Positions 1-64,000 of a stretch of DNA of 64,000 bases are shown here, in pieces. Under the pieces are notes generated by a model. It saw nothing but the letters and a program-made list of their open reading frames with translations, was not told where the DNA came from and did not search any database. The position numbers and the translations under genes are program-made. Origin of the DNA: Phycisphaera sp. (GTDB lineage: Bacteria > Planctomycetota > Phycisphaerae > Phycisphaerales > UBA1924); NCBI GenBank assembly GCA_025916675.1, contig CP098402.1, positions 2,909,205-2,973,204 on the forward strand, given 5' to 3'. Positions within the stretch are counted from its first letter, which is position 1. Every line of letters starts with the position of its first letter.

Positions 1-870
1 CTGGCGACGGGCGCTCGCCGAGGCCGGATACGCCAAGGCCACCCAAGCCAAGCGGGTGTACGTCGCCAAGCTGATATTCAAGCGGGCGCTCTCGTGGGGG
101 CTGGTGGACGCCAACCCGTTCGCCGATCTCAAGCCGGGATCGCAAGCCAACCCCGAGCGGACGTACTACGTCAGAATCGAAGACGCCGAGAAAATCATCG
201 ACAAGTGCCCCGATGCCCGCTGGCGTGCCATCGTGGGGCTCTGCCGGTTCGCCGGGCTCCGATGCCCGTCCGAGTTGGTCGGGCTGACGTGGGGCGACGT
301 AGACCTCGTGGAGCGTCGGCTCGTGGTGCGTTCACCGAAGACCGCCAATCACGAGGGCCATGCGGTCCGGCTCGTGCCGATCGCGCCCAAGCTGGCCCCG
401 CTGCTCGAAGACCTCCACGAACTCGCCGAAGCCGATGAGCCCAGCCTATTCCCCACGATGCGCGGCCCGTCGAACCTGCGGACCACGATGCACAAGATTA
501 TCGCCCGCGCCGGGCTGACCCCTTGGCCCCGGTTGTTCCAGAACATGCGCGCCTCGTGCGCCACCGACTGGGCGAGCGAGTTTCCCAACCACGATGCCGC
601 CTCATGGCTGGGCCATTCGCCCATGATTGCGGCGCAGCACTACCTCAAGCCCCGCGATGAACACTTCCGCAAGGCTGCCGGGCTTGGGGGTTGCGCTCGA
701 AGCGACGCACGGGTGGAGCCAAAAGCGACGCGGAGCATCGCGGCAGATTCCGGCACCGAATCGAAGCGCACGCCGCAAACCCTTGGAATCGCGGATTTTC
801 TGCCGCACGACGCCCAGGGTTGCAACGCTTCGCACTCCGGTCTAGTGGGCGGGCGGGGACTCGAACCCCG
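1..870. mobile_element. Right end of a putative integrative element at tRNA-Val
   Basis: An integrase gene pointing into the 3' half of a tRNA gene is the typical edge of a tRNA-integrated element. The crossover (att core) would lie in the tRNA 3' end, about 846-870, covering the acceptor and T-arm. The other end and the second att copy are outside the window, so the element itself is inferred, not seen. Confidence 0.45.
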
Positions 871-886
871 GACCCTTCGCGTGTAA
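2..886 (+). CDS. Tyrosine recombinase/phage-type integrase, 5' end outside window
   Basis: The reading frame is open from the first bases, so the N-terminal part lies outside the window. The visible 294 residues hold the end of the SAM-like core-binding domain and the catalytic domain. Counting from the GTG at 56, the catalytic set is Arg69 (GLRCPSE), Lys95 (SPKTANH), Arg165 (QNMRAS, where the usual box II His is Gln), His187 (WLGHS) and the nucleophile Tyr196 (QHYL). The family cuts and rejoins DNA at att sites. The last 13 codons are antisense to tRNA-Val and the stop lies inside the tRNA, the usual arrangement for an integrase that targets a tRNA 3' end. The element it serves should extend to the left. 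The family is clear; whether it is active is unknown. Confidence 0.85.
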   Translation, partial: WRRALAEAGYAKATQAKRVYVAKLIFKRALSWGLVDANPFADLKPGSQANPERTYYVRIEDAEKIIDKCPDARWRAIVGLCRFAGLRCPSELVGLTWGDVDLVERRLVVRSPKTANHEGHAVRLVPIAPKLAPLLEDLHELAEADEPSLFPTMRGPSNLRTTMHKIIARAGLTPWPRLFQNMRASCATDWASEFPNHDAASWLGHSPMIAAQHYLKPRDEHFRKAAGLGGCARSDARVEPKATRSIAADSGTESKRTPQTLGIADFLPHDAQGCNASHSGLVGGRGLEPRTLRV

Positions 887-919
887 GGCGAATGCTCTAG
901 CCAACTGAGCTACCCGCCC
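846..919 (-). tRNA. tRNA-Val(TAC)
   Basis: On the minus strand this 74-base sequence folds as a cloverleaf. Acceptor GGGCGGG pairs with CCCGCCC followed by discriminator A. The D-arm contains AGCTCAGTTGG, the anticodon loop is CTTACAC between TTCGC and GCGAA (anticodon TAC, valine), and the T-loop is TTCGAGT. No CCA is encoded. The 3' end overlaps the integrase stop codon. Confidence 0.95.
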
Positions 920-934
920 GAGTAGCCTGACATC

Positions 935-2937
935 CTACGCCGCCTCGCGGATGGGATTGTCAAGCATCATGTTCACGCCCCTGAGCACCCAGGACACGCG
1001 GTAGGTACCGGGAAGGAAGTGACTCGGCCGCTCGCCGATGACGCTTCGCACACTTGCGGCCATCTTGGCGTTCGCCACCGACAGCAGGACCGGCACGGCC
1101 TGCCCGTCGGCATCGTACCGCTGGATGGTCTTGCGAAGATCGGTGAGATCGTCACGATTGCGGACGCTCCCCAGGATCAGATCGGGCCGCTCGCTTGGTC
1201 CGATCGGCCCGAGGATGTCAGCCCCACCACTCGACAGGTTCTGTTCCGCCAGCCGCCAGGCGAGCAGCCCCATCGGATCCAGAACATCGGCATTGCCCAA
1301 CGAGGCCAGGGTCACGCCATCGGGAACCTGTTCGCGGATCGTTTCGGCATAACTCTGAACCGGAGCACTCTTGTCGGTGCTGGCCATCACCAATCGCAAA
1401 CTCTCCAGTGTTTCATCGGCCCGCTCGACACACGTGCGCACCAAGCCGGTAGCCACTGGCGTTTCCTCCACGTGCAACAGCGCGGAATCAACCCAGTCGC
1501 TCCCGCTGTCGCCGAGCAGCGTCGCGTGCGCGAGCGTGTTGGCGGCTTGCAGGATTCTTGCCTGCCGATAGTTCGATGGATCCATGTGCTTCAGGTTCTT
1601 GGACGACAAGTGGTGGTTAGAGATCGGAGAAGATACCGACTTGTCGAATTCCCACGCGGCAAAATCGTCTCGGCCGCGTCCGCATGGTTCAGCTCAAAGA
1701 ATTGCTTCTCGACCTGGGCGGGCAGCACGTCGTGCATCCGCGCGGCGATGAGGGCATCCACATAATCCTGGCCCAACTCGCACGCCATGACCGCGCGCCC
1801 CATATCGTGCATCAACCCGATCACGAAGGCGTCGTCCGGCGAGATCGAGCCAGCCGAACGCGCGATATCCGCGGCCAGCAGGCCGACCGCGTAGCCATGC
1901 TCCCACAGCATCGCGACGTTCAGCACCTCGGATTCGTTGAACTGGTCGAGCACGGTCATGCTCGAGATCGACTCGCGGATCGTGCTCATGCCCAGCCGCA
2001 CAATGGCCTGCTCGATGGTTCGGGTCGCCTTTCCTCGGCGATTCAGGCTGCTGTTGGCCAACTGCAGAATGCGTGCGGCGAGGGCTTGGTCGAGCTTTAC
2101 GATCTGCGCGAGATCCTCAACCGACGCGGTCGAATCCCGTGCGATACGCAGGGCCATCTGCGTGGTCGCCTTGAGTTGCTTGGCCTCGGCGAATTGGGCC
2201 ACCTTCGCGGCGGTTTCCTTGCGAGACAGTCGTCGCTCAAACTGCGGCGGCTTGTCCCGCCTGAAAGGCCAGCCCTCGGCAAGGTGTTCCGCCTCGCGGG
2301 CCTCACGATCCAGCAAACCATCATCGTTGTACAGCGTGTTCAGCTTCAGCGGCCGCGGGGGCTTCTCTCTCGATGGCTTCTTGGCCGGCTTGCCGGATGC
2401 CGATTGACGACCGGGTGTTGCCGCGGGCTCTTCAGCCGGAGGCTTGCTCTTCTTTGAGGCAGCAGGAGGCTTGGACTTCTTGCGCTTACCGCTCTTGGTC
2501 GCACCGTCGGACCCGGTCACCGAATCTGGAGGGGCCGCCGGCTTGGTCTCGGGGGATACCGAAGCATGCGGGGACCGGGGCGATAGGACGGTGATCAGTT
2601 CACGGATCACGTCCTCGAGCGAACCCTTACCCGCATCGAGCGAGGCGACCACATTCAAGGCACCTCCAAGCACACCCATCGCGTGCTCGTCATGGTGGTG
2701 GAATAGGACGATCGGCGCTCTTGTAAAATCGCCCCAGCAGAATCTGACAAACCCAAACAGCACCGCTTCGGGATGGACGCGACAATCGAGAGTGATCGCG
2801 TGCTTTCCCGAGCACAACGCTTCGATTTCTTTGGTCTTCTCACCGGATGGGCGGACGGCAATTACGTCGATGTTTCCAACGGAAAGTAGCTTCGGCATGA
2901 CCCGATGGGCGATTGGATCATCCGATAAAAAGAGCAC
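935..2937 (-). pseudogene. HDOD-domain protein interrupted by a one-base frameshift
   Basis: Two minus-strand frames (2937-1591 and 1609-935) belong to one HDOD protein. The first gives a receiver-like N-terminus (KVLFLSDDP region from a GTG start), a Pro/Ala/Lys-rich linker, and most of an HDOD domain with ILQLANSS and GLMHDMGRAVM. After ILPR at about 1655 the frame drifts into nonsense. The next frame at that point reads WEFDKSVSSPISNHH, the expected end of the HDOD helix bundle, and continues to 935 for about 240 residues. One missing base in the codon before Trp explains both halves. The intact protein would be about 667 residues. HDOD proteins act in signalling, often in motility or stress control; this one's target is unknown. 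A sequencing error cannot be excluded. No canonical slippery heptamer is visible. Confidence 0.75.
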
Positions 2938-3021
2938 TTTCGCAATAGTTCGGTTTCACATCCCATGTATCCGATCACATGAATATCGGATCTTTCGGGA
3001 AGCGAGATCATGAAAACCGCA

Positions 3022-4692
3022 TCACCACGGCGGCGTGTCGTCGTCCGCGTCCAGATACTCGGGCTTGCCGTGGTCCACACGCTCGTCGAAGGGGCGGTTG
3101 TCGGCCGCACGGTCAGCCGTAGGAGCACGGTGGCCGAAGGCCGACCCCCCGCCAACCGATGCGGCGTCGGGCTTGGCCTCGAAGCTGCCCGCGGGCTCGT
3201 CCTTGGCCCAGGTATCGTTGCGCGCGTAGCCCGCGCGGTTCTTGAAGCGTGTCGTATGGTTGTCCCACACCAATCGCACGACGCCCGTGGGCCCGTTGCG
3301 CTGCTTGGCGATGATGAGCTCGGCCTCGTTGGCCCGTTCCTCATTCTCTTCCATCCAGGCCTGGTCGCTCAGGTGGTAGTACGCCTCGCGGTGCAGCAGC
3401 AGCACGACGTCCGCATCCTGCTCGATGCTGCCCGACTCGCGCATGTCGCTCATGCGTGGGCGGTTGCCCTCGCGCTGCTCGCTGCCGCGGTTGAGCTGCG
3501 CCAGGCAGATCACGGGTAAGTTCAATTCGCGGGCCATCGCCTTGATGCCCCGGCTGATGGCGCTGACCTCCACCTGCCGGCTCTCGCGCCCGTGGCCAGG
3601 GCTGGTGAGGAGCTGCAAGTAATCCACCACGATGCAACGGATGCCGAAGCGCTGCTTCATGCGGCGGGCTCTGGCCCGCAGCGCCGTCACGCTGAGTGCG
3701 GGCGAATCATCGATGTACAGCGGGGCGCGCTCCAGCACCTCGCACGCGGGACGGATGCGATTCACCAAATCGTCCTGGCTGAACGCGCCGGTGCGCAGCT
3801 TGTGGCTGTCCACGCCCGAGTACGCGCTGATCAAGCGCTGCACCAGGCTGCTCTTGCTCATCTCCAGGCTAAACACGCCAACGGGAATCCGCTCGTCGCC
3901 CGCCGGCGCGAAGGGCGTCGATCCGCCCATGGCGATCTGCTCGGCCAGGTTGAGCGCCAGCGCCGTCTTGCCCATCGAGGGGCGGGCCGCGATGATGACC
4001 ATCTCGCCGTCCTGCAGCCCACTCAAGGGCTCGTCCAGGTCGGCAAAGCCGGTCTTGAGCCCGGTCATGCCGCCAGCGTCGCGGTCGGCGATGCGCTCGT
4101 ACTCGGCCCGCAGCAGCTCTTCGAGCTTCTGGATGTCCGCCGACTGGTCGTCGTCGGCGATCTCGAAGATGCTCTGCTCGGCTCGGTCGATGAGCTGGCG
4201 TGCCTCTTCGGGCTCGTCCTGCCCGGCGTGCATGGCCTCGTGGACGATCGTGTTGGCCGCCGCGATGAGCTTGCGCAGCCGGCTCTTGGTCTGCACGAGC
4301 TTTGCATAGAGCCCGGCGTTGTTGGGCGTGCTCACCGCCTCGGCCAGGCTGGCCAGGTAGGCCGCCCCGCCGATGGCCTCGAGCTCGTCGCGCTCGCGCA
4401 GCCGGTCGGCCACGACGTTCAGGTCGGCCTGCGGCTCGCGCTCGTAGACCTCCTTGAGCACGCGGAACACCGTCGCGTTGCTCTGGCGGTAGAAGTCCTC
4501 GGGCACCGAGACCATCGGCAGGATCTCGGCCAGCGTGTAGGGGTCCAGGATCACCGAGCCCAGCAGGGCCATCTCGGCCTCGGGCGCGTGCGGGGGCAGC
4601 TTGTCATAGACACGCGACAGGTCGATCGCGGGCGTGCCCCGTTCGGGACCATCCTTGCGATAGCCCTGCTTTCCCTGCCCGTTCGCGTCCAT
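3022..4692 (-). CDS. dnaB: Replicative DNA helicase DnaB
   Basis: This 556-residue protein unwinds DNA at the replication fork as a hexamer and recruits primase. The N-terminal DnaB domain (PHAPEAEMALLGSVI) is followed by the RecA-like ATPase core with Walker A ARPSMGKTAL, Walker B-type DYLQLL and the AQLNRGSEQR segment. The ATG at 4692 is chosen because GGGAG stands seven bases upstream and the conserved N-terminus begins shortly after. A longer frame reaches 4839 but would run into pdxH, which is divergent 43 bases away. The short Gly/Asp-rich tail after about residue 500 is variable in the family. Confidence 0.95.
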   Translation of the reverse strand: MDANGQGKQGYRKDGPERGTPAIDLSRVYDKLPPHAPEAEMALLGSVILDPYTLAEILPMVSVPEDFYRQSNATVFRVLKEVYEREPQADLNVVADRLRERDELEAIGGAAYLASLAEAVSTPNNAGLYAKLVQTKSRLRKLIAAANTIVHEAMHAGQDEPEEARQLIDRAEQSIFEIADDDQSADIQKLEELLRAEYERIADRDAGGMTGLKTGFADLDEPLSGLQDGEMVIIAARPSMGKTALALNLAEQIAMGGSTPFAPAGDERIPVGVFSLEMSKSSLVQRLISAYSGVDSHKLRTGAFSQDDLVNRIRPACEVLERAPLYIDDSPALSVTALRARARRMKQRFGIRCIVVDYLQLLTSPGHGRESRQVEVSAISRGIKAMARELNLPVICLAQLNRGSEQREGNRPRMSDMRESGSIEQDADVVLLLHREAYYHLSDQAWMEENEERANEAELIIAKQRNGPTGVVRLVWDNHTTRFKNRAGYARNDTWAKDEPAGSFEAKPDAASVGGGSAFGHRAPTADRAADNRPFDERVDHGKPEYLDADDDTPPW

Positions 4693-4735
4693 GCGTGCTC
4701 CCAGTAGATTCGCCAGAGGCAGCGTACGATCAACC

Positions 4736-5506
4736 ATGACCACCGGGCAAGACGACCAACGCAAGAACATCGACCGCATCGCGTCAGCACGCTCACAGAC
4801 GCCATCGGACGCGCACTTTTCCGGCCCGCTCGATTCCATCCACGCCTACGGCACCACCCACGACGAGCACCTGCCCGACGAGCTGCCCACCAGCCCCTTC
4901 CCCACGCTCAACGAATGGGTCGACTTCGCGCGCGAGCACCAGGTGCAGCCCAACCCCACCGCCATCGCGCTGGCGACAGCAAACGACAAGGTGCCCAACG
5001 TGCGCATCGTGCTGTGCCGCGGCGTCGACACCCAAGCCGGCGCCATCTGGTTCTTCACCAACGGCCAGAGTGCCAAGGGCCAGGAACTGTCCGCCAACGC
5101 CCACGCCGCCGCCGTCTTCCATTGGGACGCCCTCGACCGCCAGGCCCGCCTGCGGGGCATCGTCGAGCCACTGCCCGCCGCCGAGAGCGACGCCTACTTC
5201 GCCAGCCGGAGCTGGGAGAAGCGCGTGGGCGCGTGGGCCAGCGACCAGAGCCAGCCCGTCGCGTCTCGCCAGGCGCTGGTCGACAAGCTCACCGCCACCC
5301 TCGAACGCTTCGGTATCGACCCCAAGAACCCCCCGCCCCACGGGGCCGAGGTGGACATCCCCCGCCCCCCCCACTGGGGCGGCTTCCGCATCGTGGCCAC
5401 CGAGGTCGAGTTATGGGTCGGCAGCCCGGCGCGGATCCACGACCGGGCGCGGTGGACGCGGGAGATGCCTAGCGAGGCTTGGAGTGCGACTCGATTGCAG
5501 CCGTGA
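4736..5506 (+). CDS. pdxH: Pyridoxamine/pyridoxine 5'-phosphate oxidase
   Basis: PdxH is the FMN enzyme that oxidises pyridoxamine or pyridoxine 5'-phosphate to pyridoxal 5'-phosphate, the last step of vitamin B6 supply. Family landmarks appear in order: RIVLCRGVD, FFTNGQSAKGQEL, AVFHWDALDRQARLRG, YFASRSWEKRVGAWAS-QSQP, and the C-terminal PRPPHWGGFRI with IHDRARW. At 256 residues it is slightly longer than usual because of an N-terminal extension. The ATG at 4736 is preferred over one at 4691, which would overlap the dnaB start. The gene is divergent from dnaB with only 43 bases between starts, so their promoters must overlap. Confidence 0.93.
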   Translation: MTTGQDDQRKNIDRIASARSQTPSDAHFSGPLDSIHAYGTTHDEHLPDELPTSPFPTLNEWVDFAREHQVQPNPTAIALATANDKVPNVRIVLCRGVDTQAGAIWFFTNGQSAKGQELSANAHAAAVFHWDALDRQARLRGIVEPLPAAESDAYFASRSWEKRVGAWASDQSQPVASRQALVDKLTATLERFGIDPKNPPPHGAEVDIPRPPHWGGFRIVATEVELWVGSPARIHDRARWTREMPSEAWSATRLQP

Positions 5507-5527
5507 GGGGAGTATTCCCGTTTCGTA

Positions 5528-5576
5528 TTCGATTCCTGCACCACGGAACCCAGCCTCGGGCGGTGCAGGAATCGAA
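5528..5576. repeat. Hairpin repeat, copy 1 of 3
   Basis: TTCGATTCCTGCACC (5528-5542) is the exact reverse complement of GGTGCAGGAATCGAA (5562-5576), a 15-bp stem around a 19-base loop. Related hairpins occur at 6244-6296 and 6339-6390. This copy lies 21 bases after the pdxH stop, so it could also end pdxH transcription, although no T-run follows. Confidence 0.75.
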
Positions 5577-5653
5577 CCTACAAACAGACTGGCGGCGCTA
5601 GACTCGCTATCTACTCCAACTGCCCAATCTGCAAACGCCGGTGGTGAACCTGC

Positions 5654-6232
5654 ATGCCACAAGCCCGTTACAGCCTGGGGGCGTGCAATCTCAAGCTAGC
5701 CAAGGGCTATTCATACAAATCGCACATAGCGGTCAAGCGGCGCGGGCTGCTCCTGACTGACGGGGCCCCGGGCGCACGATCGGGGCTCCTATTCGGGATC
5801 GGGATGGGCGGAGCCCTCTTGCTCACAGTAAGCATCTGGGCATCGATCGCCTCTCCGGGAATTCCACTGGAATTCTGGATCGTCTCGATGATCCTGTATA
5901 TTGCGTTCATGGCTCCTGCCGCGATCCATCTATGGCGTAAGCCAGCCGAAGCACGGAAGGTCTTGCTCGATTGTCGGAACCGCTGCGCCGAGTTGCGCGT
6001 CGATGATGGTGTCGTGGAGGAGAGCTTCAGAGCCAAAGTGCGCAAAGTGGCGATTGTCTGCTCCACCGAGCTATTCAAGGTCGAGCCGGTCAACGTGGGT
6101 CTGGGCATGTACGCGGTCGTGATCGACCTCGATGGTTATCCCTTCGCTGTGGCGGCCTCACGATCGGCAGACAAGATGCTGGCCTATTTGGAGACCCTAA
6201 ACGAAGCCCTCCACGAGTCGATGACGAGATAG
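5654..6232 (+). CDS. Unknown small membrane protein
   Basis: I do not recognise this 192-residue protein. About 45 polar residues come first, then two adjacent hydrophobic helices (around residues 53-72 and 75-94), then a soluble part of about 95 residues with alternating beta-like segments (CAELRVDDGVV, VAIVCSTELFKVEP, YAVVIDLDGYPFAVA). The shape is that of a two-helix membrane anchor with a cytoplasmic beta-rich domain, possibly PH-like; this is a guess from the pattern. It appears less GC-rich than its neighbours and is bracketed by copies of the same hairpin repeat, which hints at a mobile or recently acquired unit. The ATG at 5654 has only a weak GGTGG upstream. Confidence 0.6.
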   Translation: MPQARYSLGACNLKLAKGYSYKSHIAVKRRGLLLTDGAPGARSGLLFGIGMGGALLLTVSIWASIASPGIPLEFWIVSMILYIAFMAPAAIHLWRKPAEARKVLLDCRNRCAELRVDDGVVEESFRAKVRKVAIVCSTELFKVEPVNVGLGMYAVVIDLDGYPFAVAASRSADKMLAYLETLNEALHESMTR

Positions 6233-6243
6233 ATTCCCTTGGG

Positions 6244-6296
6244 AATTCGATTCATGCACCGCCCAGCCCAGGGTTGAACGGTGCACGAATCGAATT
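6244..6296. repeat. Hairpin repeat, copy 2 of 3
   Basis: AATTCGATTCATGCACCG (6244-6261) pairs with CGGTGCACGAATCGAATT (6279-6296) with one mismatch. The loop CCCAGCCCAGGGTTGAA resembles that of copy 3. It lies 12 bases after the stop of the small membrane protein gene. Confidence 0.75.
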
Positions 6297-6338
6297 GACG
6301 CAAACCACGCACACTTCAATGCAGGTCCGAATAAACCC

Positions 6339-6390
6339 GTTTCGTTTCCTGTACCGCCCAACCCTGGGTTGGCGGTACAGGAAACGAAAC
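6339..6390. repeat. Hairpin repeat, copy 3 of 3
   Basis: GTTTCGTTTCCTGTACCG (from 6339) pairs with CGGTACAGGAAACGAAAC (to 6390). The stem extends inward through CCCAACCC/GGGTTGG with one bulged C, about 25 bp in all. Compared with copies 1 and 2 both arms carry matching changes (TGTACC/GGTACA for TGCACC/GGTGCA), so the paired structure is kept while the sequence drifts. It lies upstream of the HDOD gene that starts at 6526. Confidence 0.8.
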
Positions 6391-6525
6391 CGCTTCTTAT
6401 CACCCCCCGCCCCGCACGATCCTTACCACCTTCCCCGCTTCCCATCGATCCCAGTAAGTCGCCCCCCGCCCGCCGCCGATGCTCTGCTGGCAGCGCCTAC
6501 CTCGCCGTGGGCCCAGGGGAACGCC

Positions 6526-7764
6526 GTGGCAGGGAAGGTCCGCGCCAACTTGAGCAGTGCCGAGGTCGAGGCCCTCACCGACCTCCTCATGCGCAAGCTC
6601 GATGCGATGGTCATCGAGACCCAGCCCGAGGTGGCGGCCCGATTGCTCGAACTGGTGGCCGACCCCGATGCCGGGCTGGCCGACTTCGCCGCGGTCATCC
6701 GCACCGACACCGCCCTGAGCGGACGATTGCTGCGCATGAGCAACTCGGCCTACTTCGCCCAGCGCGAGCCGGTGACCACGCTCGAACGCGCCTGCGTGCT
6801 GCTGGGCATCAACCGCATCCGCGCCCTGGCCTTGGGCTTCTATATGAGCCGCGCCATCGACGCGGGCGGTGAGAAGCGCTACGGCCGGATCATGTGGGGC
6901 AAGAGCCTGCTGCGTGCGTGCTTCGCCGCCAAGCTGGCCGAAGCCATCAAGCCCAACCTGTACGCCGAGGCCTTCCTCATCGGACTGATGCTCGACGCGG
7001 GCATCCCGCTGGCGCGCACGCTCATCGGTCCTTCCCAGTTCGACGTGGCCTGCCCACCCAACCAGCCGCCGTCACGCGCGTTCAAGTGCGGGGCCGAGCA
7101 CTTTACCTACACGCACGTGGACATGGCCCGCGCCCTCATGCGTCGCTGGCGCGTGCCCGACGTTCTGGCCAAGCCCATCCTTTGGCACCACAGCCCGCCG
7201 CAGAACCTCGAGAGCACCGAGCCCATCCACGTGCTGCACCGCGTGTCGTTCTACGTCGGCTCCATGCACATCGAGCACGAACCCCCCGCCGCCATGGCCG
7301 TCCCCCTGCCCACGCTGGGCCAGAAGCTCACGAGCCTGACCGGTGGCCAGATCGGTGCCATCTTCGCCGACGCCTGCAAGGAGTACGCCACCGTCCGCGA
7401 GTTCTTCGGCCAGGTCGCCGACGGCATCACCGACGTCGAGGCCCTAGGCATGCGCGTCCACGGCACGCTCAACAAGCTCATCGAGAAGTCGATGGAAGAG
7501 GATCTCCAGCAAGACACCGGCATGGCCTCGGCCACCTTCCGGTTCCACTCGGGCTCCATCGAGGTACAACGCGACGCGGAGAACACCGACTTCGCCGTCG
7601 CCTACATCGTCGATGAGGCCGGCACCCGCCAAGCCGTCCACCGATTCCCCGTTGGCTCGGCTAGCGCCGCCGACGTTCTGCTGGAACTCAGCCTGGAACA
7701 GGACGACATCGACAGCGCCGAACTCGAGAGCATGACCGACTACCTGCGTGCGATCGCGGCCTAA
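6526..7764 (+). CDS. HDOD-domain signalling protein
   Basis: This 412-residue protein has an HDOD domain at about residues 25-225 (LLELVADPDAGLADFAAVIRTD, SGRLLRMSNSAYFAQ, ERACVLLGINRIRALALG, FLIGLMLDAGIPLA, LAKPILWHHSPP) and an uncharacterised C-terminal region. HDOD domains resemble HD phosphohydrolases but usually lack catalysis and act as signalling scaffolds. The GTG at 6526 is chosen because AGGGGA lies about six bases upstream; a frame open from 6274 would translate the hairpin repeats and is unlikely. The stop overlaps that of the convergent hydrolase/ATP-grasp gene within CTAA. It is the second HDOD protein in the window, and this one is intact. Confidence 0.85.
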   Translation: MAGKVRANLSSAEVEALTDLLMRKLDAMVIETQPEVAARLLELVADPDAGLADFAAVIRTDTALSGRLLRMSNSAYFAQREPVTTLERACVLLGINRIRALALGFYMSRAIDAGGEKRYGRIMWGKSLLRACFAAKLAEAIKPNLYAEAFLIGLMLDAGIPLARTLIGPSQFDVACPPNQPPSRAFKCGAEHFTYTHVDMARALMRRWRVPDVLAKPILWHHSPPQNLESTEPIHVLHRVSFYVGSMHIEHEPPAAMAVPLPTLGQKLTSLTGGQIGAIFADACKEYATVREFFGQVADGITDVEALGMRVHGTLNKLIEKSMEEDLQQDTGMASATFRFHSGSIEVQRDAENTDFAVAYIVDEAGTRQAVHRFPVGSASAADVLLELSLEQDDIDSAELESMTDYLRAIAA

Positions 7765-10277
7765 TCGGCAAGCGCGTTCTCGGGCCGCACACGACGCGCC
7801 TTGAGCACCATGAGGATCAACTCCAACGGCCCGACCGGCTCGTGCCCCATTGCCCGGCGCATCGCACCCAGCCGATACGCGTGGCACCACTGCTTGCTCA
7901 TCACCTCGATGGCCCACCACCACGTGCGCGTCGGGTCGTACACGTTGGTCGCCTCGGCCGACGAGCCATTGAGCTCGATCACGCTGAAGCCGCGCCCGGC
8001 CTTGAGGGCTTCCTCGTCGCTGTAGCGAATGTCAAACCGCCCGATGTCGAGCCCGCCGGGCAAACCGTCGCTGTTCGGGAACTTTCGACAGATGTCGTCG
8101 ATCACGTCGGTCAATCCGTCGGTGATCAGGTGCGCCCCATCCTCGAAGCGGCACCCCTGCGCGTGGTTGCCCGCCAGCCCCATCTTCACCCGCTCGTCTT
8201 GCGGTGGCACCAGGTCGATCGCCCGCCCGAAGCGCTTGGCAAACAACGGCTCCTGCACACGGAAGCGGTCATCGTTCAGCACGAGCTGCCGCAGCGTGCG
8301 CTTTCCATCGCCCACGATGGTCGGAAAGATCTTTCGCGTCACCGAGAAGATCTCGCCCTCGCGCCCGTGCTCGTCGGGATCGCCCGGCGGCCGCAATCGC
8401 ACCCAGAACAGCCCCACCTCGTGTGGCGCGGGGTCGTACTTCTGGATGACCATATCGGTCTGGACGCGGTCGATCTGCTCGCGCACGTCCCGTGTGTTGT
8501 GGCACACGCGCACCGATCGCCCCTGCTCGCCGCGGTCGGGCTTGATGACCACCGGATACCCGCCCAGGTCGGGCCGCAGCCGCAACAGCTTCTCGACGCG
8601 TGCTAAACGCCGCTCGGGGTCGCTGTGCATGCGCAGCAGGGCCGTCGGGAGCAGCGGCGCGCCAGCCTTCTCCAGAGCCCCGGAGATCGTGCTCTTTCGT
8701 TCGCCAATGAACCCGCCCGCGCCAGCGATGCCCGGGTTGGTGGCGGTGAACACGACCGGATGCCTGTACCGAAGCACCTGCGTGACGAACGTGGGCGTGA
8801 GCAGCACGTAGCTGATCCAGCTCGGCCAGAACTCGTGGCTGATCCACCGCCACACCTGGGCCCGGATGCGCTGGCGGTTGCTCCGCGTCCACACACGCGG
8901 CGCGATCCATGTCAGCGGGGCCACTAGCGCGATGACAACGAGCAACGCCACCACGCCGTACCGATCGACCGCCCACCACCCGCCAAAACGCACCAGCACC
9001 CACGCGGGGAACAACGCCACGATGCCCACGAACAGGCACAGCACCCGCCGCCACACGCCCGGCCCGCGGATGACGATCGCCACCGCCAGCCCGAGACTGG
9101 CGACACCATAATCGACGTACATGCCCGCCACCAGCGCCGCGACGATGACCAACCCCACGCGCCACCACGCCATCGCGATGAGCGCCACGACCAAGGCCTC
9201 GAGCGTCCAGTGCCGCGTTCGCAACCACGTCGCCACACGATCGAGCGTGCGAGTCATAGCACCGTGTTCGGCTCTGGGCGAAACGTCCACCGTCGAACGC
9301 ACCGGCACGGCAACAGGGCTCTGGTATGTGCGAACGAACGCCGCGATGTGCGCCGCCAGCTCATCGGGCTGGCTGAAGGGCATCATGTGGCTGCCATCCA
9401 GGCGCACCAGCGTTGACTTCGGTGCGAGATCGTGGTGCGCCTCGGCCGCCCACGGCGCGACCAGGAAGTCCTGCTGGGCCTGGATGATCAGCAGCGGCTC
9501 GTCCAGATCGCGCAGCACGGTGTCGAGCGGCCGCTGATCGGTGTGCATGAAGTTGCGGATGAACGAGTACCAAAAGTTGCGAGGCCCGAGCATGCCGAAG
9601 TGGGGCACCAGCTCGACCGCCCCGAACACCGCGGCGTATCCCAGGGCGTACTTGGCCTTCTCGAAGAGGTAGTCGCCCGATCCCTCGGTCCGCTGCGCGC
9701 CGGTGGCCATCATCATGGCCAGCGAAGCAAGCTCGACACTGGCCTCGCCGTCGAGCTCCGACATCTCCAGTACGACCGCCCCACCGTTGCTCCACCCCAG
9801 CACGTGGACACGGCTCGGCGCATTGCCACTTGCGTGCAACTCGTCGAGCAATGCCAGGCACGTGTGCGCCATCGCCCGTGCCGACATGTCTTTGACCCAA
9901 GGCTCCGATCCGCCAAACCCCGGCAGGTCGACCGCGACGGAGTCAACGCCCCGAATGGCGAGCGACGGCCCGAGCGCCTGGAAGTTCGTCGCATCACCGG
10001 GGGAACCATGGATCATCAGCACGAACGGCGCGTCGGGATCGCCCGAGTGCCACGCCTTGTACGCCACGCGCGCCTCGTGCCCCTCGCGCGGGCCGTCGGC
10101 GGTCATCTCGGGCAGCGTCACCTCGCCAGAAGGTGTCGGGGGGAGCGTGACCGCCATCATCCGAGGATCGACCACATAGAAGACGTGCGAGGCCAACAGC
10201 AGCACCAGGTACACCCCCAGCACCACACGCCAGCTCACGCGCCGCTTAGGCCTGGTCCAGTGCTCGGTGCCGCGCAC
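7761..10277 (-). CDS. Fusion: alpha/beta hydrolase, membrane segments, ATP-grasp ligase
   Basis: The frame joins three modules in 838 residues. After a signal-anchor helix (17-36), an alpha/beta hydrolase (about 65-315) shows oxyanion motif HGSPGD, nucleophile Ser163 in GWSNGG, Asp270 and His297. Four or so membrane helices follow (about 360-460). Residues about 500-815 form an ATP-grasp domain with NPGIAGAGGFIGERKS, the ATP-binding VVIKPDRGEQGRSV and a metal-binding-like VIELNGSS. ATP-grasp enzymes couple a carboxylate to an amine or thiol through an acyl-phosphate. The substrate is unknown; a membrane-linked ligase with a partner esterase or amidase is a reasonable guess. The GTG at 10277, five bases after the rlmN stop, is preferred; a start at 10376 would overlap rlmN by 94 bases. 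Confidence 0.85.
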   Translation of the reverse strand: MRGTEHWTRPKRRVSWRVVLGVYLVLLLASHVFYVVDPRMMAVTLPPTPSGEVTLPEMTADGPREGHEARVAYKAWHSGDPDAPFVLMIHGSPGDATNFQALGPSLAIRGVDSVAVDLPGFGGSEPWVKDMSARAMAHTCLALLDELHASGNAPSRVHVLGWSNGGAVVLEMSELDGEASVELASLAMMMATGAQRTEGSGDYLFEKAKYALGYAAVFGAVELVPHFGMLGPRNFWYSFIRNFMHTDQRPLDTVLRDLDEPLLIIQAQQDFLVAPWAAEAHHDLAPKSTLVRLDGSHMMPFSQPDELAAHIAAFVRTYQSPVAVPVRSTVDVSPRAEHGAMTRTLDRVATWLRTRHWTLEALVVALIAMAWWRVGLVIVAALVAGMYVDYGVASLGLAVAIVIRGPGVWRRVLCLFVGIVALFPAWVLVRFGGWWAVDRYGVVALLVVIALVAPLTWIAPRVWTRSNRQRIRAQVWRWISHEFWPSWISYVLLTPTFVTQVLRYRHPVVFTATNPGIAGAGGFIGERKSTISGALEKAGAPLLPTALLRMHSDPERRLARVEKLLRLRPDLGGYPVVIKPDRGEQGRSVRVCHNTRDVREQIDRVQTDMVIQKYDPAPHEVGLFWVRLRPPGDPDEHGREGEIFSVTRKIFPTIVGDGKRTLRQLVLNDDRFRVQEPLFAKRFGRAIDLVPPQDERVKMGLAGNHAQGCRFEDGAHLITDGLTDVIDDICRKFPNSDGLPGGLDIGRFDIRYSDEEALKAGRGFSVIELNGSSAEATNVYDPTRTWWWAIEVMSKQWCHAYRLGAMRRAMGHEPVGPLELILMVLKARRVRPENALAD

Positions 10278-10282
10278 CCGCG

Positions 10283-11419
10283 TTAGCGTCCGCCGCCGAT
10301 GGTGATCGGCGTGAGTGGTGTCATGGGCCCCACAACCCGCCGGCGTCGGATCGCCGGGTTCCCAAGCTGCCCGCACGCGGCCATGGTGCCCCGCCCCTTA
10401 GTGCGACGCCGCTTGACGAACACGCCGCGCGAACTCAGCCGCTCGACGAACCGATCGACATCGGCCTCATCTGGCGCGGGCCACGGGCTGTCACGCCTGG
10501 GGTTGTACGGGATCACGTTGAGCATGCACCGCAACGGCGAGACCCACTCGGCCAGCTCGTCGGCGTGCTCCATCGCGTCGTTCAATCCGGGGATCAGCAC
10601 GTACGCGATCAGGTAGGGCTTGCCCGTGCCGTTTGGAAAGTCCAGCAGGGCGTCGCGGAGCTGGCCCATTGGCATGGCCCGGTTGATGGGCATGATCTGG
10701 TTGCGGATCTCGTCGTTAGGCGCGTTCAGGCTGATCGACACGCCAAGCCGGTGCCAGCCGGGTTGCAGCACCGCCTCCCTCAGCCGTGCCAGCCCGTCGA
10801 GCCGCCCCACCGTCGACACCGTCACCTTGCTCATCGCAAGCTCGGGCCCCGAGCGATCGGTCAGGATCTCGATGGCCTTGAGCACCGAGTCGGTGTTGTC
10901 CAGCGGCTCGCCCATGCCCATGAACACGAGATTGGCGGGCGAGGCTCCGAGCTGATGCCGCGCCGCGTGCCACTGGCCGACGATCTGGGCTGGCGTGAGC
11001 GAGGCCATGAGCCCCATCTGCGCGGTCTCGCAGAAGCCGCAGCCCATCGCGCAGCCCACCTGGCTGCTCACGCACAGCGAGTGGGCCAGCCTGCCCTTCC
11101 GCCCAATCATGGGGATCACCACCGATTCGGACTCGAGCTTCACGCCCTGCCGCTCGATGTCGAGCTCCTGCACGAACTTGGTGATGACCCCCTCGGGGGT
11201 GTCCTCGCTCTCTCGCCGCAGCACCGGGCCCACGCGCGGCGCGCCCACCTGGCCGAAGACCGGGTCGTCGGTGCGGCCTTCCCGCATGAACGCCTTGTAC
11301 GCCCGCAGGGCCCATAACCTCCGGCCCTTCACCCGTGGCCCCACGGCGTCGACCCACTCCTGGCTGGTCATGGCCAGGGGGTTGGGAGTGTCGTGGGCGT
11401 GCTCGGCGGCGGGGGGCAT
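10283..11419 (-). CDS. rlmN: RlmN-family radical SAM rRNA/tRNA methyltransferase
   Basis: RlmN methylates C2 of A2503 in 23S rRNA and A37 in some tRNAs using two SAM molecules and a [4Fe-4S] cluster. The cluster motif CxxxCxxC is Cys123-Cys127-Cys130 (GCAMGCGFCETA). GMGEPLDN follows, and the C-terminal catalytic Cys349 sits in TMAACGQL. The length of 378 residues is typical. The ATG at 11419 is preferred; a TTG at 11467 would add 16 residues. The end abuts the hydrolase/ATP-grasp gene, so the two are probably co-transcribed. Cfr, a related antibiotic-resistance enzyme, cannot be separated by motif alone, but context favours the housekeeping enzyme. Confidence 0.88.
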   Translation of the reverse strand: MPPAAEHAHDTPNPLAMTSQEWVDAVGPRVKGRRLWALRAYKAFMREGRTDDPVFGQVGAPRVGPVLRRESEDTPEGVITKFVQELDIERQGVKLESESVVIPMIGRKGRLAHSLCVSSQVGCAMGCGFCETAQMGLMASLTPAQIVGQWHAARHQLGASPANLVFMGMGEPLDNTDSVLKAIEILTDRSGPELAMSKVTVSTVGRLDGLARLREAVLQPGWHRLGVSISLNAPNDEIRNQIMPINRAMPMGQLRDALLDFPNGTGKPYLIAYVLIPGLNDAMEHADELAEWVSPLRCMLNVIPYNPRRDSPWPAPDEADVDRFVERLSSRGVFVKRRRTKGRGTMAACGQLGNPAIRRRRVVGPMTPLTPITIGGGR

Positions 11420-11572
11420 CGCAGCGATCGTACCGCCAACGCGGGCAGATTGTGAGGATCCGGCCAAGGGGACAAAGGGGCATGAAGTTGGCTTCAGGAA
11501 CGGTCGAAGTCTGGGGCTTAGTCACCGCCTGGCGCAGGGGCCGGGCGGTGGGCACAGCCAGCGGAGCCGCCG

Positions 11573-12418
11573 ATGCCCCATTGCCGACGCCCGGAACGAG
11601 CCGGGTTCACGCTCATCGAGTTATTGGTCGTCATCGGCATTATCGCCGTGGTGGCCGCCCTCACCATGCCGGCGATCGCCAGCGCCCGCCAGAGCGCCCG
11701 CAGCACCATCACGCTGCAGCGCATGGGCCAGCTCTCAACCGTCGCCAACCTCTACGCCAACGACTCCAAGGACCGAATCTGGACAGCTCAGGACTGGCTC
11801 AAGACCATCGAAGGCGACACCGCGATCCCCGGCGTGCTCATCGAGGGTGGGTATCTCACCAACGACGGCATTCTCGAATGCGCGGTGAATGGCCGGCGCC
11901 TGCCGGCGCGTGCCTCCGGTGGCCACGCCCCAACGCCTCCTCCGGGCCTGTACGCCCACGCCGAGGTCGATAGCGACTTCGCGTTCGTGCATCAAGTCGA
12001 GGGGGCGCGGCTCGGGCTTCATACCCAGTTCGCCTATTACGCTAACCCCACCGATCGCGGCTGGAGCGGCGGCGTGTGGCTGGAAGACGAGACCGCGCTG
12101 GAGAACCTGCCCGGCGTGCCGATCTTCGTCGAGGAGAACCCCGCGTTCTACCACGCCAACGACGAGATGCTCACCTTCAAGGGCTTCGACCAGCTCGACC
12201 GCCGCCACGACGGGGGCGGGGGCACGGGCAGGTCGATCATGGCCTTTCTTGATGGCCACGCCGCGGGCACAGCCCCGCCGGCCGACGACTCGCCCGATGG
12301 CCTGGAAGTGAGCGACCTGACAGCAGCCCACTTCTACCTGAGCGCCCGTGGCGGCCGCTGGCGCGCCATGACGTTCAGCAGCGAGTACCGCTACGGCTGG
12401 GTGAACGACCCGCGCTAA
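11573..12418 (+). CDS. Prepilin-type (GFTLIELLVV) secreted protein
   Basis: The 281-residue protein starts with a short basic leader followed by GFTLIELLVVIGIIAVVAAL. This is a prepilin peptidase site and N-terminal helix of type IV pilin or type II secretion pseudopilin kind (cleavage after Gly11, the following Phe being methylated in the family). The rest is a globular domain with SARSTITLQRMGQLSTVANLYANDS after the helix, like the many single-copy pseudopilin-like proteins of planctomycetes. Its role in a machine or at the surface is unknown. GGAG lies six bases before the ATG. It converges with dps, four bases apart. Confidence 0.85.
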   Translation: MPHCRRPERAGFTLIELLVVIGIIAVVAALTMPAIASARQSARSTITLQRMGQLSTVANLYANDSKDRIWTAQDWLKTIEGDTAIPGVLIEGGYLTNDGILECAVNGRRLPARASGGHAPTPPPGLYAHAEVDSDFAFVHQVEGARLGLHTQFAYYANPTDRGWSGGVWLEDETALENLPGVPIFVEENPAFYHANDEMLTFKGFDQLDRRHDGGGGTGRSIMAFLDGHAAGTAPPADDSPDGLEVSDLTAAHFYLSARGGRWRAMTFSSEYRYGWVNDPR

Positions 12419-12422
12419 GCCC

Positions 12423-12890
12423 TCATCCGCCCTGGTGCCAAGCGCGCAGCATCCACACCTTCTTCTCGATCTCGTCGCCGATGGCGTCGAGGATGTTCAC
12501 CGTCGTGCGATCGCCCGCGTCCTCGGCGTCCTCGATGACGTCACGCACCTCCCGGTGGATGCTCAGCAGGTCGGCCACGACGTTCTCGATCATCCGCTTC
12601 TCGTCGGGCGAGCCTTCTTCCTCGGCGATGCGCGTGTGCTCCAAACAGCGTGCCAGCGTGGGCAGGGGCGTGGCCTCCTTCGCGCGCACACGCTCGGCGA
12701 TGTCGTCCAGGTGCGTCGTCCAGGCGGTGTAGAGCTCCTCGAACTGCTCGTGCAATTCGAAGAACTGGCGGCCGCGAACGTTCCAGTGGTAATTCTGGAG
12801 CTTATAGCGGAAGACGGCCGCATCGGCCAGCAGGCTGTTCAGGCCTGAGATGATCTTGGCATCGATCTCGGGGTTGCTGCCTTCGCTCAT
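12423..12890 (-). CDS. dps: Dps-family ferritin-like DNA protection protein
   Basis: Dps forms a 12-subunit shell that oxidises and stores iron, using up hydrogen peroxide and often binding DNA. The 155 residues form a four-helix bundle. Ferroxidase ligands are visible in NYHWNVRG (His35), LHEQFEELY (His47 region) and HLDDIAER (Asp62, Glu66), where the family has them. The ATG at 12890 is chosen for AGGAGA six bases upstream; a GTG at 12908 lies ahead of that site. The gene reads away from the serine hydrolase gene at 13025, leaving a 134-base shared promoter region. Confidence 0.9.
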   Translation of the reverse strand: MSEGSNPEIDAKIISGLNSLLADAAVFRYKLQNYHWNVRGRQFFELHEQFEELYTAWTTHLDDIAERVRAKEATPLPTLARCLEHTRIAEEEGSPDEKRMIENVVADLLSIHREVRDVIEDAEDAGDRTTVNILDAIGDEIEKKVWMLRAWHQGG

Positions 12891-13024
12891 ATCGCTCTCC
12901 TGTGCCACTGGACGGCCTTGGGCCGGGTGATTTCTGTGGGCAATACCCCTGGGGCTTGCTCGTTCCTGGTGTAGTATTGTAACGCCACGGTGGGCTTCGG
13001 ATGGTCATGAGGGGAGACTCACGA

Positions 13025-14221
13025 ATGCGCTTGGCACTCTCGCTGACGACGCTTGCCGCCCTCGCTCCATCGTGCTGGGGTCAGTGCGATTACACCCAGG
13101 CCAACACCATCGCCGCCATGATCGTTGATGATCGCCCCCTGCTCGACGGTGCGAGCCTGCGATTGGAAGACCCGCTCATCCCCGGCACCAGCCTGGAGAG
13201 CTTCTACGGCGATTACGGGCCGGGCACAGTCGTTCCCATCGCCAGCGCCACGAAACTTCTCTCAGCGATCGTCATCATGACGTGCGTCGAGCAAGACGGC
13301 CTCGACCTCGACGCACCGGTCTCGACGTATCTGCCCGAGTTTCGAGGCGCCAAGGGCACGATGACCGTGCGGCAGATGTTCAGCCACACGTCGGGGCTGC
13401 CCAGCAACAGCATCTTCGCGTTCGATCCGACGATCACGCTGGCCCAGGCTGTGTCGCGTATCGCGCTCTTCACACCACTCGAAGCCACGCCGGGCACCGA
13501 CTTCTGTTATGGACAGGTGAGCATGCACGTGGCCGGCCGCGTGTGCGAGGTGCTCACCGGCACCGATTGGGACACGCTGTTCGCCGAGCGCGTGGCGATG
13601 CCGCTCGGGCTCACCTCGACCAACTACGACGGGCTGTACGTGTCGGACAACCCGCTCATCGCCGGCGGGGCCGAGAGCAGCCTCGGTGATTACGCACGCG
13701 TCATCCGAATGCTCATGAACGGCGGCGAGTATCGAGGCGCGCGGATCATCGAGCCCGCGTCCGTCGAGTTGATGTTCACCGACATGACCGTCGGCCTGCC
13801 CATCCGCTGCACGCCGGCTTCGACGCCTGACGATCACTACGGGCTTGGCGCGTGGGTGCAAACCAGGCCCGACGGCACACGCCGCATCGACAGCCCCGGC
13901 GCGTTCGGATACACACCGTGGATCGAGCTCGATAGCACGGGCGAGGCCGTCCTGGGCGGCGTGTTCATGATCGAGGACGCGTTCTCGGATCTCGAAGCCG
14001 ACATCACCGCGATCCAGGACGCCGCGCTCGACGCACGGCTGGCATGCACGCCCTGCGCCGCCGATGTCGACCTCGACGGCGAACTGACGCTGTTCGACTT
14101 CCTGGCATTCCAAACCGCATGGGACGCCCAAGCCCAGGCCGGCGACTTCAACCGCGACGGCGTGTTCGATCTGTTCGACTTCCTGGCGTACTCCAACGCG
14201 TTCGACGCTGGGTGCTTCTAA
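13025..14221 (+). CDS. Secreted serine beta-lactamase-like hydrolase with paired C-terminal repeat module
   Basis: After a signal peptide (cut near Gly19-Gln20) comes a class C beta-lactamase/PBP-like fold with the SxxK nucleophile pair Ser74-Ala-Thr-Lys77, HTSGLPSN and a Tyr-Gly-Gln at the Tyr-x-Asn position. Such enzymes are serine esterases or peptidases, and few are true beta-lactamases. Residues about 344-398 carry two EF-hand/dockerin-like units (DVDLDGELTLFDFLAF and DFNRDGVFDLFDFLAY) and end in AGCF. Proteins at 30253 and 34447 end in the same module. GAGGGGAG eight bases upstream decides the ATG at 13025. The stop overlaps that of the convergent glycosylase gene. Confidence 0.85.
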   Translation: MRLALSLTTLAALAPSCWGQCDYTQANTIAAMIVDDRPLLDGASLRLEDPLIPGTSLESFYGDYGPGTVVPIASATKLLSAIVIMTCVEQDGLDLDAPVSTYLPEFRGAKGTMTVRQMFSHTSGLPSNSIFAFDPTITLAQAVSRIALFTPLEATPGTDFCYGQVSMHVAGRVCEVLTGTDWDTLFAERVAMPLGLTSTNYDGLYVSDNPLIAGGAESSLGDYARVIRMLMNGGEYRGARIIEPASVELMFTDMTVGLPIRCTPASTPDDHYGLGAWVQTRPDGTRRIDSPGAFGYTPWIELDSTGEAVLGGVFMIEDAFSDLEADITAIQDAALDARLACTPCAADVDLDGELTLFDFLAFQTAWDAQAQAGDFNRDGVFDLFDFLAYSNAFDAGCF

Positions 14222-15249
14222 GACGACCCCTGCTTGCGCTTGCGGGGTGAGGTCGCCGGCTTCTTGAGCTGGGCGGCCGTGAACGAGCGCCCGGTCGTAC
14301 GCTTGTCCCACGTGTGGGCCGGGCCGCGGCTGGTCTCGTAGTCCATCCACATGTCGAGCCAGTAGCTGCGGAAGGCCTGCCCGCCCTGGCCGATGCCGAA
14401 ACGCTCGTAATGCGCCGTCACCAGCTTGAGCACCTCGCGGTCGGTGCCGTCGAAGCCCAGCACGCTTCGGCCATGCCTCACGCTCTCGGTGTCCAGCGGC
14501 AGGAAGCCGTACCGGCCCAGCAATTGCATGATGTTGTGGGCGGCATATGGCCCGATGCCCGGCAGGTCGAGCAGGAACTGGCGGACCTCCTCGTCGGGCG
14601 TCTGCGGGTCTTCGAGCCAGGCCTGGGGAACCTGGCCCTTGTGGAACAGCCTCGCGAGATCGATCAAACGCTGGTCCCGATAGCCTACGCGGCTGCGTGA
14701 TCGCAGCCAGGTGGCCTTCTTGCGAGAGAGTTGCTCGGGCGTGGGGAAGGCGTGGATACCGCTTGGCGTTGGCGAGCCCACACGCGCACACAGCGCCGCG
14801 TTCATGTCGATCGTGCCCGGCCACTGCACGTTGCAGCTCGTGATGGTCTTGGCCATGTCCTCGAACAGCGTAGCCGAGCGCATGAGCCGGCCGCGGCCGC
14901 TGAAGCGCCACCGGTCGTCGACGGCGTGGAACGCGGCGATATCGTCGGCGCTCTCATCGAGCCGGAGGATGCGGGTGACCATGGCCCGGGCCTGGGCGCA
15001 CTCGCTGCGCGTCAGCGAGCGATCGGCGGTCACGGTCAGGTGCATGCCCACGCGCTGCTGGCGGATGACCACGCGGGCACCACCGTCCTCGAGCGCCAGG
15101 GCGGCAGCATAGACGGAGGAATCGGGATACCACTCGTAGGGCTCGAGCAGGAAGTAGCCATACGAGCACGCGTCGCGGGCCAGATCGAAATCTGCCGGGG
15201 CGTTGATCCGCAGGCGTGTGGGCCTGGAAGTCGTCGAGAGAGCCGCCAC
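14218..15249 (-). CDS. HhH-GPD DNA glycosylase (3-methyladenine glycosylase 2-like)
   Basis: A 343-residue base-excision repair glycosylase. The helix-hairpin-helix motif LPGIGPYAAHNIMQLLGR is followed by FLPLDTES, whose Asp is the catalytic residue of the HhH-GPD superfamily. The N-terminal half (CSYGYFLLEPYEWYPD, VVIRQQRVGMHLTV) is AlkA/OGG-like. The substrate is probably alkylated purines, but which bases it removes cannot be read from sequence. The GTG at 15249 starts two bases after the stop of the upstream glutamine amidotransferase gene, indicating a two-gene operon. A start at 15318 would overlap that gene. Confidence 0.82.
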   Translation of the reverse strand: MAALSTTSRPTRLRINAPADFDLARDACSYGYFLLEPYEWYPDSSVYAAALALEDGGARVVIRQQRVGMHLTVTADRSLTRSECAQARAMVTRILRLDESADDIAAFHAVDDRWRFSGRGRLMRSATLFEDMAKTITSCNVQWPGTIDMNAALCARVGSPTPSGIHAFPTPEQLSRKKATWLRSRSRVGYRDQRLIDLARLFHKGQVPQAWLEDPQTPDEEVRQFLLDLPGIGPYAAHNIMQLLGRYGFLPLDTESVRHGRSVLGFDGTDREVLKLVTAHYERFGIGQGGQAFRSYWLDMWMDYETSRGPAHTWDKRTTGRSFTAAQLKKPATSPRKRKQGSS

Positions 15250-15251
15250 GC

Positions 15252-15980
15252 CTACACCGCCAGCAGACGGTCGAACGGCACCGCGAAGGAGGCGATGTTG
15301 AGACACAGCCGATCGCACGCCCGCGCGAACAGCGCGTAGTGCTCGTTCAACTCGCCCTCGAGCTGGTCGAGCGTCAGGGGCAGATCGCTATGCGTCTTCT
15401 TGAGCGACGAGAGGTGCCGGGTGATGCCCGGGCGATCAAACTCGAAGTGGTACTGGAAGCCGTAGGTGCGGATGCCAGCCTTGAAGCACTCAACCGGCGT
15501 GGTCTCGCTCTTGGCCAGCACCGTCGCGCCGGGGGGCGCCTTCGAGACGTGGTTCTCGTGGCTCTGAAACATGGGCACGTTCCACGGCATGCCCGCCAGC
15601 ATGGTCTCGGTCTGCCCGACCACGGTCATTTCGACGGGCTCGAACCCGAGGGCCATTGTGGGCAGCTTCTCGACCTCGCCGCCCAATGCGCGGGCGATGA
15701 GTTGGTGGCCCATGCATAGCCCGATGACCGGCATCTCGGCCTCGTGGGCCAGACGGATCAGATCCATGGTCTTGGTAATCCAGGGCAGATCTTCGGTAGG
15801 TGCGGCGGGGCTCCCGAGAACAATCAGGCCCTGGGCACCGTCCATATCGGGGGGCACCGCTGCCTCGCCGTCCTGGTCGATGCGGCGGTAGTCGAGCTTG
15901 AAGCCGTGGTCGCGCAGGGTGACCCCCAAGCGAGCCGGCCCGAGATGTTGTCCGTCCTGAAGAACGATGATGGTGGCCAT
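15252..15980 (-). CDS. Class I glutamine amidotransferase-like protein
   Basis: A stand-alone glutaminase domain of 242 residues, like the GMP synthase N-terminal domain. The nucleophile is Cys89 in GLCMGHQL, and His178 with Glu180 in GFQYHFEFD completes the triad. The family usually transfers ammonia to a partner synthase, but many solitary members such as this one probably hydrolyse gamma-glutamyl compounds. The ATG at 15980 follows a short intergenic region shared with the divergent protease gene at 16113. It lies directly upstream of the DNA glycosylase gene, with no obvious functional link. Confidence 0.85.
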   Translation of the reverse strand: MATIIVLQDGQHLGPARLGVTLRDHGFKLDYRRIDQDGEAAVPPDMDGAQGLIVLGSPAAPTEDLPWITKTMDLIRLAHEAEMPVIGLCMGHQLIARALGGEVEKLPTMALGFEPVEMTVVGQTETMLAGMPWNVPMFQSHENHVSKAPPGATVLAKSETTPVECFKAGIRTYGFQYHFEFDRPGITRHLSSLKKTHSDLPLTLDQLEGELNEHYALFARACDRLCLNIASFAVPFDRLLAV

Positions 15981-16112
15981 GGGAGCCGATGTTAGCGTGT
16001 GGCGGGCGTGTCTGCCGGGGTCGGCGGCGGGCTCTACGCTGTTGGGGCCCGAGCCAGACCGACCAGGCCCTACAGACCCGCCAGACCAAACGAATCGGCC
16101 CAGGAGAATGAC

Positions 16113-17681
16113 GTGAAGAAGACAAGCATTCGCTTTATCCGGACCCTCCAAGCCGGCTCGTGCGTCCTCGCCGCGCTGGCCGTCGGGCTGACCCCGGCGG
16201 CCGCCCAAGACGACCCGTCCGGCACGCTGGTGCTCGAGACCCAGCCCGAGACGGTCCCGGCTGACATCCGCGAGTCGACCGTCAAGATCTTCACGACTTC
16301 TCGCGGCCCGGACCTCACCCGCCCCTGGACGCGCCAGCAGGCGGCCGACTCGACCGGCTCGGGCCTGGTGATCGACGGCGGACGCATCCTGACCAACGCC
16401 CACGTGGTCGAGTACGGCCAGCAGATCTTCGTGCAGCCCTACCTCACCAGCCAGCGGCTGGCGGCCAGGGTCATCGCCCGCAACACGGGCATCGACCTCG
16501 CGCTGCTCGAACTGGAAGATCCCGGCGCGATCGACGGCGTGCCCATGGCGGCGCTGTCGTCGAACCTGCCCGACATCGGCGACAAGGCCAACGCCCTGGG
16601 CTACCCGATGGGCGGCGAGGAACTCTCGATCACCGAGGGCATCGTCTCGCGCATCGAATTCGTCGGCTACAGCGCCGGCACGCTGGGCTTGCGCATCCAG
16701 GTCGACGCCGCGCTCAACCCGGGAAACTCGGGTGGGCCGGTCACCGTCAACGGCGAGGTCGTCGGCCTGACATTTAGCGGCATATCGCAGGCCGACAACA
16801 TCGGCTACATCATTCCCAATGAAGAGATCCGCCTGTTTCTCGACGATATCGAGGACGGAGAGATCGATGGCCGTGCCTTCCTCCGTGAGACCTTCGACAA
16901 CACCCGGAACCCCGGCGTGCGCGCCAAGCTGGGTTTGACCCCGCAACTCGACGGCATGGTCGTGGCGGGCGCGATCGAGGGCCACCCCCTCAAGTCGTGG
17001 GACGTGATCACAAGCATCGCCGGTCGCAGCGTTGATAGCCAGGGGCTCGCCAGCCTGACGGGCGACCTTCGCCTGTACTTTGAGTACTTCGTGCATCACG
17101 GGCTGAACGATGACGACACCATCACCCTGGGCGTGCTGCGTGACGGCGAAGAGATCGAGGTCCGCTCGCCCGTCGTGCGCGGCGATGACGACTTCTTCGA
17201 GGGCCTGGACAACACCTACCCCAGCTACATGGTGTTCGGCCCGCTCGTCTTCACGCCGGTGTATCAGGCCCACGTATACGGCCTCGACCTGGGCCGCATG
17301 GCGGCGCGGCGGAGCCCGATCGTGTCGCGGGCTTACAAGGGCAAGGACGAAGACGCGGAGGTTCAGGAGTACGTCATCCTGGCCGGCGGGCTTCTGAACC
17401 ACCGTGTGAACCTGGCCTACGAGATCCCGCCGTTCTCGACGCTCAAGAGCATCAACGACACGACGATCACCAGCCTGGAGCACTGCGTCAAGACGCTCAA
17501 GGAACTGGCCCAGTCCTCCGAGGAATTCATCACGTTCGAGTTCTACGACCGCGGCGCCGACCGGCTGGTGTACAAGCGTACCGACATCCTGGGCTCGATC
17601 GAGGACGTCCTCAACGAGAACGGCATCCGCCGGCCCATCTCGACCGACCTCGCGGACTTGTGGCCCGACCTCGGGGAGTAA
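16113..17681 (+). CDS. Deg/HtrA-type periplasmic serine protease
   Basis: A signal peptide (about 1-31, ending AAAQDD) is followed by a trypsin-like domain with His97 (TNAHVVE), Asp128 (GIDLALLEL) and Ser206 (NPGNSGGPV). The C-terminal 250 residues would form PDZ-like domains (GMVVAGAIEGHPLKSWDVITSIAG, YVILAGGLLNHRVN). The 522 residues and long PDZ2-like tail resemble the plant/cyanobacterial Deg2/Deg9 type more than E. coli DegP. Expected role: degradation of misfolded exported proteins. AGGAG seven bases upstream fixes the GTG start at 16113. Transcription ends in the inverted repeat at 17696-17757. Confidence 0.88.
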   Translation: MKKTSIRFIRTLQAGSCVLAALAVGLTPAAAQDDPSGTLVLETQPETVPADIRESTVKIFTTSRGPDLTRPWTRQQAADSTGSGLVIDGGRILTNAHVVEYGQQIFVQPYLTSQRLAARVIARNTGIDLALLELEDPGAIDGVPMAALSSNLPDIGDKANALGYPMGGEELSITEGIVSRIEFVGYSAGTLGLRIQVDAALNPGNSGGPVTVNGEVVGLTFSGISQADNIGYIIPNEEIRLFLDDIEDGEIDGRAFLRETFDNTRNPGVRAKLGLTPQLDGMVVAGAIEGHPLKSWDVITSIAGRSVDSQGLASLTGDLRLYFEYFVHHGLNDDDTITLGVLRDGEEIEVRSPVVRGDDDFFEGLDNTYPSYMVFGPLVFTPVYQAHVYGLDLGRMAARRSPIVSRAYKGKDEDAEVQEYVILAGGLLNHRVNLAYEIPPFSTLKSINDTTITSLEHCVKTLKELAQSSEEFITFEFYDRGADRLVYKRTDILGSIEDVLNENGIRRPISTDLADLWPDLGE

Positions 17682-17695
17682 GTCTCTCTTACAAA

Positions 17696-17757
17696 CCCCT
17701 CGCGCGAGCGAGGGGAGAGGTTATTCGATCGTCTATGCCCCTCGCTCGCGCGAGGGG
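17696..17757. terminator. Bidirectional terminator with nested palindromes
   Basis: Positions 17696-17715 and 17738-17757 are exact reverse complements over 20 bases, separated by 22 bases. Each arm is also a hairpin: CCCCTCGC and GCGAGGGG around a GCGA tetraloop on the left and a TCGC tetraloop on the right. It lies between convergent genes ending at 17681 and 17776. Confidence 0.8.
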
Positions 17758-17775
17758 CTTGTTTATGCACCGTGC

Positions 17776-18444
17776 TTACCTACCAACCTCCGGCGCGGTC
17801 GCGTACACCGCGACCGTCGCATCGTGCGGGCCCAGGTAATCCTGCCGGAACAGCATGTTCCCACTGGCGCGCTGGGCCCACTTGAACACGTTGCCGCTGT
17901 GGAAGCGGTTGGCCGGGCCGGTCGATTCACGACGCTTGCGGCCGGCCGAACTCAGAAAGTTGAAGGCCAGCACCGCACCCTCCAGCCGATGCAACGCGTC
18001 CCAGGCGCGATCGAGCACGACCATGGCCGTGCGCTCGTCGAGGGTGTTGAGCGAGCCACTAAAGACGACCGCGCTCGCACCAAAATCGCGTACAAGCCGA
18101 TCAAAGAGCCCCTTGTCGCTCACAAAGTCGGCGATGACCCATTGGCTCTCTGGGAACCGCTTCTGCGCGGGCTCGACCAGCTCCGAGATGCCCTCGACAC
18201 CCACGTACCTGGAAGGTGCCTGGTCGATGGCTTGCAGGTATTCGAGCAGGTCGCCACGCCCCGCGCCAAGGTCCGCAATCACCTTGTTCTTTGGCCGGCA
18301 CGCCTGCGTCAGCACTTCGAAACGCTTGACCTGGTACTCCTGGCTGCGCCACAGCAGGGCCTCAAACCCCGGCCCGTGCGTGCGGACCGCCTCGCGGTAG
18401 GGCTCGAGGTACCGCGGATCGGGCTGGTTCTTATCTGTGGACAT
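17776..18444 (-). CDS. Class I SAM-dependent methyltransferase
   Basis: A 222-residue Rossmann methyltransferase with motif I VIADLGAGRGDLLEYL at about residues 55-70 and motif II YVGVEGISELV. The rest resembles generic methyltransferases, and the substrate is not evident. The FNFLSSAGRKRRESTG segment with basic residues might contact nucleic acid, but this is weak. The gene starts six bases after the PfkB kinase stop, so the two are one transcription unit. No clear ribosome-binding site precedes the ATG, as expected if it is translated by coupling. Confidence 0.75.
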   Translation of the reverse strand: MSTDKNQPDPRYLEPYREAVRTHGPGFEALLWRSQEYQVKRFEVLTQACRPKNKVIADLGAGRGDLLEYLQAIDQAPSRYVGVEGISELVEPAQKRFPESQWVIADFVSDKGLFDRLVRDFGASAVVFSGSLNTLDERTAMVVLDRAWDALHRLEGAVLAFNFLSSAGRKRRESTGPANRFHSGNVFKWAQRASGNMLFRQDYLGPHDATVAVYATAPEVGR

Positions 18445-18450
18445 GGATTG

Positions 18451-19380
18451 TCAGTCGACGCGAACCATGCGACTGAACTCGTCGAATCGCATGTCGAGGT
18501 CCTGGGTCGTGAGCGTGGCCAAACGATCGAGGCTGAACGACTCGATGTTAAAGCTTGCCACGATCGTGCCGTGCGCGACCGCCCGGTGGATGGCCGCGAA
18601 CGAGGTCGGGTCGACGCCCGTGTCGCCCTCGCGCGCCAGCGAGCCCATCATGCCGCCGGCGAAGCTGTCGCCCGCGCCGGTGGGATCGACCACGTCCTCG
18701 GTCGGGTAGGCCGGCAGGGCGGCGATGCCGTCCTTATGCACGATGATGCAGCCGTGCTCGCCCTTCTTGATGACCACGAACTTGGGGCCCATCTCCAGGA
18801 TGTGCCGGGCGGCCGTCACCGAGTTGCGCTTGCCGGTGAGCTGCTCGGCCTCGTCGAAGTTCAGCACCAGCCCGTCGATCTGCTCGCAGAGCTGCATGAG
18901 CTCGGGCTTGGCGGTGTCGATCCACAGGTCCATCGTATCGGCGACGGCCAGCTTTCGTTGCGAGAGCTGTTCGAGCAGGCCGAGTTGCACCGACGGGTGC
19001 GTGTTGGCCAGGAACACATACTTGCTGTCGCGGAAGGCCTCGGGCACCGTCGGCGGCTCTTCGGCCACCACGCCCAGGTCGGTGTAGAGCGTCTCACGCT
19101 GGTCCATGTTCTCCATGTACTTGCCGCCCCAGCGGAAGGTCTTGGAGCCCTTGCGGACCTCCAGCCCGCTGTGGTCGACGCCCTTGAACTGCTCCATGGT
19201 CTTGCGGAGCTCGTCGGGGAAGTCCTCTCCCACGGCCGCCACGATGCGGATGGGCTCGCAGTAGAAGGACGCGGCGGCGGCGAAGTAGGTACACGAACCG
19301 CCCAGCACGTTCTCCCGATGGCCGTGGTCGGGGGTGTAGACGGTGTCGATTCCGATGGTTCCGGTGACAATTAAGGGCAT
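18451..19380 (-). CDS. PfkB-family carbohydrate kinase
   Basis: The 309-residue protein has the ribokinase/PfkB fold. The N-terminal VTGTIGIDTVYTPDH and GGSCTYFAAAASFY contribute to the sugar site, and the C-terminal signature DPTGAGDSFAGG carries the catalytic Asp and anion hole. It phosphorylates a sugar, nucleoside or similar alcohol with ATP; the substrate cannot be named from these residues. Adenosine/ribokinase-like members of this length are common in planctomycetes. A promoter lies so close to the ATG that the mRNA would be leaderless (see 19381-19414). Confidence 0.85.
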   Translation of the reverse strand: MPLIVTGTIGIDTVYTPDHGHRENVLGGSCTYFAAAASFYCEPIRIVAAVGEDFPDELRKTMEQFKGVDHSGLEVRKGSKTFRWGGKYMENMDQRETLYTDLGVVAEEPPTVPEAFRDSKYVFLANTHPSVQLGLLEQLSQRKLAVADTMDLWIDTAKPELMQLCEQIDGLVLNFDEAEQLTGKRNSVTAARHILEMGPKFVVIKKGEHGCIIVHKDGIAALPAYPTEDVVDPTGAGDSFAGGMMGSLAREGDTGVDPTSFAAIHRAVAHGTIVASFNIESFSLDRLATLTTQDLDMRFDEFSRMVRVD

Positions 19381-19414
19381 GGAATCAGCATAGGACGAGC
19401 CTTGGGGGAAACAA
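19381..19414 (-). promoter_or_regulatory. Sigma-70-like promoter, leaderless start for the PfkB kinase
   Basis: On the minus strand TTGTTT (19414-19409), a 16-base spacer and TATGCT (19392-19387) precede the ATG at 19380. Only six bases separate the -10 box from the ATG, so transcription should start at or next to the A of the ATG. No Shine-Dalgarno sequence is present. Confidence 0.5.
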
Positions 19415-19466
19415 CTCCGAGGGGAACACCCCGGGGTACACGGCAGCCCCGCTACGCTCGCCCTTC

Positions 19467-20408
19467 ATGGCCGGCACCACCCAACCCCCGTCGCTCCAGC
19501 CCCCGGCCAGCCCGGCTGCGGGCGTTGGGTTTGGCCTGATCGCCTACGTCTGGTGGGGCAGCATCGTGCCCATCTACCTTCGCGCTCTGAGCCGCGGGGA
19601 CTGGGCAACGTCAGCCGTCGAACTCGTCTCCCAGCGCGTGGTCTTCGGCATCCCCGTGCTGCTGCTGCTCCTCCTGGCGATCGGCCAGTTCGGGCAACTG
19701 AAAGCCGCGCTCTTCGAGCCCAAGCGACTCCGCGTGCTGCTGCTCAGCTCGGCCCTGATCGCGTGCAACTGGTTCGTGTTCATCTACTCTGTCGCGACCG
19801 ACCGGCTCATCGACGCGAGCCTGGGGTACTACATCACGCCGCTGGTGTCGATCGCGCTGGGCGTGATCTTGCTCGGCGAGCGCCCCCGCCGCGCGCAGAC
19901 GGCGGCCATTATGCTGGCGGTCTTGGCCGTCGTGATCCTGACCTGGCACCGCGGCGGTCTCCCCTGGATCTCCGTCACGCTCGCGCTGAGCTTCGGCTTC
20001 TACGGCCTCGTGCGCAAGCGGGCCCAGACCAAGCCCGCCCCGGGCCTGTGCGTCGAGATGCTCGTGCTGCTGCCGATCGCCGTCGGCCTGTACGCGTGGC
20101 TGCTGCACTCGGGCCGGGCCGAGATCGGCGAAGGCCCGCCCATGCGAACGGTGCTCATGGCCCTCAGCGGCGTGATGGTGGCCGTGCCGCTGGTCGCCTT
20201 CGCCGCCGCCGCGCATCGACTGAGATTAGCCACGCTTGGCATGCTGCAATATCTCGCGCCCACGGGCCAGTTCGTGCTCTCGATCATCTACGGCGAGAAG
20301 CTCGATGCGGTCACACTCGTCGCGTTCGGGCTCATCTGGACCGCGCTCGTACTCTACAGCATTGACGCTTGGCGCTGGGGTCAGAAGAACCGCAAGGCCA
20401 GCCAATGA
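19467..20408 (+). CDS. rarD: RarD/EamA-family permease
   Basis: A 313-residue inner-membrane protein with about ten predicted helices in two EamA repeats. RarD-like features are WWGSIVPIYLRAL at the first helix, RVVFGIPVLLLLL, NWFVFIYSVATDRLIDASLGYYITPLVSIALGV (split across two helices) and the C-terminal LQYLAPTGQFVLSI. Members of the drug/metabolite transporter superfamily move small metabolites; the RarD substrate is not established. The gene stands alone and faces away from the PfkB kinase. It meets the fasciclin gene tail to tail, three bases apart. Confidence 0.85.
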   Translation: MAGTTQPPSLQPPASPAAGVGFGLIAYVWWGSIVPIYLRALSRGDWATSAVELVSQRVVFGIPVLLLLLLAIGQFGQLKAALFEPKRLRVLLLSSALIACNWFVFIYSVATDRLIDASLGYYITPLVSIALGVILLGERPRRAQTAAIMLAVLAVVILTWHRGGLPWISVTLALSFGFYGLVRKRAQTKPAPGLCVEMLVLLPIAVGLYAWLLHSGRAEIGEGPPMRTVLMALSGVMVAVPLVAFAAAAHRLRLATLGMLQYLAPTGQFVLSIIYGEKLDAVTLVAFGLIWTALVLYSIDAWRWGQKNRKASQ

Positions 20409-20411
20409 TCG

Positions 20412-22124
20412 TTACCGGGAGGCGTTACGAGTTTCAGCGTTGACAAAGCTTTGGTAGGCCATGTCCAACGCCCGGCGATAGATCCACGCCTTTTCGAAGG
20501 CCTGCGGCTCCCGCTCGGCCTCCGCGAGACTCTGCTCGAGACGTTCAACGACGCGAGCGCCCAACCGGTCGCGACCCAGCAGCAGCATCGACTCGATCGT
20601 CACCTCGTAGATCGCGGCACACGCGGCATGCTGGCCCGCGTTGAACAGCGGAACGCCACGCTCGACGGCCAAGTCGTACAGCCGGGCGGCCCCTGCGTTG
20701 AACGACCGAGCCGTTGCACGCCTGGGCTCGCGCGTCGACGGCAGCAGGACGGCGTCGATCAGGTGTACGACGCCGTTGCCAGCCTGGATATCACTAGCGA
20801 TGATCGAGGCACCGTTGACGCTGAGCGTGCCCTGGTCGATCCCGAAGCCAATGACCTCGCCCGTCAGCGTTTGCGTCTTGCTTGCGCCGAGCAGGTCCCG
20901 AGCCTCGAGTCGCCCGGGCACGACGTGCAACGCCAGGATGCTGATGAGCTGCTCGCGATTTGCCGGCTTGAGCAGTGCATCAACCGTTCCATCGGGCAAC
21001 GCCTCAAAGGCGCTGTTCACGGGCGCAAACACCGTCCACGGACCGTTCTCTGGGCCAAGTTGATCGGCCAGGCCCGCCGCCTTGACGGCCGCGACGAGCG
21101 TGCTCAGGTCATCGGTCTCTGATGCGATCGCCGTGATCGAACGCAGCTCGGGCATCAGCACGCCATCGATGACATGGACGACGCCACCATCGAATGAAAC
21201 ATCCGTGGCAACGATCCCAGCGTCGGCCACCATGGCGCCGCCCTTGGCACCGATCGCCACGCTCTGTCCATTCAGCGTCCCGATGGACCGCCTGGAGAGC
21301 ACCTCAGACGACGACAACGCGCCCGGGGCGATGTGGTAGGCAAGGATGGCACGGAGCGTCTCACGAGCCTCGGGCTTCAGCAGCGCCTCGACCTGCTCGG
21401 TCGGCAGTGCTGCGAACGCGTCGTTCGTCGGCGCGAAGATCGTCACCGGCTCGTCGGGCAGCGATAGCTCGGCCGCCTCCACCAGTCGCAGGAGCGTCGT
21501 CAGGCCCGCCCGCGAAGCAACTGTTCCGAGGTCCCGCGCGGCGGTCTGGCCAGAGGGCCGCGATTCCGATCCATAGGCACGGATCGATCTCACCTCGAGC
21601 TGGAATGGCCCTGGATTCTTATCCGACAGCGATACGCCAATCGATTCGATACGTGTCGGGGCGATCTCGGGCGCACCAGAGATGAGGCGGCCGAACGAAT
21701 AGAGCCTAAAATCTTCCAGCGGCAGGCGGATGGTCTCCCATTGCCCCTCGGTCGTCTTGAAGTCCTGCTGGTACGCCCCGGCCCTCATCCGCACGTTCGA
21801 CTGTCGCACGTCGAACTTGTAGGTCCGGCCGTCGCCGCGTACCTCGATCTCGAGGCCCTGGGCACCCTCGAACGCTCCGCCATCCACGGCGGTTCGGGCC
21901 TGGCTAAATCCGCCGTTGTTCTCGAGGCTCAGGTCACCACTGAACCGCATGATGCCGGGCTGCGGCGACGACACGCGTCCGCTCGACAGGCCTCCCATCA
22001 CGCCGTCGACAACGGTGCGCCACCCATCGACCCCGCGTTCGAACTCCATCGAAAAGTCCTGCGCGGTCGCCCAAGCCGAGGACATGCCCAAGGCCACCAT
22101 CCCCGAAACCAACAGCGTCTTCAT
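20412..22124 (-). CDS. Secreted CIA30-domain plus double fasciclin (FAS1) protein
   Basis: The 570-residue protein has a signal peptide (about 1-22, AWATAQD). A CIA30/galactose-binding-like domain follows at about 25-190 (FERGVDGWRTVVDGVMGGLSSG, WETIRLPLEDF), then two FAS1 domains at about 210-340 and 345-480 (TIFAPTNDAFAALP, VVHVIDGVLMP; TVFAPVNSAFEALP, VVHLIDAVLLP). The last 85 residues form a helical tail that resembles nothing familiar. FAS1 domains mediate adhesion and CIA30 domains bind carbohydrate or help complex I assembly, so this is probably a surface or periplasmic adhesive protein. The ATG at 22124 is chosen because it begins the signal peptide. Confidence 0.85.
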   Translation of the reverse strand: MKTLLVSGMVALGMSSAWATAQDFSMEFERGVDGWRTVVDGVMGGLSSGRVSSPQPGIMRFSGDLSLENNGGFSQARTAVDGGAFEGAQGLEIEVRGDGRTYKFDVRQSNVRMRAGAYQQDFKTTEGQWETIRLPLEDFRLYSFGRLISGAPEIAPTRIESIGVSLSDKNPGPFQLEVRSIRAYGSESRPSGQTAARDLGTVASRAGLTTLLRLVEAAELSLPDEPVTIFAPTNDAFAALPTEQVEALLKPEARETLRAILAYHIAPGALSSSEVLSRRSIGTLNGQSVAIGAKGGAMVADAGIVATDVSFDGGVVHVIDGVLMPELRSITAIASETDDLSTLVAAVKAAGLADQLGPENGPWTVFAPVNSAFEALPDGTVDALLKPANREQLISILALHVVPGRLEARDLLGASKTQTLTGEVIGFGIDQGTLSVNGASIIASDIQAGNGVVHLIDAVLLPSTREPRRATARSFNAGAARLYDLAVERGVPLFNAGQHAACAAIYEVTIESMLLLGRDRLGARVVERLEQSLAEAEREPQAFEKAWIYRRALDMAYQSFVNAETRNASR

Positions 22125-22273
22125 CCCGCGGCACTCCCATCTAGCGAGGCGTTCATGCCCCACACGGGCATCGGTCTCGCAGGGGAGTGTGGCCGGCCAA
22201 ACCGCTCCCAATGAACGCGAGCGTCGGCACACGGGAGAAAGGGGCTTTGCGCTTGGGTTTCTACGTATAAGGC

Positions 22274-22297
22274 CTCAGCCGACAAGCGCGGGCTGAG
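22274..22297 (-). terminator. Possible terminator downstream of tRNA-Lys
   Basis: CTCAGCC and GGCTGAG form a 7-bp stem around a 10-base loop, 73 bases past the tRNA 3' end on its transcribed side. No T-run follows on the minus strand, so this is tentative. Confidence 0.3.
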
Positions 22298-22370
22298 TCA
22301 TGCGGCCTCAGTCAAAGCCGATGTGTGGATCGGGACGCCGGAATCGGGCTTCGCAAGCCACTCCAGCAAG

Positions 22371-22443
<73 letters not shown>

Positions 22444-22555
22444 GTATTGAGGGGCATTGTATCCCGGAAATCGCCGTTGGGGGGCGTTCTCGGGCGATCC
22501 GAATAAGGATTTACCCTTGATTTGACGCCCGAAGTGAAACAAGCCCGCTCTAAAG

Positions 22556-22573
22556 CTAGTAAGTCTTTACTAG
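22556..22573. promoter_or_regulatory. Perfect dyad upstream of a lipoprotein gene
   Basis: CTAGTAA and TTACTAG are exact inverted repeats around GTCT. The dyad lies 60 bases before the lipoprotein start at 22633, downstream of TTGATT/TTGACG hexamers at about 22517-22527. It could be an operator or a 5'-UTR hairpin; nothing identifies the regulator. Confidence 0.3.
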
Positions 22574-22632
22574 ACAGTGCCGCCGGTGTGCTCCGCGAGA
22601 AGTCCATTGGCGCTCAGCAATGGAGGTGTCTC

Positions 22633-23130
22633 ATGATCCGCAAAACCAACTGGCGTAGGGGTTTGGCAGCCGTGGTGGCGCTCGTCCCACTCGCCCTCAT
22701 GGGCGGGTGCGCGAACGGGCTGCAGGGGGCGTTTTCCGGCGCGGCCCTGGGCAGCCTTGCCGGGCTGGGCATCGGCTCGGTGACCGGCGACGTCAGCCGC
22801 GGCGTGACCACCGGAGCCATCCTCGGTGGGGTGGGCGGCGCGGTCATCGGCGACCAGAATGCCCGGGCCTCGGCCTATAGCACCCGCGGCTCGTACGGCC
22901 ACACCACCGAGCGCATCGTCGAGCGACCGGTATACACCGATCGGACTGTCTATGTCGATCGGCCCGTGTACGTGCGCCAGAGCCCGGTGGTCGTCTACAA
23001 GAGCTGGGGCCACTACGGGCACCGCAGCCACCACTCGGGGCATTACTCGGGGCGCCGCTCATGGCATCACTCGCCGCGGCACTACAGCCCACCACGCCAC
23101 CATCGCCGGCACTACGACCCATGCCGATAA
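22633..23130 (+). CDS. Glycine-zipper outer-membrane lipoprotein, His/Arg-rich tail
   Basis: The 165-residue protein has a lipoprotein signal with lipobox LMGG-Cys near residue 26. A glycine-zipper segment of the SlyB/17-kDa-antigen/YMGG type follows (SGAALGSLAGLGIGSVTGD, GAILGGVGGAVIGDQ, about 32-75). The C-terminus is unusually rich in His, Tyr, Arg and Ser (YGHRSHHSGHYSGRRSWHHS), which may bind metal or polyanions. Expected location is the periplasmic face of the outer membrane, where it may affect envelope stability. GGAGG before the ATG at 22633 fixes the start; the frame upstream to 22522 is not needed. Confidence 0.8.
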   Translation: MIRKTNWRRGLAAVVALVPLALMGGCANGLQGAFSGAALGSLAGLGIGSVTGDVSRGVTTGAILGGVGGAVIGDQNARASAYSTRGSYGHTTERIVERPVYTDRTVYVDRPVYVRQSPVVVYKSWGHYGHRSHHSGHYSGRRSWHHSPRHYSPPRHHRRHYDPCR

Positions 23131-23146
23131 CGCGAATCGTGCGGCG

Positions 23147-23749
23147 CTAGTCCTGCTTCAGGCCCTCGGCGATGTGCCGGAGGGTGTCGGCCCAGAGGCC
23201 CGCCTCGGAGCGGAGATCATCTTCGAGCAGGTCGGCGACGGTCGAGAGGTCGTCGTTGCCCACGGCCCGCTTGAGGTCGTCGAGTTGCTTGGAAAGCGCC
23301 TCGGTGCGCTCGTCGAGCTTGCCCTGGCCCGCATAGTCAGACAACGGCTGGCCGATTGCCGCCCCGCCCTGGGCGATCGCCTCGCGCACGGCCTGCCACG
23401 TCGAGAGCAACTGGCCGAGTGATCCCATCGCGGCGGCGATGTCGCCGCGGTGGATCATCTCCGCGCACGCGGCGTGCTCTTCCTGGGAGCTATCCATCGC
23501 GTCGGCGGCATCGAAGAGCGTCACGCGCACGAGCGAGGTCGGATCGGTGCTGGTCATCTCGACGTGCTCGGCGTTGAGGGCGTCGTCGCTTGGCTCACCC
23601 AGGGCCTCGCCCTGCACGGGCTGGCCGTCGAGGAAGACCTCGACGATGATGCGGCCCTGCTCGCGGGCGCTGGTCGCGCCCGCCTCGAGGGCGGCGGCCA
23701 GCGATGGGCGGTCGATCGTCAGGCTCTGGCCGTCCAGGGTGGCCTTCAT
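23147..23749 (-). CDS. Unknown protein, last gene of the kinase/regulator/nuclease operon
   Basis: I do not recognise this 200-residue acidic protein. The N-terminal 90 residues look like a small alpha/beta domain beginning KATLDGQSLTIDRPSL, with EQGRIIVEVFLDGQPVQGEAL. The remainder is helical (MIHRGDIAAAMGSLGQLLSTWQAVREAI, ALSKQLDDLKRAVGNDDLSTVADLLEDDL), split by a Gly-rich turn. There is no signal peptide or membrane segment, so it is cytoplasmic. AGAGGA precedes the ATG. It starts 23 bases after the exonuclease III stop and looks co-transcribed with the genes upstream. Confidence 0.7.
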   Translation of the reverse strand: MKATLDGQSLTIDRPSLAAALEAGATSAREQGRIIVEVFLDGQPVQGEALGEPSDDALNAEHVEMTSTDPTSLVRVTLFDAADAMDSSQEEHAACAEMIHRGDIAAAMGSLGQLLSTWQAVREAIAQGGAAIGQPLSDYAGQGKLDERTEALSKQLDDLKRAVGNDDLSTVADLLEDDLRSEAGLWADTLRHIAEGLKQD

Positions 23750-23772
23750 GCGGTGGTTCCTCTCGGCCCTTG

Positions 23773-24561
23773 CTATGCCTTGGGCAGGTCCAGTTCTGCT
23801 ACCACGGGCGCGTGGTCGGAGATGCCATCGGCAGCTTCGCGGTCGACCCAGCAATCCTTCATGACCTTTTTGGCGGCCGGGTTGGCCATTAAGTAATCGA
23901 TGCGCCATCCTCGATCGAGGGTGCGGGCCTGCCCCCGATTGCTCCACCATGTGTATGGGCCATCGGTCTCGCCGTGCTTCTCGCGGATGACGTCGTGCCA
24001 CCCCGAGTCGAAGATGCCGCCGATCCACTCCCGCTCGTGGGGCAGAAAGCCGCTGTTCTTCTGGTTGCCCTTGGCGTAGAAGATGTCACGCTCGGTGTGG
24101 GCCACGTTGAAGTCGCCACCCAACAGCACCGGCGTGCGCTTCCGCTTCAGCGGCTGCACCCACTTGCTGAACTCGGGCATCCATTGCTCTTTGACCGCCT
24201 GCCGATGCTCGCCCGACGAACCCGAGGGCATGTAGACACTGGCAACGAACAAGCCGCCCAGATCAGCCGTGATAAGACGGCCCTCGTCGTCGTCATCGGG
24301 CTTGGCGTTGGCAAGACCAAAGGTCACGGCCTTTGGCTTGCGTTTCGACAGCATGGCCGTGCCCGAGTAGCCCGCACGTGCGGCTGGATTCCAGACGACA
24401 TGGTACTTGCCCGCATGGATGAGCGGCTCGGGTGCCTGCTCCTGAAACGCTCGCACCTCTTGCAGCAGCACCACGTCGGCATCGATAGCGTCGAGCATGT
24501 CGCCCAGGCCCTTCTTCCAGGCCGAGCGGATGCCGTTGATGTTCCAGGTCGCGATTCGCAT
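23773..24561 (-). CDS. xth: Exodeoxyribonuclease III / AP endonuclease
   Basis: The 262-residue enzyme belongs to the exonuclease III family, which cuts abasic sites and removes 3'-blocking groups in base-excision repair. Signature stretches are RIATWNINGIRSA, LLQEVRA (metal-binding Glu), SVYMPSGSSGEHR, LLGGDFNVAHTERDI, RTLDRGWRIDYLMA and the C-terminal ISDHAPVVAEL with the catalytic His. The ATG at 24561 begins directly at the conserved N-terminus; a frame upstream to 24603 overlaps the response-regulator gene. It is placed 25 bases after that gene, suggesting joint expression. Confidence 0.93.
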   Translation of the reverse strand: MRIATWNINGIRSAWKKGLGDMLDAIDADVVLLQEVRAFQEQAPEPLIHAGKYHVVWNPAARAGYSGTAMLSKRKPKAVTFGLANAKPDDDDEGRLITADLGGLFVASVYMPSGSSGEHRQAVKEQWMPEFSKWVQPLKRKRTPVLLGGDFNVAHTERDIFYAKGNQKNSGFLPHEREWIGGIFDSGWHDVIREKHGETDGPYTWWSNRGQARTLDRGWRIDYLMANPAAKKVMKDCWVDREAADGISDHAPVVAELDLPKA

Positions 24562-24586
24562 GGCCCAGTGTATGGGCCCGGGCCGG

Positions 24587-26077
24587 TCAGTCTTCGGGAC
24601 CATCGAGCCCGAGGGCCTTCATCTTCTTGTACAGCGTCGTGCGGTTGATGTCCAGGTCGTCGGCCGTGGCCTGGCGATTCCAGTCGTTGGCCTTGAGGGC
24701 CTTGCGGATGATCCGCTTCTCGGGCTCACGCAGCGCGTCGGCCAGCGGCGTGGGCACCCACGGCGTCTCGGCCTGGGGCTCGGGCTCTTGCGACGAGGCC
24801 ACCGTAAGCAGGCCGGTGCCGTTCTCGATGACCTGGGGCGGCAGGTCCTGCAGCGTGATGGTCGGCGTGCGTGTCAGCACGGCCGCGCGTTCCACGATGT
24901 TCTGCAGCTCGCGAACGTTGCCCGGATAGCTGTAGCGCCGCAGCGCGTCGAGCGCCTCGTCGGCAAAGCCGAGGAGCGTCTTGCCGAGTTCTTCCGAATG
25001 CTGCTTCAGGAAGTGATCGGCCAGCATCGGCACGTCGTTCACGCGATCACGCAGCGGGGGGATCTCGATCTTGACGACGTTGATGCGGTAGTAGAGGTCT
25101 TGCCGGAACTTGCCATCGGCCACCAGGGCTTCGAGGTCCTGGTTGCTCGCCAGCACGACGCGCGTGTCGACCTCGATCGTTTCGTTCGTGCCAACCGGCT
25201 CGAAGCGGCGCTCCTGCAGCACGCGCAGCAGCTTGAGCTGCATGGCCGGGCTGGCGCTGTTGATCTCGTCGAGAAATAACGTGCCGCCGTCGGCCGCGAG
25301 GAAGCGCCCCGCCTTGTCGGCGTACGCGCCCGTGAACGCGCCCTTCACATGGCCGAACAGTTCGCTTTCCAGCAGGGTCTCGGGGATCGACCCGCAGGAG
25401 ATCTCGACGAAGGGCTCGTTGCGTCGCGGGCTGTTCTGGTGGATGGCGCGGGCGATGAGGCTCTTGCCCACGCCGCTCTCGCCGGTCATGAGCACGGTCG
25501 TCCGGCTCGGGGCGACGGCCTCGATCAGCTCGAAGATGCGCTGCACGCGGTGGTCGCGACCAATGATCCCTTCCAGCCCGTACCGGCCCGCGAGCTGCTG
25601 CTTGAGGCGACGATTCTCGCTGAGCAGCTTGTGCTGCCCCAGGGCGCGCTCGAGCGAGACGCGCAGCTCGCTGTCGACCACGGGCTTGGTGAGATAGTCG
25701 CTCGCACCCAGCCGGAGCGCCTCGACGGCCGATTCGATCGTGCCATAGCCCGTCAGCATGATGACCGCGGCGTCGTGCTCCTTCTGGATGTGCGCGAGCA
25801 GGTCCATGCCGCCCATGCCCGGCATCGAGACGTCGCATATCGCCAGGTCATACGGGTGCGGCACGCGGCTGGGGCCGTCGGTGTGCTGCTCGGCCTTAGC
25901 CAACGCTTCCATGGCCTCTGCCGCATCGAAGGCGGTGGCCGCCTCGTAGCCCTCGCGCACGAGGAACTCGGCCAGGCTCTCGGCGATGATCGGATCGTCG
26001 TCGATCACCAGCACCTTGTGCGTGCCGGTGTTCTTGCTCGGGGAACGGGTCTTGGTTTCCGTGGCCATCGGGCTCAT
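24587..26077 (-). CDS. Sigma-54-dependent response regulator (NtrC type)
   Basis: The 496-residue regulator has three parts. The receiver domain spans about 20-150 (VLVIDDDP, phospho-acceptor Asp82 in AICDVSMPG, Lys in YLTKPV), with an unusual insertion of about 15 residues before the Asp. The AAA+ domain (about 170-400) has Walker A GESGVGKS and the sigma-54 contact loop GAFTGA (GHVKGAFTGAYADKAG). A Fis-type helix-turn-helix closes it (QATADDLDINRTTLYKKMKAL). Phosphorylation would let it remodel RNA polymerase-sigma-54 at distant sites. Its ATG overlaps the stop of the histidine kinase gene (ATGA), so the pair is translationally coupled. Target genes are unknown. Confidence 0.93.
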   Translation of the reverse strand: MSPMATETKTRSPSKNTGTHKVLVIDDDPIIAESLAEFLVREGYEAATAFDAAEAMEALAKAEQHTDGPSRVPHPYDLAICDVSMPGMGGMDLLAHIQKEHDAAVIMLTGYGTIESAVEALRLGASDYLTKPVVDSELRVSLERALGQHKLLSENRRLKQQLAGRYGLEGIIGRDHRVQRIFELIEAVAPSRTTVLMTGESGVGKSLIARAIHQNSPRRNEPFVEISCGSIPETLLESELFGHVKGAFTGAYADKAGRFLAADGGTLFLDEINSASPAMQLKLLRVLQERRFEPVGTNETIEVDTRVVLASNQDLEALVADGKFRQDLYYRINVVKIEIPPLRDRVNDVPMLADHFLKQHSEELGKTLLGFADEALDALRRYSYPGNVRELQNIVERAAVLTRTPTITLQDLPPQVIENGTGLLTVASSQEPEPQAETPWVPTPLADALREPEKRIIRKALKANDWNRQATADDLDINRTTLYKKMKALGLDGPED

Positions 26078-26958
26078 CCGATGCTCTGTGCGCCGCGGTC
26101 TTGCGGCACCGGGTAGCGGGCGCGAAGCACCGCACCGCCCTCGCGCGAGGGCGTCAGCTCGAGCGTGCCGCCCATGTCGCGTGCCACCTCGGCGCTGATG
26201 GCCAGTCCGAGGCCGAAGCCCTTGGACTTGCTGGTCACGCCAGGCTCGAACAACCGCCCGGCCGAAAGATCCAGATCGAGGCCCGGCCCGGTATCGCGGA
26301 TCTCCAGGACGACCTGGGGGCCGTCGTCCTCGTGCTGTTCGAGGGTGAGCTTCAGGGTCACGGTGCCGGGCTTGCCGGAACGCTCGACCGCTTCGATGGC
26401 GTTGCGCAGGCCATTCAGTATGAGCGGGTAGATCGGGCCCGCGGGAAGGTCCTCGGCACCGGCTTCGAGCTGGCCGTCGAGGGTCGCCAGGGCCTCGGCC
26501 GCCAGCGGCCCGACCACGGCGAGGGCATGCTCGGCGGCCTCGGCCAGCGAGATGGGCGTGCCCCGGGCCACCGTGGGCGAACCGGCCCCCCCGGGAGCCC
26601 CGCTGAGCGTGGCGTGCAGGATGTCGCACATGCGTTCCATGGCCTGGTAGGCCGTGTTCACCTGCTGGCGGACGGTGTCGAGCTCGCGGGCGGCGGCCTC
26701 GCTCAGCTCGGCGTCGAGCGATTGCCGCGCCAGGGCAAGCTGCCGCATCGAGCCGTCGAGGAGGTTGTTCAGGTCGTGGGCCAGGCTGGTGAGCTTATCG
26801 GCCACGGGCACCATGCCCGGCACCCCTGGCGCGGGTCGGCGGGCGGGCCGGCGGTCGCCTGGCGAGGGATCGTTGTCGCGATGATGCTCCATCGCATCGG
26901 TCATCGGCCCGCTCGGTGTCCGGGCTGTGTTGCTTTTGGGCAACATGTCCGGGTTCAC
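26074..26958 (-). CDS. Soluble NtrB-like histidine kinase
   Basis: The 294-residue kinase has no membrane segment and no obvious sensor domain: about 50 Pro/Arg-rich residues lead straight into the dimerisation helix with the phospho-acceptor His61 (SLAHDLNNLL). The ATPase domain shows the N box NGLRNAIEAVERS, G1 IRDTGPGLDL and G2 KGFGLGLAISAEV. It should phosphorylate the sigma-54 activator encoded immediately downstream and may need a partner to sense its signal. The start is uncertain: GTG at 26958, or ATGs at 26946 and 26904, which would shorten the N-terminus. The gene lies 75 bases after ileS. Confidence 0.85.
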   Translation of the reverse strand: MNPDMLPKSNTARTPSGPMTDAMEHHRDNDPSPGDRRPARRPAPGVPGMVPVADKLTSLAHDLNNLLDGSMRQLALARQSLDAELSEAAARELDTVRQQVNTAYQAMERMCDILHATLSGAPGGAGSPTVARGTPISLAEAAEHALAVVGPLAAEALATLDGQLEAGAEDLPAGPIYPLILNGLRNAIEAVERSGKPGTVTLKLTLEQHEDDGPQVVLEIRDTGPGLDLDLSAGRLFEPGVTSKSKGFGLGLAISAEVARDMGGTLELTPSREGGAVLRARYPVPQDRGAQSIG

Positions 26959-27033
26959 AGTTCTCGGACGTTTCCTGCCGTCAACATCCCGACCACACGC
27001 GCAGGCCCTGCGCCTTGGAATCAGAAGACTTGA

Positions 27034-30000
27034 TCACGCGACGCCCACAGCCTCGGCGTCGCGGTCGCTCAGCAGGCCGCCATCGGAGCGTTCCTTGACC
27101 GTGCCATCCCGCTTCCAGGATCGCTCGCAGCGGGGCTCGCTCCGGCGATCGGTAACGGCGACCTGGCCGTCGCCCTCGACCACCTCGACCTTGCTCACGC
27201 CGAGCAGGTCGGCCAGATCGACGGGGTCGAAGCTCTCGAGCAGGTTATCCGTGCTGGGCAGGGTGACCCAGGCGTCGAGGGGGTTGTCGATATCCATGCC
27301 GCCCTTGTCGGCCGGGCCGCGGGCCTGTTCGATGGCCGCCAGGGCGGTATCGCGGAGGTCCATGATCTTGGCCCACCGTGGATCGGCCTGAACGCCGGTG
27401 GTGCCCAAGGCGGTCTCCAGGTGGACGCAGGTGTCGATATCCTCGGCCGGCACGCGGCGGAGGGCGCGGAAGGCCTCGTCGGCGGTGTGGGGCAGGATGG
27501 GCGCCAGCAGGCGGCAGAGGCCGTCGGTGATGTGGTGCAACACCGTCTGCGTGCGCCGGCGGCGGGCGTTGTCGGCCTTGTCGCAATACAGCCGGTCCTT
27601 GATGGCCGCGAGGTAGATGGCGCTCAGGGTGTCGTTGCAGAAGGCGTAGAGCTTCGCGTGGGCGACGCGGAACTCGTAGCGTTCGTAGGCGGCGAGCACG
27701 TCCTTGGTGAGCTTGTCGAATTCGGCGAGCGCCCAGGCGTCGATGCTTGTGGGCTCGATGGTCTTGAGGTCGACCGCTTGGCTTGGCTCGAAATCGCCCA
27801 GGTTGCCCAGCAGGAAGCGCAGGGTGTTGCGCACCTTGCGGTAGGCCTCGCCGGCGATATTGAAGAACTCGTCGTCGACCTTGGCGTCGTTCTCGTAGCT
27901 GAGCGAGGCGACCCACCAACGAAGGACATCGCAGCCGTACTTGGTGAACAGCGCCTCGATGGTGTCGCCGCGGCTCTTGCTGAGCTTCTGGCCGTCTTTA
28001 TCGACCATGAAGCCGTGGGTGAGCACGGCCTTGTAGGGCGGCTTGCCGGTCGATGCGATCGAGCAGGCGAGGCTCGATTGGAACCAGCCGCGGTGCTGGT
28101 CGGAGCCTTCCAGATAGAGCTCGGACGGGAAGACGCCCAGGCGGTGGCGCATGACGGCGTTCCACGTCGCGCCGCTCTCGAACCACACGTCGAGGATGTC
28201 CTCGCCCTTGAGTAGCTCGCCCTTGCTGAGGTTCTTGAGTTCGTCGGACAAGTCGGCGTCATCCGCCGGATTCCAATTTGCCAGCAACTCACTTGGGCTT
28301 TCGGTGAACCACGCATCGGAACCGCGCTCGCCGAAGACGTTGGCGATCTCACGCACCAGCGTTGGCGTGAGCACAGCAGCGCCGTCCTTGGTATGGAATG
28401 CGGGGATGGGCAGCCCCCAGGCACGCTGGCGGCTGATGCACCAGTCGGGGCGGCTGTCGAGCATGCCACGCAGGCGATTGCGCGCCCAGGCGGGGTGGAA
28501 GTTGACGCTCTGCGGATTCTCGGCGTCGACCGAGCGCAGCGACCGCTCGCGCAGGGACTTTTTGTCGTCGCCGTCGACGGTGAACTTGCCGTCGATGCTC
28601 ACAAACCACTGCTCGGTGCTGCGGAAGATGACCGGCGTCTTGCTGCGCCAGTCGTGCGGGTAGCTGTGCATGAACTTGGCGCTATGGAACAAATGCCCGC
28701 TCTCGCGCAAACGCTCCGTGATGGCGTCGTTGGCCTTCCAGATGTGTTGGCCGCGCAGCCACTCGGGGGTGGTCTCGTCGTAGGTGCCGTTGCCCAGCAC
28801 GGGGCAGTAGATCGGCAGGCCCACGCGCTTGCCGGTGTCGTAGTCCTCGGTGCCGTGGCCCGGGGCGGTGTGGACCAGGCCGGTGCCGTCCTCGAGCGTC
28901 ACGTACTCGGCGTCGTAGATGGTCCAGCAGTTTTCCGCGCACTCTTCGCCGCCGGGCGTGTATTGCTGGAAGGGGTGGCGGTACTTCAGGCCAACCAGCG
29001 ACGAGCCCGTGGTCTTCGCGAGCACGTGCACGTCCTCGGCCTTGCCCAGCTTGGCGACGGTGTCGAGCAACGCCTCGGCCACCACGGTCAGGTTTCCATC
29101 GATGCGCGCGAGCACGTAGGTGAACTTGGCACCGACCGCCACGGCCAGGTTGGCCGGCAGCGTCCAGGGCGTGGTGGTCCAGATCATGAAGCTGGGCGTC
29201 TGGCCGGGACGCTCGGCGTCGGGGATGCCGAAGGCGTCGTAGACCTTCTCCTTGTCGGCGGCCTCGAAGTCGACGAACACCGAGGTGTCCTCGCGGTCCA
29301 TGTATTCGAGCTCGGCCTCGGCCAGGGCGGTCTCGTTGGCGATGGACCAGTGGACCGGCTTGAGCGCGCGGTACACCAATCCGCGCTCGCACAGGTCGGC
29401 GAGCACTTCGGTGACCGCCTTCTCAAAGGAAGGTTGGATCGTCAGGTACGGGTTCTCGTAGTCCGCGAGCGTCAGCAGGCGGATCATCTGCCCGGTTTGC
29501 AAGTCGACGTACTTCTTGGCGTAGGCCTCACACTCGGCCCGCACCTGCGCCCGGCGTTCCCATACGTCGAGCCCGTCGAGATCCTTGATCTTCTTGCTCT
29601 TGACCAGCTCGCCCATGACCTTGTGCTCGATGGGCAATCCATGGCAGTCCCACCCCGGCACGAATGGGCAGTCCTTGCCCATCATGGTCTGGCTGCGGAC
29701 GACGAAGTCCTTCAGGGTCTTGTTGGTCAGGTGGCCCAGGTGGATCGACCCGTTGGCGTAGGGCGGCCCGTCGTGGAAGGCGAAGTCGGGGGCGTCGCTT
29801 CGTTGCTCGCGGAGCTTCTGATACACCCCCGCCTTCTGCCACCGCTCAACGCTGGCGGGCTCCTTGGTCACCAAGCCGGCCCGCATGGGGAAGTCGGTCT
29901 GGGGCAGGTTGAGGCTCTGGCGGTACTTGTTCTTGTCGGGCTTGTTGCCGGAAGCGTCGGCCTTGGTCTTGTTGGGCTTTGGCTGGGTCGATTCGGTCAT
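27034..30000 (-). CDS. ileS: Isoleucyl-tRNA synthetase
   Basis: The 988-residue class I enzyme charges tRNA-Ile. It has the HIGH box PYANGSIHLGHLTNK, the editing (CP1) domain with TTTPWTLPANLA and GTGLVHTAPGHGTEDYD, the KMSKS loop KLSKSRGDT and the anticodon-binding helices. The C-terminal zinc finger, normally with four cysteines, is degenerate: Cys958 is followed by Ser961, Ser978 and Asp981 at the other ligand positions. The ATG at 30000 is chosen for the conserved start and a GGAG about 10 bases upstream; a frame reaching 30222 is not supported. A hairpin at 30184-30211 separates it from the gene upstream. Confidence 0.95.
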   Translation of the reverse strand: MTESTQPKPNKTKADASGNKPDKNKYRQSLNLPQTDFPMRAGLVTKEPASVERWQKAGVYQKLREQRSDAPDFAFHDGPPYANGSIHLGHLTNKTLKDFVVRSQTMMGKDCPFVPGWDCHGLPIEHKVMGELVKSKKIKDLDGLDVWERRAQVRAECEAYAKKYVDLQTGQMIRLLTLADYENPYLTIQPSFEKAVTEVLADLCERGLVYRALKPVHWSIANETALAEAELEYMDREDTSVFVDFEAADKEKVYDAFGIPDAERPGQTPSFMIWTTTPWTLPANLAVAVGAKFTYVLARIDGNLTVVAEALLDTVAKLGKAEDVHVLAKTTGSSLVGLKYRHPFQQYTPGGEECAENCWTIYDAEYVTLEDGTGLVHTAPGHGTEDYDTGKRVGLPIYCPVLGNGTYDETTPEWLRGQHIWKANDAITERLRESGHLFHSAKFMHSYPHDWRSKTPVIFRSTEQWFVSIDGKFTVDGDDKKSLRERSLRSVDAENPQSVNFHPAWARNRLRGMLDSRPDWCISRQRAWGLPIPAFHTKDGAAVLTPTLVREIANVFGERGSDAWFTESPSELLANWNPADDADLSDELKNLSKGELLKGEDILDVWFESGATWNAVMRHRLGVFPSELYLEGSDQHRGWFQSSLACSIASTGKPPYKAVLTHGFMVDKDGQKLSKSRGDTIEALFTKYGCDVLRWWVASLSYENDAKVDDEFFNIAGEAYRKVRNTLRFLLGNLGDFEPSQAVDLKTIEPTSIDAWALAEFDKLTKDVLAAYERYEFRVAHAKLYAFCNDTLSAIYLAAIKDRLYCDKADNARRRRTQTVLHHITDGLCRLLAPILPHTADEAFRALRRVPAEDIDTCVHLETALGTTGVQADPRWAKIMDLRDTALAAIEQARGPADKGGMDIDNPLDAWVTLPSTDNLLESFDPVDLADLLGVSKVEVVEGDGQVAVTDRRSEPRCERSWKRDGTVKERSDGGLLSDRDAEAVGVA

Positions 30001-30183
30001 CTGGTCACGCTCCGATGGGGCCGCCAAAGCCCGGGTGGGCTCGGGCCGTCTGGCAGAGGGGGCAAGGGCTGGGATGGTACGAGCGCGGGCGGACGGCCCG
30101 CAATAGAGGAAGCGGCTCGGCGTGGGGCCCCTCAGCGGGGCGAGATAATTCGTGGCGCGGCCAGCATGCGTCAATAGTAGGAA

Positions 30184-30211
30184 CCCCGCCCGGACATGGG
30201 CCCGGGCGGGG
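30184..30211 (-). terminator. Hairpin terminator between a surface-protein gene and ileS
   Basis: CCCCGCCCGG (30184-30193) and CCGGGCGGGG (30202-30211) form a perfect 10-bp stem with an 8-base loop, 42 bases after the stop at 30253. On the minus strand TTCCT follows, a weak T-tract. Confidence 0.6.
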
Positions 30212-30252
30212 CTGGATTGCATCCCTCCGAAGAGGGATCCGGAGTCTTGGGC

Positions 30253-31356
30253 TCAGGGGCAACCGGCCGCGAAGGCGTTCTGGAAGCAGAGGAAGTCGAA
30301 GATGTTCAGCACGCCGTCGCCGGTGCAATCGGCGCTGGCGTCGCCCGACACGAACGCGTTCTGGAAGCCCAGGAAGTCGAAGATGGTCAGCTCGCCATCG
30401 CCATCGAAATCGGCGTAGCAGCGCGGGACGGGCATCGAGGCGATCACCAGGGCGGACCCCTCCGAACGCGGATACACCGGCGCGGCGAGGCTCAGGCCCA
30501 CCTCGACCGTCTCGCCGGGCTCGACCGGCCGGTCGAATACGAGGTTCAGGCGATCCTCGCCGTCGAGCCACCAGTCGGCATGTCGCTCGCCCATGGCGTG
30601 CACGCGTCGGGGCGGCCACCAGTGCGGGAAGAACGGCTCGGAGCCGGGATCGAAGAATTGGATGCCCCCGATCGGCCCATCGCCGACGTTGGTGATGCCC
30701 GTGGCGATCTGGGCCGAGGCGCCACCGATGTCGAGGGTGGCCGAACCCATGCCGCCGGGGGTACCTGGGCCGCCGGGGACGATCGGGGCGATGGAGAGCA
30801 TGTCGGCGTGTGTTCCATCATCGGTGATGGTCGACAGCCGGACGCGGATCTTGGCCCCGTCGGGCGTGGGGCCATCGAAGCGGATGACGATCGTGCGTTC
30901 CTCGTCGTTGGCGATTTGTTTGTCGGCTCCGGTCTTGGTGCCACCCATGAGGATGGAACTCACCACGGTGCCGGGGTCGTCGTCGTTGTCGTACGAGGTG
31001 TCGTCCTCGCCGTCGCCGAGCAGGCCGTCGTTGTTGTCGTCGACAAAGTCTTTTTCGGTTCCCTGGATGTCGACGGCGGCGATCTTAACGCCCTTGCCGT
31101 CGATGATCGAGGCGGTGACGTCCGTGGCATCCACGCCGGTCTTGTTCTTGATGGTAATCTCGGCCCGGCGCACGCCCGATGCGTCGACGATAGCCGGAGC
31201 CCCCTTGGCGACGTCGTGGACCTCGTCTTGAGCGAGAGCTGGTGCCGCGGCGGCGAAGACCGACGCGGCCACACCCACCGCCAGGGCCAGCTTCCCGGTA
31301 GGGCCGTGGCGTGGGGTCCGATGGATAGCGGGGTGCTGCAAGGTGTTCCTCAACAT
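30253..31356 (-). CDS. Secreted protein with C-terminal paired EF-hand/dockerin-like module
   Basis: The 367-residue protein has a long basic signal peptide ending near ALAQDE (about residue 40). A beta-rich body follows with an acidic, Asp/Asn-rich stretch (DFVDDNNDGLLGDGEDD) likely to bind calcium. The C-terminal module has two units (DFDGDGELTIFDFLGF, DCTGDGVLNIFDFLCF) and ends AAGCP. The body is not recognised; its Ile/Val-rich pattern suggests an extracellular beta-sandwich. AAAGGAG seven bases upstream fixes the ATG at 31356. It shares a 251-base promoter region with the divergent HEAT-repeat gene. Confidence 0.8.
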   Translation of the reverse strand: MLRNTLQHPAIHRTPRHGPTGKLALAVGVAASVFAAAAPALAQDEVHDVAKGAPAIVDASGVRRAEITIKNKTGVDATDVTASIIDGKGVKIAAVDIQGTEKDFVDDNNDGLLGDGEDDTSYDNDDDPGTVVSSILMGGTKTGADKQIANDEERTIVIRFDGPTPDGAKIRVRLSTITDDGTHADMLSIAPIVPGGPGTPGGMGSATLDIGGASAQIATGITNVGDGPIGGIQFFDPGSEPFFPHWWPPRRVHAMGERHADWWLDGEDRLNLVFDRPVEPGETVEVGLSLAAPVYPRSEGSALVIASMPVPRCYADFDGDGELTIFDFLGFQNAFVSGDASADCTGDGVLNIFDFLCFQNAFAAGCP

Positions 31357-31607
31357 GGCAAGGCTCCTTTCAAGATTTCGTGGGGCCAGATGCTGGCCCA
31401 CCGGAACCAGGAGCGGCAACGCGGTGCGGCCCTCACGGACCGCGCCGGGCATTCCTGCCCGATTGGGCCCGCACCGGCTTGTGGCGTCCTGCTCGATGAG
31501 CGGACGATACCAACCAATGCGCCTCGCTCCGCTCCGAACCGCCAGCGGGCCGCTATCTTTCGCATGGATTCCCTGACTCCCCATTCGTGAGGTGCCCCGC
31601 AGGACCC

Positions 31608-33872
31608 ATGGCCGACCCCAGCCGTCCCAGCCCATCGTTAGAACGCCTGAGCGACCTGGGGCGCTCCGAGGGCCTGCGCAAGGCCCGGCTGCTGCCGGCG
31701 GGCCTGAAAGCTCTCGCGCTGGGCGAGGCCCTCCCCTGGCTCGAGGGGGCCGATCGCCAGCGGGCGGCCGCATGGCTCATCCGGAGGGCCAGCAAGGGTG
31801 AGGGGCCCGTAGGCATCGCGGCCCTGACCGCCCGGGGAGGCCAGCTCGTCTTTGGTGGCCAGGGCGTGCCCGCGGGGCAGGAGGCGGTCTTCCAGCTCAC
31901 CCGGCACTGGCAGGCCGTGCCCGAGGGCCTCCGTGAGGCCGCCCTGGACGTCGGCCCAGCCGGCCGCTGGGTGCGGGCCATCGAGCGGGCCGCGGGCATG
32001 AACGACCCGCGGGCGAGGGCCTCGGCCGCCGAGATCGCCGGACTGATCGGCGGGCGGATGGGCTCCTTAGCCGCCCTGCGGTTGGTAGCCCCCATGCTGG
32101 CCGACGAGGACCGCGGCGTGGCCCAGGCCGCCGAGCGAGCCCTGGTGCGAGCAACCGGCCGGGCGGCCGAGTTGGGCGTGGCCAGCCCCGAACTCGAAGC
32201 CGACGGGGAAATGTACGATCCAGCAACCGTTGAGGGTGTCGAGGAGGTCATCGCCCACGCGGTGATCCACTTCGACGAGCACCGGCGCTTCGGCGTGCTG
32301 CTGGCGGCGTTGGCGTTGCTGACCGAGGCGGGCGCGTCGGCCGGCCGGCGGGGCATCGGCACCCCGCTCTCGAACTGGCTGGCCCAGAAGCCCACCGCGG
32401 CCCACGGCGCGCTCAGGACCGTTCTCAGGAAGGCCGACCTTGGCCTGGCCCGCCAGCGGTCGCTGTCGTGGATCGTGATGGACCACCTGGCCCAGGCCGC
32501 CGGTGATCGCCTGAGCCGGGCTAACACGCCGGCGGAGCATGAGGCTGTGCTTGAGCGGGCGTACCTCAACCGCCGTCGATTGCGGGCCAGCCGGGTCGCG
32601 TCGCTGCACGCGCGGCCCAAGATCCGCCAGACCGCCAGCCAGCTTTCCGACGATGCCGATGGAAACCCGCCACTCGACTGGCCCGAGGCCTGCCCGGTGC
32701 CCAATGAAGCGACCATCGAACGCCTCGACGCCCCCGCCCGCGCGGGGCTGGCCGAGTGGCTGGCGGCCTTGCAGATCGACCGCATGACCCGCGCCCGGGT
32801 GCTGGCGTCGCGTTTGAACGACGACGACCCGCGCGTGCGTTTGTCGTTGGTGCGCTTCGCGCCGCCCACGCTGATCGAAGACCTGGCGTACGACCCCGAT
32901 GGCGCCGTCGCGCGTTCGGCCGTGCTGGCCATGAGCCGCCTGGGCGAACCGCTCGAGGCCGTGCCCGCGGCGAACCAGCCCGTCGAGGCCTGGATGGCCG
33001 CGCTCGACCGGCACCCCGACGAGGCCGTGCGGCTGATCGGCCGGCAGGAGCTCGGCCGCGCCGGCGTGGGCCAGGCGGGGCCCCTGGCCGCGTGCTCGGC
33101 CCGGGCCGCGATGAAGCGCACCGACCCGAAGGCCACGTGGTTGATCGAGGCCATCGAGGTGGGCGAGCCGGCCGACCGCATCAACGCCATCGCCATGGTC
33201 CGCCGCCTCGGGCTGCCCGCGAGCCACCACGCCGTGCGCGATGCGCTGCTGGCCGCCGTCATGGCCGCCGGGCCCGCGGGCGGGCTTGCAGAGGACGACG
33301 ACCGCCAGCGCGTGGCCGCCACGGCGTTGCGGGCGCTGTCGATCTCGCCGGGCCGCGAGGTGAGCAAGGCGCTGGAGGCCGCGTGCCAGTACCCCGCGGC
33401 GCGCGTGCGCGCCAACGCGGTCGAGGCGCTCGACGACCGCCGCCGCCGCGGGCTCATCGAGACGCCCGGCGAGCGGTTCATCGAATTGACCGCCGACACG
33501 CACCAGCGCGTGCGGGCCAACGCCGTGCGCGCCGGGCTGGTTGGTGTCGAGAGCAAGCCCGCCATCGGCACCAGGCAGGCGTGCGAGACCGCGCTGCGCG
33601 GCATGCTGGGCGATGAGCGGCCGGCCCACCGCGTGTCGGGCCTGTGGGTCGCCGGCCGCGTGCTGCGGCGTGGGCCCGAGCTCTCGCTGGGCCGCCGGTG
33701 GACCGAGCTGGCAGCCGTCATCGCCGACATGGCGCGGCACGACAGCGACGCGACCGCCCGGGCGCGCGCTACCGCGTGCATGGGCAGCCTGGAAGCCGAG
33801 GCCCGCCAACGCTGGCGGCGTGGGTCGGCCAAGCCCCAGCCCGCCAAGCGTCAGAAGGGAGCCGTAGCGTGA
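31608..33872 (+). CDS. Large HEAT-repeat-like protein
   Basis: The 754-residue protein is almost entirely helical, very rich in Ala and Arg, with HEAT-like pairs such as DPRARASAAEIAGLIGGRMG, DDPRVRLSLVRFAPP, DGAVARSAVLAMSRLG and YPAARVRANAVEALDDRR. It has no signal peptide or membrane segment and should be a cytoplasmic scaffold. The C-terminus is basic (KPQPAKRQKGAVA). The start is the ATG at 31608. The stop overlaps the GTG of the next gene (GTGA), so both are translated together. The partners are unknown, and the binding surface cannot be predicted. Confidence 0.75.
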   Translation: MADPSRPSPSLERLSDLGRSEGLRKARLLPAGLKALALGEALPWLEGADRQRAAAWLIRRASKGEGPVGIAALTARGGQLVFGGQGVPAGQEAVFQLTRHWQAVPEGLREAALDVGPAGRWVRAIERAAGMNDPRARASAAEIAGLIGGRMGSLAALRLVAPMLADEDRGVAQAAERALVRATGRAAELGVASPELEADGEMYDPATVEGVEEVIAHAVIHFDEHRRFGVLLAALALLTEAGASAGRRGIGTPLSNWLAQKPTAAHGALRTVLRKADLGLARQRSLSWIVMDHLAQAAGDRLSRANTPAEHEAVLERAYLNRRRLRASRVASLHARPKIRQTASQLSDDADGNPPLDWPEACPVPNEATIERLDAPARAGLAEWLAALQIDRMTRARVLASRLNDDDPRVRLSLVRFAPPTLIEDLAYDPDGAVARSAVLAMSRLGEPLEAVPAANQPVEAWMAALDRHPDEAVRLIGRQELGRAGVGQAGPLAACSARAAMKRTDPKATWLIEAIEVGEPADRINAIAMVRRLGLPASHHAVRDALLAAVMAAGPAGGLAEDDDRQRVAATALRALSISPGREVSKALEAACQYPAARVRANAVEALDDRRRRGLIETPGERFIELTADTHQRVRANAVRAGLVGVESKPAIGTRQACETALRGMLGDERPAHRVSGLWVAGRVLRRGPELSLGRRWTELAAVIADMARHDSDATARARATACMGSLEAEARQRWRRGSAKPQPAKRQKGAVA

Positions 33873-34357
33873 AGAAGTGCGTTGTGCTCGCGGCGCTGCT
33901 GCTGCTGGCCTCCCGCGTCTTGGCGCAGGAGGGGGTCGACATCGGCCCGGTCGAGATCTTCAACCCCGGCGCGCCCACGGGCGACGCCCCCGCCGCCGAA
34001 GCCGCCAGCACCACGGGGTGGGCCGACCACCTCACCCCGGCCGTCCAACTGGGCCTGACCATGGTGGCCATCGGCGTGCCCATGCTGGTCGTGGTGCTCG
34101 GCCGCCTGTGGCGCCGCCTGCCCGAGGGCGAGCGGGCGTTCATCCTGCTCAGCGTGGCGATGGGCCGTGGCCGCGGCTTCCGCGCCCGCCTGCGATCGCT
34201 GGCCGCCTCGGGCAAGGAGCACGACCGCCCGATCTCGCCGATCGCGATGCTGCTGGCCCCCCGCGCCTTCGACGCCGCCCTGGATCGCGCCACCCGGGCC
34301 GAACGCGCCTTCGGCGTGCCCCAGCGGCACGCGGTGCATGGGTTCAGGAAGGGGTGA
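33869..34357 (+). CDS. Exported single-pass membrane protein coupled to the HEAT protein
   Basis: The 162-residue product has a signal peptide (KKCVVLAALLLLASRVLAQ), about 40 periplasmic residues, one transmembrane helix (LGLTMVAIGVPMLVVVLGRLW, about 70-90) and a basic cytoplasmic C-terminus of about 70 residues (RGRGFRARLRSLAAS). I do not recognise the family. The GTG start overlaps the preceding stop and has GGGAG about seven bases upstream. The topology suggests that it anchors the HEAT protein at the inner membrane; this is inference from operon structure. Confidence 0.65.
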   Translation: MKKCVVLAALLLLASRVLAQEGVDIGPVEIFNPGAPTGDAPAAEAASTTGWADHLTPAVQLGLTMVAIGVPMLVVVLGRLWRRLPEGERAFILLSVAMGRGRGFRARLRSLAASGKEHDRPISPIAMLLAPRAFDAALDRATRAERAFGVPQRHAVHGFRKG

Positions 34358-34446
34358 GGAGGGGATTGGGATTAGGGATTAGGCAATGGGGCGGAGGCGG
34401 ACGGTTAAGGCCATTCTGGTCCCAATGCCTATTGCCCAATGCCTTC

Positions 34447-35841
34447 TTACCCACACCCCGCGTCGAACGCCGTCTGGAACGCCAGGAAGTCGAAGATCGT
34501 GAACTCGCCGTCGCCGTCGAGGTCGGCCTCGCTCCGCCCCGCGTCGAAGGCGTTGAAGAAGGCCAGGAAGTCGAAGATGGTCAGCTCGCCATCGGCGTCG
34601 AGGTCGGCCGGGCATGGGTTGCAAGAGAGGTCGAATAGGTACGCCGCGCCGTCCGCGTCGCCGCTCGATGTTACCTCGTCCAGCGAGGCGACCAGCGCGA
34701 GCCCGCCGTCGATGACCATATCGAAGCCAAAGTTGCCCGTGCGGTCCAGTGGGTTGGGCACCAGCCGCCGCACTTCGCGCCAGGTGCCGTCGGCCCGTTG
34801 CTCGAACTGGAACACGGCCCCGCGGCCCTCGGGCGCGAGCCTGAAGTCGGCCCGCCCCAGCATCACCCCGCCATCGACCAACACTCGCCACCCGAAGCCA
34901 TCGTTGCGCCTCGCGTCGTTCAGGGTGATCCGCTGGTCGAGCACCCACGCCTCGCCGTCGAACCAGTACGCGAAGATGCCACCCTGCGATCGATGCTCGG
35001 GCGCGTATGCCGGCACGCCAACCAGCAGCGACCGCCCGTTGTAGGCGATGTCGGTGCCGAAGCGGCCAAAGAAGTCGGCCATCACCTTCTGGAAGAACGT
35101 GAACGTGCCGTCGCCCTCGCGCTGGTAGATGAAGACCGAACCGCCGCCCGCCGTGATCGTGTCGTCGTCGGGGGCCGCGACGAACAGCCAGTCGTCGTCC
35201 ATCACCATGCGGCGGCCGTAGTCCCACGCGAAGGCCTCCGGCCCGGGCGACAGGGTCTGCACGTGCGCCCACTCGCCAGCCACTAGCCGGTACGCGTACA
35301 CGGCGTCGGGCCGGGTCACCTGGTTCCACACGATCATGCTGTCACCGTGCAGCACAACCCGCTTGCCGAAGTCGGCCTGCACCTCAGCGGGCGGCTCGAT
35401 TCGGGCGGTCTCGACCCACCGCGTGCCGTCGAAGCCATAATCGTAGAGCAAGCCACGCAGCGGCACGCCCCCCGGCACGGTGTGCTTGGGCGCGCCGATG
35501 ATCAGTCTGTTGCCATAAGCGGCCATGCCATAGCCATAATTGTCCCCCAGGCCGATGTCTGGCGGCACGAGCGTCTGGGTGAACTCAAGTTGACCATCGA
35601 CGAGTTCATACACATGCACGGCCCCGGTCGAGCAGGCGAACGTTGAGCCCGGGCACAGCGTCTGAGCAGCGGCATCGGCGACGAACCAATACTGGTCGTT
35701 CGTGGCCACCATGGAACCAAACTTCTCCGGTGGCGTGCCGACTGGTGGCTCTATGCGTTGGGGCACGCAGGGATCCTGGGCGTGGGTCAAGCCCGAGGCG
35801 ATGGCACACAGCAACCACGACGCGATGATGGCGTGCTTCAT
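34447..35841 (-). CDS. Secreted beta-propeller-like protein with paired C-terminal module
   Basis: The 464-residue protein has a signal peptide (about 1-24, SGLTHAQD). Repeating units then alternate Gly/Asp-rich turns and strands typical of FG-GAP/integrin-type propellers (GDNYGYGMAAYGNRLIIGAP, FGKRVVLHGDSMIVW, YGRRMVMDDDWLFVAAPDDD, FGTDIAYNGRSLLVGVPAY). The C-terminus repeats the module seen at 14221 and 30253: CPADLDADGELTIFDFLAF and DLDGDGEFTIFDFLAF, ending DAGCG. Probably cell-surface or extracellular; its ligand is unknown. The ATG at 35841 is chosen over a TTG two codons upstream. It converges with the gene ending at 34357. Confidence 0.85.
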   Translation of the reverse strand: MKHAIIASWLLCAIASGLTHAQDPCVPQRIEPPVGTPPEKFGSMVATNDQYWFVADAAAQTLCPGSTFACSTGAVHVYELVDGQLEFTQTLVPPDIGLGDNYGYGMAAYGNRLIIGAPKHTVPGGVPLRGLLYDYGFDGTRWVETARIEPPAEVQADFGKRVVLHGDSMIVWNQVTRPDAVYAYRLVAGEWAHVQTLSPGPEAFAWDYGRRMVMDDDWLFVAAPDDDTITAGGGSVFIYQREGDGTFTFFQKVMADFFGRFGTDIAYNGRSLLVGVPAYAPEHRSQGGIFAYWFDGEAWVLDQRITLNDARRNDGFGWRVLVDGGVMLGRADFRLAPEGRGAVFQFEQRADGTWREVRRLVPNPLDRTGNFGFDMVIDGGLALVASLDEVTSSGDADGAAYLFDLSCNPCPADLDADGELTIFDFLAFFNAFDAGRSEADLDGDGEFTIFDFLAFQTAFDAGCG

Positions 35842-35894
35842 GCCCAACTATTCCGTCTCACGGCCGACTTGGTTGCAGGCACAGCGTCGCAGAC

Positions 35895-36029
35895 ATGCAC
35901 GACCTGGCGCTGTACAGCGATTGCTACAATGCCGGCAACCCGCGGGCCGACACCGACGCGGACGAGGTGGTCGACGCGATCGACATGCTGAACGATCTGG
36001 ACGCCTACGACAGGGCGACCGGGCCGTAA
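35895..36029 (+). pseudogene. Possible C-terminal remnant of a secreted protein
   Basis: A 44-codon frame reads MHDLALYSDCYNAGNPRADT, then DADEVVDAIDMLNDLDAYDR and a short end. The Asp-rich DTDADEVVDAIDML pattern and the position just before the stop resemble the C-terminal repeat module of the neighbouring secreted proteins, but the rest of such a gene is missing upstream. It is more likely a decay remnant than a functional small gene. Confidence 0.35.
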
Positions 36030-36058
36030 GCGACTCGGACATGGTGAACCACCCCCAC

Positions 36059-36082
36059 GGGCCCGCCAACACGGGCCCTTCT
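36059..36082 (+). terminator. Hairpin terminator after the remnant frame
   Basis: Two copies of the self-complementary GGGCCC (36059-36064, 36073-36078) are separated by eight bases and followed by TTCT. The position 30 bases after the stop at 36029 suits a terminator of the remnant gene. Confidence 0.4.
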
Positions 36083-36226
36083 CATGCCCCTGAGAGCCCC
36101 TCGCGGCCCCCGCGTTCGATGCTTCTCGGGCGTTGGTCCGCGTGCCCACGCGGCTCGGCGACACCCCCCGCGGAGCACACCCCCTGCGGAGCAGCTCGGC
36201 CCGTGGATAACACGAACACGCGGGAA

Positions 36227-36249
36227 CCCGGCCTTGCGGGCCGGCTTTT
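36227..36249 (+). terminator. Intrinsic terminator
   Basis: CCGGCC (36228-36233) pairs with GGCCGG (36239-36244) around a 5-base loop, followed by CTTTTC, a standard stem plus T-run. It lies 40 bases before the tandem-repeat tract and would block read-through from the left. Confidence 0.55.
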
Positions 36250-36288
36250 CGAGAATCCGGACGTTGTGAGATCGCGGGGGAACTCTTG

Positions 36289-36552
36289 GAATTGGAATTC
36301 CAACGGTTACCGCGACAATTTGAACGGCTGCCACGACAATTTCAGCCGTTCCTCTTCGAAGGGGAATCGCTCCCCTTCGAAGGAACACCGTTGCCGATCG
36401 GATTCCAGCCGCTGAAATTGCAATTCCAGCGGTTGCCAATGGAATTTGAGGCGCTGCCAATGCAATTTGAACGGTTCCCCCTCGAAGGGGAATCATTGCC
36501 CATCGATGGGGAGCCGTTCGGGATCGATCCCGAGCCGTTCGCGATCGATGCA
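36289..36552. repeat. Tandem array of twelve 21-bp units
   Basis: From 36289 to 36540 the sequence divides into twelve consecutive 21-base units plus a partial one. Each has a conserved right part close to GAACGGTTG/GAGCCGTTC and a variable, often palindromic left core (CCCATCGATGGG, GGGATCGATCCC, CCTTCGAAGG, GGAATTCC). The units are diverged but the period is exact. In the plus frame they would read as heptapeptides such as PMEFEAL and PIDGEPF, but the frame has no convincing gene around it. Confidence 0.85.
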
Positions 36553-36655
36553 ACCCCCCCAGGAGCGATGATGGACCGTTCCGGAGCGGGGCCGATCCGG
36601 CTGGGGCCAGGCGGGCGTTTCCGGACCCGCCCGGCGGGCCTCTACGCTTGTCGCC

Positions 36656-37933
36656 GTGAACAGCCCAGGCCCAGCAACGATCCCCACCACCCCCACGATC
36701 GCCATCGTCGGTGCCGGCGCGGCGGGGCTGATGGCCGCCATCTCGGCGGGGCGGGCGGTGCGCGATCGGGGTGGCAAAAACCGCATCGTCCTGCTCGATG
36801 GCGCCAACAAGATCGGCGTCAAGATCCTCGTCGCCGGCGGGGGGCGGTGCAACGTGACGCACCACGCCGTCGACGAGAAGCAGTACGCCGGCACGTCGCG
36901 GAACACGATCCGCAAGGTGCTCCGCGCGTTCGGCGTCCAGGACACGGTCGCGTTTTTCGAGGAGTTGGGCGTCACGCTCAAGCGCGAGGGCACTGGCAAG
37001 CTCTTCCCCACCACCGACAAGGCGCAGACCGTGCTCGGCGCGCTGCTGGGCGAGGTCGAGCGGCTGGGTGTCGAACTGGTCCACCCCTGGCGCGTTCGCG
37101 AGGTCGAGCGCGTTGATGGCGGCTTCGTCTTGTCTCGCGCCAACTCGACCGAGACGATGCGCACCGATCGCCTCGTGCTGTGCAGCGGGGGCATGGCACT
37201 CCCGCGCAGCGGCTCGGACGGTGGCGGGTACACCATCGCGCGGGCGTTGGGGCACACGATCACCGAGCGTGTGTTCCCGGCGCTGGTGCCGCTCGTTGTC
37301 GGGCCAGAGTCGGCCTGGCTCACCGAGCTCAGCGGCGTGAGCTGCCGGGCGGGCGTCGAGGTGCGCTCGAGCACCGGCAAGCGGCTCGCACGGTTCGAGA
37401 ACGATTTGCTGTGTACGCACTTCGGCCTGAGCGGGCCGGGGCCGATGGACGCGTCGCGCTACCTGACCGCCGCACGGCACGAGGATCGCAGCGCGACGCT
37501 GTTCATCTGCTGGATCGATGAGCCATTCGAGACCATCGACGCCGCGCTGCAAGGGCTTGGCCAGCGCACTCCACTCGCGTTTGTTCGCGAGCACCTGCCC
37601 GAGCGCCTTGCTTGTGCGTTATGTGTGCGAGCAGGCGTCGATCCCGCATGCCTTGGTAACCAACTTCCGCGCGAGCCGCGCCGCCAGTTGGCGCACCTGC
37701 TGGCGGGTACGCCGATTGAGGTCTCGGGCGATCGCGGCTTCACGCACGCCGAGGTGACCGCCGGGGGCGTGCCGCTCGGCGAGATCAACCCCGCGACGAT
37801 GGCCAGCCGGGCGAGCGAGAATGTATGGCTGGCGGGCGAGATCCTGGATGTCGACGGGCGGATCGGGGGGTTCAACTTCCAATGGGCGTGGGCGAGCGGG
37901 CATGTCGCGGGGCGGAGCGCGGCGGGTGAGTGA
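36656..37933 (+). CDS. HI0933-family flavoprotein (BaiN/YhiN-like oxidoreductase)
   Basis: A 425-residue FAD protein with the dinucleotide site IAIVGAGAAGLMAAISAGRA near the N-terminus, the family motif VKILVAGGGRCNVTH (about 60-75), SGGMALPRSGSDGGGY, THFGLSGPG and the C-terminal ENVWLAGEILDVDGRIGGFN. Members are flavin-dependent reductases of poorly known substrate; one is the bile-acid enzyme BaiN. The GTG at 36656 is the likely start. The 21-bp repeat array lies about 100 bases upstream. The HEAT gene follows 43 bases downstream, with its own ribosome-binding site. Confidence 0.85.
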   Translation: MNSPGPATIPTTPTIAIVGAGAAGLMAAISAGRAVRDRGGKNRIVLLDGANKIGVKILVAGGGRCNVTHHAVDEKQYAGTSRNTIRKVLRAFGVQDTVAFFEELGVTLKREGTGKLFPTTDKAQTVLGALLGEVERLGVELVHPWRVREVERVDGGFVLSRANSTETMRTDRLVLCSGGMALPRSGSDGGGYTIARALGHTITERVFPALVPLVVGPESAWLTELSGVSCRAGVEVRSSTGKRLARFENDLLCTHFGLSGPGPMDASRYLTAARHEDRSATLFICWIDEPFETIDAALQGLGQRTPLAFVREHLPERLACALCVRAGVDPACLGNQLPREPRRQLAHLLAGTPIEVSGDRGFTHAEVTAGGVPLGEINPATMASRASENVWLAGEILDVDGRIGGFNFQWAWASGHVAGRSAAGE

Positions 37934-37976
37934 TCTGCTGGTATGCTTCGGTTCACACCGAAGGGGAGGACCGAGC

Positions 37977-39158
37977 ATGGGCATCGACAAGGCGTGGATC
38001 GAGAAAATCATGGACGGCCTGCGTGCGGTGCCCGCGCCGTTGAAGAATGAGAAGCATGGCGAGGCGTTCCACGCCGTCTTGGGCGATCTCCAGGAAGAGG
38101 CGCCCGAGGACGATTCGATTCCGACGATGGCCGCGGACGCGACCGAGGAGATCGTGCGTGTGATCGACGCGACGGTGGGCACAAAGAAGGCCGGCAACGT
38201 GGCGCACGACATCCTGTTCGGGATGAAGCTGCTCGCGCTCCTGGGCGAGCGTGCGGGCGTTGACTGCATCATCCGAGCCGCCCGCGCCGGCTTCGAGGCC
38301 GACAACTGGTTCTGGACGATCGTGTTTGGGCCATTCGGGCAGGGCCACCGCGAGGCGGATCGCCTGTTTGGCGAGCTGGCCGAACCGTTGCCCGAGGAAT
38401 TCGTCGGCGTCGCGTTGCTCGACGCGGCGAACGAGGCCTGCCGGGAGGGCAACGCCGAGCGTCACCCGTTCGATTCGGACGCGGGCGTCGCGCGTCTGCG
38501 TGAGTATCTCACTGGCGAGACAGAGAGCTACGCGCACAGCGCGTGCGGGGCCCTTGCGTTCATCCAACACGCCGAACGCGACGCGTTGCTCGAGCTTGCG
38601 CAGCAGCACGCCGACGACGGCGTGCGCATCGAGGCCGCGTGGATGCTGGCCAAGCTCGACCGGCAGGAGGGCTTCGACGCCATCGCCCGGGCATGCCTGG
38701 ACCCGAATCGGGCCACGCAGGCGATGCACTACCTCGAGGAGCTGGGGCGTGAAGACCTGGTACCGCCGCCCGCACGCGAGCCCGACTTTGTCGCCCTGGC
38801 GGAGATGTGCAACTGGCTTAGCCACCCCAGCGAGTTCGGCGAATCGCCCGATGCCATCGAGTTGCTCGACAAGCGGACGATCTATTGGCCGCCCACCGGC
38901 GACACGCGCGAGATGCGCATCTTCAAGTATCGCTACGAGCCCAACGGCGACTGGCGAGAGGAGCCCGAGGAGGGCGTGGGCCTGGTTGGTTCGACCACGT
39001 TCGCGCTGTTCGGCGAGACCGAGCCCAGCATGGACCCCAAGGACATCTACGGCCGGCACTGCTGCTGGGAGTTGCGGATGGAAGAGGACGAGCGCGCGCC
39101 CGAGGATGGCGAGAACGACGCCGAACTGGGCTGGCGGCTCATCGAGACGGGTGGCTAA
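37977..39158 (+). CDS. HEAT-repeat domain protein of unknown function
   Basis: The 393-residue protein is acidic and helical. The middle has HEAT-like pairs (YAHSACGALAFIQHAERDALLELAQ, DGVRIEAAWMLAKLDRQEGFDAI, RATQAMHYLEELGREDL). The C-terminal 110 residues are mixed, with strand-like segments (MRIFKYRYEPNGDW, GLVGSTTFALFGE) and an Asp/Glu-rich end. There is no signal peptide. A strong AAGGGGAGGA six bases before the ATG at 37977 makes the start certain. HEAT domains of this sort bind proteins; the partner is not evident. Confidence 0.75.
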   Translation: MGIDKAWIEKIMDGLRAVPAPLKNEKHGEAFHAVLGDLQEEAPEDDSIPTMAADATEEIVRVIDATVGTKKAGNVAHDILFGMKLLALLGERAGVDCIIRAARAGFEADNWFWTIVFGPFGQGHREADRLFGELAEPLPEEFVGVALLDAANEACREGNAERHPFDSDAGVARLREYLTGETESYAHSACGALAFIQHAERDALLELAQQHADDGVRIEAAWMLAKLDRQEGFDAIARACLDPNRATQAMHYLEELGREDLVPPPAREPDFVALAEMCNWLSHPSEFGESPDAIELLDKRTIYWPPTGDTREMRIFKYRYEPNGDWREEPEEGVGLVGSTTFALFGETEPSMDPKDIYGRHCCWELRMEEDERAPEDGENDAELGWRLIETGG

Positions 39159-39281
39159 TCGATCGATTTTTCGCTCTCGTGTCACAAACCTCCTTGGCGG
39201 CGCAATAGACCGGCGTCGGCGGCGTTGGATGGGCGTGGTCGGCGGCTCGTTCGAGCACCCAGCCATCCAAGGAGAACACAC

Positions 39282-40331
39282 ATGCCCGCAAACACTCCGG
39301 TGCGCACGATGGCGGTGATCGTGCTGGCCGCCGGCCTCGCGCAGGCCCACCCCGACCATGACCAACCCGAGCAGAACCAGCAGCAGGGCCGCCAACCCCG
39401 GCAGATGGAAGCCGTCGATCTGCCCGCGCCCGAGGTCACCATCACCATCCAGGGCGAGCACCGGGTGATCCGATCCAACGGCCTGCCGACGCACGAGACC
39501 GGCGCGTTTCCGAATGATGGCAATCCGAACGCGATGCGTGCCCAAACCCACGAGTACCGCGTGCCGCTGAACCCGCAGATCACCGAGCAACCCACCCCCG
39601 CCCGGCCCGAGTTCGGCATCGGCGTCAATGGCGTGATCTTCGACTCGGGCACGGGCGAGTTCTGGACGGCCGACAACCCGCAGGCCTTCGGCGGCGGCTC
39701 GGAGTGGAACTACGACGCGCTGGGCGGCGGCGTGCCGTTCGGCATCGACATGAACCACGCCCACGTGCAACCCACGGGCAAGTACCACTACCACGGCGTG
39801 CCGACGGGCTTGCTCGAAGAACTCGCGAGCCAGGATCACGAGCATTATGGGGATCACGGGCACAGCCACACCGTCGATGAGCGGATGATCCAGATCGGCT
39901 GGGCGTTCGACGGCTTCCCGATCTACGGGCCCTACGGCTATCGCGATGCGAGTGACGCGGGCTCCGAAATCCGCAAGCTGCGGTCGAGCTACAAGCTCAA
40001 GGAGGGCAACCGCCCCGAGCCGCCGGATGGGCCGGGCGAGGCGTACGACGGCACGTTCGGCGCCGACTACGAGTACGTCGAGGGCCACGGCGATCTGGAC
40101 GAGTGCAACGGCCGCTTCGGCGTGACGCCCGAGTTCCCCGAGGGCACGTACTACTACGTTGTCACCGAGGCGTTCCCCAGCATCCCCCGCATGTGGCGCG
40201 GCACGCCCGACGCCTCGATACAACGCCGGGGCGGGCCGCCCCCCGGTGGCGAGAACGGCCAGCGGCCGCGCGGCCCACGCCAGGGCGAACGCGGGCAGCG
40301 CCCGCCGAGGGGCCAGCGCCCCGGCGGTTGA
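39282..40331 (+). CDS. Secreted YHYH-domain protein
   Basis: The 349-residue protein has a signal peptide (AVIVLAAGLAQAHPDHDQ) and a YHYH domain with the name-giving motif in TGKYHYHGVPTGLL, the His-rich region HEHYGDHGHSHTVDE and GWAFDGFPIYGPYGYRD. The C-terminal 45 residues are low-complexity Pro/Gly/Arg/Gln (GPRQGERGQRPPRGQR). YHYH proteins are exported and probably bind metal through the histidines, but no activity is established. AAGGAG ahead of the ATG at 39282 supports the start. A strong hairpin (40360-40389) ends the transcript. Confidence 0.85.
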   Translation: MPANTPVRTMAVIVLAAGLAQAHPDHDQPEQNQQQGRQPRQMEAVDLPAPEVTITIQGEHRVIRSNGLPTHETGAFPNDGNPNAMRAQTHEYRVPLNPQITEQPTPARPEFGIGVNGVIFDSGTGEFWTADNPQAFGGGSEWNYDALGGGVPFGIDMNHAHVQPTGKYHYHGVPTGLLEELASQDHEHYGDHGHSHTVDERMIQIGWAFDGFPIYGPYGYRDASDAGSEIRKLRSSYKLKEGNRPEPPDGPGEAYDGTFGADYEYVEGHGDLDECNGRFGVTPEFPEGTYYYVVTEAFPSIPRMWRGTPDASIQRRGGPPPGGENGQRPRGPRQGERGQRPPRGQRPGG

Positions 40332-40359
40332 CGAGCATCCCCCAGCACCGACTGCTTGA

Positions 40360-40389
40360 GCGGCCCCGAGCATCCACGCTTGGGGCCGC
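40360..40389 (+). terminator. Hairpin terminator after the YHYH gene
   Basis: GCGGCCCC (40360-40367) and GGGGCCGC (40382-40389) form a perfect 8-bp stem around a 14-base loop that can add pairs, 28 bases past the stop. GTTCGTTCG follows, not a clean T-run. Confidence 0.5.
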
Positions 40390-40413
40390 GTTCGTTCGCT
40401 ATCCTCCCCCAAC

Positions 40414-41400
40414 ATGGATCGAGGGAACACAAACGGCCAGGTCGTGATCGCCGGTGGCAGCGGCTTCATCGGCACGTCTCTAGCGCATCACCTTTCGGCG
40501 ATGGGTACATCAGTGGTTGTGCTCTCGCGCAGCAGGCTAAGGGTCGATGGACCGTGGCGGCATGCCCAATGGGATGCACGCACGCTGGGCGAATGGGCGA
40601 AGGAACTCGACGGCGCAAGCGGCCTGGTGAATCTCGTCGGCCGCACGGTCGATTGCATCAAGACGCCAGACCACCGCGACGAGATCCTGCGGTCGAGGGT
40701 GGAGGCGACCACTGTGCTGGGCCGGGCCGTCCGCTCGGTGAACACGCCGCCGCCGGTGTGGGTGCAGATGAGCACGGCCCACATCTACGGCGACCCGCCC
40801 TCGGTAGTCTGTGATGAAGAATCACCATTTGGCTTGGGCCTCGCCCCGCTCGTGGGCCGGGCGTGGGAAGAGGCCTTCCACGCCAGTGCGCTCGCCGAGC
40901 AGAAGAAGGTCGTCCTCCGCACCAGCTTCGTCGTCGGCCGCGATCGAGGGGCTGGCGGCGGCGCGCTCGCGCGGCTCCGGTTCTTAGCCAGGCTTGGCCT
41001 TGGTGGTCGTGTCGGCTCGGGCACGCAGGGCATGAGCTGGATCCACGAGGCCGACATGAACGCCCTGTTCGAGCGGGCGCTGACCAACGCCGAGATGGCC
41101 GGCACCTACATCGCCTCGGCTCCGAACCCGGTATCCCAGGTCGAGTTCATGCGCACCCTGCGAAAGCGGATCGGCATGCCCGTCGGGCTCCCCGCCTTCG
41201 CGTGGATGGTGCGACTCGGTGCGCCGCTCGTCATGAAGACCGATCCCGAGCTCGCGTTGTATGGGCGATACGTTGTCTCCCGCCGGCTGGCCGAGGAGGG
41301 CTTTGAGTTCCGGTTTCCCGATCTCGAACCCGCTCTTGCCGACCTTCTGGCGAACGGGGCTATTTCTCAAACAGCCTCGAGCGATCCGCGAACGCCTTGA
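40414..41400 (+). CDS. TIGR01777-family NAD-dependent epimerase-like protein
   Basis: The 328-residue protein belongs to the short-chain dehydrogenase/epimerase superfamily, YfcH/TIGR01777 branch. The cofactor site is [18 protein letters not shown], and the family stretches [55 protein letters not shown] (each longer in the protein) and [13 protein letters not shown] are present. No substrate is established for the group. The 3' end overlaps the convergent glyoxalase gene by 41 bases, so the last 13 residues share DNA with it. Confidence 0.88.
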
Positions 41401-41776
41401 ATTCCAGCGCGTTGCCCGAGGGATCGCGGAAGAACATGGTCGCCTGCTCGCCCGGCTGGCCCTCGAAGCGGACGTAGGGCTCGATCACGAATTCGACGCC
41501 GGCGGCGCGTAACTTGTCGGCCAGCGAGCGCCACTCGGGCATGCCCAGCACGACACCGAAGTGGGGCACCGGAACATCGTGGCCGTCCACCGCATTGGTC
41601 GGCGCCGGGTCTTCCACCTTCTCTGACAAGTGCGCCACGATCTGGTGGCCGAAGAGATCAAAGTCGATCCAGTGGTCGCTGCTGCGTCCCTCCGGGCAGC
41701 CGAGCAAGCCGCCGTAGAACGTTCGGGTCTCTTCGAGGTCTGTCACGGGGAAGGCGAGGTGGAAGGGGTTGGGCAT
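41360..41776 (-). CDS. VOC/glyoxalase-fold protein
   Basis: The 138-residue protein has the vicinal oxygen chelate fold. The N-terminal half begins with [22 protein letters not shown] and [15 protein letters not shown], and the second with [18 protein letters not shown] and [16 protein letters not shown], each contributing metal ligands (His6-region, Glu near the end). It resembles putative dioxygenases/glyoxalases of unknown substrate. The ATG at 41776 begins the fold. It converges on and overlaps the epimerase gene by 41 bases. Confidence 0.85.
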
Positions 41777-41891
41777 GGCGCAATGGTATTCCCCGACGAC
41801 CACGCACGAACACGGCCAACACGAGCACCACGAGGCGGACGAGTGCGCCGTATAGCATGCCAACCAACATCCAACGGAGGAGGTGAACGCT

Positions 41892-42293
41892 ATGAGCATC
41901 ACATTGGAACAAGCACAGAACGTCGTCGAGGCCGCGCTCGCGGAATCGAAGAAGATCGATACGAAAATGAACGTCGCCGTGGTCGATGCGGGCATGAACC
42001 TCGTCGCGTTCGCGCGACAGGACGGCGCTTGGCTTGGCTCGATCGACATCGCGATGAAGAAGGCCCGCACGGCCCGCGGCTTCGACATGGACTCGGGCGA
42101 GATCGGCAAGCTCAGCCAGCCGGGCGGCGCCCTCTACAACATCGAGCACTCCAACGGCGGGCTCATCAGCTTCCCCGGCGGCGTGCCTCTGAAGGACGCC
42201 AGTGGAACGATCGTCGGGGCCATCGGCGTCTCAGGCAGTTCCGTGGAGAACGACCACACTGTCGCCGCAGCCGGCGCGAAAGCGATAGGCTAA
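41892..42293 (+). CDS. GlcG/HbpS-family protein
   Basis: The 133-residue protein matches the GlcG/HbpS (DUF336) family: [56 protein letters not shown] and [22 protein letters not shown]. HbpS from Streptomyces binds haem and is linked to oxidative stress, while GlcG lies in glycolate operons of unclear role. There is no signal peptide here. GGAGGAGGTG six bases upstream fixes the ATG at 41892. It stands 78 bases before rsgA and may share its transcript. Confidence 0.85.
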
Positions 42294-42371
42294 CGAGCCG
42301 ACCCGAGACGCCGGCACTAGACTTCGAGCGATGCTCCGGACCTGTTCGATGCTCGCTCGAGGTGCCCCGGC

Positions 42372-43418
42372 ATGACCCCCCCAGCACTCCGATCCCTCGG
42401 CTGGAACCCGTTCTTCGAGGCCCAGCTCTCGGAATTCGAGCTTGACTCGATCGTCTTGGCCCGCGTCTCGGCCCATCACAGCAGCCAGGTCGAACTGCTC
42501 GGAGAGAACGGCGAGTTCCGCCTGCCCGTGCAATCTGCCGATGCCGACGGCCGGGTCGCGGTGGGCGACTGGCTCGTGCTCAACGCCGCAGGCGACCGCA
42601 CGATCAAGCGGCTCGAACGCCAGACGCTGCTCTCGCGGAAGGCTGCGGGCGAGGAGGCCAAGCCGCAGGTCATCGCCGCGAACATCAACACCGTGTTCGT
42701 CGTGAGCTCGTGCAACGAGGACTTCAACTTATCGCGCCTCGAGCGGTACCTGGCGATGGTGCTTCAAGCAGGGGCGACGCCGGTCGTCGTGCTCACCAAG
42801 GCCGACCTGCACGATGATCCCGCGGCGCTCGCCGAGCAAGCCGGGCAGCTCCACCCGGGGCTGGCCGTTGAGATCATGGACGCGCGGACCCCCGAGCAGG
42901 CCGATGCTCTCAAGAGATGGTGTGGGCCGGGCCAGTCGGTCGCGCTGCTGGGCTCTTCGGGCGTGGGCAAATCGACCCTGGCCAACGCCTTGGGCGCGGG
43001 CGATCTGGCCACCGGCGGCATCCGCGAGAAGGACGGCAAGGGGCGGCACACGACCACTTCCCGCTCGCTGCACCTGCTGCCATCGGGCGGCGTGCTCGTC
43101 GATAACCCCGGCGTGCGTGAGTTCCAACTGCGAGACTGCGACGACGGTGTCGCCGACCTGTTCGAGGACGTCGCGGCCATCATCGCGGATTGCAAGTTCA
43201 GCGATTGCCGGCACGAGGGCGAGCCCGGCTGCGCCGTCCGGGCCGCCATCGAAGCCGGCGAGCTCGACGAACGCCGCTTTACCAGCTACCTGAAACTCCA
43301 GGAAGAGCAAGCACGCAACGCCCGCACCCTGGCCGAGCGGCACGAACGCGAGCGTAAGAAGACCAAGATGATCAAGTCGGCCGTTTCGCGAAAGCGACGC
43401 GGTCGTGATGACTGGTGA
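42372..43418 (+). CDS. rsgA: Ribosome small-subunit GTPase RsgA
   Basis: The 348-residue circularly permuted GTPase assists late 30S maturation. The N-terminal OB fold (ARVSAHHSSQVELLG) precedes a G domain in permuted order: G4 VVLTKADLHD, then G1 LLGSSGVGKSTLANAL, then G3 DNPGVREF. The C-terminal zinc-binding domain has CKFSDCRHEGEPGCAV (three Cys and one His). GAGGTG lies seven bases before the ATG. The DinB-like gene begins 10 bases after the stop. Confidence 0.93.
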   Translation: MTPPALRSLGWNPFFEAQLSEFELDSIVLARVSAHHSSQVELLGENGEFRLPVQSADADGRVAVGDWLVLNAAGDRTIKRLERQTLLSRKAAGEEAKPQVIAANINTVFVVSSCNEDFNLSRLERYLAMVLQAGATPVVVLTKADLHDDPAALAEQAGQLHPGLAVEIMDARTPEQADALKRWCGPGQSVALLGSSGVGKSTLANALGAGDLATGGIREKDGKGRHTTTSRSLHLLPSGGVLVDNPGVREFQLRDCDDGVADLFEDVAAIIADCKFSDCRHEGEPGCAVRAAIEAGELDERRFTSYLKLQEEQARNARTLAERHERERKKTKMIKSAVSRKRRGRDDW

Positions 43419-43428
43419 GAGGCGACCC

Positions 43429-43905
43429 ATGACCGACCAATCCGCTGAACTTGCAACCGCCTGGGACACCAACTGTGCGATCAACCGCGTGATCCTCGAC
43501 GCGGTATCGGATGGAGGGCTGCACTGCACGCTGTCCACACGCGGCGGCCGGGGCGTATCGGGTGAGTTCGCCCATATGCACAACATCCGGCTCGCGCACC
43601 TTGAGAAGCGTGCGAAGGACCTCGCATCGGGCGTGGTCAAGCTCGATGCCTCTTCCAAGCCTTCTCGCGCCACGCTCCGCAAGGCATTCAAGCAGTCTGA
43701 TGCCGCGATCCGTTCGCTGCTCATCGGCGTACTCAACGAGGAGGCCAAACGCCGCGGCTTCAAGCGCGGCATCTACACGACCCTGAGCTACTTCATCGCG
43801 CACGAGGCCCACCACCGTGGCCGCATCCTGCTCACACTCAAGGTCAGCAAGCACACGCTCGACAAGGACACGCAGATGAAGATCTGGGCCTGGGACCAAA
43901 TCTAA
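43429..43905 (+). CDS. DinB-like four-helix bundle protein
   Basis: The 158-residue protein looks like the DinB/YfiT metal-binding four-helix bundle. The histidine of HMHNIRLAHLEKR and the pair in YFIAHEAHHRGRI are spaced as in that family, whose three His ligands bind nickel or zinc. Some members are thiol-dependent transferases (mycothiol or bacillithiol), but none can be assigned here. The ATG at 43429 is chosen for GAGAGG upstream; an in-frame ATG lies at 43408. It follows rsgA closely and faces the DUF885 gene tail to tail. Confidence 0.75.
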   Translation: MTDQSAELATAWDTNCAINRVILDAVSDGGLHCTLSTRGGRGVSGEFAHMHNIRLAHLEKRAKDLASGVVKLDASSKPSRATLRKAFKQSDAAIRSLLIGVLNEEAKRRGFKRGIYTTLSYFIAHEAHHRGRILLTLKVSKHTLDKDTQMKIWAWDQI

Positions 43906-43907
43906 AT

Positions 43908-45590
43908 TCAGCCGGCAAAGCGCCAGGACGGCTCGAAATCCCGCTCAATCGTCTCGTCGGTCAGGATCGCCCGCAGCACCTCGATCGGGATGGCATGGTG
44001 GCGCAGGATCTCGTCGTGAAACTCGCGCTCGGTCATGCCGCCGCTCTCGACGAGCTCCTCGTGTAACGCAAGGATCTGGAGCCCGCCCAGCATGTACGCC
44101 GCCTGGTAAAGCGGCGGATAGTCGCCGTTCACCGAGCGTCGCACCTCCGCCGTCGCGTTCTGCCGGACGTGGCCGACGCGATCGACGAGCAGGTCGACCG
44201 CCTCGCTCGCGGTGATCTCACCCAGGTGGAACCGCAGGCTGAAGATGATGCGCATGCACCGGTGCATCCGCCAGAACAGCATGCCGACGCGGTCCTCGGG
44301 GCCTTCCGGGAAGTCCATATCCCACAGCCTCATCTCCCAATACAGTGCCCAGCCCTCGATCCAGAACGGCGTGCGGAACAGCGACCGATGCGTGCGGTAG
44401 CGGGCCAGCATGAAGTTCTGCAAATGATGCCCCGGGATCAGCTCGTGATGCACGACCGCTCGAGAGAAGTGCCGGTTGTTGCCGCGCATGCTGGCCAGCT
44501 TGTCGGCGTGCTCCATGGTATCGGTTGGGTATGAAACGATGATGGTCTCGCCGCCGAGGAAGTAAGGGCTCACCTTCTGCCGCGCGGGCGACATCATCGA
44601 CATCCGCCACGTTTCCTTGCACAGCTCGGGCACGGTGATCAGGCCGTTGTCCTCGATAAAGGCCGTCGCCTCGTGTGCCATCTCGGCGATCATCGCCGGC
44701 TGCCGGCCCGGCTCGACGTGCAGCCCGCGGACGTGCTCGAGCGCCGCCTTCCAGTCTTTGCCGAAACCCAGCTCGTCCGAAGCTTGCAGCATCTGGTCGA
44801 GGCACCACGCGTACTCCCGCTCGGCGATCTCGATGAGCTCCTCGGGTGTGTACGCGATCACCTCGTGCTCAAGCATCCGTAGCAGCACGTCTCGGCCGAC
44901 GGGATCGCCGATGACCGGGTCCTCCTCGTCGGTGATGCCCGCAATCTTCTCACGCAGCTTCTTCGAGTGCGCACGCAACGCATCCCTGCACGCCTGGTAC
45001 GGTTTCTCGCACCACCACGAGAACACCGGGTCGTACCCGTCGTAGAACTGGTACCAGGACGAGAGCGAGCGAATGAGTCGGTCAAGGCTCATCGACGCGC
45101 GACGGGCCAGCACGCGATCCCGCTCGGTGTCGGCGTCCTCGAGCGCCTCGGTCGCTTCGCTGATTTCGGCCGACAACCGATCGAGCGTTTCGGCGGCCTG
45201 ACGTGCGTCGAGCGTTTCCATTCGCCGGTGCGCTTCGAGCATCGGCACGATGTCGGCAACAAACGGCGCGAGCGGCTCGATCTCACGCAGCTTGTCGAGC
45301 TCGTACGCCGCCTGATCGATGGCGAACCGCAGGTGCTCCTGGAACAGCATGAAGTCGGCCCGGCCATCGTTCGAGAGCCCATCGAGCTCGACATCGTCGA
45401 GCGCGTCGAGCCATTGCTGGTTGAAGCCGCCAAGCCGGTCGATCGCCCCCGGCGACATCGGCGCATCATCGAACCGCCGGAAGCTGCCCAGGTCGGCCCG
45501 GTACCGCTCGATCTGACCGGTCATTTCCGGCAGCGTGGGGTCGGGAGCGGCGGCGAGCAGCGCGATGATCGGGATGAGTGTGGATAGCAT
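43908..45590 (-). CDS. DUF885-family exported metallopeptidase-like protein
   Basis: This protein of about 560 residues has the DUF885 motif HHELIPGHHLQNF, whose His and Glu residues fit a zinc-peptidase (HExxH-like) site. FWIEGWALYWEM lies about 30 residues further on, with the second Glu expected for a ligand. The N-terminus has a hydrophobic signal-like segment (LSTLIPIIALLAAAPDP), suggesting export. The start is uncertain: ATG at 45590 gives a compact signal peptide, while ATG 45620 or GTG 45659 add 10 to 23 residues. It is probably a peptidase of the cell envelope, with unknown substrate. Confidence 0.8.
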   Translation of the reverse strand: MLSTLIPIIALLAAAPDPTLPEMTGQIERYRADLGSFRRFDDAPMSPGAIDRLGGFNQQWLDALDDVELDGLSNDGRADFMLFQEHLRFAIDQAAYELDKLREIEPLAPFVADIVPMLEAHRRMETLDARQAAETLDRLSAEISEATEALEDADTERDRVLARRASMSLDRLIRSLSSWYQFYDGYDPVFSWWCEKPYQACRDALRAHSKKLREKIAGITDEEDPVIGDPVGRDVLLRMLEHEVIAYTPEELIEIAEREYAWCLDQMLQASDELGFGKDWKAALEHVRGLHVEPGRQPAMIAEMAHEATAFIEDNGLITVPELCKETWRMSMMSPARQKVSPYFLGGETIIVSYPTDTMEHADKLASMRGNNRHFSRAVVHHELIPGHHLQNFMLARYRTHRSLFRTPFWIEGWALYWEMRLWDMDFPEGPEDRVGMLFWRMHRCMRIIFSLRFHLGEITASEAVDLLVDRVGHVRQNATAEVRRSVNGDYPPLYQAAYMLGGLQILALHEELVESGGMTEREFHDEILRHHAIPIEVLRAILTDETIERDFEPSWRFAG

Positions 45591-45676
45591 CGCAGATAAT
45601 ACGGGTATCTGCCCGAGCATTCCCATGCATCGAAGAACAGAGGTATCTCGATCGGCCACGGCAAAACGTCATGAAC

Positions 45677-45702
45677 AACCCCTCGGATACTTCCGAGGGG
45701 TT
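45677..45702 (-). terminator. Intrinsic terminator of the small membrane-protein gene
   Basis: AACCCCTCGGA and TCCGAGGGGTT form a perfect 11-bp stem with a TACT loop. On the minus strand GTT follows after the stem. It lies 49 bases past the stop of the gene at 45751-46131 and just upstream of the DUF885 gene. Confidence 0.7.
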
Positions 45703-45750
45703 GGCCACGAGTCCGTGGGAACGAGGAACTGCTCGCCGCAGCACGACCGA

Positions 45751-46131
45751 TCAGGCTGCGATCGGATGTTGCGAAGCCGAGGATGCTGGCTTGCTCAGGC
45801 TGACGACCGTGAGCACCGCCGCCCCGTTGGCCCAGTAGAACCAGGCGTCGATCCCCGCGAAGCCGAGCACGAATGGAGCGACCACGAACGTGACGCCAAC
45901 GAGCGCGTCGACAAGGACGTGGAACCAGTAGGGTAAAATGCGCACGACACCCAGCTTGTGGTTCGTGAAGATCGTCAGGATCAACGCGGCAATACCGGTT
46001 CCAACACCGAGCCAGAGTGCCGCAGGGTTCGATTCACCCAAGCCAAGAACAAACGGGGCGCCCATGAGCACGAGAGCGACGGGGTAATCGAGCAGGGCGT
46101 GGATTTCCTTCGTAACGAATCGGGGGTCCAT
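45751..46131 (-). CDS. Small SPW-like four-helix membrane protein
   Basis: The 126-residue protein has four hydrophobic helices (ALLDYPVALVLMGAPFVLGL, PAALWLGVGTGIAALILTIF, WFHVLVDALVGVTFVVAPFV and a last one around AWFYWANGAAVLTVVSL). The arrangement, with repeated F-APFVLGF elements, resembles the SPW-repeat family of bacterial membrane proteins of unknown function. GGAAGGAAACC precedes the ATG at 46131; a longer frame to 46248 is not needed. It is followed by a strong terminator at 45677-45702. Confidence 0.65.
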   Translation of the reverse strand: MDPRFVTKEIHALLDYPVALVLMGAPFVLGLGESNPAALWLGVGTGIAALILTIFTNHKLGVVRILPYWFHVLVDALVGVTFVVAPFVLGFAGIDAWFYWANGAAVLTVVSLSKPASSASQHPIAA

Positions 46132-46564
46132 GTTTGGTTTCCTTCCATGATGGGCCGTGGCGCTACAGCGCCGGAGGCCGCTTCGAGCGGACCACATGCG
46201 GTTCGGGCATGACAGCACACTACCGAACGTGATCGACGAGTGGTGCAACGAGTTGGAATAGAGTCATCACGACAACCGAACGGGGCCGAGAAGGTCGGCT
46301 CGCACACGCTCAGCTAGATAGCCACTCGACTCAGAAGAGCGTCAAGCCCATGCCATTGAGCGCTGCCTGGGACGAGTCCCGGCGATCGCACCTGGCCGAG
46401 TGGGTGATGGGTAGATCGGTTGCCATGTGAACGGGGAATCCTCCGCAGCAGATCGGTTATTCCCGTAAATTGGCATCGTTTTGCGCCACGATATCAGATC
46501 CTGTTATCAGCCGTATGAGCCCCTGTCGAGATACACTTAGAGTACGAGCCCTACTCGGCCAGCC
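46132..46564. other. Intergenic stretch, no feature recognised
   Basis: This region of about 430 bases lies between the small membrane-protein gene and the end of the sdh operon. It appears more AT-rich than its flanks. I see no credible frame, tRNA or strong terminator in it. The part next to 46131 should hold the promoter of the membrane-protein gene. Confidence 0.5.
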
Positions 46565-47092
46565 CTATCGGAACGGCACCTCGTCATCGAACGATTCGAG
46601 GTGGACCGCCGGCTCTTCGGACCCACCAGCCAACCCGTATCGCATGATGATCCGGGCGCACGTGTTCCAACGCAGTTCGGCGTCCTGGTTGTCGGTATCG
46701 AAGATGGCCTCGGCAGCCTCGTAGGCCGCCATCGCTTCGACGAGAAACTCGTGGACGGTCCTGGGATCGGCCTTCTCCCGAAGCAGGCCCTTGGCCCAGC
46801 GTTCGAGCATCACGCCCTTGTAGTAGAGTTGCGAATACTCATCCGGAAGACGAGAGAGCAGGCCCTCCACGTCTTCCTTCCGCTCGCGCATGCCGGTGCG
46901 CTCGCCGCCCATGGTGAACTGGTCGGTGATCGCCAGGATCAGGATCTTGATCGCCGACTCGTTGCTGTCGTCCACCACGAGCACGTCCCGGCAGATGCTC
47001 TCGGCACTCCGCGGCTCGTTCAGCAAGCGGTACCGCTCGGCTTTCTGGAGCGCTCTGGGGATCGACTCGGCCTTGATTCGCTTCAGTTCCAT
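46565..47092 (-). CDS. Helical TPR-like protein at the end of the sdh operon
   Basis: I do not recognise this 175-residue protein. It is helical, with pairs resembling tetratricopeptide repeats (IPRALQKAERYRLLNEPRSAESICRDVLVVDD, read in two parts; DEYSQLYYKGVMLERWAKGLL; VEAMAAYEAAEAIFDTDNQDAELRW). It has no signal peptide. AAGGAG lies upstream of the ATG at 47092, 27 bases after the sdhB stop, so it is likely co-transcribed with sdhCAB and may assist assembly of the complex; that role is inference. Confidence 0.65.
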   Translation of the reverse strand: MELKRIKAESIPRALQKAERYRLLNEPRSAESICRDVLVVDDSNESAIKILILAITDQFTMGGERTGMRERKEDVEGLLSRLPDEYSQLYYKGVMLERWAKGLLREKADPRTVHEFLVEAMAAYEAAEAIFDTDNQDAELRWNTCARIIMRYGLAGGSEEPAVHLESFDDEVPFR

Positions 47093-47119
47093 CGATGTGC
47101 TCCTTGGGAATCTGTCGCG

Positions 47120-47893
47120 TTAGTCCTTGCGCTCCGCTTTGGGCTTGGCCCGGAAGATCCTGAAGAGCTTCGTGATCGGATCGTAGAACTCGTCGTTCAC
47201 ACGCTCCTTGAGCGGGATGATCGCGTTATCGGTGATCGTGATGTGCTCGGGACACACCTTGGTGCAGCACTTGGTGATGTTGCAATACCCGATGCCGTTG
47301 TCGTCCTTGACCTGCTTGAGGCGTTCCTCGACGTCCAGCGGGTGCATCTCGAGCGCCGCCTGGTAGACAAAGTGCCGCGGGCCGCCGAACTCGTCGTGCT
47401 TGTGATGGTCACGCAGCACGTGGCACACGTCCTGGCACAGGAAGCACTCGATGCACTTGCGGAACTCCTGCACACGCTCCACGTCGGCCTGCTGCAACCG
47501 CCACGTGCCGTCCTCGGCGTCGGGCTTGCGTGGCTTGAACGGCTTGATCTTCCGCTTCACCTCATAGTTCCACGAGACGTCGGTCACGAGATCTCGCACC
47601 GAGGGGAACGACCGCATGGGCTCGACCGTGACCGGCTTGGTCATGTCGAGTGTGTCCAGGCGCGTCATGCACATGAGCTTGGGCTTGCCGTTGATCTCCG
47701 CCGAGCACGAGCCGCACTTGCCCGCCTTGCAGTTCCAGCGGCAGGCGAGGTCCGAGGCCGACTCGGCCTGGATCTGGTGGACCGCGTCGAGCACCACCAT
47801 GCCCTCGGTGACGTTCGTCTGGTAGTCCACGAACGAACCGGTCTGATGGTCGCCCCGCCAGACGCTGAATGTCGCTTGCCGGCCCTCGCTCAT
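47120..47893 (-). CDS. sdhB: Succinate dehydrogenase iron-sulfur subunit
   Basis: The 257-residue subunit passes electrons from SdhA to the membrane anchor. The plant-type ferredoxin domain ligates the [2Fe-2S] cluster with CRWNCKAGKCGSC and the later Cys of LMCMT. The C-terminal domain has CIECFLCQDVC and CNITKCCTKVC for the [4Fe-4S] and [3Fe-4S] clusters (cluster assignment by family). It starts 33 bases after the sdhA stop. A fumarate reductase direction cannot be excluded from sequence. Confidence 0.95.
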   Translation of the reverse strand: MSEGRQATFSVWRGDHQTGSFVDYQTNVTEGMVVLDAVHQIQAESASDLACRWNCKAGKCGSCSAEINGKPKLMCMTRLDTLDMTKPVTVEPMRSFPSVRDLVTDVSWNYEVKRKIKPFKPRKPDAEDGTWRLQQADVERVQEFRKCIECFLCQDVCHVLRDHHKHDEFGGPRHFVYQAALEMHPLDVEERLKQVKDDNGIGYCNITKCCTKVCPEHITITDNAIIPLKERVNDEFYDPITKLFRIFRAKPKAERKD

Positions 47894-47926
47894 GACTTCA
47901 GTCCTTTCGGCGGAAACGCACGGGGC

Positions 47927-49744
47927 TCAACCCATTTCCTTGATGATGTCGCTCAGTTCGCTCGTCATGGGCGGGATGGCCCGCCGCTCGACCCTCATCT
48001 GGCCGTCCGATCCGCGAGAAACGATGGTGTTGTGCCCGGCATGCCCCTCGTCCTTCTCGGGGTAGTCCTCTCGGAAGTGGGCCCCGCGGCTTTCTTTGCG
48101 GTCCATGCCACACCGGGCGACCGCCTCGGACACGACCATGAGATTTTGCAGGTCGAGCGCCGTATGCCAGCCAGGGTTGTACTCGATGTTGCCGGGCACC
48201 GAGGCGTTGGCGGCCTTGGCACTCAATGCCGCGATGCCCTCGACCGCCTCGGCCATCTCGCCCTCCTTGCGCACGATGCCGACCTTGTCCTGCATCATGT
48301 CTTGGAGTGTGGACTGCACCTCGTAGGGGCTCTCGCCGGTCGATCGCTCCAGCGGCTCCAGTGCGGCACGGCACGCGTCTTGCACCTGCCCCTGGTCAAC
48401 AGTGGGCGTGGGGTTCGCCTTGGCCCAGTTGACCGCGTGCTCTCCCGCGAGCTTGCCGAACACGACGAGGTCCGACAGCGAATTGCCGCCCAGCCGGTTG
48501 GCCCCGTGCAGCCCGGCGGCGACCTCGCCGCAGGCGAACAGCCCCTTAACCGTCGACATCTGGGTCTCGCCGTCGACGTTCACGCCGCCCATGGCGTAGT
48601 GGGTGGTCGGGCCGACCTCCATCGCGTCCTTGGTGATGTCCACGCCGGCCAGTTGCTTGAACTGGTGGTACATGCTGGGCAGCTTCTTCTGGATGTGCGC
48701 CTCGGCCTTGGGCATCTTCTCCTTGATCCACGCGATGTCGAGGAACACGCCGCCGTGCGGGCTGCCGCGCCCTTCGCGGATCTCGCGCACGATGCACCGG
48801 GCAACATGGTCGCGCGTGAGCAGTTCGGGCGGCCGCTGTGCGTCTTTGTCTCCCGTGACGTACCGCCATCCCTCCTCGGGGTCCGATGCGGTCTGGTTCT
48901 TATACAGATCCGGGATGTCGTCGAACATGAACCGGCGACCCTCGCTGTTGCGAAGCACGCCGCCCTCGCCGCGAACACCCTCGGTCACCAGGATGCCGCG
49001 CACCGACGGCGGCCAGACCATGCCGGTCGGGTGGAACTGGACGAACTCCATGTCCTTGAGCTCGGCACCCGCGCGGTAAGCTAAAGCGTGCCCGTCGCCT
49101 GTGTACTCCCACGAATTACTGGTAATCTTATACGCCCGCCCAATGCCGCCGGTCGCCAGCACGATGGCCGGCGACTTCCACACGTGGAAACGTCCCTTCT
49201 CTCGGTCGTATCCGACGGCCCCGGCGACGCGGTCGCCATCCATCAGGATCTCGAGCACCGTGCATTCCATGTAAAAGTCGATGCCCTGGTGGATGCCGTG
49301 GTCCTGGAGGGTGCGGATCATCTCCAGCCCGGTTCGGTCGCCCACATGGGCAAGCCGGGGGAACTTGTGCCCGCCGAAGTTGCGCTGCAGGATCTTGCCG
49401 TCGCGGGTGCGATCGAACAGCGCCCCCCACGACTCGAGCTCGCGCACCCGATCGGCCGCCTGCTGGGCGTGGATCTCGGCCATCCGCCAGTTGTTCAGGT
49501 ACTGCCCGCCCCGCATCGTGTCCGAAAAATGGACCCGCCAGTTGTCGCGGTCGTCGACGTTGCCCATTGAGGCGGCCATCCCGCCCTCGGCCATCACGGT
49601 GTGGGCCTTGCCCAGCAGCGACTTGCAGACCACGCCGACGCTCGCCCCGGTCGAGGCCGCCTCGATGGCCGCCCGGAGCCCGGCGCCGCCGGCCCCGATG
49701 ATGAGCACCTCGTGCTCGTGGGTGATGCGTTCTGGTGTACCCAT
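47927..49744 (-). CDS. sdhA: Succinate dehydrogenase flavoprotein subunit
   Basis: The 605-residue catalytic subunit oxidises succinate to fumarate with covalent FAD. The dinucleotide site is IIGAGGAGLRAAIEAA, and His48 in GKAHTVMAEGG is the expected flavin-linking residue. The substrate site appears as EFVQFHPTGMVWPPSVRG, with TEGVRGEGG and NRLGGNSLSDLVVFGKLAG further on. The ATG at 49744 overlaps the sdhC stop (TGATG), so the two are coupled. Gene order C-A-B with a single anchor gene resembles the type seen in some Actinobacteria, Chlorobi and mycobacterial Sdh1. Confidence 0.95.
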   Translation of the reverse strand: MGTPERITHEHEVLIIGAGGAGLRAAIEAASTGASVGVVCKSLLGKAHTVMAEGGMAASMGNVDDRDNWRVHFSDTMRGGQYLNNWRMAEIHAQQAADRVRELESWGALFDRTRDGKILQRNFGGHKFPRLAHVGDRTGLEMIRTLQDHGIHQGIDFYMECTVLEILMDGDRVAGAVGYDREKGRFHVWKSPAIVLATGGIGRAYKITSNSWEYTGDGHALAYRAGAELKDMEFVQFHPTGMVWPPSVRGILVTEGVRGEGGVLRNSEGRRFMFDDIPDLYKNQTASDPEEGWRYVTGDKDAQRPPELLTRDHVARCIVREIREGRGSPHGGVFLDIAWIKEKMPKAEAHIQKKLPSMYHQFKQLAGVDITKDAMEVGPTTHYAMGGVNVDGETQMSTVKGLFACGEVAAGLHGANRLGGNSLSDLVVFGKLAGEHAVNWAKANPTPTVDQGQVQDACRAALEPLERSTGESPYEVQSTLQDMMQDKVGIVRKEGEMAEAVEGIAALSAKAANASVPGNIEYNPGWHTALDLQNLMVVSEAVARCGMDRKESRGAHFREDYPEKDEGHAGHNTIVSRGSDGQMRVERRAIPPMTSELSDIIKEMG

Positions 49745-50565
49745 CAGAAGATGATCCTCGGGTCGGTGATGTAGCCCATCGAGAGCAGCCGGACATAGAG
49801 ATCGGTGAACGCCACCCAGAACAGGCTCACCCACGCCCAATACATGTGCCGCTTGTTGAGCGCGCTCACGCAGCCGTAGCACTTGGCCCGGATCGGCCGC
49901 TTCGACAGCGAGTTGAGGAACCCGCCGATCTGGTGCCTCGCACAGTGGCAGCCGAATGTGTACCCGCCCAGCAGCAGGGCGTTCAAGATGAGCACAACCG
50001 AGCCAACACCAACGCCGAAACGCGTGTCGCCCGAAGCATCGGTAAACCAGAGCGCCTTGAACCCGTCGTAGAGCAGCACCAAAACGAACGCCGCCGCCGG
50101 GTAGAACACGTACCGGTGGATGTTCTGCATGATCAGCGGGAACGAGTTCTCGCCCCGGTAGCCCTTGCGCGGCTCGCCGACGCTGCACGAGAGCGGGTCG
50201 GCCCAGAACGCCTTGTAGTACGCACCGCGGTAGTAGTAGCACGTGAAGCGCATCAACCCCGGCCCGATCAGGATCAGCATGGCCGGTGAGAACGGGAGGA
50301 ACGAGGGCCACCAACTCGGAATGCCCCTCGCGATCCAATACGGCTCGCCCTCTGCCCCGTAGAGCAGCGGCGAATAGAACGGCGAGAGGTAGTGCGCCCC
50401 GCCGTTGTGCGCGAAGTAATGCTCGCCCTGCAACGCCGCCCACGTCGCGTAGATGATGAACCCGCTGAGAACCAGGAACACGACAAGCGGCTGGATCCAC
50501 CATTTGTCCCGGCGGGCGGTGCTGCCCATGCCACGCTGGGGGAGGTGGAAGTCGGCTTGAGCCAT
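49744..50565 (-). CDS. sdhC: Succinate dehydrogenase membrane anchor, five helices, Cys/His cluster motif
   Basis: The 273-residue anchor has five predicted helices (about 24-44, 88-110, 148-173, 184-204 and 241-260). The loop after helix 4 carries Cys206, His207, Cys208 and His211 (GCHCARHQ), followed by Cys229 and Cys232 (KCYGC) and His240. This set could bind a metal cluster; as I recall, mycobacterial Sdh1 has a membrane-embedded Rieske-type [2Fe-2S] cluster in a comparable anchor. His150 in helix 3 is a possible haem ligand. No second anchor gene is present. GGAGG eight bases upstream fixes the ATG at 50565. Confidence 0.85.
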   Translation of the reverse strand: MAQADFHLPQRGMGSTARRDKWWIQPLVVFLVLSGFIIYATWAALQGEHYFAHNGGAHYLSPFYSPLLYGAEGEPYWIARGIPSWWPSFLPFSPAMLILIGPGLMRFTCYYYRGAYYKAFWADPLSCSVGEPRKGYRGENSFPLIMQNIHRYVFYPAAAFVLVLLYDGFKALWFTDASGDTRFGVGVGSVVLILNALLLGGYTFGCHCARHQIGGFLNSLSKRPIRAKCYGCVSALNKRHMYWAWVSLFWVAFTDLYVRLLSMGYITDPRIIF

Positions 50566-50998
50566 GCGTTCATCCTCCATGCGGCCAGCATCGGGCGTCG
50601 GGAGTGTAGCAAATGGTGGACCGTCCGATCTTACCCCCCGGCCAGCCTAGCCGAGGTCCGTGCGCGAAGATGCACACTGGTTCTCAGAAAGCTTGTAACT
50701 TGTTGCCAGAGTTCGAGATCAGGCTACCCAACCCCGCGCGGCTGCCAGAGTTCTGTCTTGTTGCATCCCGTGCTCGCGCCCCACCGAACTTACCACACCC
50801 CGACTCTTGGACTACCCGCTCGACGTTCCATCTGCATCTCCACAGCATGATACTGCCAGGCCGACCAGTTGCGCCGAACCGCCTGAATCTGGGAGGTCGC
50901 AGTGCTACACACTCTTCGCAGAAGCGACCACTTCACCGTCAAATCAACTGCCGTGGGCATCCGAAGTGTCGCGACAGTTTGCTCACAAGCGGCGTGCT
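50566..50998. other. Intergenic, AT-richer, one short direct repeat
   Basis: No gene is recognised. The 11-mer TGCCAGAGTTC occurs at 50704-50714 and 50743-50753. The part next to 50565 should hold the sdh operon promoter; I see no clear -35/-10 pair. The lower GC content continues into the accessory stretch to the right. Confidence 0.45.
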
Positions 50999-51442
50999 TT
51001 ATCGGCTCAGGGCGTCGTCCAGCGCTTCCAAAGCGGCGGGCCAGTTGTCCTCGTGCCCCTTGCACGCTTCTTCGGTGCTGAACCCCGAGTGCGAAAGCCG
51101 CAGCAGGGTGCCACCCTCTCGGGGGCTCAACTCGACCTCGATCACCGTCTCGTCGCCATAGGTGCCCGGCGCACCGGTCAGCCAGGTCATCTTGACGCGT
51201 TCATTCTTGACGAGTTCCAAGAATCGCCCGTAGTGGGCATGCCGCCCCCAATCGTGGCGGTTATAAAAGAAGAACAGGCTCCCTTCCTCCGGCGTCATGA
51301 TGAGCTCACCCGGCTGGGCGAACCACGTGTCGAAGCCCCTGGTCCACGCGTCGTAGAGCTGCCCGGCACCCGCGGCCATCTGCCGCTCGATAGTCATCGA
51401 GAACGGGCGGGACGATACATCGGGTGCAAAAGGCTTGGGCAT
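50999..51442 (-). CDS. AHSA1/SRPBCC-domain protein
   Basis: The 147-residue protein has the START-like fold of the AHSA1 family: SRPFSMTIERQMAAGAGQLYDAWT, WFAQPGELIMTPEEG, RFLELVKNERVKMTW and LLRLSHSGFSTEEACKGH with the usual C-terminal helix. Such proteins bind hydrophobic ligands or act in stress responses; no ligand is evident. The ATG at 51442 is preferred (GAGG just upstream); a TTG at 51460 is the alternative. It is the last intact gene before the decayed stretch. Confidence 0.8.
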   Translation of the reverse strand: MPKPFAPDVSSRPFSMTIERQMAAGAGQLYDAWTRGFDTWFAQPGELIMTPEEGSLFFFYNRHDWGRHAHYGRFLELVKNERVKMTWLTGAPGTYGDETVIEVELSPREGGTLLRLSHSGFSTEEACKGHEDNWPAALEALDDALSR

Positions 51443-51592
51443 GTTGACCTCGGTACTCAAAAGGACGGCTCACAAGTGCAACGCTTCGGCGTCGGTGTAG
51501 AAGAATAGTCTGCCGCAAGCAGAACACGCACACAAGACCCGCTCGAACCAGAGTCCAACAACGGCCAGCCGACACCATGACGGCACCAGCCT

Positions 51593-51700
51593 CCACGCTC
51601 CTTTGGTGAGACGCTGGGGTTCCAGAAGAAGCACGACATCCCCATCGGCAAGCACCGCCGGACCACGGTTGTCTGCCCGATGATCCCCGGCGGTCAGAGC
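51593..51700 (+). pseudogene. Fragment of a VOC/glyoxalase gene
   Basis: The plus frame at 51602-51694 reads FGETLGFQKKHDIPIGKHRR, then TTVVCPMIPGG. This matches the start of VOC proteins (FY-E-LGF-KK-DIP-G, TVVSP-DPGG). Upstream there is no start or first strand, and downstream the frame is lost, so at most a fragment remains. The GNAT remnant on the other strand partly overlaps it. Confidence 0.4.
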
Positions 51701-52088
51701 AATTTCTCGATCGGCATCCTCGGCGGAATCGAGCATGGTCTCTGGCAGCGATCCCACATCATCCGCACGAAGCCGAGCAAGCCCGAACGGCGACCGGGCG
51801 TGATCCAACGCGGCTCGGACGAATGCTCTGTCGATACCGGCCCTTCCCTTCGAAGCCGGCGCAACATGGAGAGGTGCCACACTCGGCCGAAAATCCGATC
51901 ATCACAAAAGGGATCGCGGTTGAGCCCGCACACTCCAACGAATTCCGTGTCGTCGAGACCTCGAAGAGGGCCTCGCCCGGACCGGCGAACCGGTTGAGTC
52001 CGGCTTCCCACTCATCGCGCAGGCGAGTGCCGCTGGCGATCAGTTGGTCGAGGCAACGAAGCTCTTGGATGTATTGGACGGAGAACAC
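51700..52088 (-). pseudogene. GNAT acetyltransferase gene broken by two frameshifts
   Basis: Three successive minus-strand frames together read like one GNAT protein. First comes LRDEWEAGLNRFAGPGEALF (from a GTG at 52088), then FVGVCGLNRDPFCDDRIFGR with VWHL (frame changed near 51975), then HVAPASKGRAGIDRAFVRAA, LDHARSPFGLARLRADD (frame changed again near 51880). GRV-HL-VAP---GRGIGRALV is the acetyl-CoA-binding core of the fold. The expected C-terminal strand is not recognisable. Two frameshifts within 400 bases indicate decay, not sequencing error. Confidence 0.7.
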
Positions 52089-52261
52089 GGCGGAGCCCCG
52101 GATACGAGCAATCGTGCTCGAGCAGAACGCTCAAGCCCCAAGAACTTGCTCCGGCTGTTCTTGCCGATCCGAATTGGGGATGACAGAACTCCGGTTGAAC
52201 TCTTTGCTTCTCAAATAGGATCCGGAGCCCATGAACAGTGAATCTCGCCCTAGCTCTGGTC

Positions 52262-53098
52262 TCAGACTGAGCCTACGGCAAGTTCTGATTTCCTCCCAAC
52301 GCACACGAAGTGCGCGCTTGCTCCCATGAGAGAAGGTTCAGACTCTATGCGCCCGAGCAACTCAAAGAACCGCTCTCGGCCCTGATCCGAGCAATCGGAC
52401 AGCGACAGACCGGTTAGCCAGGCTGGTCCTTCAACCGCGAGCAAATTGCAGCCCCTGAACCCGACTTCGGCTACCTCGTCGAGAAATTCGTCAGGCGTAT
52501 GGAAGTACGCAGTGGTAAAGAACCCGGGGTGCCGAGCCCGGTTTTGATGTCGACCGCTCCGAAGATCTTCATTGACGATCGCCGTGAAGTCCGGATTATC
52601 GAGTAATCCTCGCACGATCCCATCGAGAGCCGATGCGAATCGAGATATCGCTGCGGCTATCACCACACCTCCAGGCTTCAATACGCGTAGTGCCTCGGAC
52701 AAACAGGCGATCCGATCGGCACGCTCGTGCAAGTGGTAGAGCGGCCCCAAGAGAAGCACGACATCGACCGTTTCACTTGATCGAGGCAATGAACGACAGT
52801 CACCCACCTCAATGGATGCCAGAGCGACTGATTTGTTGTTGCTCCGGGCCCCGGCCTGCTCAATGTGCAGTGGAACAACGTCCATGAGATGGACCTCGTG
52901 GCCCATCGATGACAACCAGAATGCATACTCGCCCGGTCCGCCACCGATGTCGTACACACAACACCTCTCCATCGGGAGAGTTCGCTCGATGATCGACTTT
53001 GTACGCTCAAACTCGATTCCACCACGCCCGGACAGGCGATCGGCTTCGATGCCCTCAGCATAATGCGCAAGAATGTCCTCGTCGGGGGTTGTATCCAT
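52262..53098 (-). CDS. Class I SAM-dependent methyltransferase
   Basis: The 278-residue methyltransferase has motif I VYDIGGGPGEYAFWLSSMGHEV, motif II HLMDVVPLHIEQA, the acidic DCRSLP and motif IV VDVVLLLGPLYHLHERADR, followed by SEALRVLKPGGVVIAA. The LGPLYHLHE pattern is typical of small-molecule methyltransferases of the methyltransf_11/25 kind; no substrate can be named. Its base composition is clearly lower in GC than the core genes nearby, and it lies next to the 3' end of tRNA-Pro, suggesting later acquisition. The ATG at 53098 is preferred over a TTG at 53116. Confidence 0.82.
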   Translation of the reverse strand: MDTTPDEDILAHYAEGIEADRLSGRGGIEFERTKSIIERTLPMERCCVYDIGGGPGEYAFWLSSMGHEVHLMDVVPLHIEQAGARSNNKSVALASIEVGDCRSLPRSSETVDVVLLLGPLYHLHERADRIACLSEALRVLKPGGVVIAAAISRFASALDGIVRGLLDNPDFTAIVNEDLRSGRHQNRARHPGFFTTAYFHTPDEFLDEVAEVGFRGCNLLAVEGPAWLTGLSLSDCSDQGRERFFELLGRIESEPSLMGASAHFVCVGRKSELAVGSV

Positions 53099-53245
53099 GT
53101 GGACTGGCACCGACAAAGAGGGCGGCAGACTCGTTGAGATGGTAGCGTGATCATCCCGCAGCGCAGAAGCGGAGTGGGGGATGGGGTTGAACCAGTTCTA
53201 AACACTGGAAGCTTCGACACTTACCGAAGCTTTTGCAAAATTGAA

Positions 53246-53319
53246 TCGGGGTGAGAGGATTCGAACCTCCGACCTTCTCGTCCCGAACGAGACGCGCTAC
53301 CAAGCTGCGCTACACCCCG
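53246..53319 (-). tRNA. tRNA-Pro(CGG)
   Basis: The 74-base minus-strand cloverleaf has acceptor CGGGGTG pairing with CACCCCG and discriminator A. The D-arm has TAGCGCAGCTTGGTAGCGC. The anticodon loop TTCGGGA sits between TCTCG and CGAGA (anticodon CGG, proline), and the T-loop is TTCGAAT between GGAGG and CCTCT. No CCA is encoded. The 3' end faces the low-GC accessory stretch. Confidence 0.95.
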
Positions 53320-53384
53320 GAAGGCCGTCATGGTACGCCGCCGCCACACGCGGGGCGAATCGGCACCCGCCGGCCCGAGAGCGG

Positions 53385-54140
53385 TCAGTTCTGGATCTGC
53401 GGCTGCACCGTATAGATGTTGTCCTCGACCGTCGAGGGATCGCCATCGGGGCCCGCCGAGTAGAAGTACGGCCGCCCGTTGGAACTCAGGCCCCCGTCGG
53501 CGTCCATCATGGCCGGATCCCGGCGGACCTCACGCGGGTAGTACTCGCCGGCCGGTGCGGGGCCGAGGAAGTCCGTGGCATCGAGTCGCTCCGCGGTCCG
53601 GCGGACCCCGTGGAAAGCCGGGTGGACGAACCGAATGGGGTTCCCCCACGCGTCGAGCACGGTCATCAGTTCCGGTTCGCTCTCACCGGGCGCGTCCGTG
53701 AGCGTGGCGGCATCGGTGTACGCGAACAGGCGATAGTTCTTCGCGTCGAGCCCTTCCAATAGATTTGACACGCCCGACACCCGGCTCGCCTCGGCGAGGA
53801 ACAGGCCAACGCTGTTGATCGGCCGGTCATTGTCCGCATCCCACGCATCGGCCAGCGGCATGTACACGATCGTGCCGCTCGGATTGCCCTCGTCCTGCCT
53901 CGGATCGATGATCGACGATGGCGGCACCTTCCGGTCGGTGGCCTGCAAGTAGCTGTTCATCGCGTTGTCCAGCACCTTGATCAGGTCGCGAGTCTGGCTG
54001 GCCTTGCCACCTTCCACCACGCGGGCCCCCACCGCCAGCCCCAGCGCGATCAGCACCGAGACGATCAGGATCACCACCAGCAGTTCGATGAGCGTGAAGC
54101 CTCGTTGCCACGCCGCCGTTCGTGTTCGCATGTTCACCAT
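53385..54140 (-). CDS. Prepilin-type (GFTLIELLVV) protein
   Basis: The 251-residue protein begins with a short basic leader and GFTLIELLVVILIVSVLIAL, a prepilin peptidase site and N-terminal helix (cut after Gly14). After it comes GKASQTRDLIKVLDNAMNSYLQATD, typical of type II secretion pseudopilins (GspG/H-like), then an extracellular domain. It is the second such protein in the window and is not in a secretion operon. AGGGGA six bases upstream fixes the ATG at 54140. tRNA-Pro and the accessory stretch lie downstream; secA lies upstream on the same strand. Confidence 0.85.
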   Translation of the reverse strand: MVNMRTRTAAWQRGFTLIELLVVILIVSVLIALGLAVGARVVEGGKASQTRDLIKVLDNAMNSYLQATDRKVPPSSIIDPRQDEGNPSGTIVYMPLADAWDADNDRPINSVGLFLAEASRVSGVSNLLEGLDAKNYRLFAYTDAATLTDAPGESEPELMTVLDAWGNPIRFVHPAFHGVRRTAERLDATDFLGPAPAGEYYPREVRRDPAMMDADGGLSSNGRPYFYSAGPDGDPSTVEDNIYTVQPQIQN

Positions 54141-54259
54141 CGCCGATCCCCTCCCGCGTCTTGGATTTGTGCCGGGACCCACGGGCCCATCACCCGCCCC
54201 GGCTGCCGATGCCCCGATCCGAAAACCCGATCGGAACCCCGGATCGATACCCATGGTAC

Positions 54260-54282
54260 AGCCACCGGACGCTCCGGTGGCT
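54260..54282 (-). terminator. Hairpin after secA
   Basis: AGCCACCGGA and TCCGGTGGCT form a perfect 10-bp stem with a 3-base loop, 85 bases past the secA stop. No T-run follows on the minus strand. Confidence 0.5.
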
Positions 54283-54366
54283 CTCGGGGAGGGAGGCCGA
54301 GCCACGAACCCATCCGCAGCCAATGGCACGGGGGTTCGATTTCCCGAACAAACTTATACCGGCGGC

Positions 54367-57300
54367 CTACATCATGCCCGACCCAGGGATCGAACCGCCC
54401 CCAGGAGGGCGCCCCCCCGCTGCGGGGCCAGCCGGTGTCGGTCGAGCGCCGCCGGGACCACCCGGTCCGCCCTGGCCGCCGCCCCGCCGGCCGCCGACCA
54501 TCGGCCCGAGCCCGCTGCGGCTCAGGGCCTGCTCGGGGCCAACCTGGATCTTGAAGATGTAGTCGGTCACGCGTGTCCGCACGGCCTGCTGCATCTCGCC
54601 GAACAGCGTCGCACCCTCGCTCTTGTACGCGATGCGCGGGTCTTGCTGGCTGAACGCGCGGAAGCTGATGCCGTCGCGCAACTGGTCCATCTGGTACAGG
54701 TGGTCGCGCCACTGGTTGTCGAGCGCTTCGAGGAGCACCATGCGCTCCAGGTGCAGCATCTCGGCCCGCAGCAGTTCCTCGATGCGGCCGCTCACCACAC
54801 CCTCACGCTGCTCGCCGCGCATGCCCTTCATCCAGTCGGGCACACCCGTCCGCAGGCTGAAGCGTTGCTTCAGGTGCGCGTCGAGCGTCTCGTCGGTCGG
54901 GCACGCCAACGCGTCCTTGATCTCCTTATCAAGCCGACCCGATTCCACGAACTCCCGAGACGCTTCTTCGACCTGCTTCTGTAGCGCCGCGGGATTCGTC
55001 TTGCGGAGCTGCTCCTCGGTGAGCCCGAGCTGGTAGCGCCGATTGGCCCACTCGGCGAGCTGCCCGAGCGCATCGCCCGGGCTGGTGCGCATCAGGTTCC
55101 GCGTCACGTTCATCGCAAACTCGGCCGGGTACTTCACCTCGAGGTCGTTGTATACCTCGCGGGCCTTCTGCTTGATGAGCTCGCCCGCCGAGTTCTCCTC
55201 GGCCGTCTCGGCATCAACCAGTTCCTGCACACCGACCTCGATGCCGAAACGCTTCTTGGCCCAGTCGGCAAGCTCCACGGCGCCGTAGTGCGCCTCGGTG
55301 AACCGCGCCAGGCCCGCAAGGTCGGCCTGGTCAATCTTCTCGTGCGCCCGCACGACCAGCGTGTCCATCACGTGCCGCCGTTCGGATGCCCCGCCCTCGC
55401 GCAGGTCCGCCGCGTGCAGTTCGACATCGAAGCGGCTCTTGGCCCAGTTGATGAGGCCGGCCGAATCGAAGTCGACGCTGACCTCCGAGCCCTCCATGGG
55501 CATGTACTCGCCCAGGGTCAGGTCGATCATCTGCCGCGCGTCCTCCTTGGCCTCGCGCCGGATGATGGTGTCCATCTCCTCCTGATCCTTGCCACGCAGC
55601 CGATCGCTCAACACCGAGCAATCGAGCTGCTGCTTGGCATACTCCGCAGCGCACTGCGCCGGGTAATCGGTGTCGAGGTACTGCTCGCAGGCCTCATCAA
55701 CCACCACATCGATGTAATTCAGCACCAAGCCCTTCACGTCGCGGCCCTCGAGCACGCGCTGGCGCAACCCGTAGAAGTACTGCCGCTGGTGCTCCATCAC
55801 CTCGTCGTACTCAAGGATGTTTTTGCGTGTCTGGAAGTTGCGTTCCTCGACCTTACGCTGGGCTCGCTCGAAGCTCTTGCTCAGCCACGGGTGCTCGATG
55901 GCGTCGCCCTCCTTCATGCCGCCCACCTTCGACAGGAAGTTCTGCATCGCCGCGCCCGCGAACATCTTCATCAGAGGATCTTCAAGACTCACGAAGAACC
56001 GCGTCGAGCCGTTATCACCCTGGCGGCCCGAACGACCACGCAACTGGTTGTCGATGCGCCGGCTCTCGTGCCGCTCGGTGCCGATCACGTGCAGGCCGCC
56101 CATGTCCTCGATATTGTCAAACCAACGAATCCGATGCAGCAGGAACCGCCCGCACGCGTCGAGCTCGGCCATCAACTCATCGCGTGTTGCCGCCTCCACC
56201 TGCTTGTCAGTCAAGTACGTGTGGTGCTCCGCCCACCGCTTGAGCAACGCGAATTCGACGTCCTCGAACGGCATCTGCTCGATGTCGCGCTTGCTCAGCC
56301 CGGCTTCCTTCAATTCCGTCTGCGCGATCTTTCGGAACACATTCTCGCGCAGCTCGTCTTCGGTGGCCTGCGGCGTCAGCTCTCGCGACGCGATGCTCCG
56401 GCGCAGCCAGTGATCGATCAACTGCTCGCGGCTGCACTTGCCCAGCTTGATGTCCGTGCCGCGACCGGCCATGTTCGTGGCGATCATCACCGCCCCGATC
56501 TGGCCCGCGTTCACCACGATGTGCGCCTCGCGCTCGTGCTGCTTGGCATTCAGCACCTCGTGCTTCACGCCGTGCTTGCGCTGGAGCATCTTGCCGAGGA
56601 ACTCGCTCCGCTCCACACTCGTCGTGCCAACCAAAATCGGTCGCCCAACGTCGTGGAACGCCTTGATCTCGTCGACGATCGCCTCCCACTTGTCCTTCTC
56701 GCGAAGGAACATCAGGTCGTCGTAGTCGTTGCGCGTGATCTCGCGGTTGGTAGGGATGCTCACGACGTCGAGGCTGTAGATGTCGTTGAACTCTTGCGCC
56801 TCGGTGTCGGCCGTACCCGTCATGCCCGCCAGACGCTCGTACATCTTGAAGAAGTTCTGGATCGTCACCGTCGCGACCGTCTGGGTCTCCTGCTTGACGG
56901 GCACCTTCTCCTTCGCCTCTACCGCCTGGTGCAACCCATCGCTCCACTGGCGGCCGATCATCGGGCGGCCCGTGAACGTATCCACGATCACGATGCTCGG
57001 CTCGCTCTGGCCCGTTTGCGGGCTGGGCGTGTTCATGATCACGTAATCGCGGTCGATCTCGTACACCACGTGCGCCCGCAGCGCCTGCTCCATCAGGTGG
57101 GGCAGGTCCATGTTCTCGTCGACATAGAAGGAGCCCACGCCCGCCTTGCGCTGCGCCTCGGCGATGCCGTCGTGCGTCAGGTACGCCTGCTTGCGCTCGA
57201 TCTTGATCTCGTAATACTGCGTGTGCCGATCGCGCTGCTCTTCCATCGCGGGCAGGCCCTTGCGCAGTTCGGCAAGCTCGGCCTGCATCCTCTTGGCCTC

Positions 57301-58452
57301 GTCCTTGTCACGAGCCGTCCGCACGTCGCCCTCGAGCGCCTTGATCCGGTTGACCGCCTCCTGCACCTGCTCGTCGGCCTGCGTCCAGGGCTTGTTGAGC
57401 TCGACCAGATGCCGTGCCAACTCGTCGGCCTGCTCGTACCGCGGGCGGTCTTCGTGCGCGGGGCCACTGATAATCAGCGGCGTCCGAGCCTCGTCGATCA
57501 GCGTCGAGTCCACCTCGTCGACCACCGCGAACTCACGCCGGCGCTGCACCTGCTCGGCCACCGACCGCTTCATGTTGTCACGCAGGTAGTCGAACCCGAA
57601 CTCGCTGGTCGTGCCATACACCACGTCGCAGCGGTACATCTGCCGCTTGATCTCCTCGGGCTGCATGTGCTGGGGGTGGATGGCCCCCACCGTCATGCCA
57701 AGGGCGTGGAAGAACGGGAACGTCCAGTCGCGATCGCGCTGCACCAGGTAGTCGTTCACCGTCACAACGTGGATCTTGAGACCCTCGACCGCCGCCAGGC
57801 ACGTGGCCAGCGGCGCGACGATCGTCTTGCCCTCGCCCGTCTTCATCTCGGCGATCTTGCCCTGGCTCAGCACCATCGCGCCGAGCAACTGCACGTCGAA
57901 CGGCCTCGCCCGGAACGGCGGGCGGCTCTCGGGAATCAGCTCTCGCACCGCCGCGTAGAACGCCGGCGGGATCTCCACCCGCATCCATCCGGGGATCGGC
58001 TCGGCCGAACCCAGAAACTCTTCCTTCTCGTCGGGCACAGCGCCCTGGGGCGGCTCGCCCATGAAGGTCTTGGGGATTAGCACGGGCAGTTCGGCCGCCT
58101 GCTTCATCAGGTCGGCGTGCAGCGTCCGCATGTCCTCGGACAGCTTGCTCGCGTCGAACTCGTGCTCGGGGTTCAGCGTGTTGCGGATGCCCACCGACCG
58201 GTCCATCGCCTCGCGCGCCACGGCGAACACGTCGGGCAGCACCGCCTCGGCCTTCTCGCCGTCGGTGATGCGTTTGCGGAACGAGCCAAACTTCTTGCGC
58301 AGCTCCGTGTCGGTCAGCGCGCCCATCTCGTCGCTCAGCGCGTTGATCTGGTCGACCTTGCTGGTGTACTTCTTGACGAACCGCTCGTTGCGCGTGCCGA
58401 TGATCTTGTTCAGCACGGGCCCGATGACGGGGATGCCCTGGTTGCCTGCCAT
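54367..58452 (-). CDS. secA: Preprotein translocase ATPase SecA, enlarged
   Basis: SecA drives proteins through SecYEG by ATP hydrolysis. At 1361 residues it is about 450 longer than usual. An extra segment of about 90 residues (about 92-182) splits the N-terminal domain ahead of Walker A (MKTGEGKT, 203-210). DEVDSTLIDEARTPLIISG, NMAGRGTDIKLG and GTERHESRRIDNQLRGRSGR are intact, as is the scaffold-helix region NILEYDEVMEHQR. A large insertion follows in the C-terminal domain, with three copies of a LxxWAxxRF repeat (near residues 1000, 1060 and 1131). The tail is Gly/Pro-rich and lacks the C-terminal zinc finger. The ATG at 58452 starts the conserved N-terminus. Confidence 0.95.
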   Translation of the reverse strand: MAGNQGIPVIGPVLNKIIGTRNERFVKKYTSKVDQINALSDEMGALTDTELRKKFGSFRKRITDGEKAEAVLPDVFAVAREAMDRSVGIRNTLNPEHEFDASKLSEDMRTLHADLMKQAAELPVLIPKTFMGEPPQGAVPDEKEEFLGSAEPIPGWMRVEIPPAFYAAVRELIPESRPPFRARPFDVQLLGAMVLSQGKIAEMKTGEGKTIVAPLATCLAAVEGLKIHVVTVNDYLVQRDRDWTFPFFHALGMTVGAIHPQHMQPEEIKRQMYRCDVVYGTTSEFGFDYLRDNMKRSVAEQVQRRREFAVVDEVDSTLIDEARTPLIISGPAHEDRPRYEQADELARHLVELNKPWTQADEQVQEAVNRIKALEGDVRTARDKDEAKRMQAELAELRKGLPAMEEQRDRHTQYYEIKIERKQAYLTHDGIAEAQRKAGVGSFYVDENMDLPHLMEQALRAHVVYEIDRDYVIMNTPSPQTGQSEPSIVIVDTFTGRPMIGRQWSDGLHQAVEAKEKVPVKQETQTVATVTIQNFFKMYERLAGMTGTADTEAQEFNDIYSLDVVSIPTNREITRNDYDDLMFLREKDKWEAIVDEIKAFHDVGRPILVGTTSVERSEFLGKMLQRKHGVKHEVLNAKQHEREAHIVVNAGQIGAVMIATNMAGRGTDIKLGKCSREQLIDHWLRRSIASRELTPQATEDELRENVFRKIAQTELKEAGLSKRDIEQMPFEDVEFALLKRWAEHHTYLTDKQVEAATRDELMAELDACGRFLLHRIRWFDNIEDMGGLHVIGTERHESRRIDNQLRGRSGRQGDNGSTRFFVSLEDPLMKMFAGAAMQNFLSKVGGMKEGDAIEHPWLSKSFERAQRKVEERNFQTRKNILEYDEVMEHQRQYFYGLRQRVLEGRDVKGLVLNYIDVVVDEACEQYLDTDYPAQCAAEYAKQQLDCSVLSDRLRGKDQEEMDTIIRREAKEDARQMIDLTLGEYMPMEGSEVSVDFDSAGLINWAKSRFDVELHAADLREGGASERRHVMDTLVVRAHEKIDQADLAGLARFTEAHYGAVELADWAKKRFGIEVGVQELVDAETAEENSAGELIKQKAREVYNDLEVKYPAEFAMNVTRNLMRTSPGDALGQLAEWANRRYQLGLTEEQLRKTNPAALQKQVEEASREFVESGRLDKEIKDALACPTDETLDAHLKQRFSLRTGVPDWMKGMRGEQREGVVSGRIEELLRAEMLHLERMVLLEALDNQWRDHLYQMDQLRDGISFRAFSQQDPRIAYKSEGATLFGEMQQAVRTRVTDYIFKIQVGPEQALSRSGLGPMVGGRRGGGQGGPGGPGGARPTPAGPAAGGRPPGGGSIPGSGMM

Positions 58453-58604
58453 GATGATGCCTCACGATGCCGCGCCACCGGCCGTGCCAGAAGAACGCAC
58501 GCCGCGACGCCCCGATGGGGTGTTGCCTTGGATGTGTACGAAGTCGGGCGAGAGGTGCCGCCCGCGCAAGCCGCCCGAGAGCGCCCACGCCGGCCCGAGA
58601 CCAT

Positions 58605-58958
58605 TCACGCCACAGCGGGCGGAGGCAGGTCCATCAACTCGTGCAGCCCGAAGGCCGCCGGCAACGCCCAGCCGACCTGGCCGGGTTCCGAGACAAAATC
58701 GGCAGACGGCACCGGCGCCACGCACCGGCCTTCGTCGGGCACCGCCGCGCACGCCAGCAGGCCCTCGACCATCCGGCCTAGCCCGACCACGCTCGTGCGC
58801 GCCTGCGGCCGGCCCTCGATCGCCTCGCGGACGCCCTGCGAGGACACCCGCATGGCCGCATCGGCCGACGCGAGCACAACCAGCAACGCCGCCAACGCCG
58901 CGAGCGAAGCCGCCCGGCTATTGGCATTTGTTCGTATTGTGTTCGCAGTTTGCGTCAT
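58605..58958 (-). CDS. Small exported or membrane-anchored protein, unknown
   Basis: I do not recognise this 117-residue protein. After about 14 residues a hydrophobic helix (AASLAALAALLVVLASADAAM) could be a signal peptide or anchor. The remaining 80 residues have two cysteines (LLACAAVP, GRCVAPVP) that may pair outside the cell. It lies 152 bases upstream of secA on the same strand. The start at 58958 has no clear ribosome-binding site, and the longer frame to 59171 would run through the region divergent with the TSCPD gene. Coding is likely but not certain. Confidence 0.5.
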   Translation of the reverse strand: MTQTANTIRTNANSRAASLAALAALLVVLASADAAMRVSSQGVREAIEGRPQARTSVVGLGRMVEGLLACAAVPDEGRCVAPVPSADFVSEPGQVGWALPAAFGLHELMDLPPPAVA

Positions 58959-59173
58959 GTGTATACCAGCATCATCATCGATCGGCCTTCCGGCATTCCC
59001 GCCAGATCTCACACGGGCCGGCAGCATCATAAGCGACAACCACCGCCATGAGTATCGGCCCGCCGCGGCCCCCAAACAACCCCATAGCCGCTTCTGATAC
59101 TCAACATCGAGAGGCCGGGGGGCCAACAGCCGATATCCTTCCCACCGCACGCGGCACCGGAGGCCCCCCAACG

Positions 59174-59557
59174 ATGCAATCGACCATGACCGATACGCCC
59201 ACCAAGCACGACCGCCGGATGCTGCCCAACACCCGAAACGCCGTCACACACAAGTTCTCCGTCGGTGGGCACGAGGGCTACCTCACCATCGGCCTCTACG
59301 ACGACGGCTCGCCCGGCGAGGTCTTTATCAAGATGGCCAAAGAAGGCTCGACCATCAAGGGCATGGTCCAAGCCTACTGCCGCGCCCTCAGCCTCGCGCT
59401 CCAATATGGATTACCCGTCGAAGAAGCCGTCACCCGCTTCAAGGGCATGCGCTTCGAGCCCATGGGCCACACGTCCAACCCCGAGATCCCTGAGGCAACA
59501 AGCCTGGTCGACTACGTGGCGCGATACCTCGACATCCACTACGCCAGCAACCGCTGA
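59174..59557 (+). CDS. Orphan TSCPD domain, like the C-terminus of B12-dependent ribonucleotide reductase
   Basis: The 127-residue protein matches the C-terminal TSCPD region of NrdJ-type (class II) ribonucleotide reductases: LPNTRNAVTHKFSVGGHEGYLTIGLYDDGSPGE (seen in parts), FIKMAKEGSTIKGM, ALSLALQYGLPVEEAV and FEPMGHTSNPEIPEATSLVD. The catalytic barrel is absent from this window, so it is a stand-alone domain, either acting with a separate NrdJ or having another role. The ATG at 59174 has GGAGG about 10 bases upstream. A terminator follows at 59581. Confidence 0.8.
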   Translation: MQSTMTDTPTKHDRRMLPNTRNAVTHKFSVGGHEGYLTIGLYDDGSPGEVFIKMAKEGSTIKGMVQAYCRALSLALQYGLPVEEAVTRFKGMRFEPMGHTSNPEIPEATSLVDYVARYLDIHYASNR

Positions 59558-59580
59558 GCAAGCGCCCGATCCCAAACGAG

Positions 59581-59606
59581 GCCCGGGCGCAAGTCCGGGC
59601 TTTCTT
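59581..59606 (+). terminator. Intrinsic terminator of the TSCPD gene
   Basis: GCCCGG (59581-59586) and CCGGGC (59595-59600) form a 6-bp stem around an 8-base loop, followed by TTTCTT. It lies 24 bases past the stop and ahead of the convergent dehydrogenase gene. Confidence 0.75.
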
Positions 59607-59619
59607 CGCTCCCAACAAA

Positions 59620-60594
59620 CTAGCCCACCCGATTCGCCGGCTCGTGCCCCTCCAAAATCGCCCGCACATTCCCCGCCACCATCGCCGTCATCATCTCCCG
59701 GTACCGCCGCTCGCCGCTGCCGATGTGCGGCGTCAGCACCGCGTTCTTCGCCGCGATGAGCCCCGGGTGTACCACCGGCTCGCGCTCGAACACGTCCAGC
59801 CCCGCGCCCCAGATCGTGCCGTTCTCCAAAGCCTCCGCCAACGCCGCCTCGTCGATTACCGGCCCGCGCGCGGTGTTGACCAGGATCGCGCTCGCCTTCA
59901 TCAGCCCCAACCGCCGCTTGTCGATCAGGTGCCGCGTGGCGTCGGTCAGCGGCGTGTGCACACTCACCACGTCGGCCCGAGCCAGCCCCTCGTCAAGCTC
60001 CACCCGCTCGGCCGCCAGCGGTGCCAACTCAAAATCCCAATGCCGGCTCCGCGCCACGTACAGCACGCGCATGCCCCAGCCGATACTCCGCAGCGCCACC
60101 GCCCGGCCGATCCGCCCCGCCCCCACGATCAGCAGCGTGCGACCCGTGAGGTCGGCCCCCAGAAAATCGCTCATCCCAAGCGGGCCGTTCGCCGGATACG
60201 CCTCGCTCCGCGCATACGCGTCGCCCTCCACCACCCGCCGTGCCACAGCCAGCAGCAGGGCCCACGCCAGGTCGGCCGTGCCCTCGGTCACCGCGTTGGG
60301 CGTGTTGGTGACGACCACGCCCGCCTCCTTGCAGGCGTCCAAATCGATGTTGTCCGTCCCCACGGCGTACTGGCACACGCCTCGCAGCGAGCCACCAGCC
60401 GCCGCGATCGTCTCCGCATCCACCTTATCGGTAAACATGCTCACCAGCACCCGGGTCCCCGGCAGCGCGTCGAGCACGGTCTGCCGCTCGGGCAACGCCT
60501 CCCCCAGCACGCGCACGCCCGCGCCACCCACGTCGAACGCCCCGGGCATCGCCCGCGTCACCACCACATCAGTCCCGTTGCCATTGCTCGCCAT
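59620..60594 (-). CDS. D-isomer-specific 2-hydroxyacid dehydrogenase
   Basis: The 324-residue NAD(P)-dependent enzyme interconverts 2-oxo and D-2-hydroxy acids. The cofactor site is LLIVGAGRIGRAVALRSIGWG. The catalytic set is Arg in VNTARGPVIDE, Glu in FEREP and His in LTPHIGSGERRYR. The GTDNIDLDACKEAGVVVTN stretch is typical of the glyoxylate/hydroxypyruvate reductase branch, which I favour over phosphoglycerate dehydrogenase because the ACT-type C-terminal domain is absent. The gene is 13 bases from the end of the Y-polymerase gene upstream, so it may be read from the same promoter. Confidence 0.9.
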   Translation of the reverse strand: MASNGNGTDVVVTRAMPGAFDVGGAGVRVLGEALPERQTVLDALPGTRVLVSMFTDKVDAETIAAAGGSLRGVCQYAVGTDNIDLDACKEAGVVVTNTPNAVTEGTADLAWALLLAVARRVVEGDAYARSEAYPANGPLGMSDFLGADLTGRTLLIVGAGRIGRAVALRSIGWGMRVLYVARSRHWDFELAPLAAERVELDEGLARADVVSVHTPLTDATRHLIDKRRLGLMKASAILVNTARGPVIDEAALAEALENGTIWGAGLDVFEREPVVHPGLIAAKNAVLTPHIGSGERRYREMMTAMVAGNVRAILEGHEPANRVG

Positions 60595-60607
60595 GCCCCA
60601 GCCTATC

Positions 60608-61828
60608 TCACCCCTGCGGCACCCGCCCGAAGGCGATCTTCTCGTCCATCTGGTGGCTGCACCCGTGCATCGACCCGAAGTACAGCGACCCCGGCCCCCA
60701 CCGCCGCACGGCCGAGTCCATCACGCGGGAAAGCCCGGTGTTCTTCGGCTCCTGCCCGAACAGCATCCCCGCCGTCTGGCTGGCCAGCACCAGCCCGCCC
60801 ACCGTTGCCGCCACCTGCTGCGCCCGGCCGTCGCGCACCGTTCGGCGTTCCCACAAGTCATACAGGCACTCGAGCAACGCGGGCGTGTCCTGCACCTGGG
60901 GCAGCGTGGCCGAGGCCGAAAACCGCCCGCCATCGACGTACCGCACCTGGATGGCAAGCTCAGAGGCCAGGTACCCCTCCTGCCGCAGCCTCTTGCCAAG
61001 CCGCGTCACGAGCCTCGCGAGCATCTGCCGCGCCCCCTCGTCGCTGCGATACTTGGGCTCCAGCACGTTCGCGTGGCTCATCGAGTGCCGCCGCGTCGCC
61101 GCCTCCGGCTCGTCCACACCATGCAACCCGTCCCAGTATCGAGCCCCAACGACCGACCCCCAGATCCGCACCGCGTCCTGCCGGCTGATGGCCCACAAGT
61201 CCCCCACCGTGCGCACGCCGTTTCGTTCCAGCTTCGCACCCATGCCCCCGGCGATGCCCGTCAGTTCGCGCACGCCAAGATGGCCGAGGCGATCGAGCAC
61301 CTCCTCGGCCGGCAACGCCAGCAGCCCATCGGGCTTGTCCAGGTCGCTGGCCACCTTCGCCAGCAGGCGCGTCGACGCGATGCCCACCGAGCAGCCCAGC
61401 GCCTCACTGAAGGCTTCGCGAATCCCCTCCTTAATGGCCCCACCAACCCCCCGAGCATGGTCCCAGTCCCGCTCACGCCCGCGCAGCCGGATGGCCCACT
61501 CATCGATCGAGTAGGCCTTCTCGATGGGCAAGTACCGATCAATCTCCGCCGCCACCGCGTTGTGCAATTCCACATATGTCGCCGGCCGCGCCTGGACGAG
61601 TTCGATGCCCGGGCAGAGTTCTCGCGCCTCGGGCACACGCGTGCCGACCTTCACCCCAAGCCGCTTGGCATCATGGCTGGCCGCGATCACGCAGCTCGAC
61701 TCGCTCGAAACCGGCACCACCCCCACCGGCCGCCCGCGCAATTCGGGCCTCAGGTGCTGCTCGGCCGAGGCAAAGAAGCAATCCATGTCCACGAAGAGCC
61801 AGTTCGGCTGTGTGGCGGCACCGACCAT
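60608..61828 (-). CDS. Y-family translesion DNA polymerase
   Basis: The 406-residue protein is an error-prone polymerase of the DinB/UmuC superfamily. The first metal-binding aspartates are in FVDMDCFFASAEQHL and the catalytic SxDE in YSIDEW. The RPVGVVPVSSESSCVIAASHDAKRLGV region (seen in parts), GIASTRLLAKVASDLDKPDG and the HhH segment LTGIAGGMGAKLERNGVRT fit a DNA polymerase IV-like or UmuC-like enzyme. It would copy past damaged bases. The ATG at 61828 is eight bases from a promoter -10 box, so translation may be leaderless. No LexA box is recognised. Confidence 0.9.
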   Translation of the reverse strand: MVGAATQPNWLFVDMDCFFASAEQHLRPELRGRPVGVVPVSSESSCVIAASHDAKRLGVKVGTRVPEARELCPGIELVQARPATYVELHNAVAAEIDRYLPIEKAYSIDEWAIRLRGRERDWDHARGVGGAIKEGIREAFSEALGCSVGIASTRLLAKVASDLDKPDGLLALPAEEVLDRLGHLGVRELTGIAGGMGAKLERNGVRTVGDLWAISRQDAVRIWGSVVGARYWDGLHGVDEPEAATRRHSMSHANVLEPKYRSDEGARQMLARLVTRLGKRLRQEGYLASELAIQVRYVDGGRFSASATLPQVQDTPALLECLYDLWERRTVRDGRAQQVAATVGGLVLASQTAGMLFGQEPKNTGLSRVMDSAVRRWGPGSLYFGSMHGCSHQMDEKIAFGRVPQG

Positions 61829-61836
61829 ATCCAAAC

Positions 61837-61863
61837 ATTATCCTATCATGCCGCTCTCGTCAA
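61837..61863 (-). promoter_or_regulatory. Promoter of the Y-polymerase gene, leaderless
   Basis: On the minus strand TTGACG (61863-61858), a 15-base spacer and GATAAT (61842-61837) lie upstream of the ATG at 61828. Only eight bases separate the -10 box from the ATG, so the transcript probably starts near the A. The spacer is two bases shorter than usual. Confidence 0.4.
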
Positions 61864-61985
61864 GCCCAACCTCTCCAACCGACAGCGCAAACATGCGCGT
61901 CGATTCGTTCGCGCGCACACCTGCGGTAACGCAGCAAAGACCGCGATCTCGTTGGATCCGAGCACCCGTTGGGCCTGTTTTTCAA

Positions 61986-62050
61986 GGGTTTTGAGCCCCC
62001 CGGAAACAAAAACACCCCAAAAAACACTGTTTTTTTAGGCTCAAAGCCCC
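61986..62050 (+). promoter_or_regulatory. Hairpin in the upstream region of the HU-like gene
   Basis: GGGTTTTGAGCC (61986-61997) pairs with GGCTCAAAGCCC (62038-62049) with one mismatch, enclosing an A-rich stretch and a run of seven T (62030-62036). It lies about 100 bases before the HU start. It may be a terminator of an upstream transcript, an attenuator or a structured leader; the 324-base gap around it (61829-62152) holds nothing else recognisable. Confidence 0.4.
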
Positions 62051-62152
62051 GTAAGCCGAACAACTGTCGGCGAGCGGATGCGTACAGAGACTTGCCTGGA
62101 GTATGGGCAAACCGCCCGGCACGAACGCCGGAACCCTCGCACGGAGTGCAAC

Positions 62153-62647
62153 ATGGCCAAGAAAACGACGACTCGTTCACGCAAGAAGACCACCAAGAAG
62201 ACCGTCCGCCGCGCGAAGACCACCGCCAGCAGCCGCAAGGCGCCGGCCCGCAAGACCACCCGCAAGACAACGCGCAAGGCACCCGCCCGCCGCGCCGGCA
62301 CGGCCACCAAGTCCACCGGCACCAAGATCACCGGCGCCCGCGGCAAGCCCCGCACCAAGAGCGAGGTCCAGGCCCTCATCGCCGAGCACGTGGGCATCTC
62401 CAAGAAGGAGGTCGCCCAGGTCTTCGACACCATGAGCACCATGATCGCCGCCGACCTCAAGAAGGGCAGCGTGGGCACGTTCAACGTGCCGGGCATGATG
62501 AAGGTCACCGTCCAGCGCAAGCCCGCCACCAAGGCGCGCAAGGGCATCAACCCATTCACCAAGGAGCCCACCGTCTTCAAGGCCAAGCCCGCCCGCAACG
62601 TGGTCAAGGTCCGCCCGCTCAAGGCCCTGAAGGACATGGTTGCCTAA
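62153..62647 (+). CDS. HU-family DNA-binding protein with histone H1-like Lys/Arg tail
   Basis: The 164-residue protein has a basic N-terminal tail of about 65 residues built from Lys, Arg, Thr and Ala (TTRSRKKTTKKTVRRAKTT, RKAPARKTTRKTTRKAPARR), like a eukaryotic H1 tail or planctomycete HU fusions. An HU fold follows: KSEVQALIAEHVGISKKEVAQ, GSVGTFNVPGMMKVTVQRKP, and the DNA-gripping arm KARKGINPFTKEPTVFKAKP. It binds and bends DNA without strong sequence preference; the tail should add electrostatic compaction. GGAG stands six bases before the ATG at 62153, and the gene is monocistronic. Confidence 0.9.
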   Translation: MAKKTTTRSRKKTTKKTVRRAKTTASSRKAPARKTTRKTTRKAPARRAGTATKSTGTKITGARGKPRTKSEVQALIAEHVGISKKEVAQVFDTMSTMIAADLKKGSVGTFNVPGMMKVTVQRKPATKARKGINPFTKEPTVFKAKPARNVVKVRPLKALKDMVA

Positions 62648-62697
62648 GAGGGTTGCCTAAGACCGGTCGACAAGACGCCCGGCGCATAGCCTGAGCT

Positions 62698-63603
62698 ATG
62701 CCCGACCACCAGCACGCCCCGACGCCTCGCACCCTTACCGTGCGGCGCGTTGCCGGGCGTGCGGCCGTTGCGCTCGAGACAACCCTGCTGGCCCACGGCC
62801 TGCCCGCGGGCCAGGGCCTGCCACTGTCCCAAGAACTCGACGACATCATCGAGGGCCACAGGGCCCGCCCGGCCACCATCGGCGTGCTCGACGGCGTGCC
62901 GATCGTCGGCATGACCAAGGACGAGCTGGCCGGCTTCCTCTCGCGCCCACGCATCGAGAAGGCCAACACCGCCAACCTCGGCCCGCTGATCCACCAGCGC
63001 GCCACCGCCGCCACCACGGTCAGCGCCACCGTGCAACTGGCCGCCGGCGCCGGTGTACGCGTGATGGCCACCGGCGGGCTGGGCGGCGTGCACCACAACA
63101 TGGACCAGCGCCTGGACATCAGCGCCGACCTCACCGCCCTCACGCAATACCCCGTCGCCGTGGTCTCCAGCGGCGTCAAGGCCATCCTCGACGTCGGCTC
63201 CACGCGAGAGCTGCTCGAGACCCTCGGCATCCCCGTCATCGGCTACAACACCGACACCTTCCCCGCCTTCTACCTCACCGATAGCGAGTCGGGCGTCGAT
63301 GCCACCTTCGACAACCCCCGCGACATCGCCGCCTTCGCGCGTCGCCACCTGGCACAAACTGGCAGAGGCGTGCTCGTCGTCCAACCCGTGCCCGCCAAGC
63401 ACGCCATCGAGCCCCACCAGTGGCACGACTGGCTCGAACAAGCCCAGCACGCGACCCCAGCCATGCAGGGCCGCGCCGCCACGCCGGCTATTCTCGATAC
63501 GCTGCACCGGATATCCGAGGGCAAGACGCTGGCCGCCAACCTCGCCCTGGTGCGCGCCAATGCGGGCCTGGCAGCCCAGATCGCCGTGGAAATCGCCCGC
63601 TAG
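62698..63603 (+). CDS. psuG: Pseudouridine-5'-phosphate glycosidase
   Basis: The 301-residue enzyme splits pseudouridine 5'-phosphate into uracil and ribose 5-phosphate. Family stretches are VALETTLLAHGLP, ARPATIGVLDGVPIVGMTKDEL, VMATGGLGGVHHN, DISADLTALTQYPVAVVSSGVKAILD (seen in parts) and GYNTDTFPAFYL. PsuG usually works with the kinase PsuK, which is not next to it here. The PfkB protein at 18451 is far away and not obviously that partner. The stop shares CTAG with the stop of the convergent aminotransferase gene. Confidence 0.9.
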   Translation: MPDHQHAPTPRTLTVRRVAGRAAVALETTLLAHGLPAGQGLPLSQELDDIIEGHRARPATIGVLDGVPIVGMTKDELAGFLSRPRIEKANTANLGPLIHQRATAATTVSATVQLAAGAGVRVMATGGLGGVHHNMDQRLDISADLTALTQYPVAVVSSGVKAILDVGSTRELLETLGIPVIGYNTDTFPAFYLTDSESGVDATFDNPRDIAAFARRHLAQTGRGVLVVQPVPAKHAIEPHQWHDWLEQAQHATPAMQGRAATPAILDTLHRISEGKTLAANLALVRANAGLAAQIAVEIAR

Positions 63604-64000
63604 CGCAGGCCCTGCACGAACACATCCAGCCGCTCGATGCCCTTGCGGATATCGCTCTCGGAACACGCGTAGCTGATGCGCACGTGCTCATCGCCGCGCC
63701 CGCCGAAGGCACCGCCGGGCACCATCGCCACGCCATGCTCCTCGAGCAGCGCCTCGCAGAAGCTCAAAGAGTCCTGCACTGCCGCGCCGCCCGCGCTGGT
63801 CTTGCCATAGCTCTCGGCCACGCGCGGGAAGGCGTACATCGCCCCCTGCGGCCTGGCTGTTTCAATACCATTGACACCATCGAGCAACTCCATCACCAGG
63901 TCGCGCCGCGTCTCGAACGTGCTGCGGAATCGCTCGATGTCGTCGGCCGACTCGTCGAAGGCGGTCGAGATGGCCGGATACAGGAACGACGTGATGTTGG
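63600..64000 (-). CDS. PLP-dependent aminotransferase class I/II, cut by the window edge
   Basis: Only the C-terminal 132 residues are present. They read NITSFLYPAISTAFDESADD, FETRRDLVMELLDGVNGI, PQGAMYAFPRV, LLEEHGVAMVPGGAFGG and DEHVRISYACSESDIRKGIE, the pattern of aspartate/aromatic aminotransferases of fold type I. The PLP-binding lysine lies upstream, beyond the window. The substrate is not decidable; AspC-like enzymes with this end are common. The stop overlaps that of psuG. Confidence 0.85.
   Translation of the reverse strand, partial: NITSFLYPAISTAFDESADDIERFRSTFETRRDLVMELLDGVNGIETARPQGAMYAFPRVAESYGKTSAGGAAVQDSLSFCEALLEEHGVAMVPGGAFGGRGDEHVRISYACSESDIRKGIERLDVFVQGLR

Follow-up and report, generated by a model that had tools for sequence, protein, structure and literature searches.

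A dispersed family of 21-bp tandem arrays with an excess of dyads, chiefly from a single genus of Phycisphaerales-like planctomycetes

Several classes of short repeated DNA are known from prokaryotic genomes. REP/BIME elements are short intergenic palindromes which are often clustered and whose sequence is conserved genome-wide. Iterons and partition-site arrays are helically phased tandem sites, the iterons being near-identical copies tied to one cognate protein gene. In Planctomycetota from lakes, intergenic tandem repeats have been linked to noncoding deletions and to slippage, according to the sections of that study drawn on here (PMC9426551). The portion used of a survey of prokaryotic satellites describes non-coding tandem arrays that include a few dispersed families, those of Leptospira and Methanocella (PMC6749651). 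Moreover, Borgs are described, in the part cited, as carrying many sequence-different arrays of tandem repeats per genome that evolve fast and are partly intergenic (PMC9879509). Here we describe an array of 21-bp units in a planctomycete genome. It belongs to a dispersed family of minisatellites that appear to be non-coding and occur for the most part in a single genus of Phycisphaerales-like planctomycetes. No one sequence is common to the members of this family, which are united by a period of exactly 21 bp and, taken together, by an excess of dyad symmetry.

The array in the window and its leader

The window, by which we mean the whole stretch of 64,000 nucleotides analysed, comes from a genome of 3.62 Mb in a single contig. 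At 36286-36558 it contains a tandem array of 13 head-to-tail units of 21 bp without any indel, the last unit being only half conserved. This confirms the 21-bp array proposed from the sequence alone, which had been given twelve units. The gapless period-21 segment proper runs from 36296 to 36551 (12.2 units). The array has the best local lag identity in the window for periods of 10-45 (0.67 over 105 bp at lag 21), and the runner-up (0.60 at lag 42) also lies within it. A block-shuffled control of DNA from the genus (20 loci of 20 kb) gave zero hits at the threshold used.

The features of the locus are collected in Table 1. The numbers of complementary pairs out of nine in units 1-13 were 8, 2, 4, 8, 5, 3, 8, 3, 4, 8, 7, 8 and 3, and the good palindromes include CCCATCGATGGG, GGGATCGATCCC, CTTCGAAG and TTGGAATTCCAA. 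Between units 11 and 12, CCC/GGG is replaced by GGG/CCC, which amounts to three matched changes per arm together with one change mending a fourth pair. Palindromy exceeded that of a position-permuted null (p = 0.002). Halves of the same unit also paired better than halves of different units (p = 0.003 for 11 units and p = 0.0007 for 13, the latter value being generous, since duplicated units do not count as independent and the palindromes were what had drawn attention to this array beforehand). The palindromic cores described in the sequence-only reading are therefore borne out by the array as a whole, the cores being more palindromic than those of shuffled units, but only six of the 13 units are good palindromes. 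The near-constant right half described there did not hold, with one of the 21 columns (position 2) invariant over the 13 units. A CRISPR array, in which a constant repeat would alternate with unique spacers, was rejected on the same count.

Table 1. Coordinates of features in and around the array of the window.
Feature	Coordinates	Strand	Remarks
Gene for FG-GAP repeat protein with GC-type dockerin domain	34447..35847	-	Flanks the array
Gene-end fragment	35895..36029	+	Resembles the ends of genes adjoining the L053 and L056 arrays
Upstream leader	36029..36285	+	Partly similar to leaders at L053, L055 and L056 in the same genome
Terminator-like hairpin GGGCCCG-CCAACA-CGGGCCC	36059..36078	+	Within the leader; conserved in four paralogous loci
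Unit layout of the array			Two 9-nt arms (positions 1-9 pairing with 18-10) about a central step, then a 3-nt spacer (19-21)
Unit 1 palindrome TTGGAATTGGAATTCCAA	36286..36303	.	8/9 pairs
Unit 4 palindrome around CTTCGAAG	36349..36366	.	8/9 pairs
Unit 7 palindrome CTGAAATTGCAATTCCAG	36412..36429	.	8/9 pairs
Palindromes of units 10-12	36475..36534	.	8, 7 and 8 of 9 pairs
Gene for HI0933-like / TIGR00275 FAD-binding enzyme	36656..37933	+	Flanks the array

Of the two flanking genes, the one for the FAD enzyme has its seven best named relatives in Phycisphaerales genomes from metagenomes (55-63% identity), and the host is accordingly very probably a phycisphaeral planctomycete. Two 81-bp tandem copies lie at 34456-34609, in the dockerin-like end of the FG-GAP gene. 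The gene-end fragment is followed by the terminator-like hairpin and then by the array. Pieces of the leader are dispersed, intergenic and frequently close to 21-bp arrays: a query taken from a paralogous locus (L053:1720-1950, including the first 9 bases of the array there) had 28 matches in the same genome, with the GGGCCCG...CGGGCCC hairpin, and pieces were also matched in the six other genomes of the genus. A 21-bp array (score of at least 34, within the 3 kb fetched) was present at only 16 of 30 leader loci, one locus with a run of N (L193) not being counted, and a shared leader is thus an insufficient explanation of the arrays.

Related arrays in the genus and beyond

A DNA search of the array's own genome returned arrays of other sequence, and a covariance model built from palindromic units (R1) found further arrays within the genus. 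There are at least 44 such arrays in the genus, a count which excludes the weak L101 (score 23.3) and L133 (score 27.9). Thirty nine arrays were studied in detail, among them one from another genus (L073) and not L015 or L068. Four loci in the genus to which the model pointed (L054, L063, L075 and L079) had no array on fetching.

To avoid circularity, a sample was taken at even steps along contigs of known length from five genomes of the genus (1.26 Mb including the window) and scanned for periods of 10-69. This gave 27 hits, 15 labelled intergenic and 12 labelled coding or half-coding. Eleven of the 15 intergenic hits (10/14 without the window) had a period of 21, 42 or 63 (7, 3 and 1 hits respectively), the other four having periods of 14, 16, 18 and 18, against a single one of the 12 coding or half-coding hits (L128, with a period of 42 and units of 21 bp). 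Three of the 11 were previously known, namely the window's array, L108 (= L081) and L120 (= L067). The two period-18 hits and one of period 21 (L127:16628) may be coding, as their sequence looks Gly-rich and Pro/Ala-rich respectively.

No tandem array of this kind was found in the 200 kb scanned of G002, nor by the period scan of G021, which is of the same family. A genome of the same order (G051) gave one hit with a period of 43. From another six genomes of the family (400 kb) came five hits with periods of 42, 42, 15, 66 and 10, where both of the 42s (G012) look coding. Among six loci outside the genus fetched on the strength of the covariance model, one held a real array (L073, in G012) and four held none (L074, L077, L082 and L083); the sixth (L076) was discarded because of its position within a gene, but is still counted in the half-linkage test below. 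Lastly, a named Phycisphaerae metagenome-assembled genome from a lake contains a 21-bp dyad array of six units at a contig end (L236:2-124, dyad p = 0.034), the only 21-bp array taken as non-coding among 80 loci totalling 458 kb. Together with L073, it shows that such arrays also occur outside the genus.

The gene for the FAD enzyme is present in six of seven genomes of the genus, and the orthologous loci differ in what lies upstream of it. In G001 the enzyme gene is immediately preceded by a 21-bp array (L087) whose cores include CGCAGGCCTGCG and CGCACTAGTGCG, and beyond it is an FG-GAP gene of 37% identity. The sequence of this array is unrelated to that in the window (best E 0.57). One orthologous locus therefore keeps the period and the dyads in unrelated sequence. 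At the other four (G003, G004, G005 and G006), the whole of which were scanned, the array is absent, so that the conservation of the period in relatives, named earlier as a check, was seen at one of the five orthologous loci read. In G005 the FG-GAP and FAD enzyme genes are divergent as in the window and less than 100 bp apart with no array between them (L086:2750-2815); the loci fetched from G003, G004 and G006 contain no FG-GAP match. Likewise, the gene for a Fur-family regulator has an upstream array in four of seven species (L057, L058, L065 and L069) and none in three. On reading, the left border is similar in all four and the right border in three, the units have changed, and the number of units is 8, 15, 12 and 11. 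From its absence at four of five orthologous FAD loci and three of seven Fur-type loci, as well as from the 200 kb of G002, the element is dispensable at any one locus. At two loci of G001 (L087 and L186), the array together with some 70 bp of upstream sequence is 87% identical, and arrays are thus copied within a genome.

Thirty two of the 39 arrays have both neighbouring genes called without overlap, and these lie between co-directional (22), divergent (6) and convergent genes (4), the background of gaps of at least 250 bp being 90, 56 and 13 respectively. Five of the remaining seven lack a called neighbour and two overlap a called gene (L059 and L128). Counted from the gaps, 17 of the 22 co-directional arrays are closer to the 3' end of the upstream gene than to the next start, the window's array being among the five exceptions; four of the 22 are the orthologous Fur-type loci. 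In G006 (L149:8269-8630) telomere-like 7-bp words (CCCTAAT) occur in the first part of a 21-bp array, which then gives way to another unit family. In G004 (L123:55-272) a 21-bp array has a higher-order period of 63 bp, with units partly alternating as reverse complements.

Head-to-tail units of this length in non-coding DNA fall within the definition of bacterial minisatellites (10-100 bp). The proposal that the array is a minisatellite under selection, or bias, for dyads is supported, since the exact period and the dyad excess recur in dozens of arrays and at one orthologous locus of unrelated sequence. REP/BIME elements were rejected, there being 15 similarity components among the 39 arrays in place of a palindrome conserved genome-wide.

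Symmetry and unit length across the arrays

Dyad symmetry was assessed in 25 arrays chosen by period, orthology or leader, arrays known only through the covariance model being left out (L081 and L120 = L067 were first met with the model, but also occur in the period scan). The dyad score was above the position-permuted null (Fisher, p = 1.7e-12; 2.8e-11 without the window). Individually, dyads were significant in 10 of the 25, above the null mean non-significantly in 12 and below it in three (L149, L183 and L189). The 12 arrays from the period scan or from orthology gave the same result (Fisher, p = 1.8e-8; 5e-7 without the window). Linkage between the halves of a unit was found over 24 arrays (Fisher, p = 1e-4), a set that includes L076 and arrays found with the palindrome model, against none across the joint between units in the same arrays (p = 0.32). 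This half linkage may partly reflect the descent of units by duplication. L116, L149 and two arrays in L154 were used in both dyad tests, L101 in the 25-array test only and L133 in neither.

The fraction of complementary pairs in the 22 arrays with an even dyad was, from the centre outwards, 0.71, 0.49, 0.48, 0.68, 0.68, 0.53, 0.51, 0.62 and 0.55; in the 17 with an odd dyad the innermost value was 0.51. With its low second and third pairs the even profile is compatible with a loop, whilst the innermost value of 0.71 suits a duplex dyad.

The 39 arrays comprise 443 units and 9304 bp, and neighbouring units are on average 68.6% identical, which corresponds to about 2622 differences. Phase breaks were sought in the arrays and in 150 bp either side of each. 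A local match of at least 9 positions at lag 20 or 22 was seen in three of the 39 (L062, L183 and L205). At the other lags between 16 and 26, L185 and L073 each exceeded 20 matching positions at lag 17, and the remaining arrays reached at most 16. One array (L191) has a strong signal at lag 42 and no local signal at lag 21. In contrast, 12 pairwise alignments of non-coding flanks contain 87 gap openings per 448 mismatches, made up of 73/352 among four paralogous leaders and 14/96 among four Fur-type flanks, where three of the six pairs are gapless. The contrast in gaps between arrays and flanks is large, although it is not a like-for-like rate, because the segments were defined as gapless and a comparison of flanks differs in kind from one of neighbouring units. 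Near-absent phase shifts beside gapped flanks point to a length ruler.

Similarity searches divided the 39 arrays into 15 components, one of which has 18 members joined by weak links, and 57 of 741 pairs matched at E 1e-3. Common descent therefore accounts for part of the sharing, and length has been kept far better than sequence. A/T favours positions 2, 7, 12 and 17 of the unit over the 39 arrays, those found with the model included. The 5.25-bp harmonic that matches these positions is raised in the 25 arrays (Fisher, p = 8e-5, 7/25; 7e-4 without the window). The 10.5-bp roll harmonic is not raised (0.021 against a null of 0.033), which gives no support to intrinsic curvature. The suggestion that every core faces the same side of the DNA follows arithmetically from 21 bp being two helical turns; it agrees with the ruler, but is not accompanied by a raised bending signal.

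Possible origins of the arrays and comparison with known systems

Twenty one base pairs are also seven codons, and a translated heptapeptide repeat (e.g. LPIDGEP/FPLEGES) would give both the period and the absence of indels. At least one of the six frames is open in 37 of the 39 arrays, the + frame of the window's array being open from a TTG at 36286, and the two arrays that overlap a called gene also lean this way. However, codon positions did not differ in variability over the 39 arrays (Fisher, p = 0.74; 2/39 below 0.05), in what is a weak test, as only four of eight coding-like controls gave the contrast. GC period-3 power was 0.067 in arrays against 0.169 in flanks, codon log-odds of the scan hits with periods that are multiples of 21 lay between -0.45 and 0.38, and in two arrays (L058 and L065) stops interrupt every one of the six frames. 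We therefore regard a coding repeat as very improbable, and with the codon reading unsupported by these tests two helical turns of duplex DNA are the simplest remaining ruler. Tandem RNA hairpins 3' of genes, which would end or protect transcripts, are a better candidate, albeit an improbable one. They would explain why most co-directional arrays sit nearer the end of the upstream gene, and the window's array does fold better than shuffles on both RNA strands (z = -6.7 and -5.7). Its DNA strand also folds strongly (z = -6.7), and folding of this kind is expected of any palindromic array. Against the RNA reading, both strands fold well and there is no excess of G·U on the sense strand (193 GT versus 218 AC over 22 arrays, 10 arrays versus 11). 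The window's array had no match in Rfam at the gathering threshold, an RNA role needs no 21-nt spacing, and the bias towards 3' ends may come solely from terminators needing less room than promoters (promoter avoidance). Least credible is a set of specific sites for one replication or partition protein, as in iterons or centromere-like arrays. The sites are indeed tandem, phased and palindromic, but dozens of sequence-different arrays adjoin unrelated genes. In the strict sense the earlier label of iteron-like is not supported: units are not copies of one near-identical site (mean neighbour identity 0.69 over the 39 arrays, with differing cores), arrays within one genome differ, and it is the FG-GAP/dockerin and FAD enzyme genes, with no replication or partition gene, that adjoin the window's array. 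The sequence-only reading as a whole is partly supported.

This leaves two explanations of greater weight. A neutral or selfish satellite is a plausible one, if short of even odds, and almost on a par with the reading that we prefer: hairpin DNA would promote slippage, template switching would perfect the palindromes and copying would spread the arrays, all without a function. The folding of the window's array far beyond shuffles on the RNA and DNA strands argues for it, as do the near-copy in the same genome (L186/L087, 87%), differences between species in whether an array is present, even where the neighbouring genes are the same, and the second and third dyad pairs, whose low complementarity leaves room for a loop. 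Template switching has been reported to create and repair stems, at least in the passages cited (PMC8794818), and the lake Planctomycetota repeats tied to noncoding deletions, as far as the cited sections describe them (PMC9426551), are of a similar bearing. A satellite of this sort accounts for the dyads and the dispersal, but gives no reason why arrays of 15 sequence groups have the identical length of 21 bp or why phase shifts are almost absent. Our preferred reading, to which we give a probability of roughly 0.38, is that the minisatellites of this dispersed family are under a constraint on the geometry of the duplex, perhaps as a scaffold for a hypothetical dimeric protein. It is favoured because a fixed 21-bp spacing in sequence-different arrays asks for a ruler and because dyads suit a dimer that binds duplex DNA.

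Under such a scaffold the constraint would act on the geometry of double-stranded DNA. With two helical turns per unit every dyad would lie on the same side of the DNA, a register that any indel would destroy. As to a putative function, the likeliest would be that of a platform on which a DNA-binding protein lands. This protein would be dimeric or oligomerising, perhaps nucleoid-associated or insulating, and would be guided less by the bases than by symmetry and spacing. Meanwhile, the sequences of the units could turn over through slippage and unequal exchange, and segments consisting of an array and some leader may be copied to new loci. A broader claim, which we consider unlikely on balance, is that the arrays represent a new class of bacterial DNA element specified by geometry, with two helical turns per unit, dyads on one face and sequence left free, which a putative protein would read as sequence-independent chromosomal landmarks. 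If the ruler is helical phasing, the arrays would exemplify selection in nature for the shape and spacing of DNA, and the way in which bacterial chromatin proteins read DNA could be tested on them in a tractable manner. Should the ruler be mutational instead, it would be no less surprising for replication to measure out 21 nt.

Minisatellites normally form families by sequence, whereas the family described here is recognisable mainly through unit length and symmetry. It resembles REP/BIME elements in consisting of short intergenic palindromes, but has no sequence conserved genome-wide. With iterons it has helically phased tandem sites in common, although its units are not near-identical copies. 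Among the best matches in the open-licence literature searched there was no report of a length-defined 21-bp dyad family, and the part cited of a survey of DNA-structure patterns (PMC4060949) contains no such family. The lake Planctomycetota repeats are alike in phylum and in being intergenic and tandem; no period, dyads or independence of sequence are given in the sections of that study used here (PMC9426551). The dispersed families in the survey of prokaryotic satellites are defined by sequence in the portion cited (PMC6749651), whereas the 21-bp arrays share length and symmetry. The nearest parallel for many sequence-different arrays is provided by the Borg repeats (PMC9879509), on the part of that work considered here. 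However, Borg units are described there as perfect copies, with only 14-38% of intergenic unit lengths divisible by three, whereas the units of the present arrays are degenerate and fixed at 21 bp.
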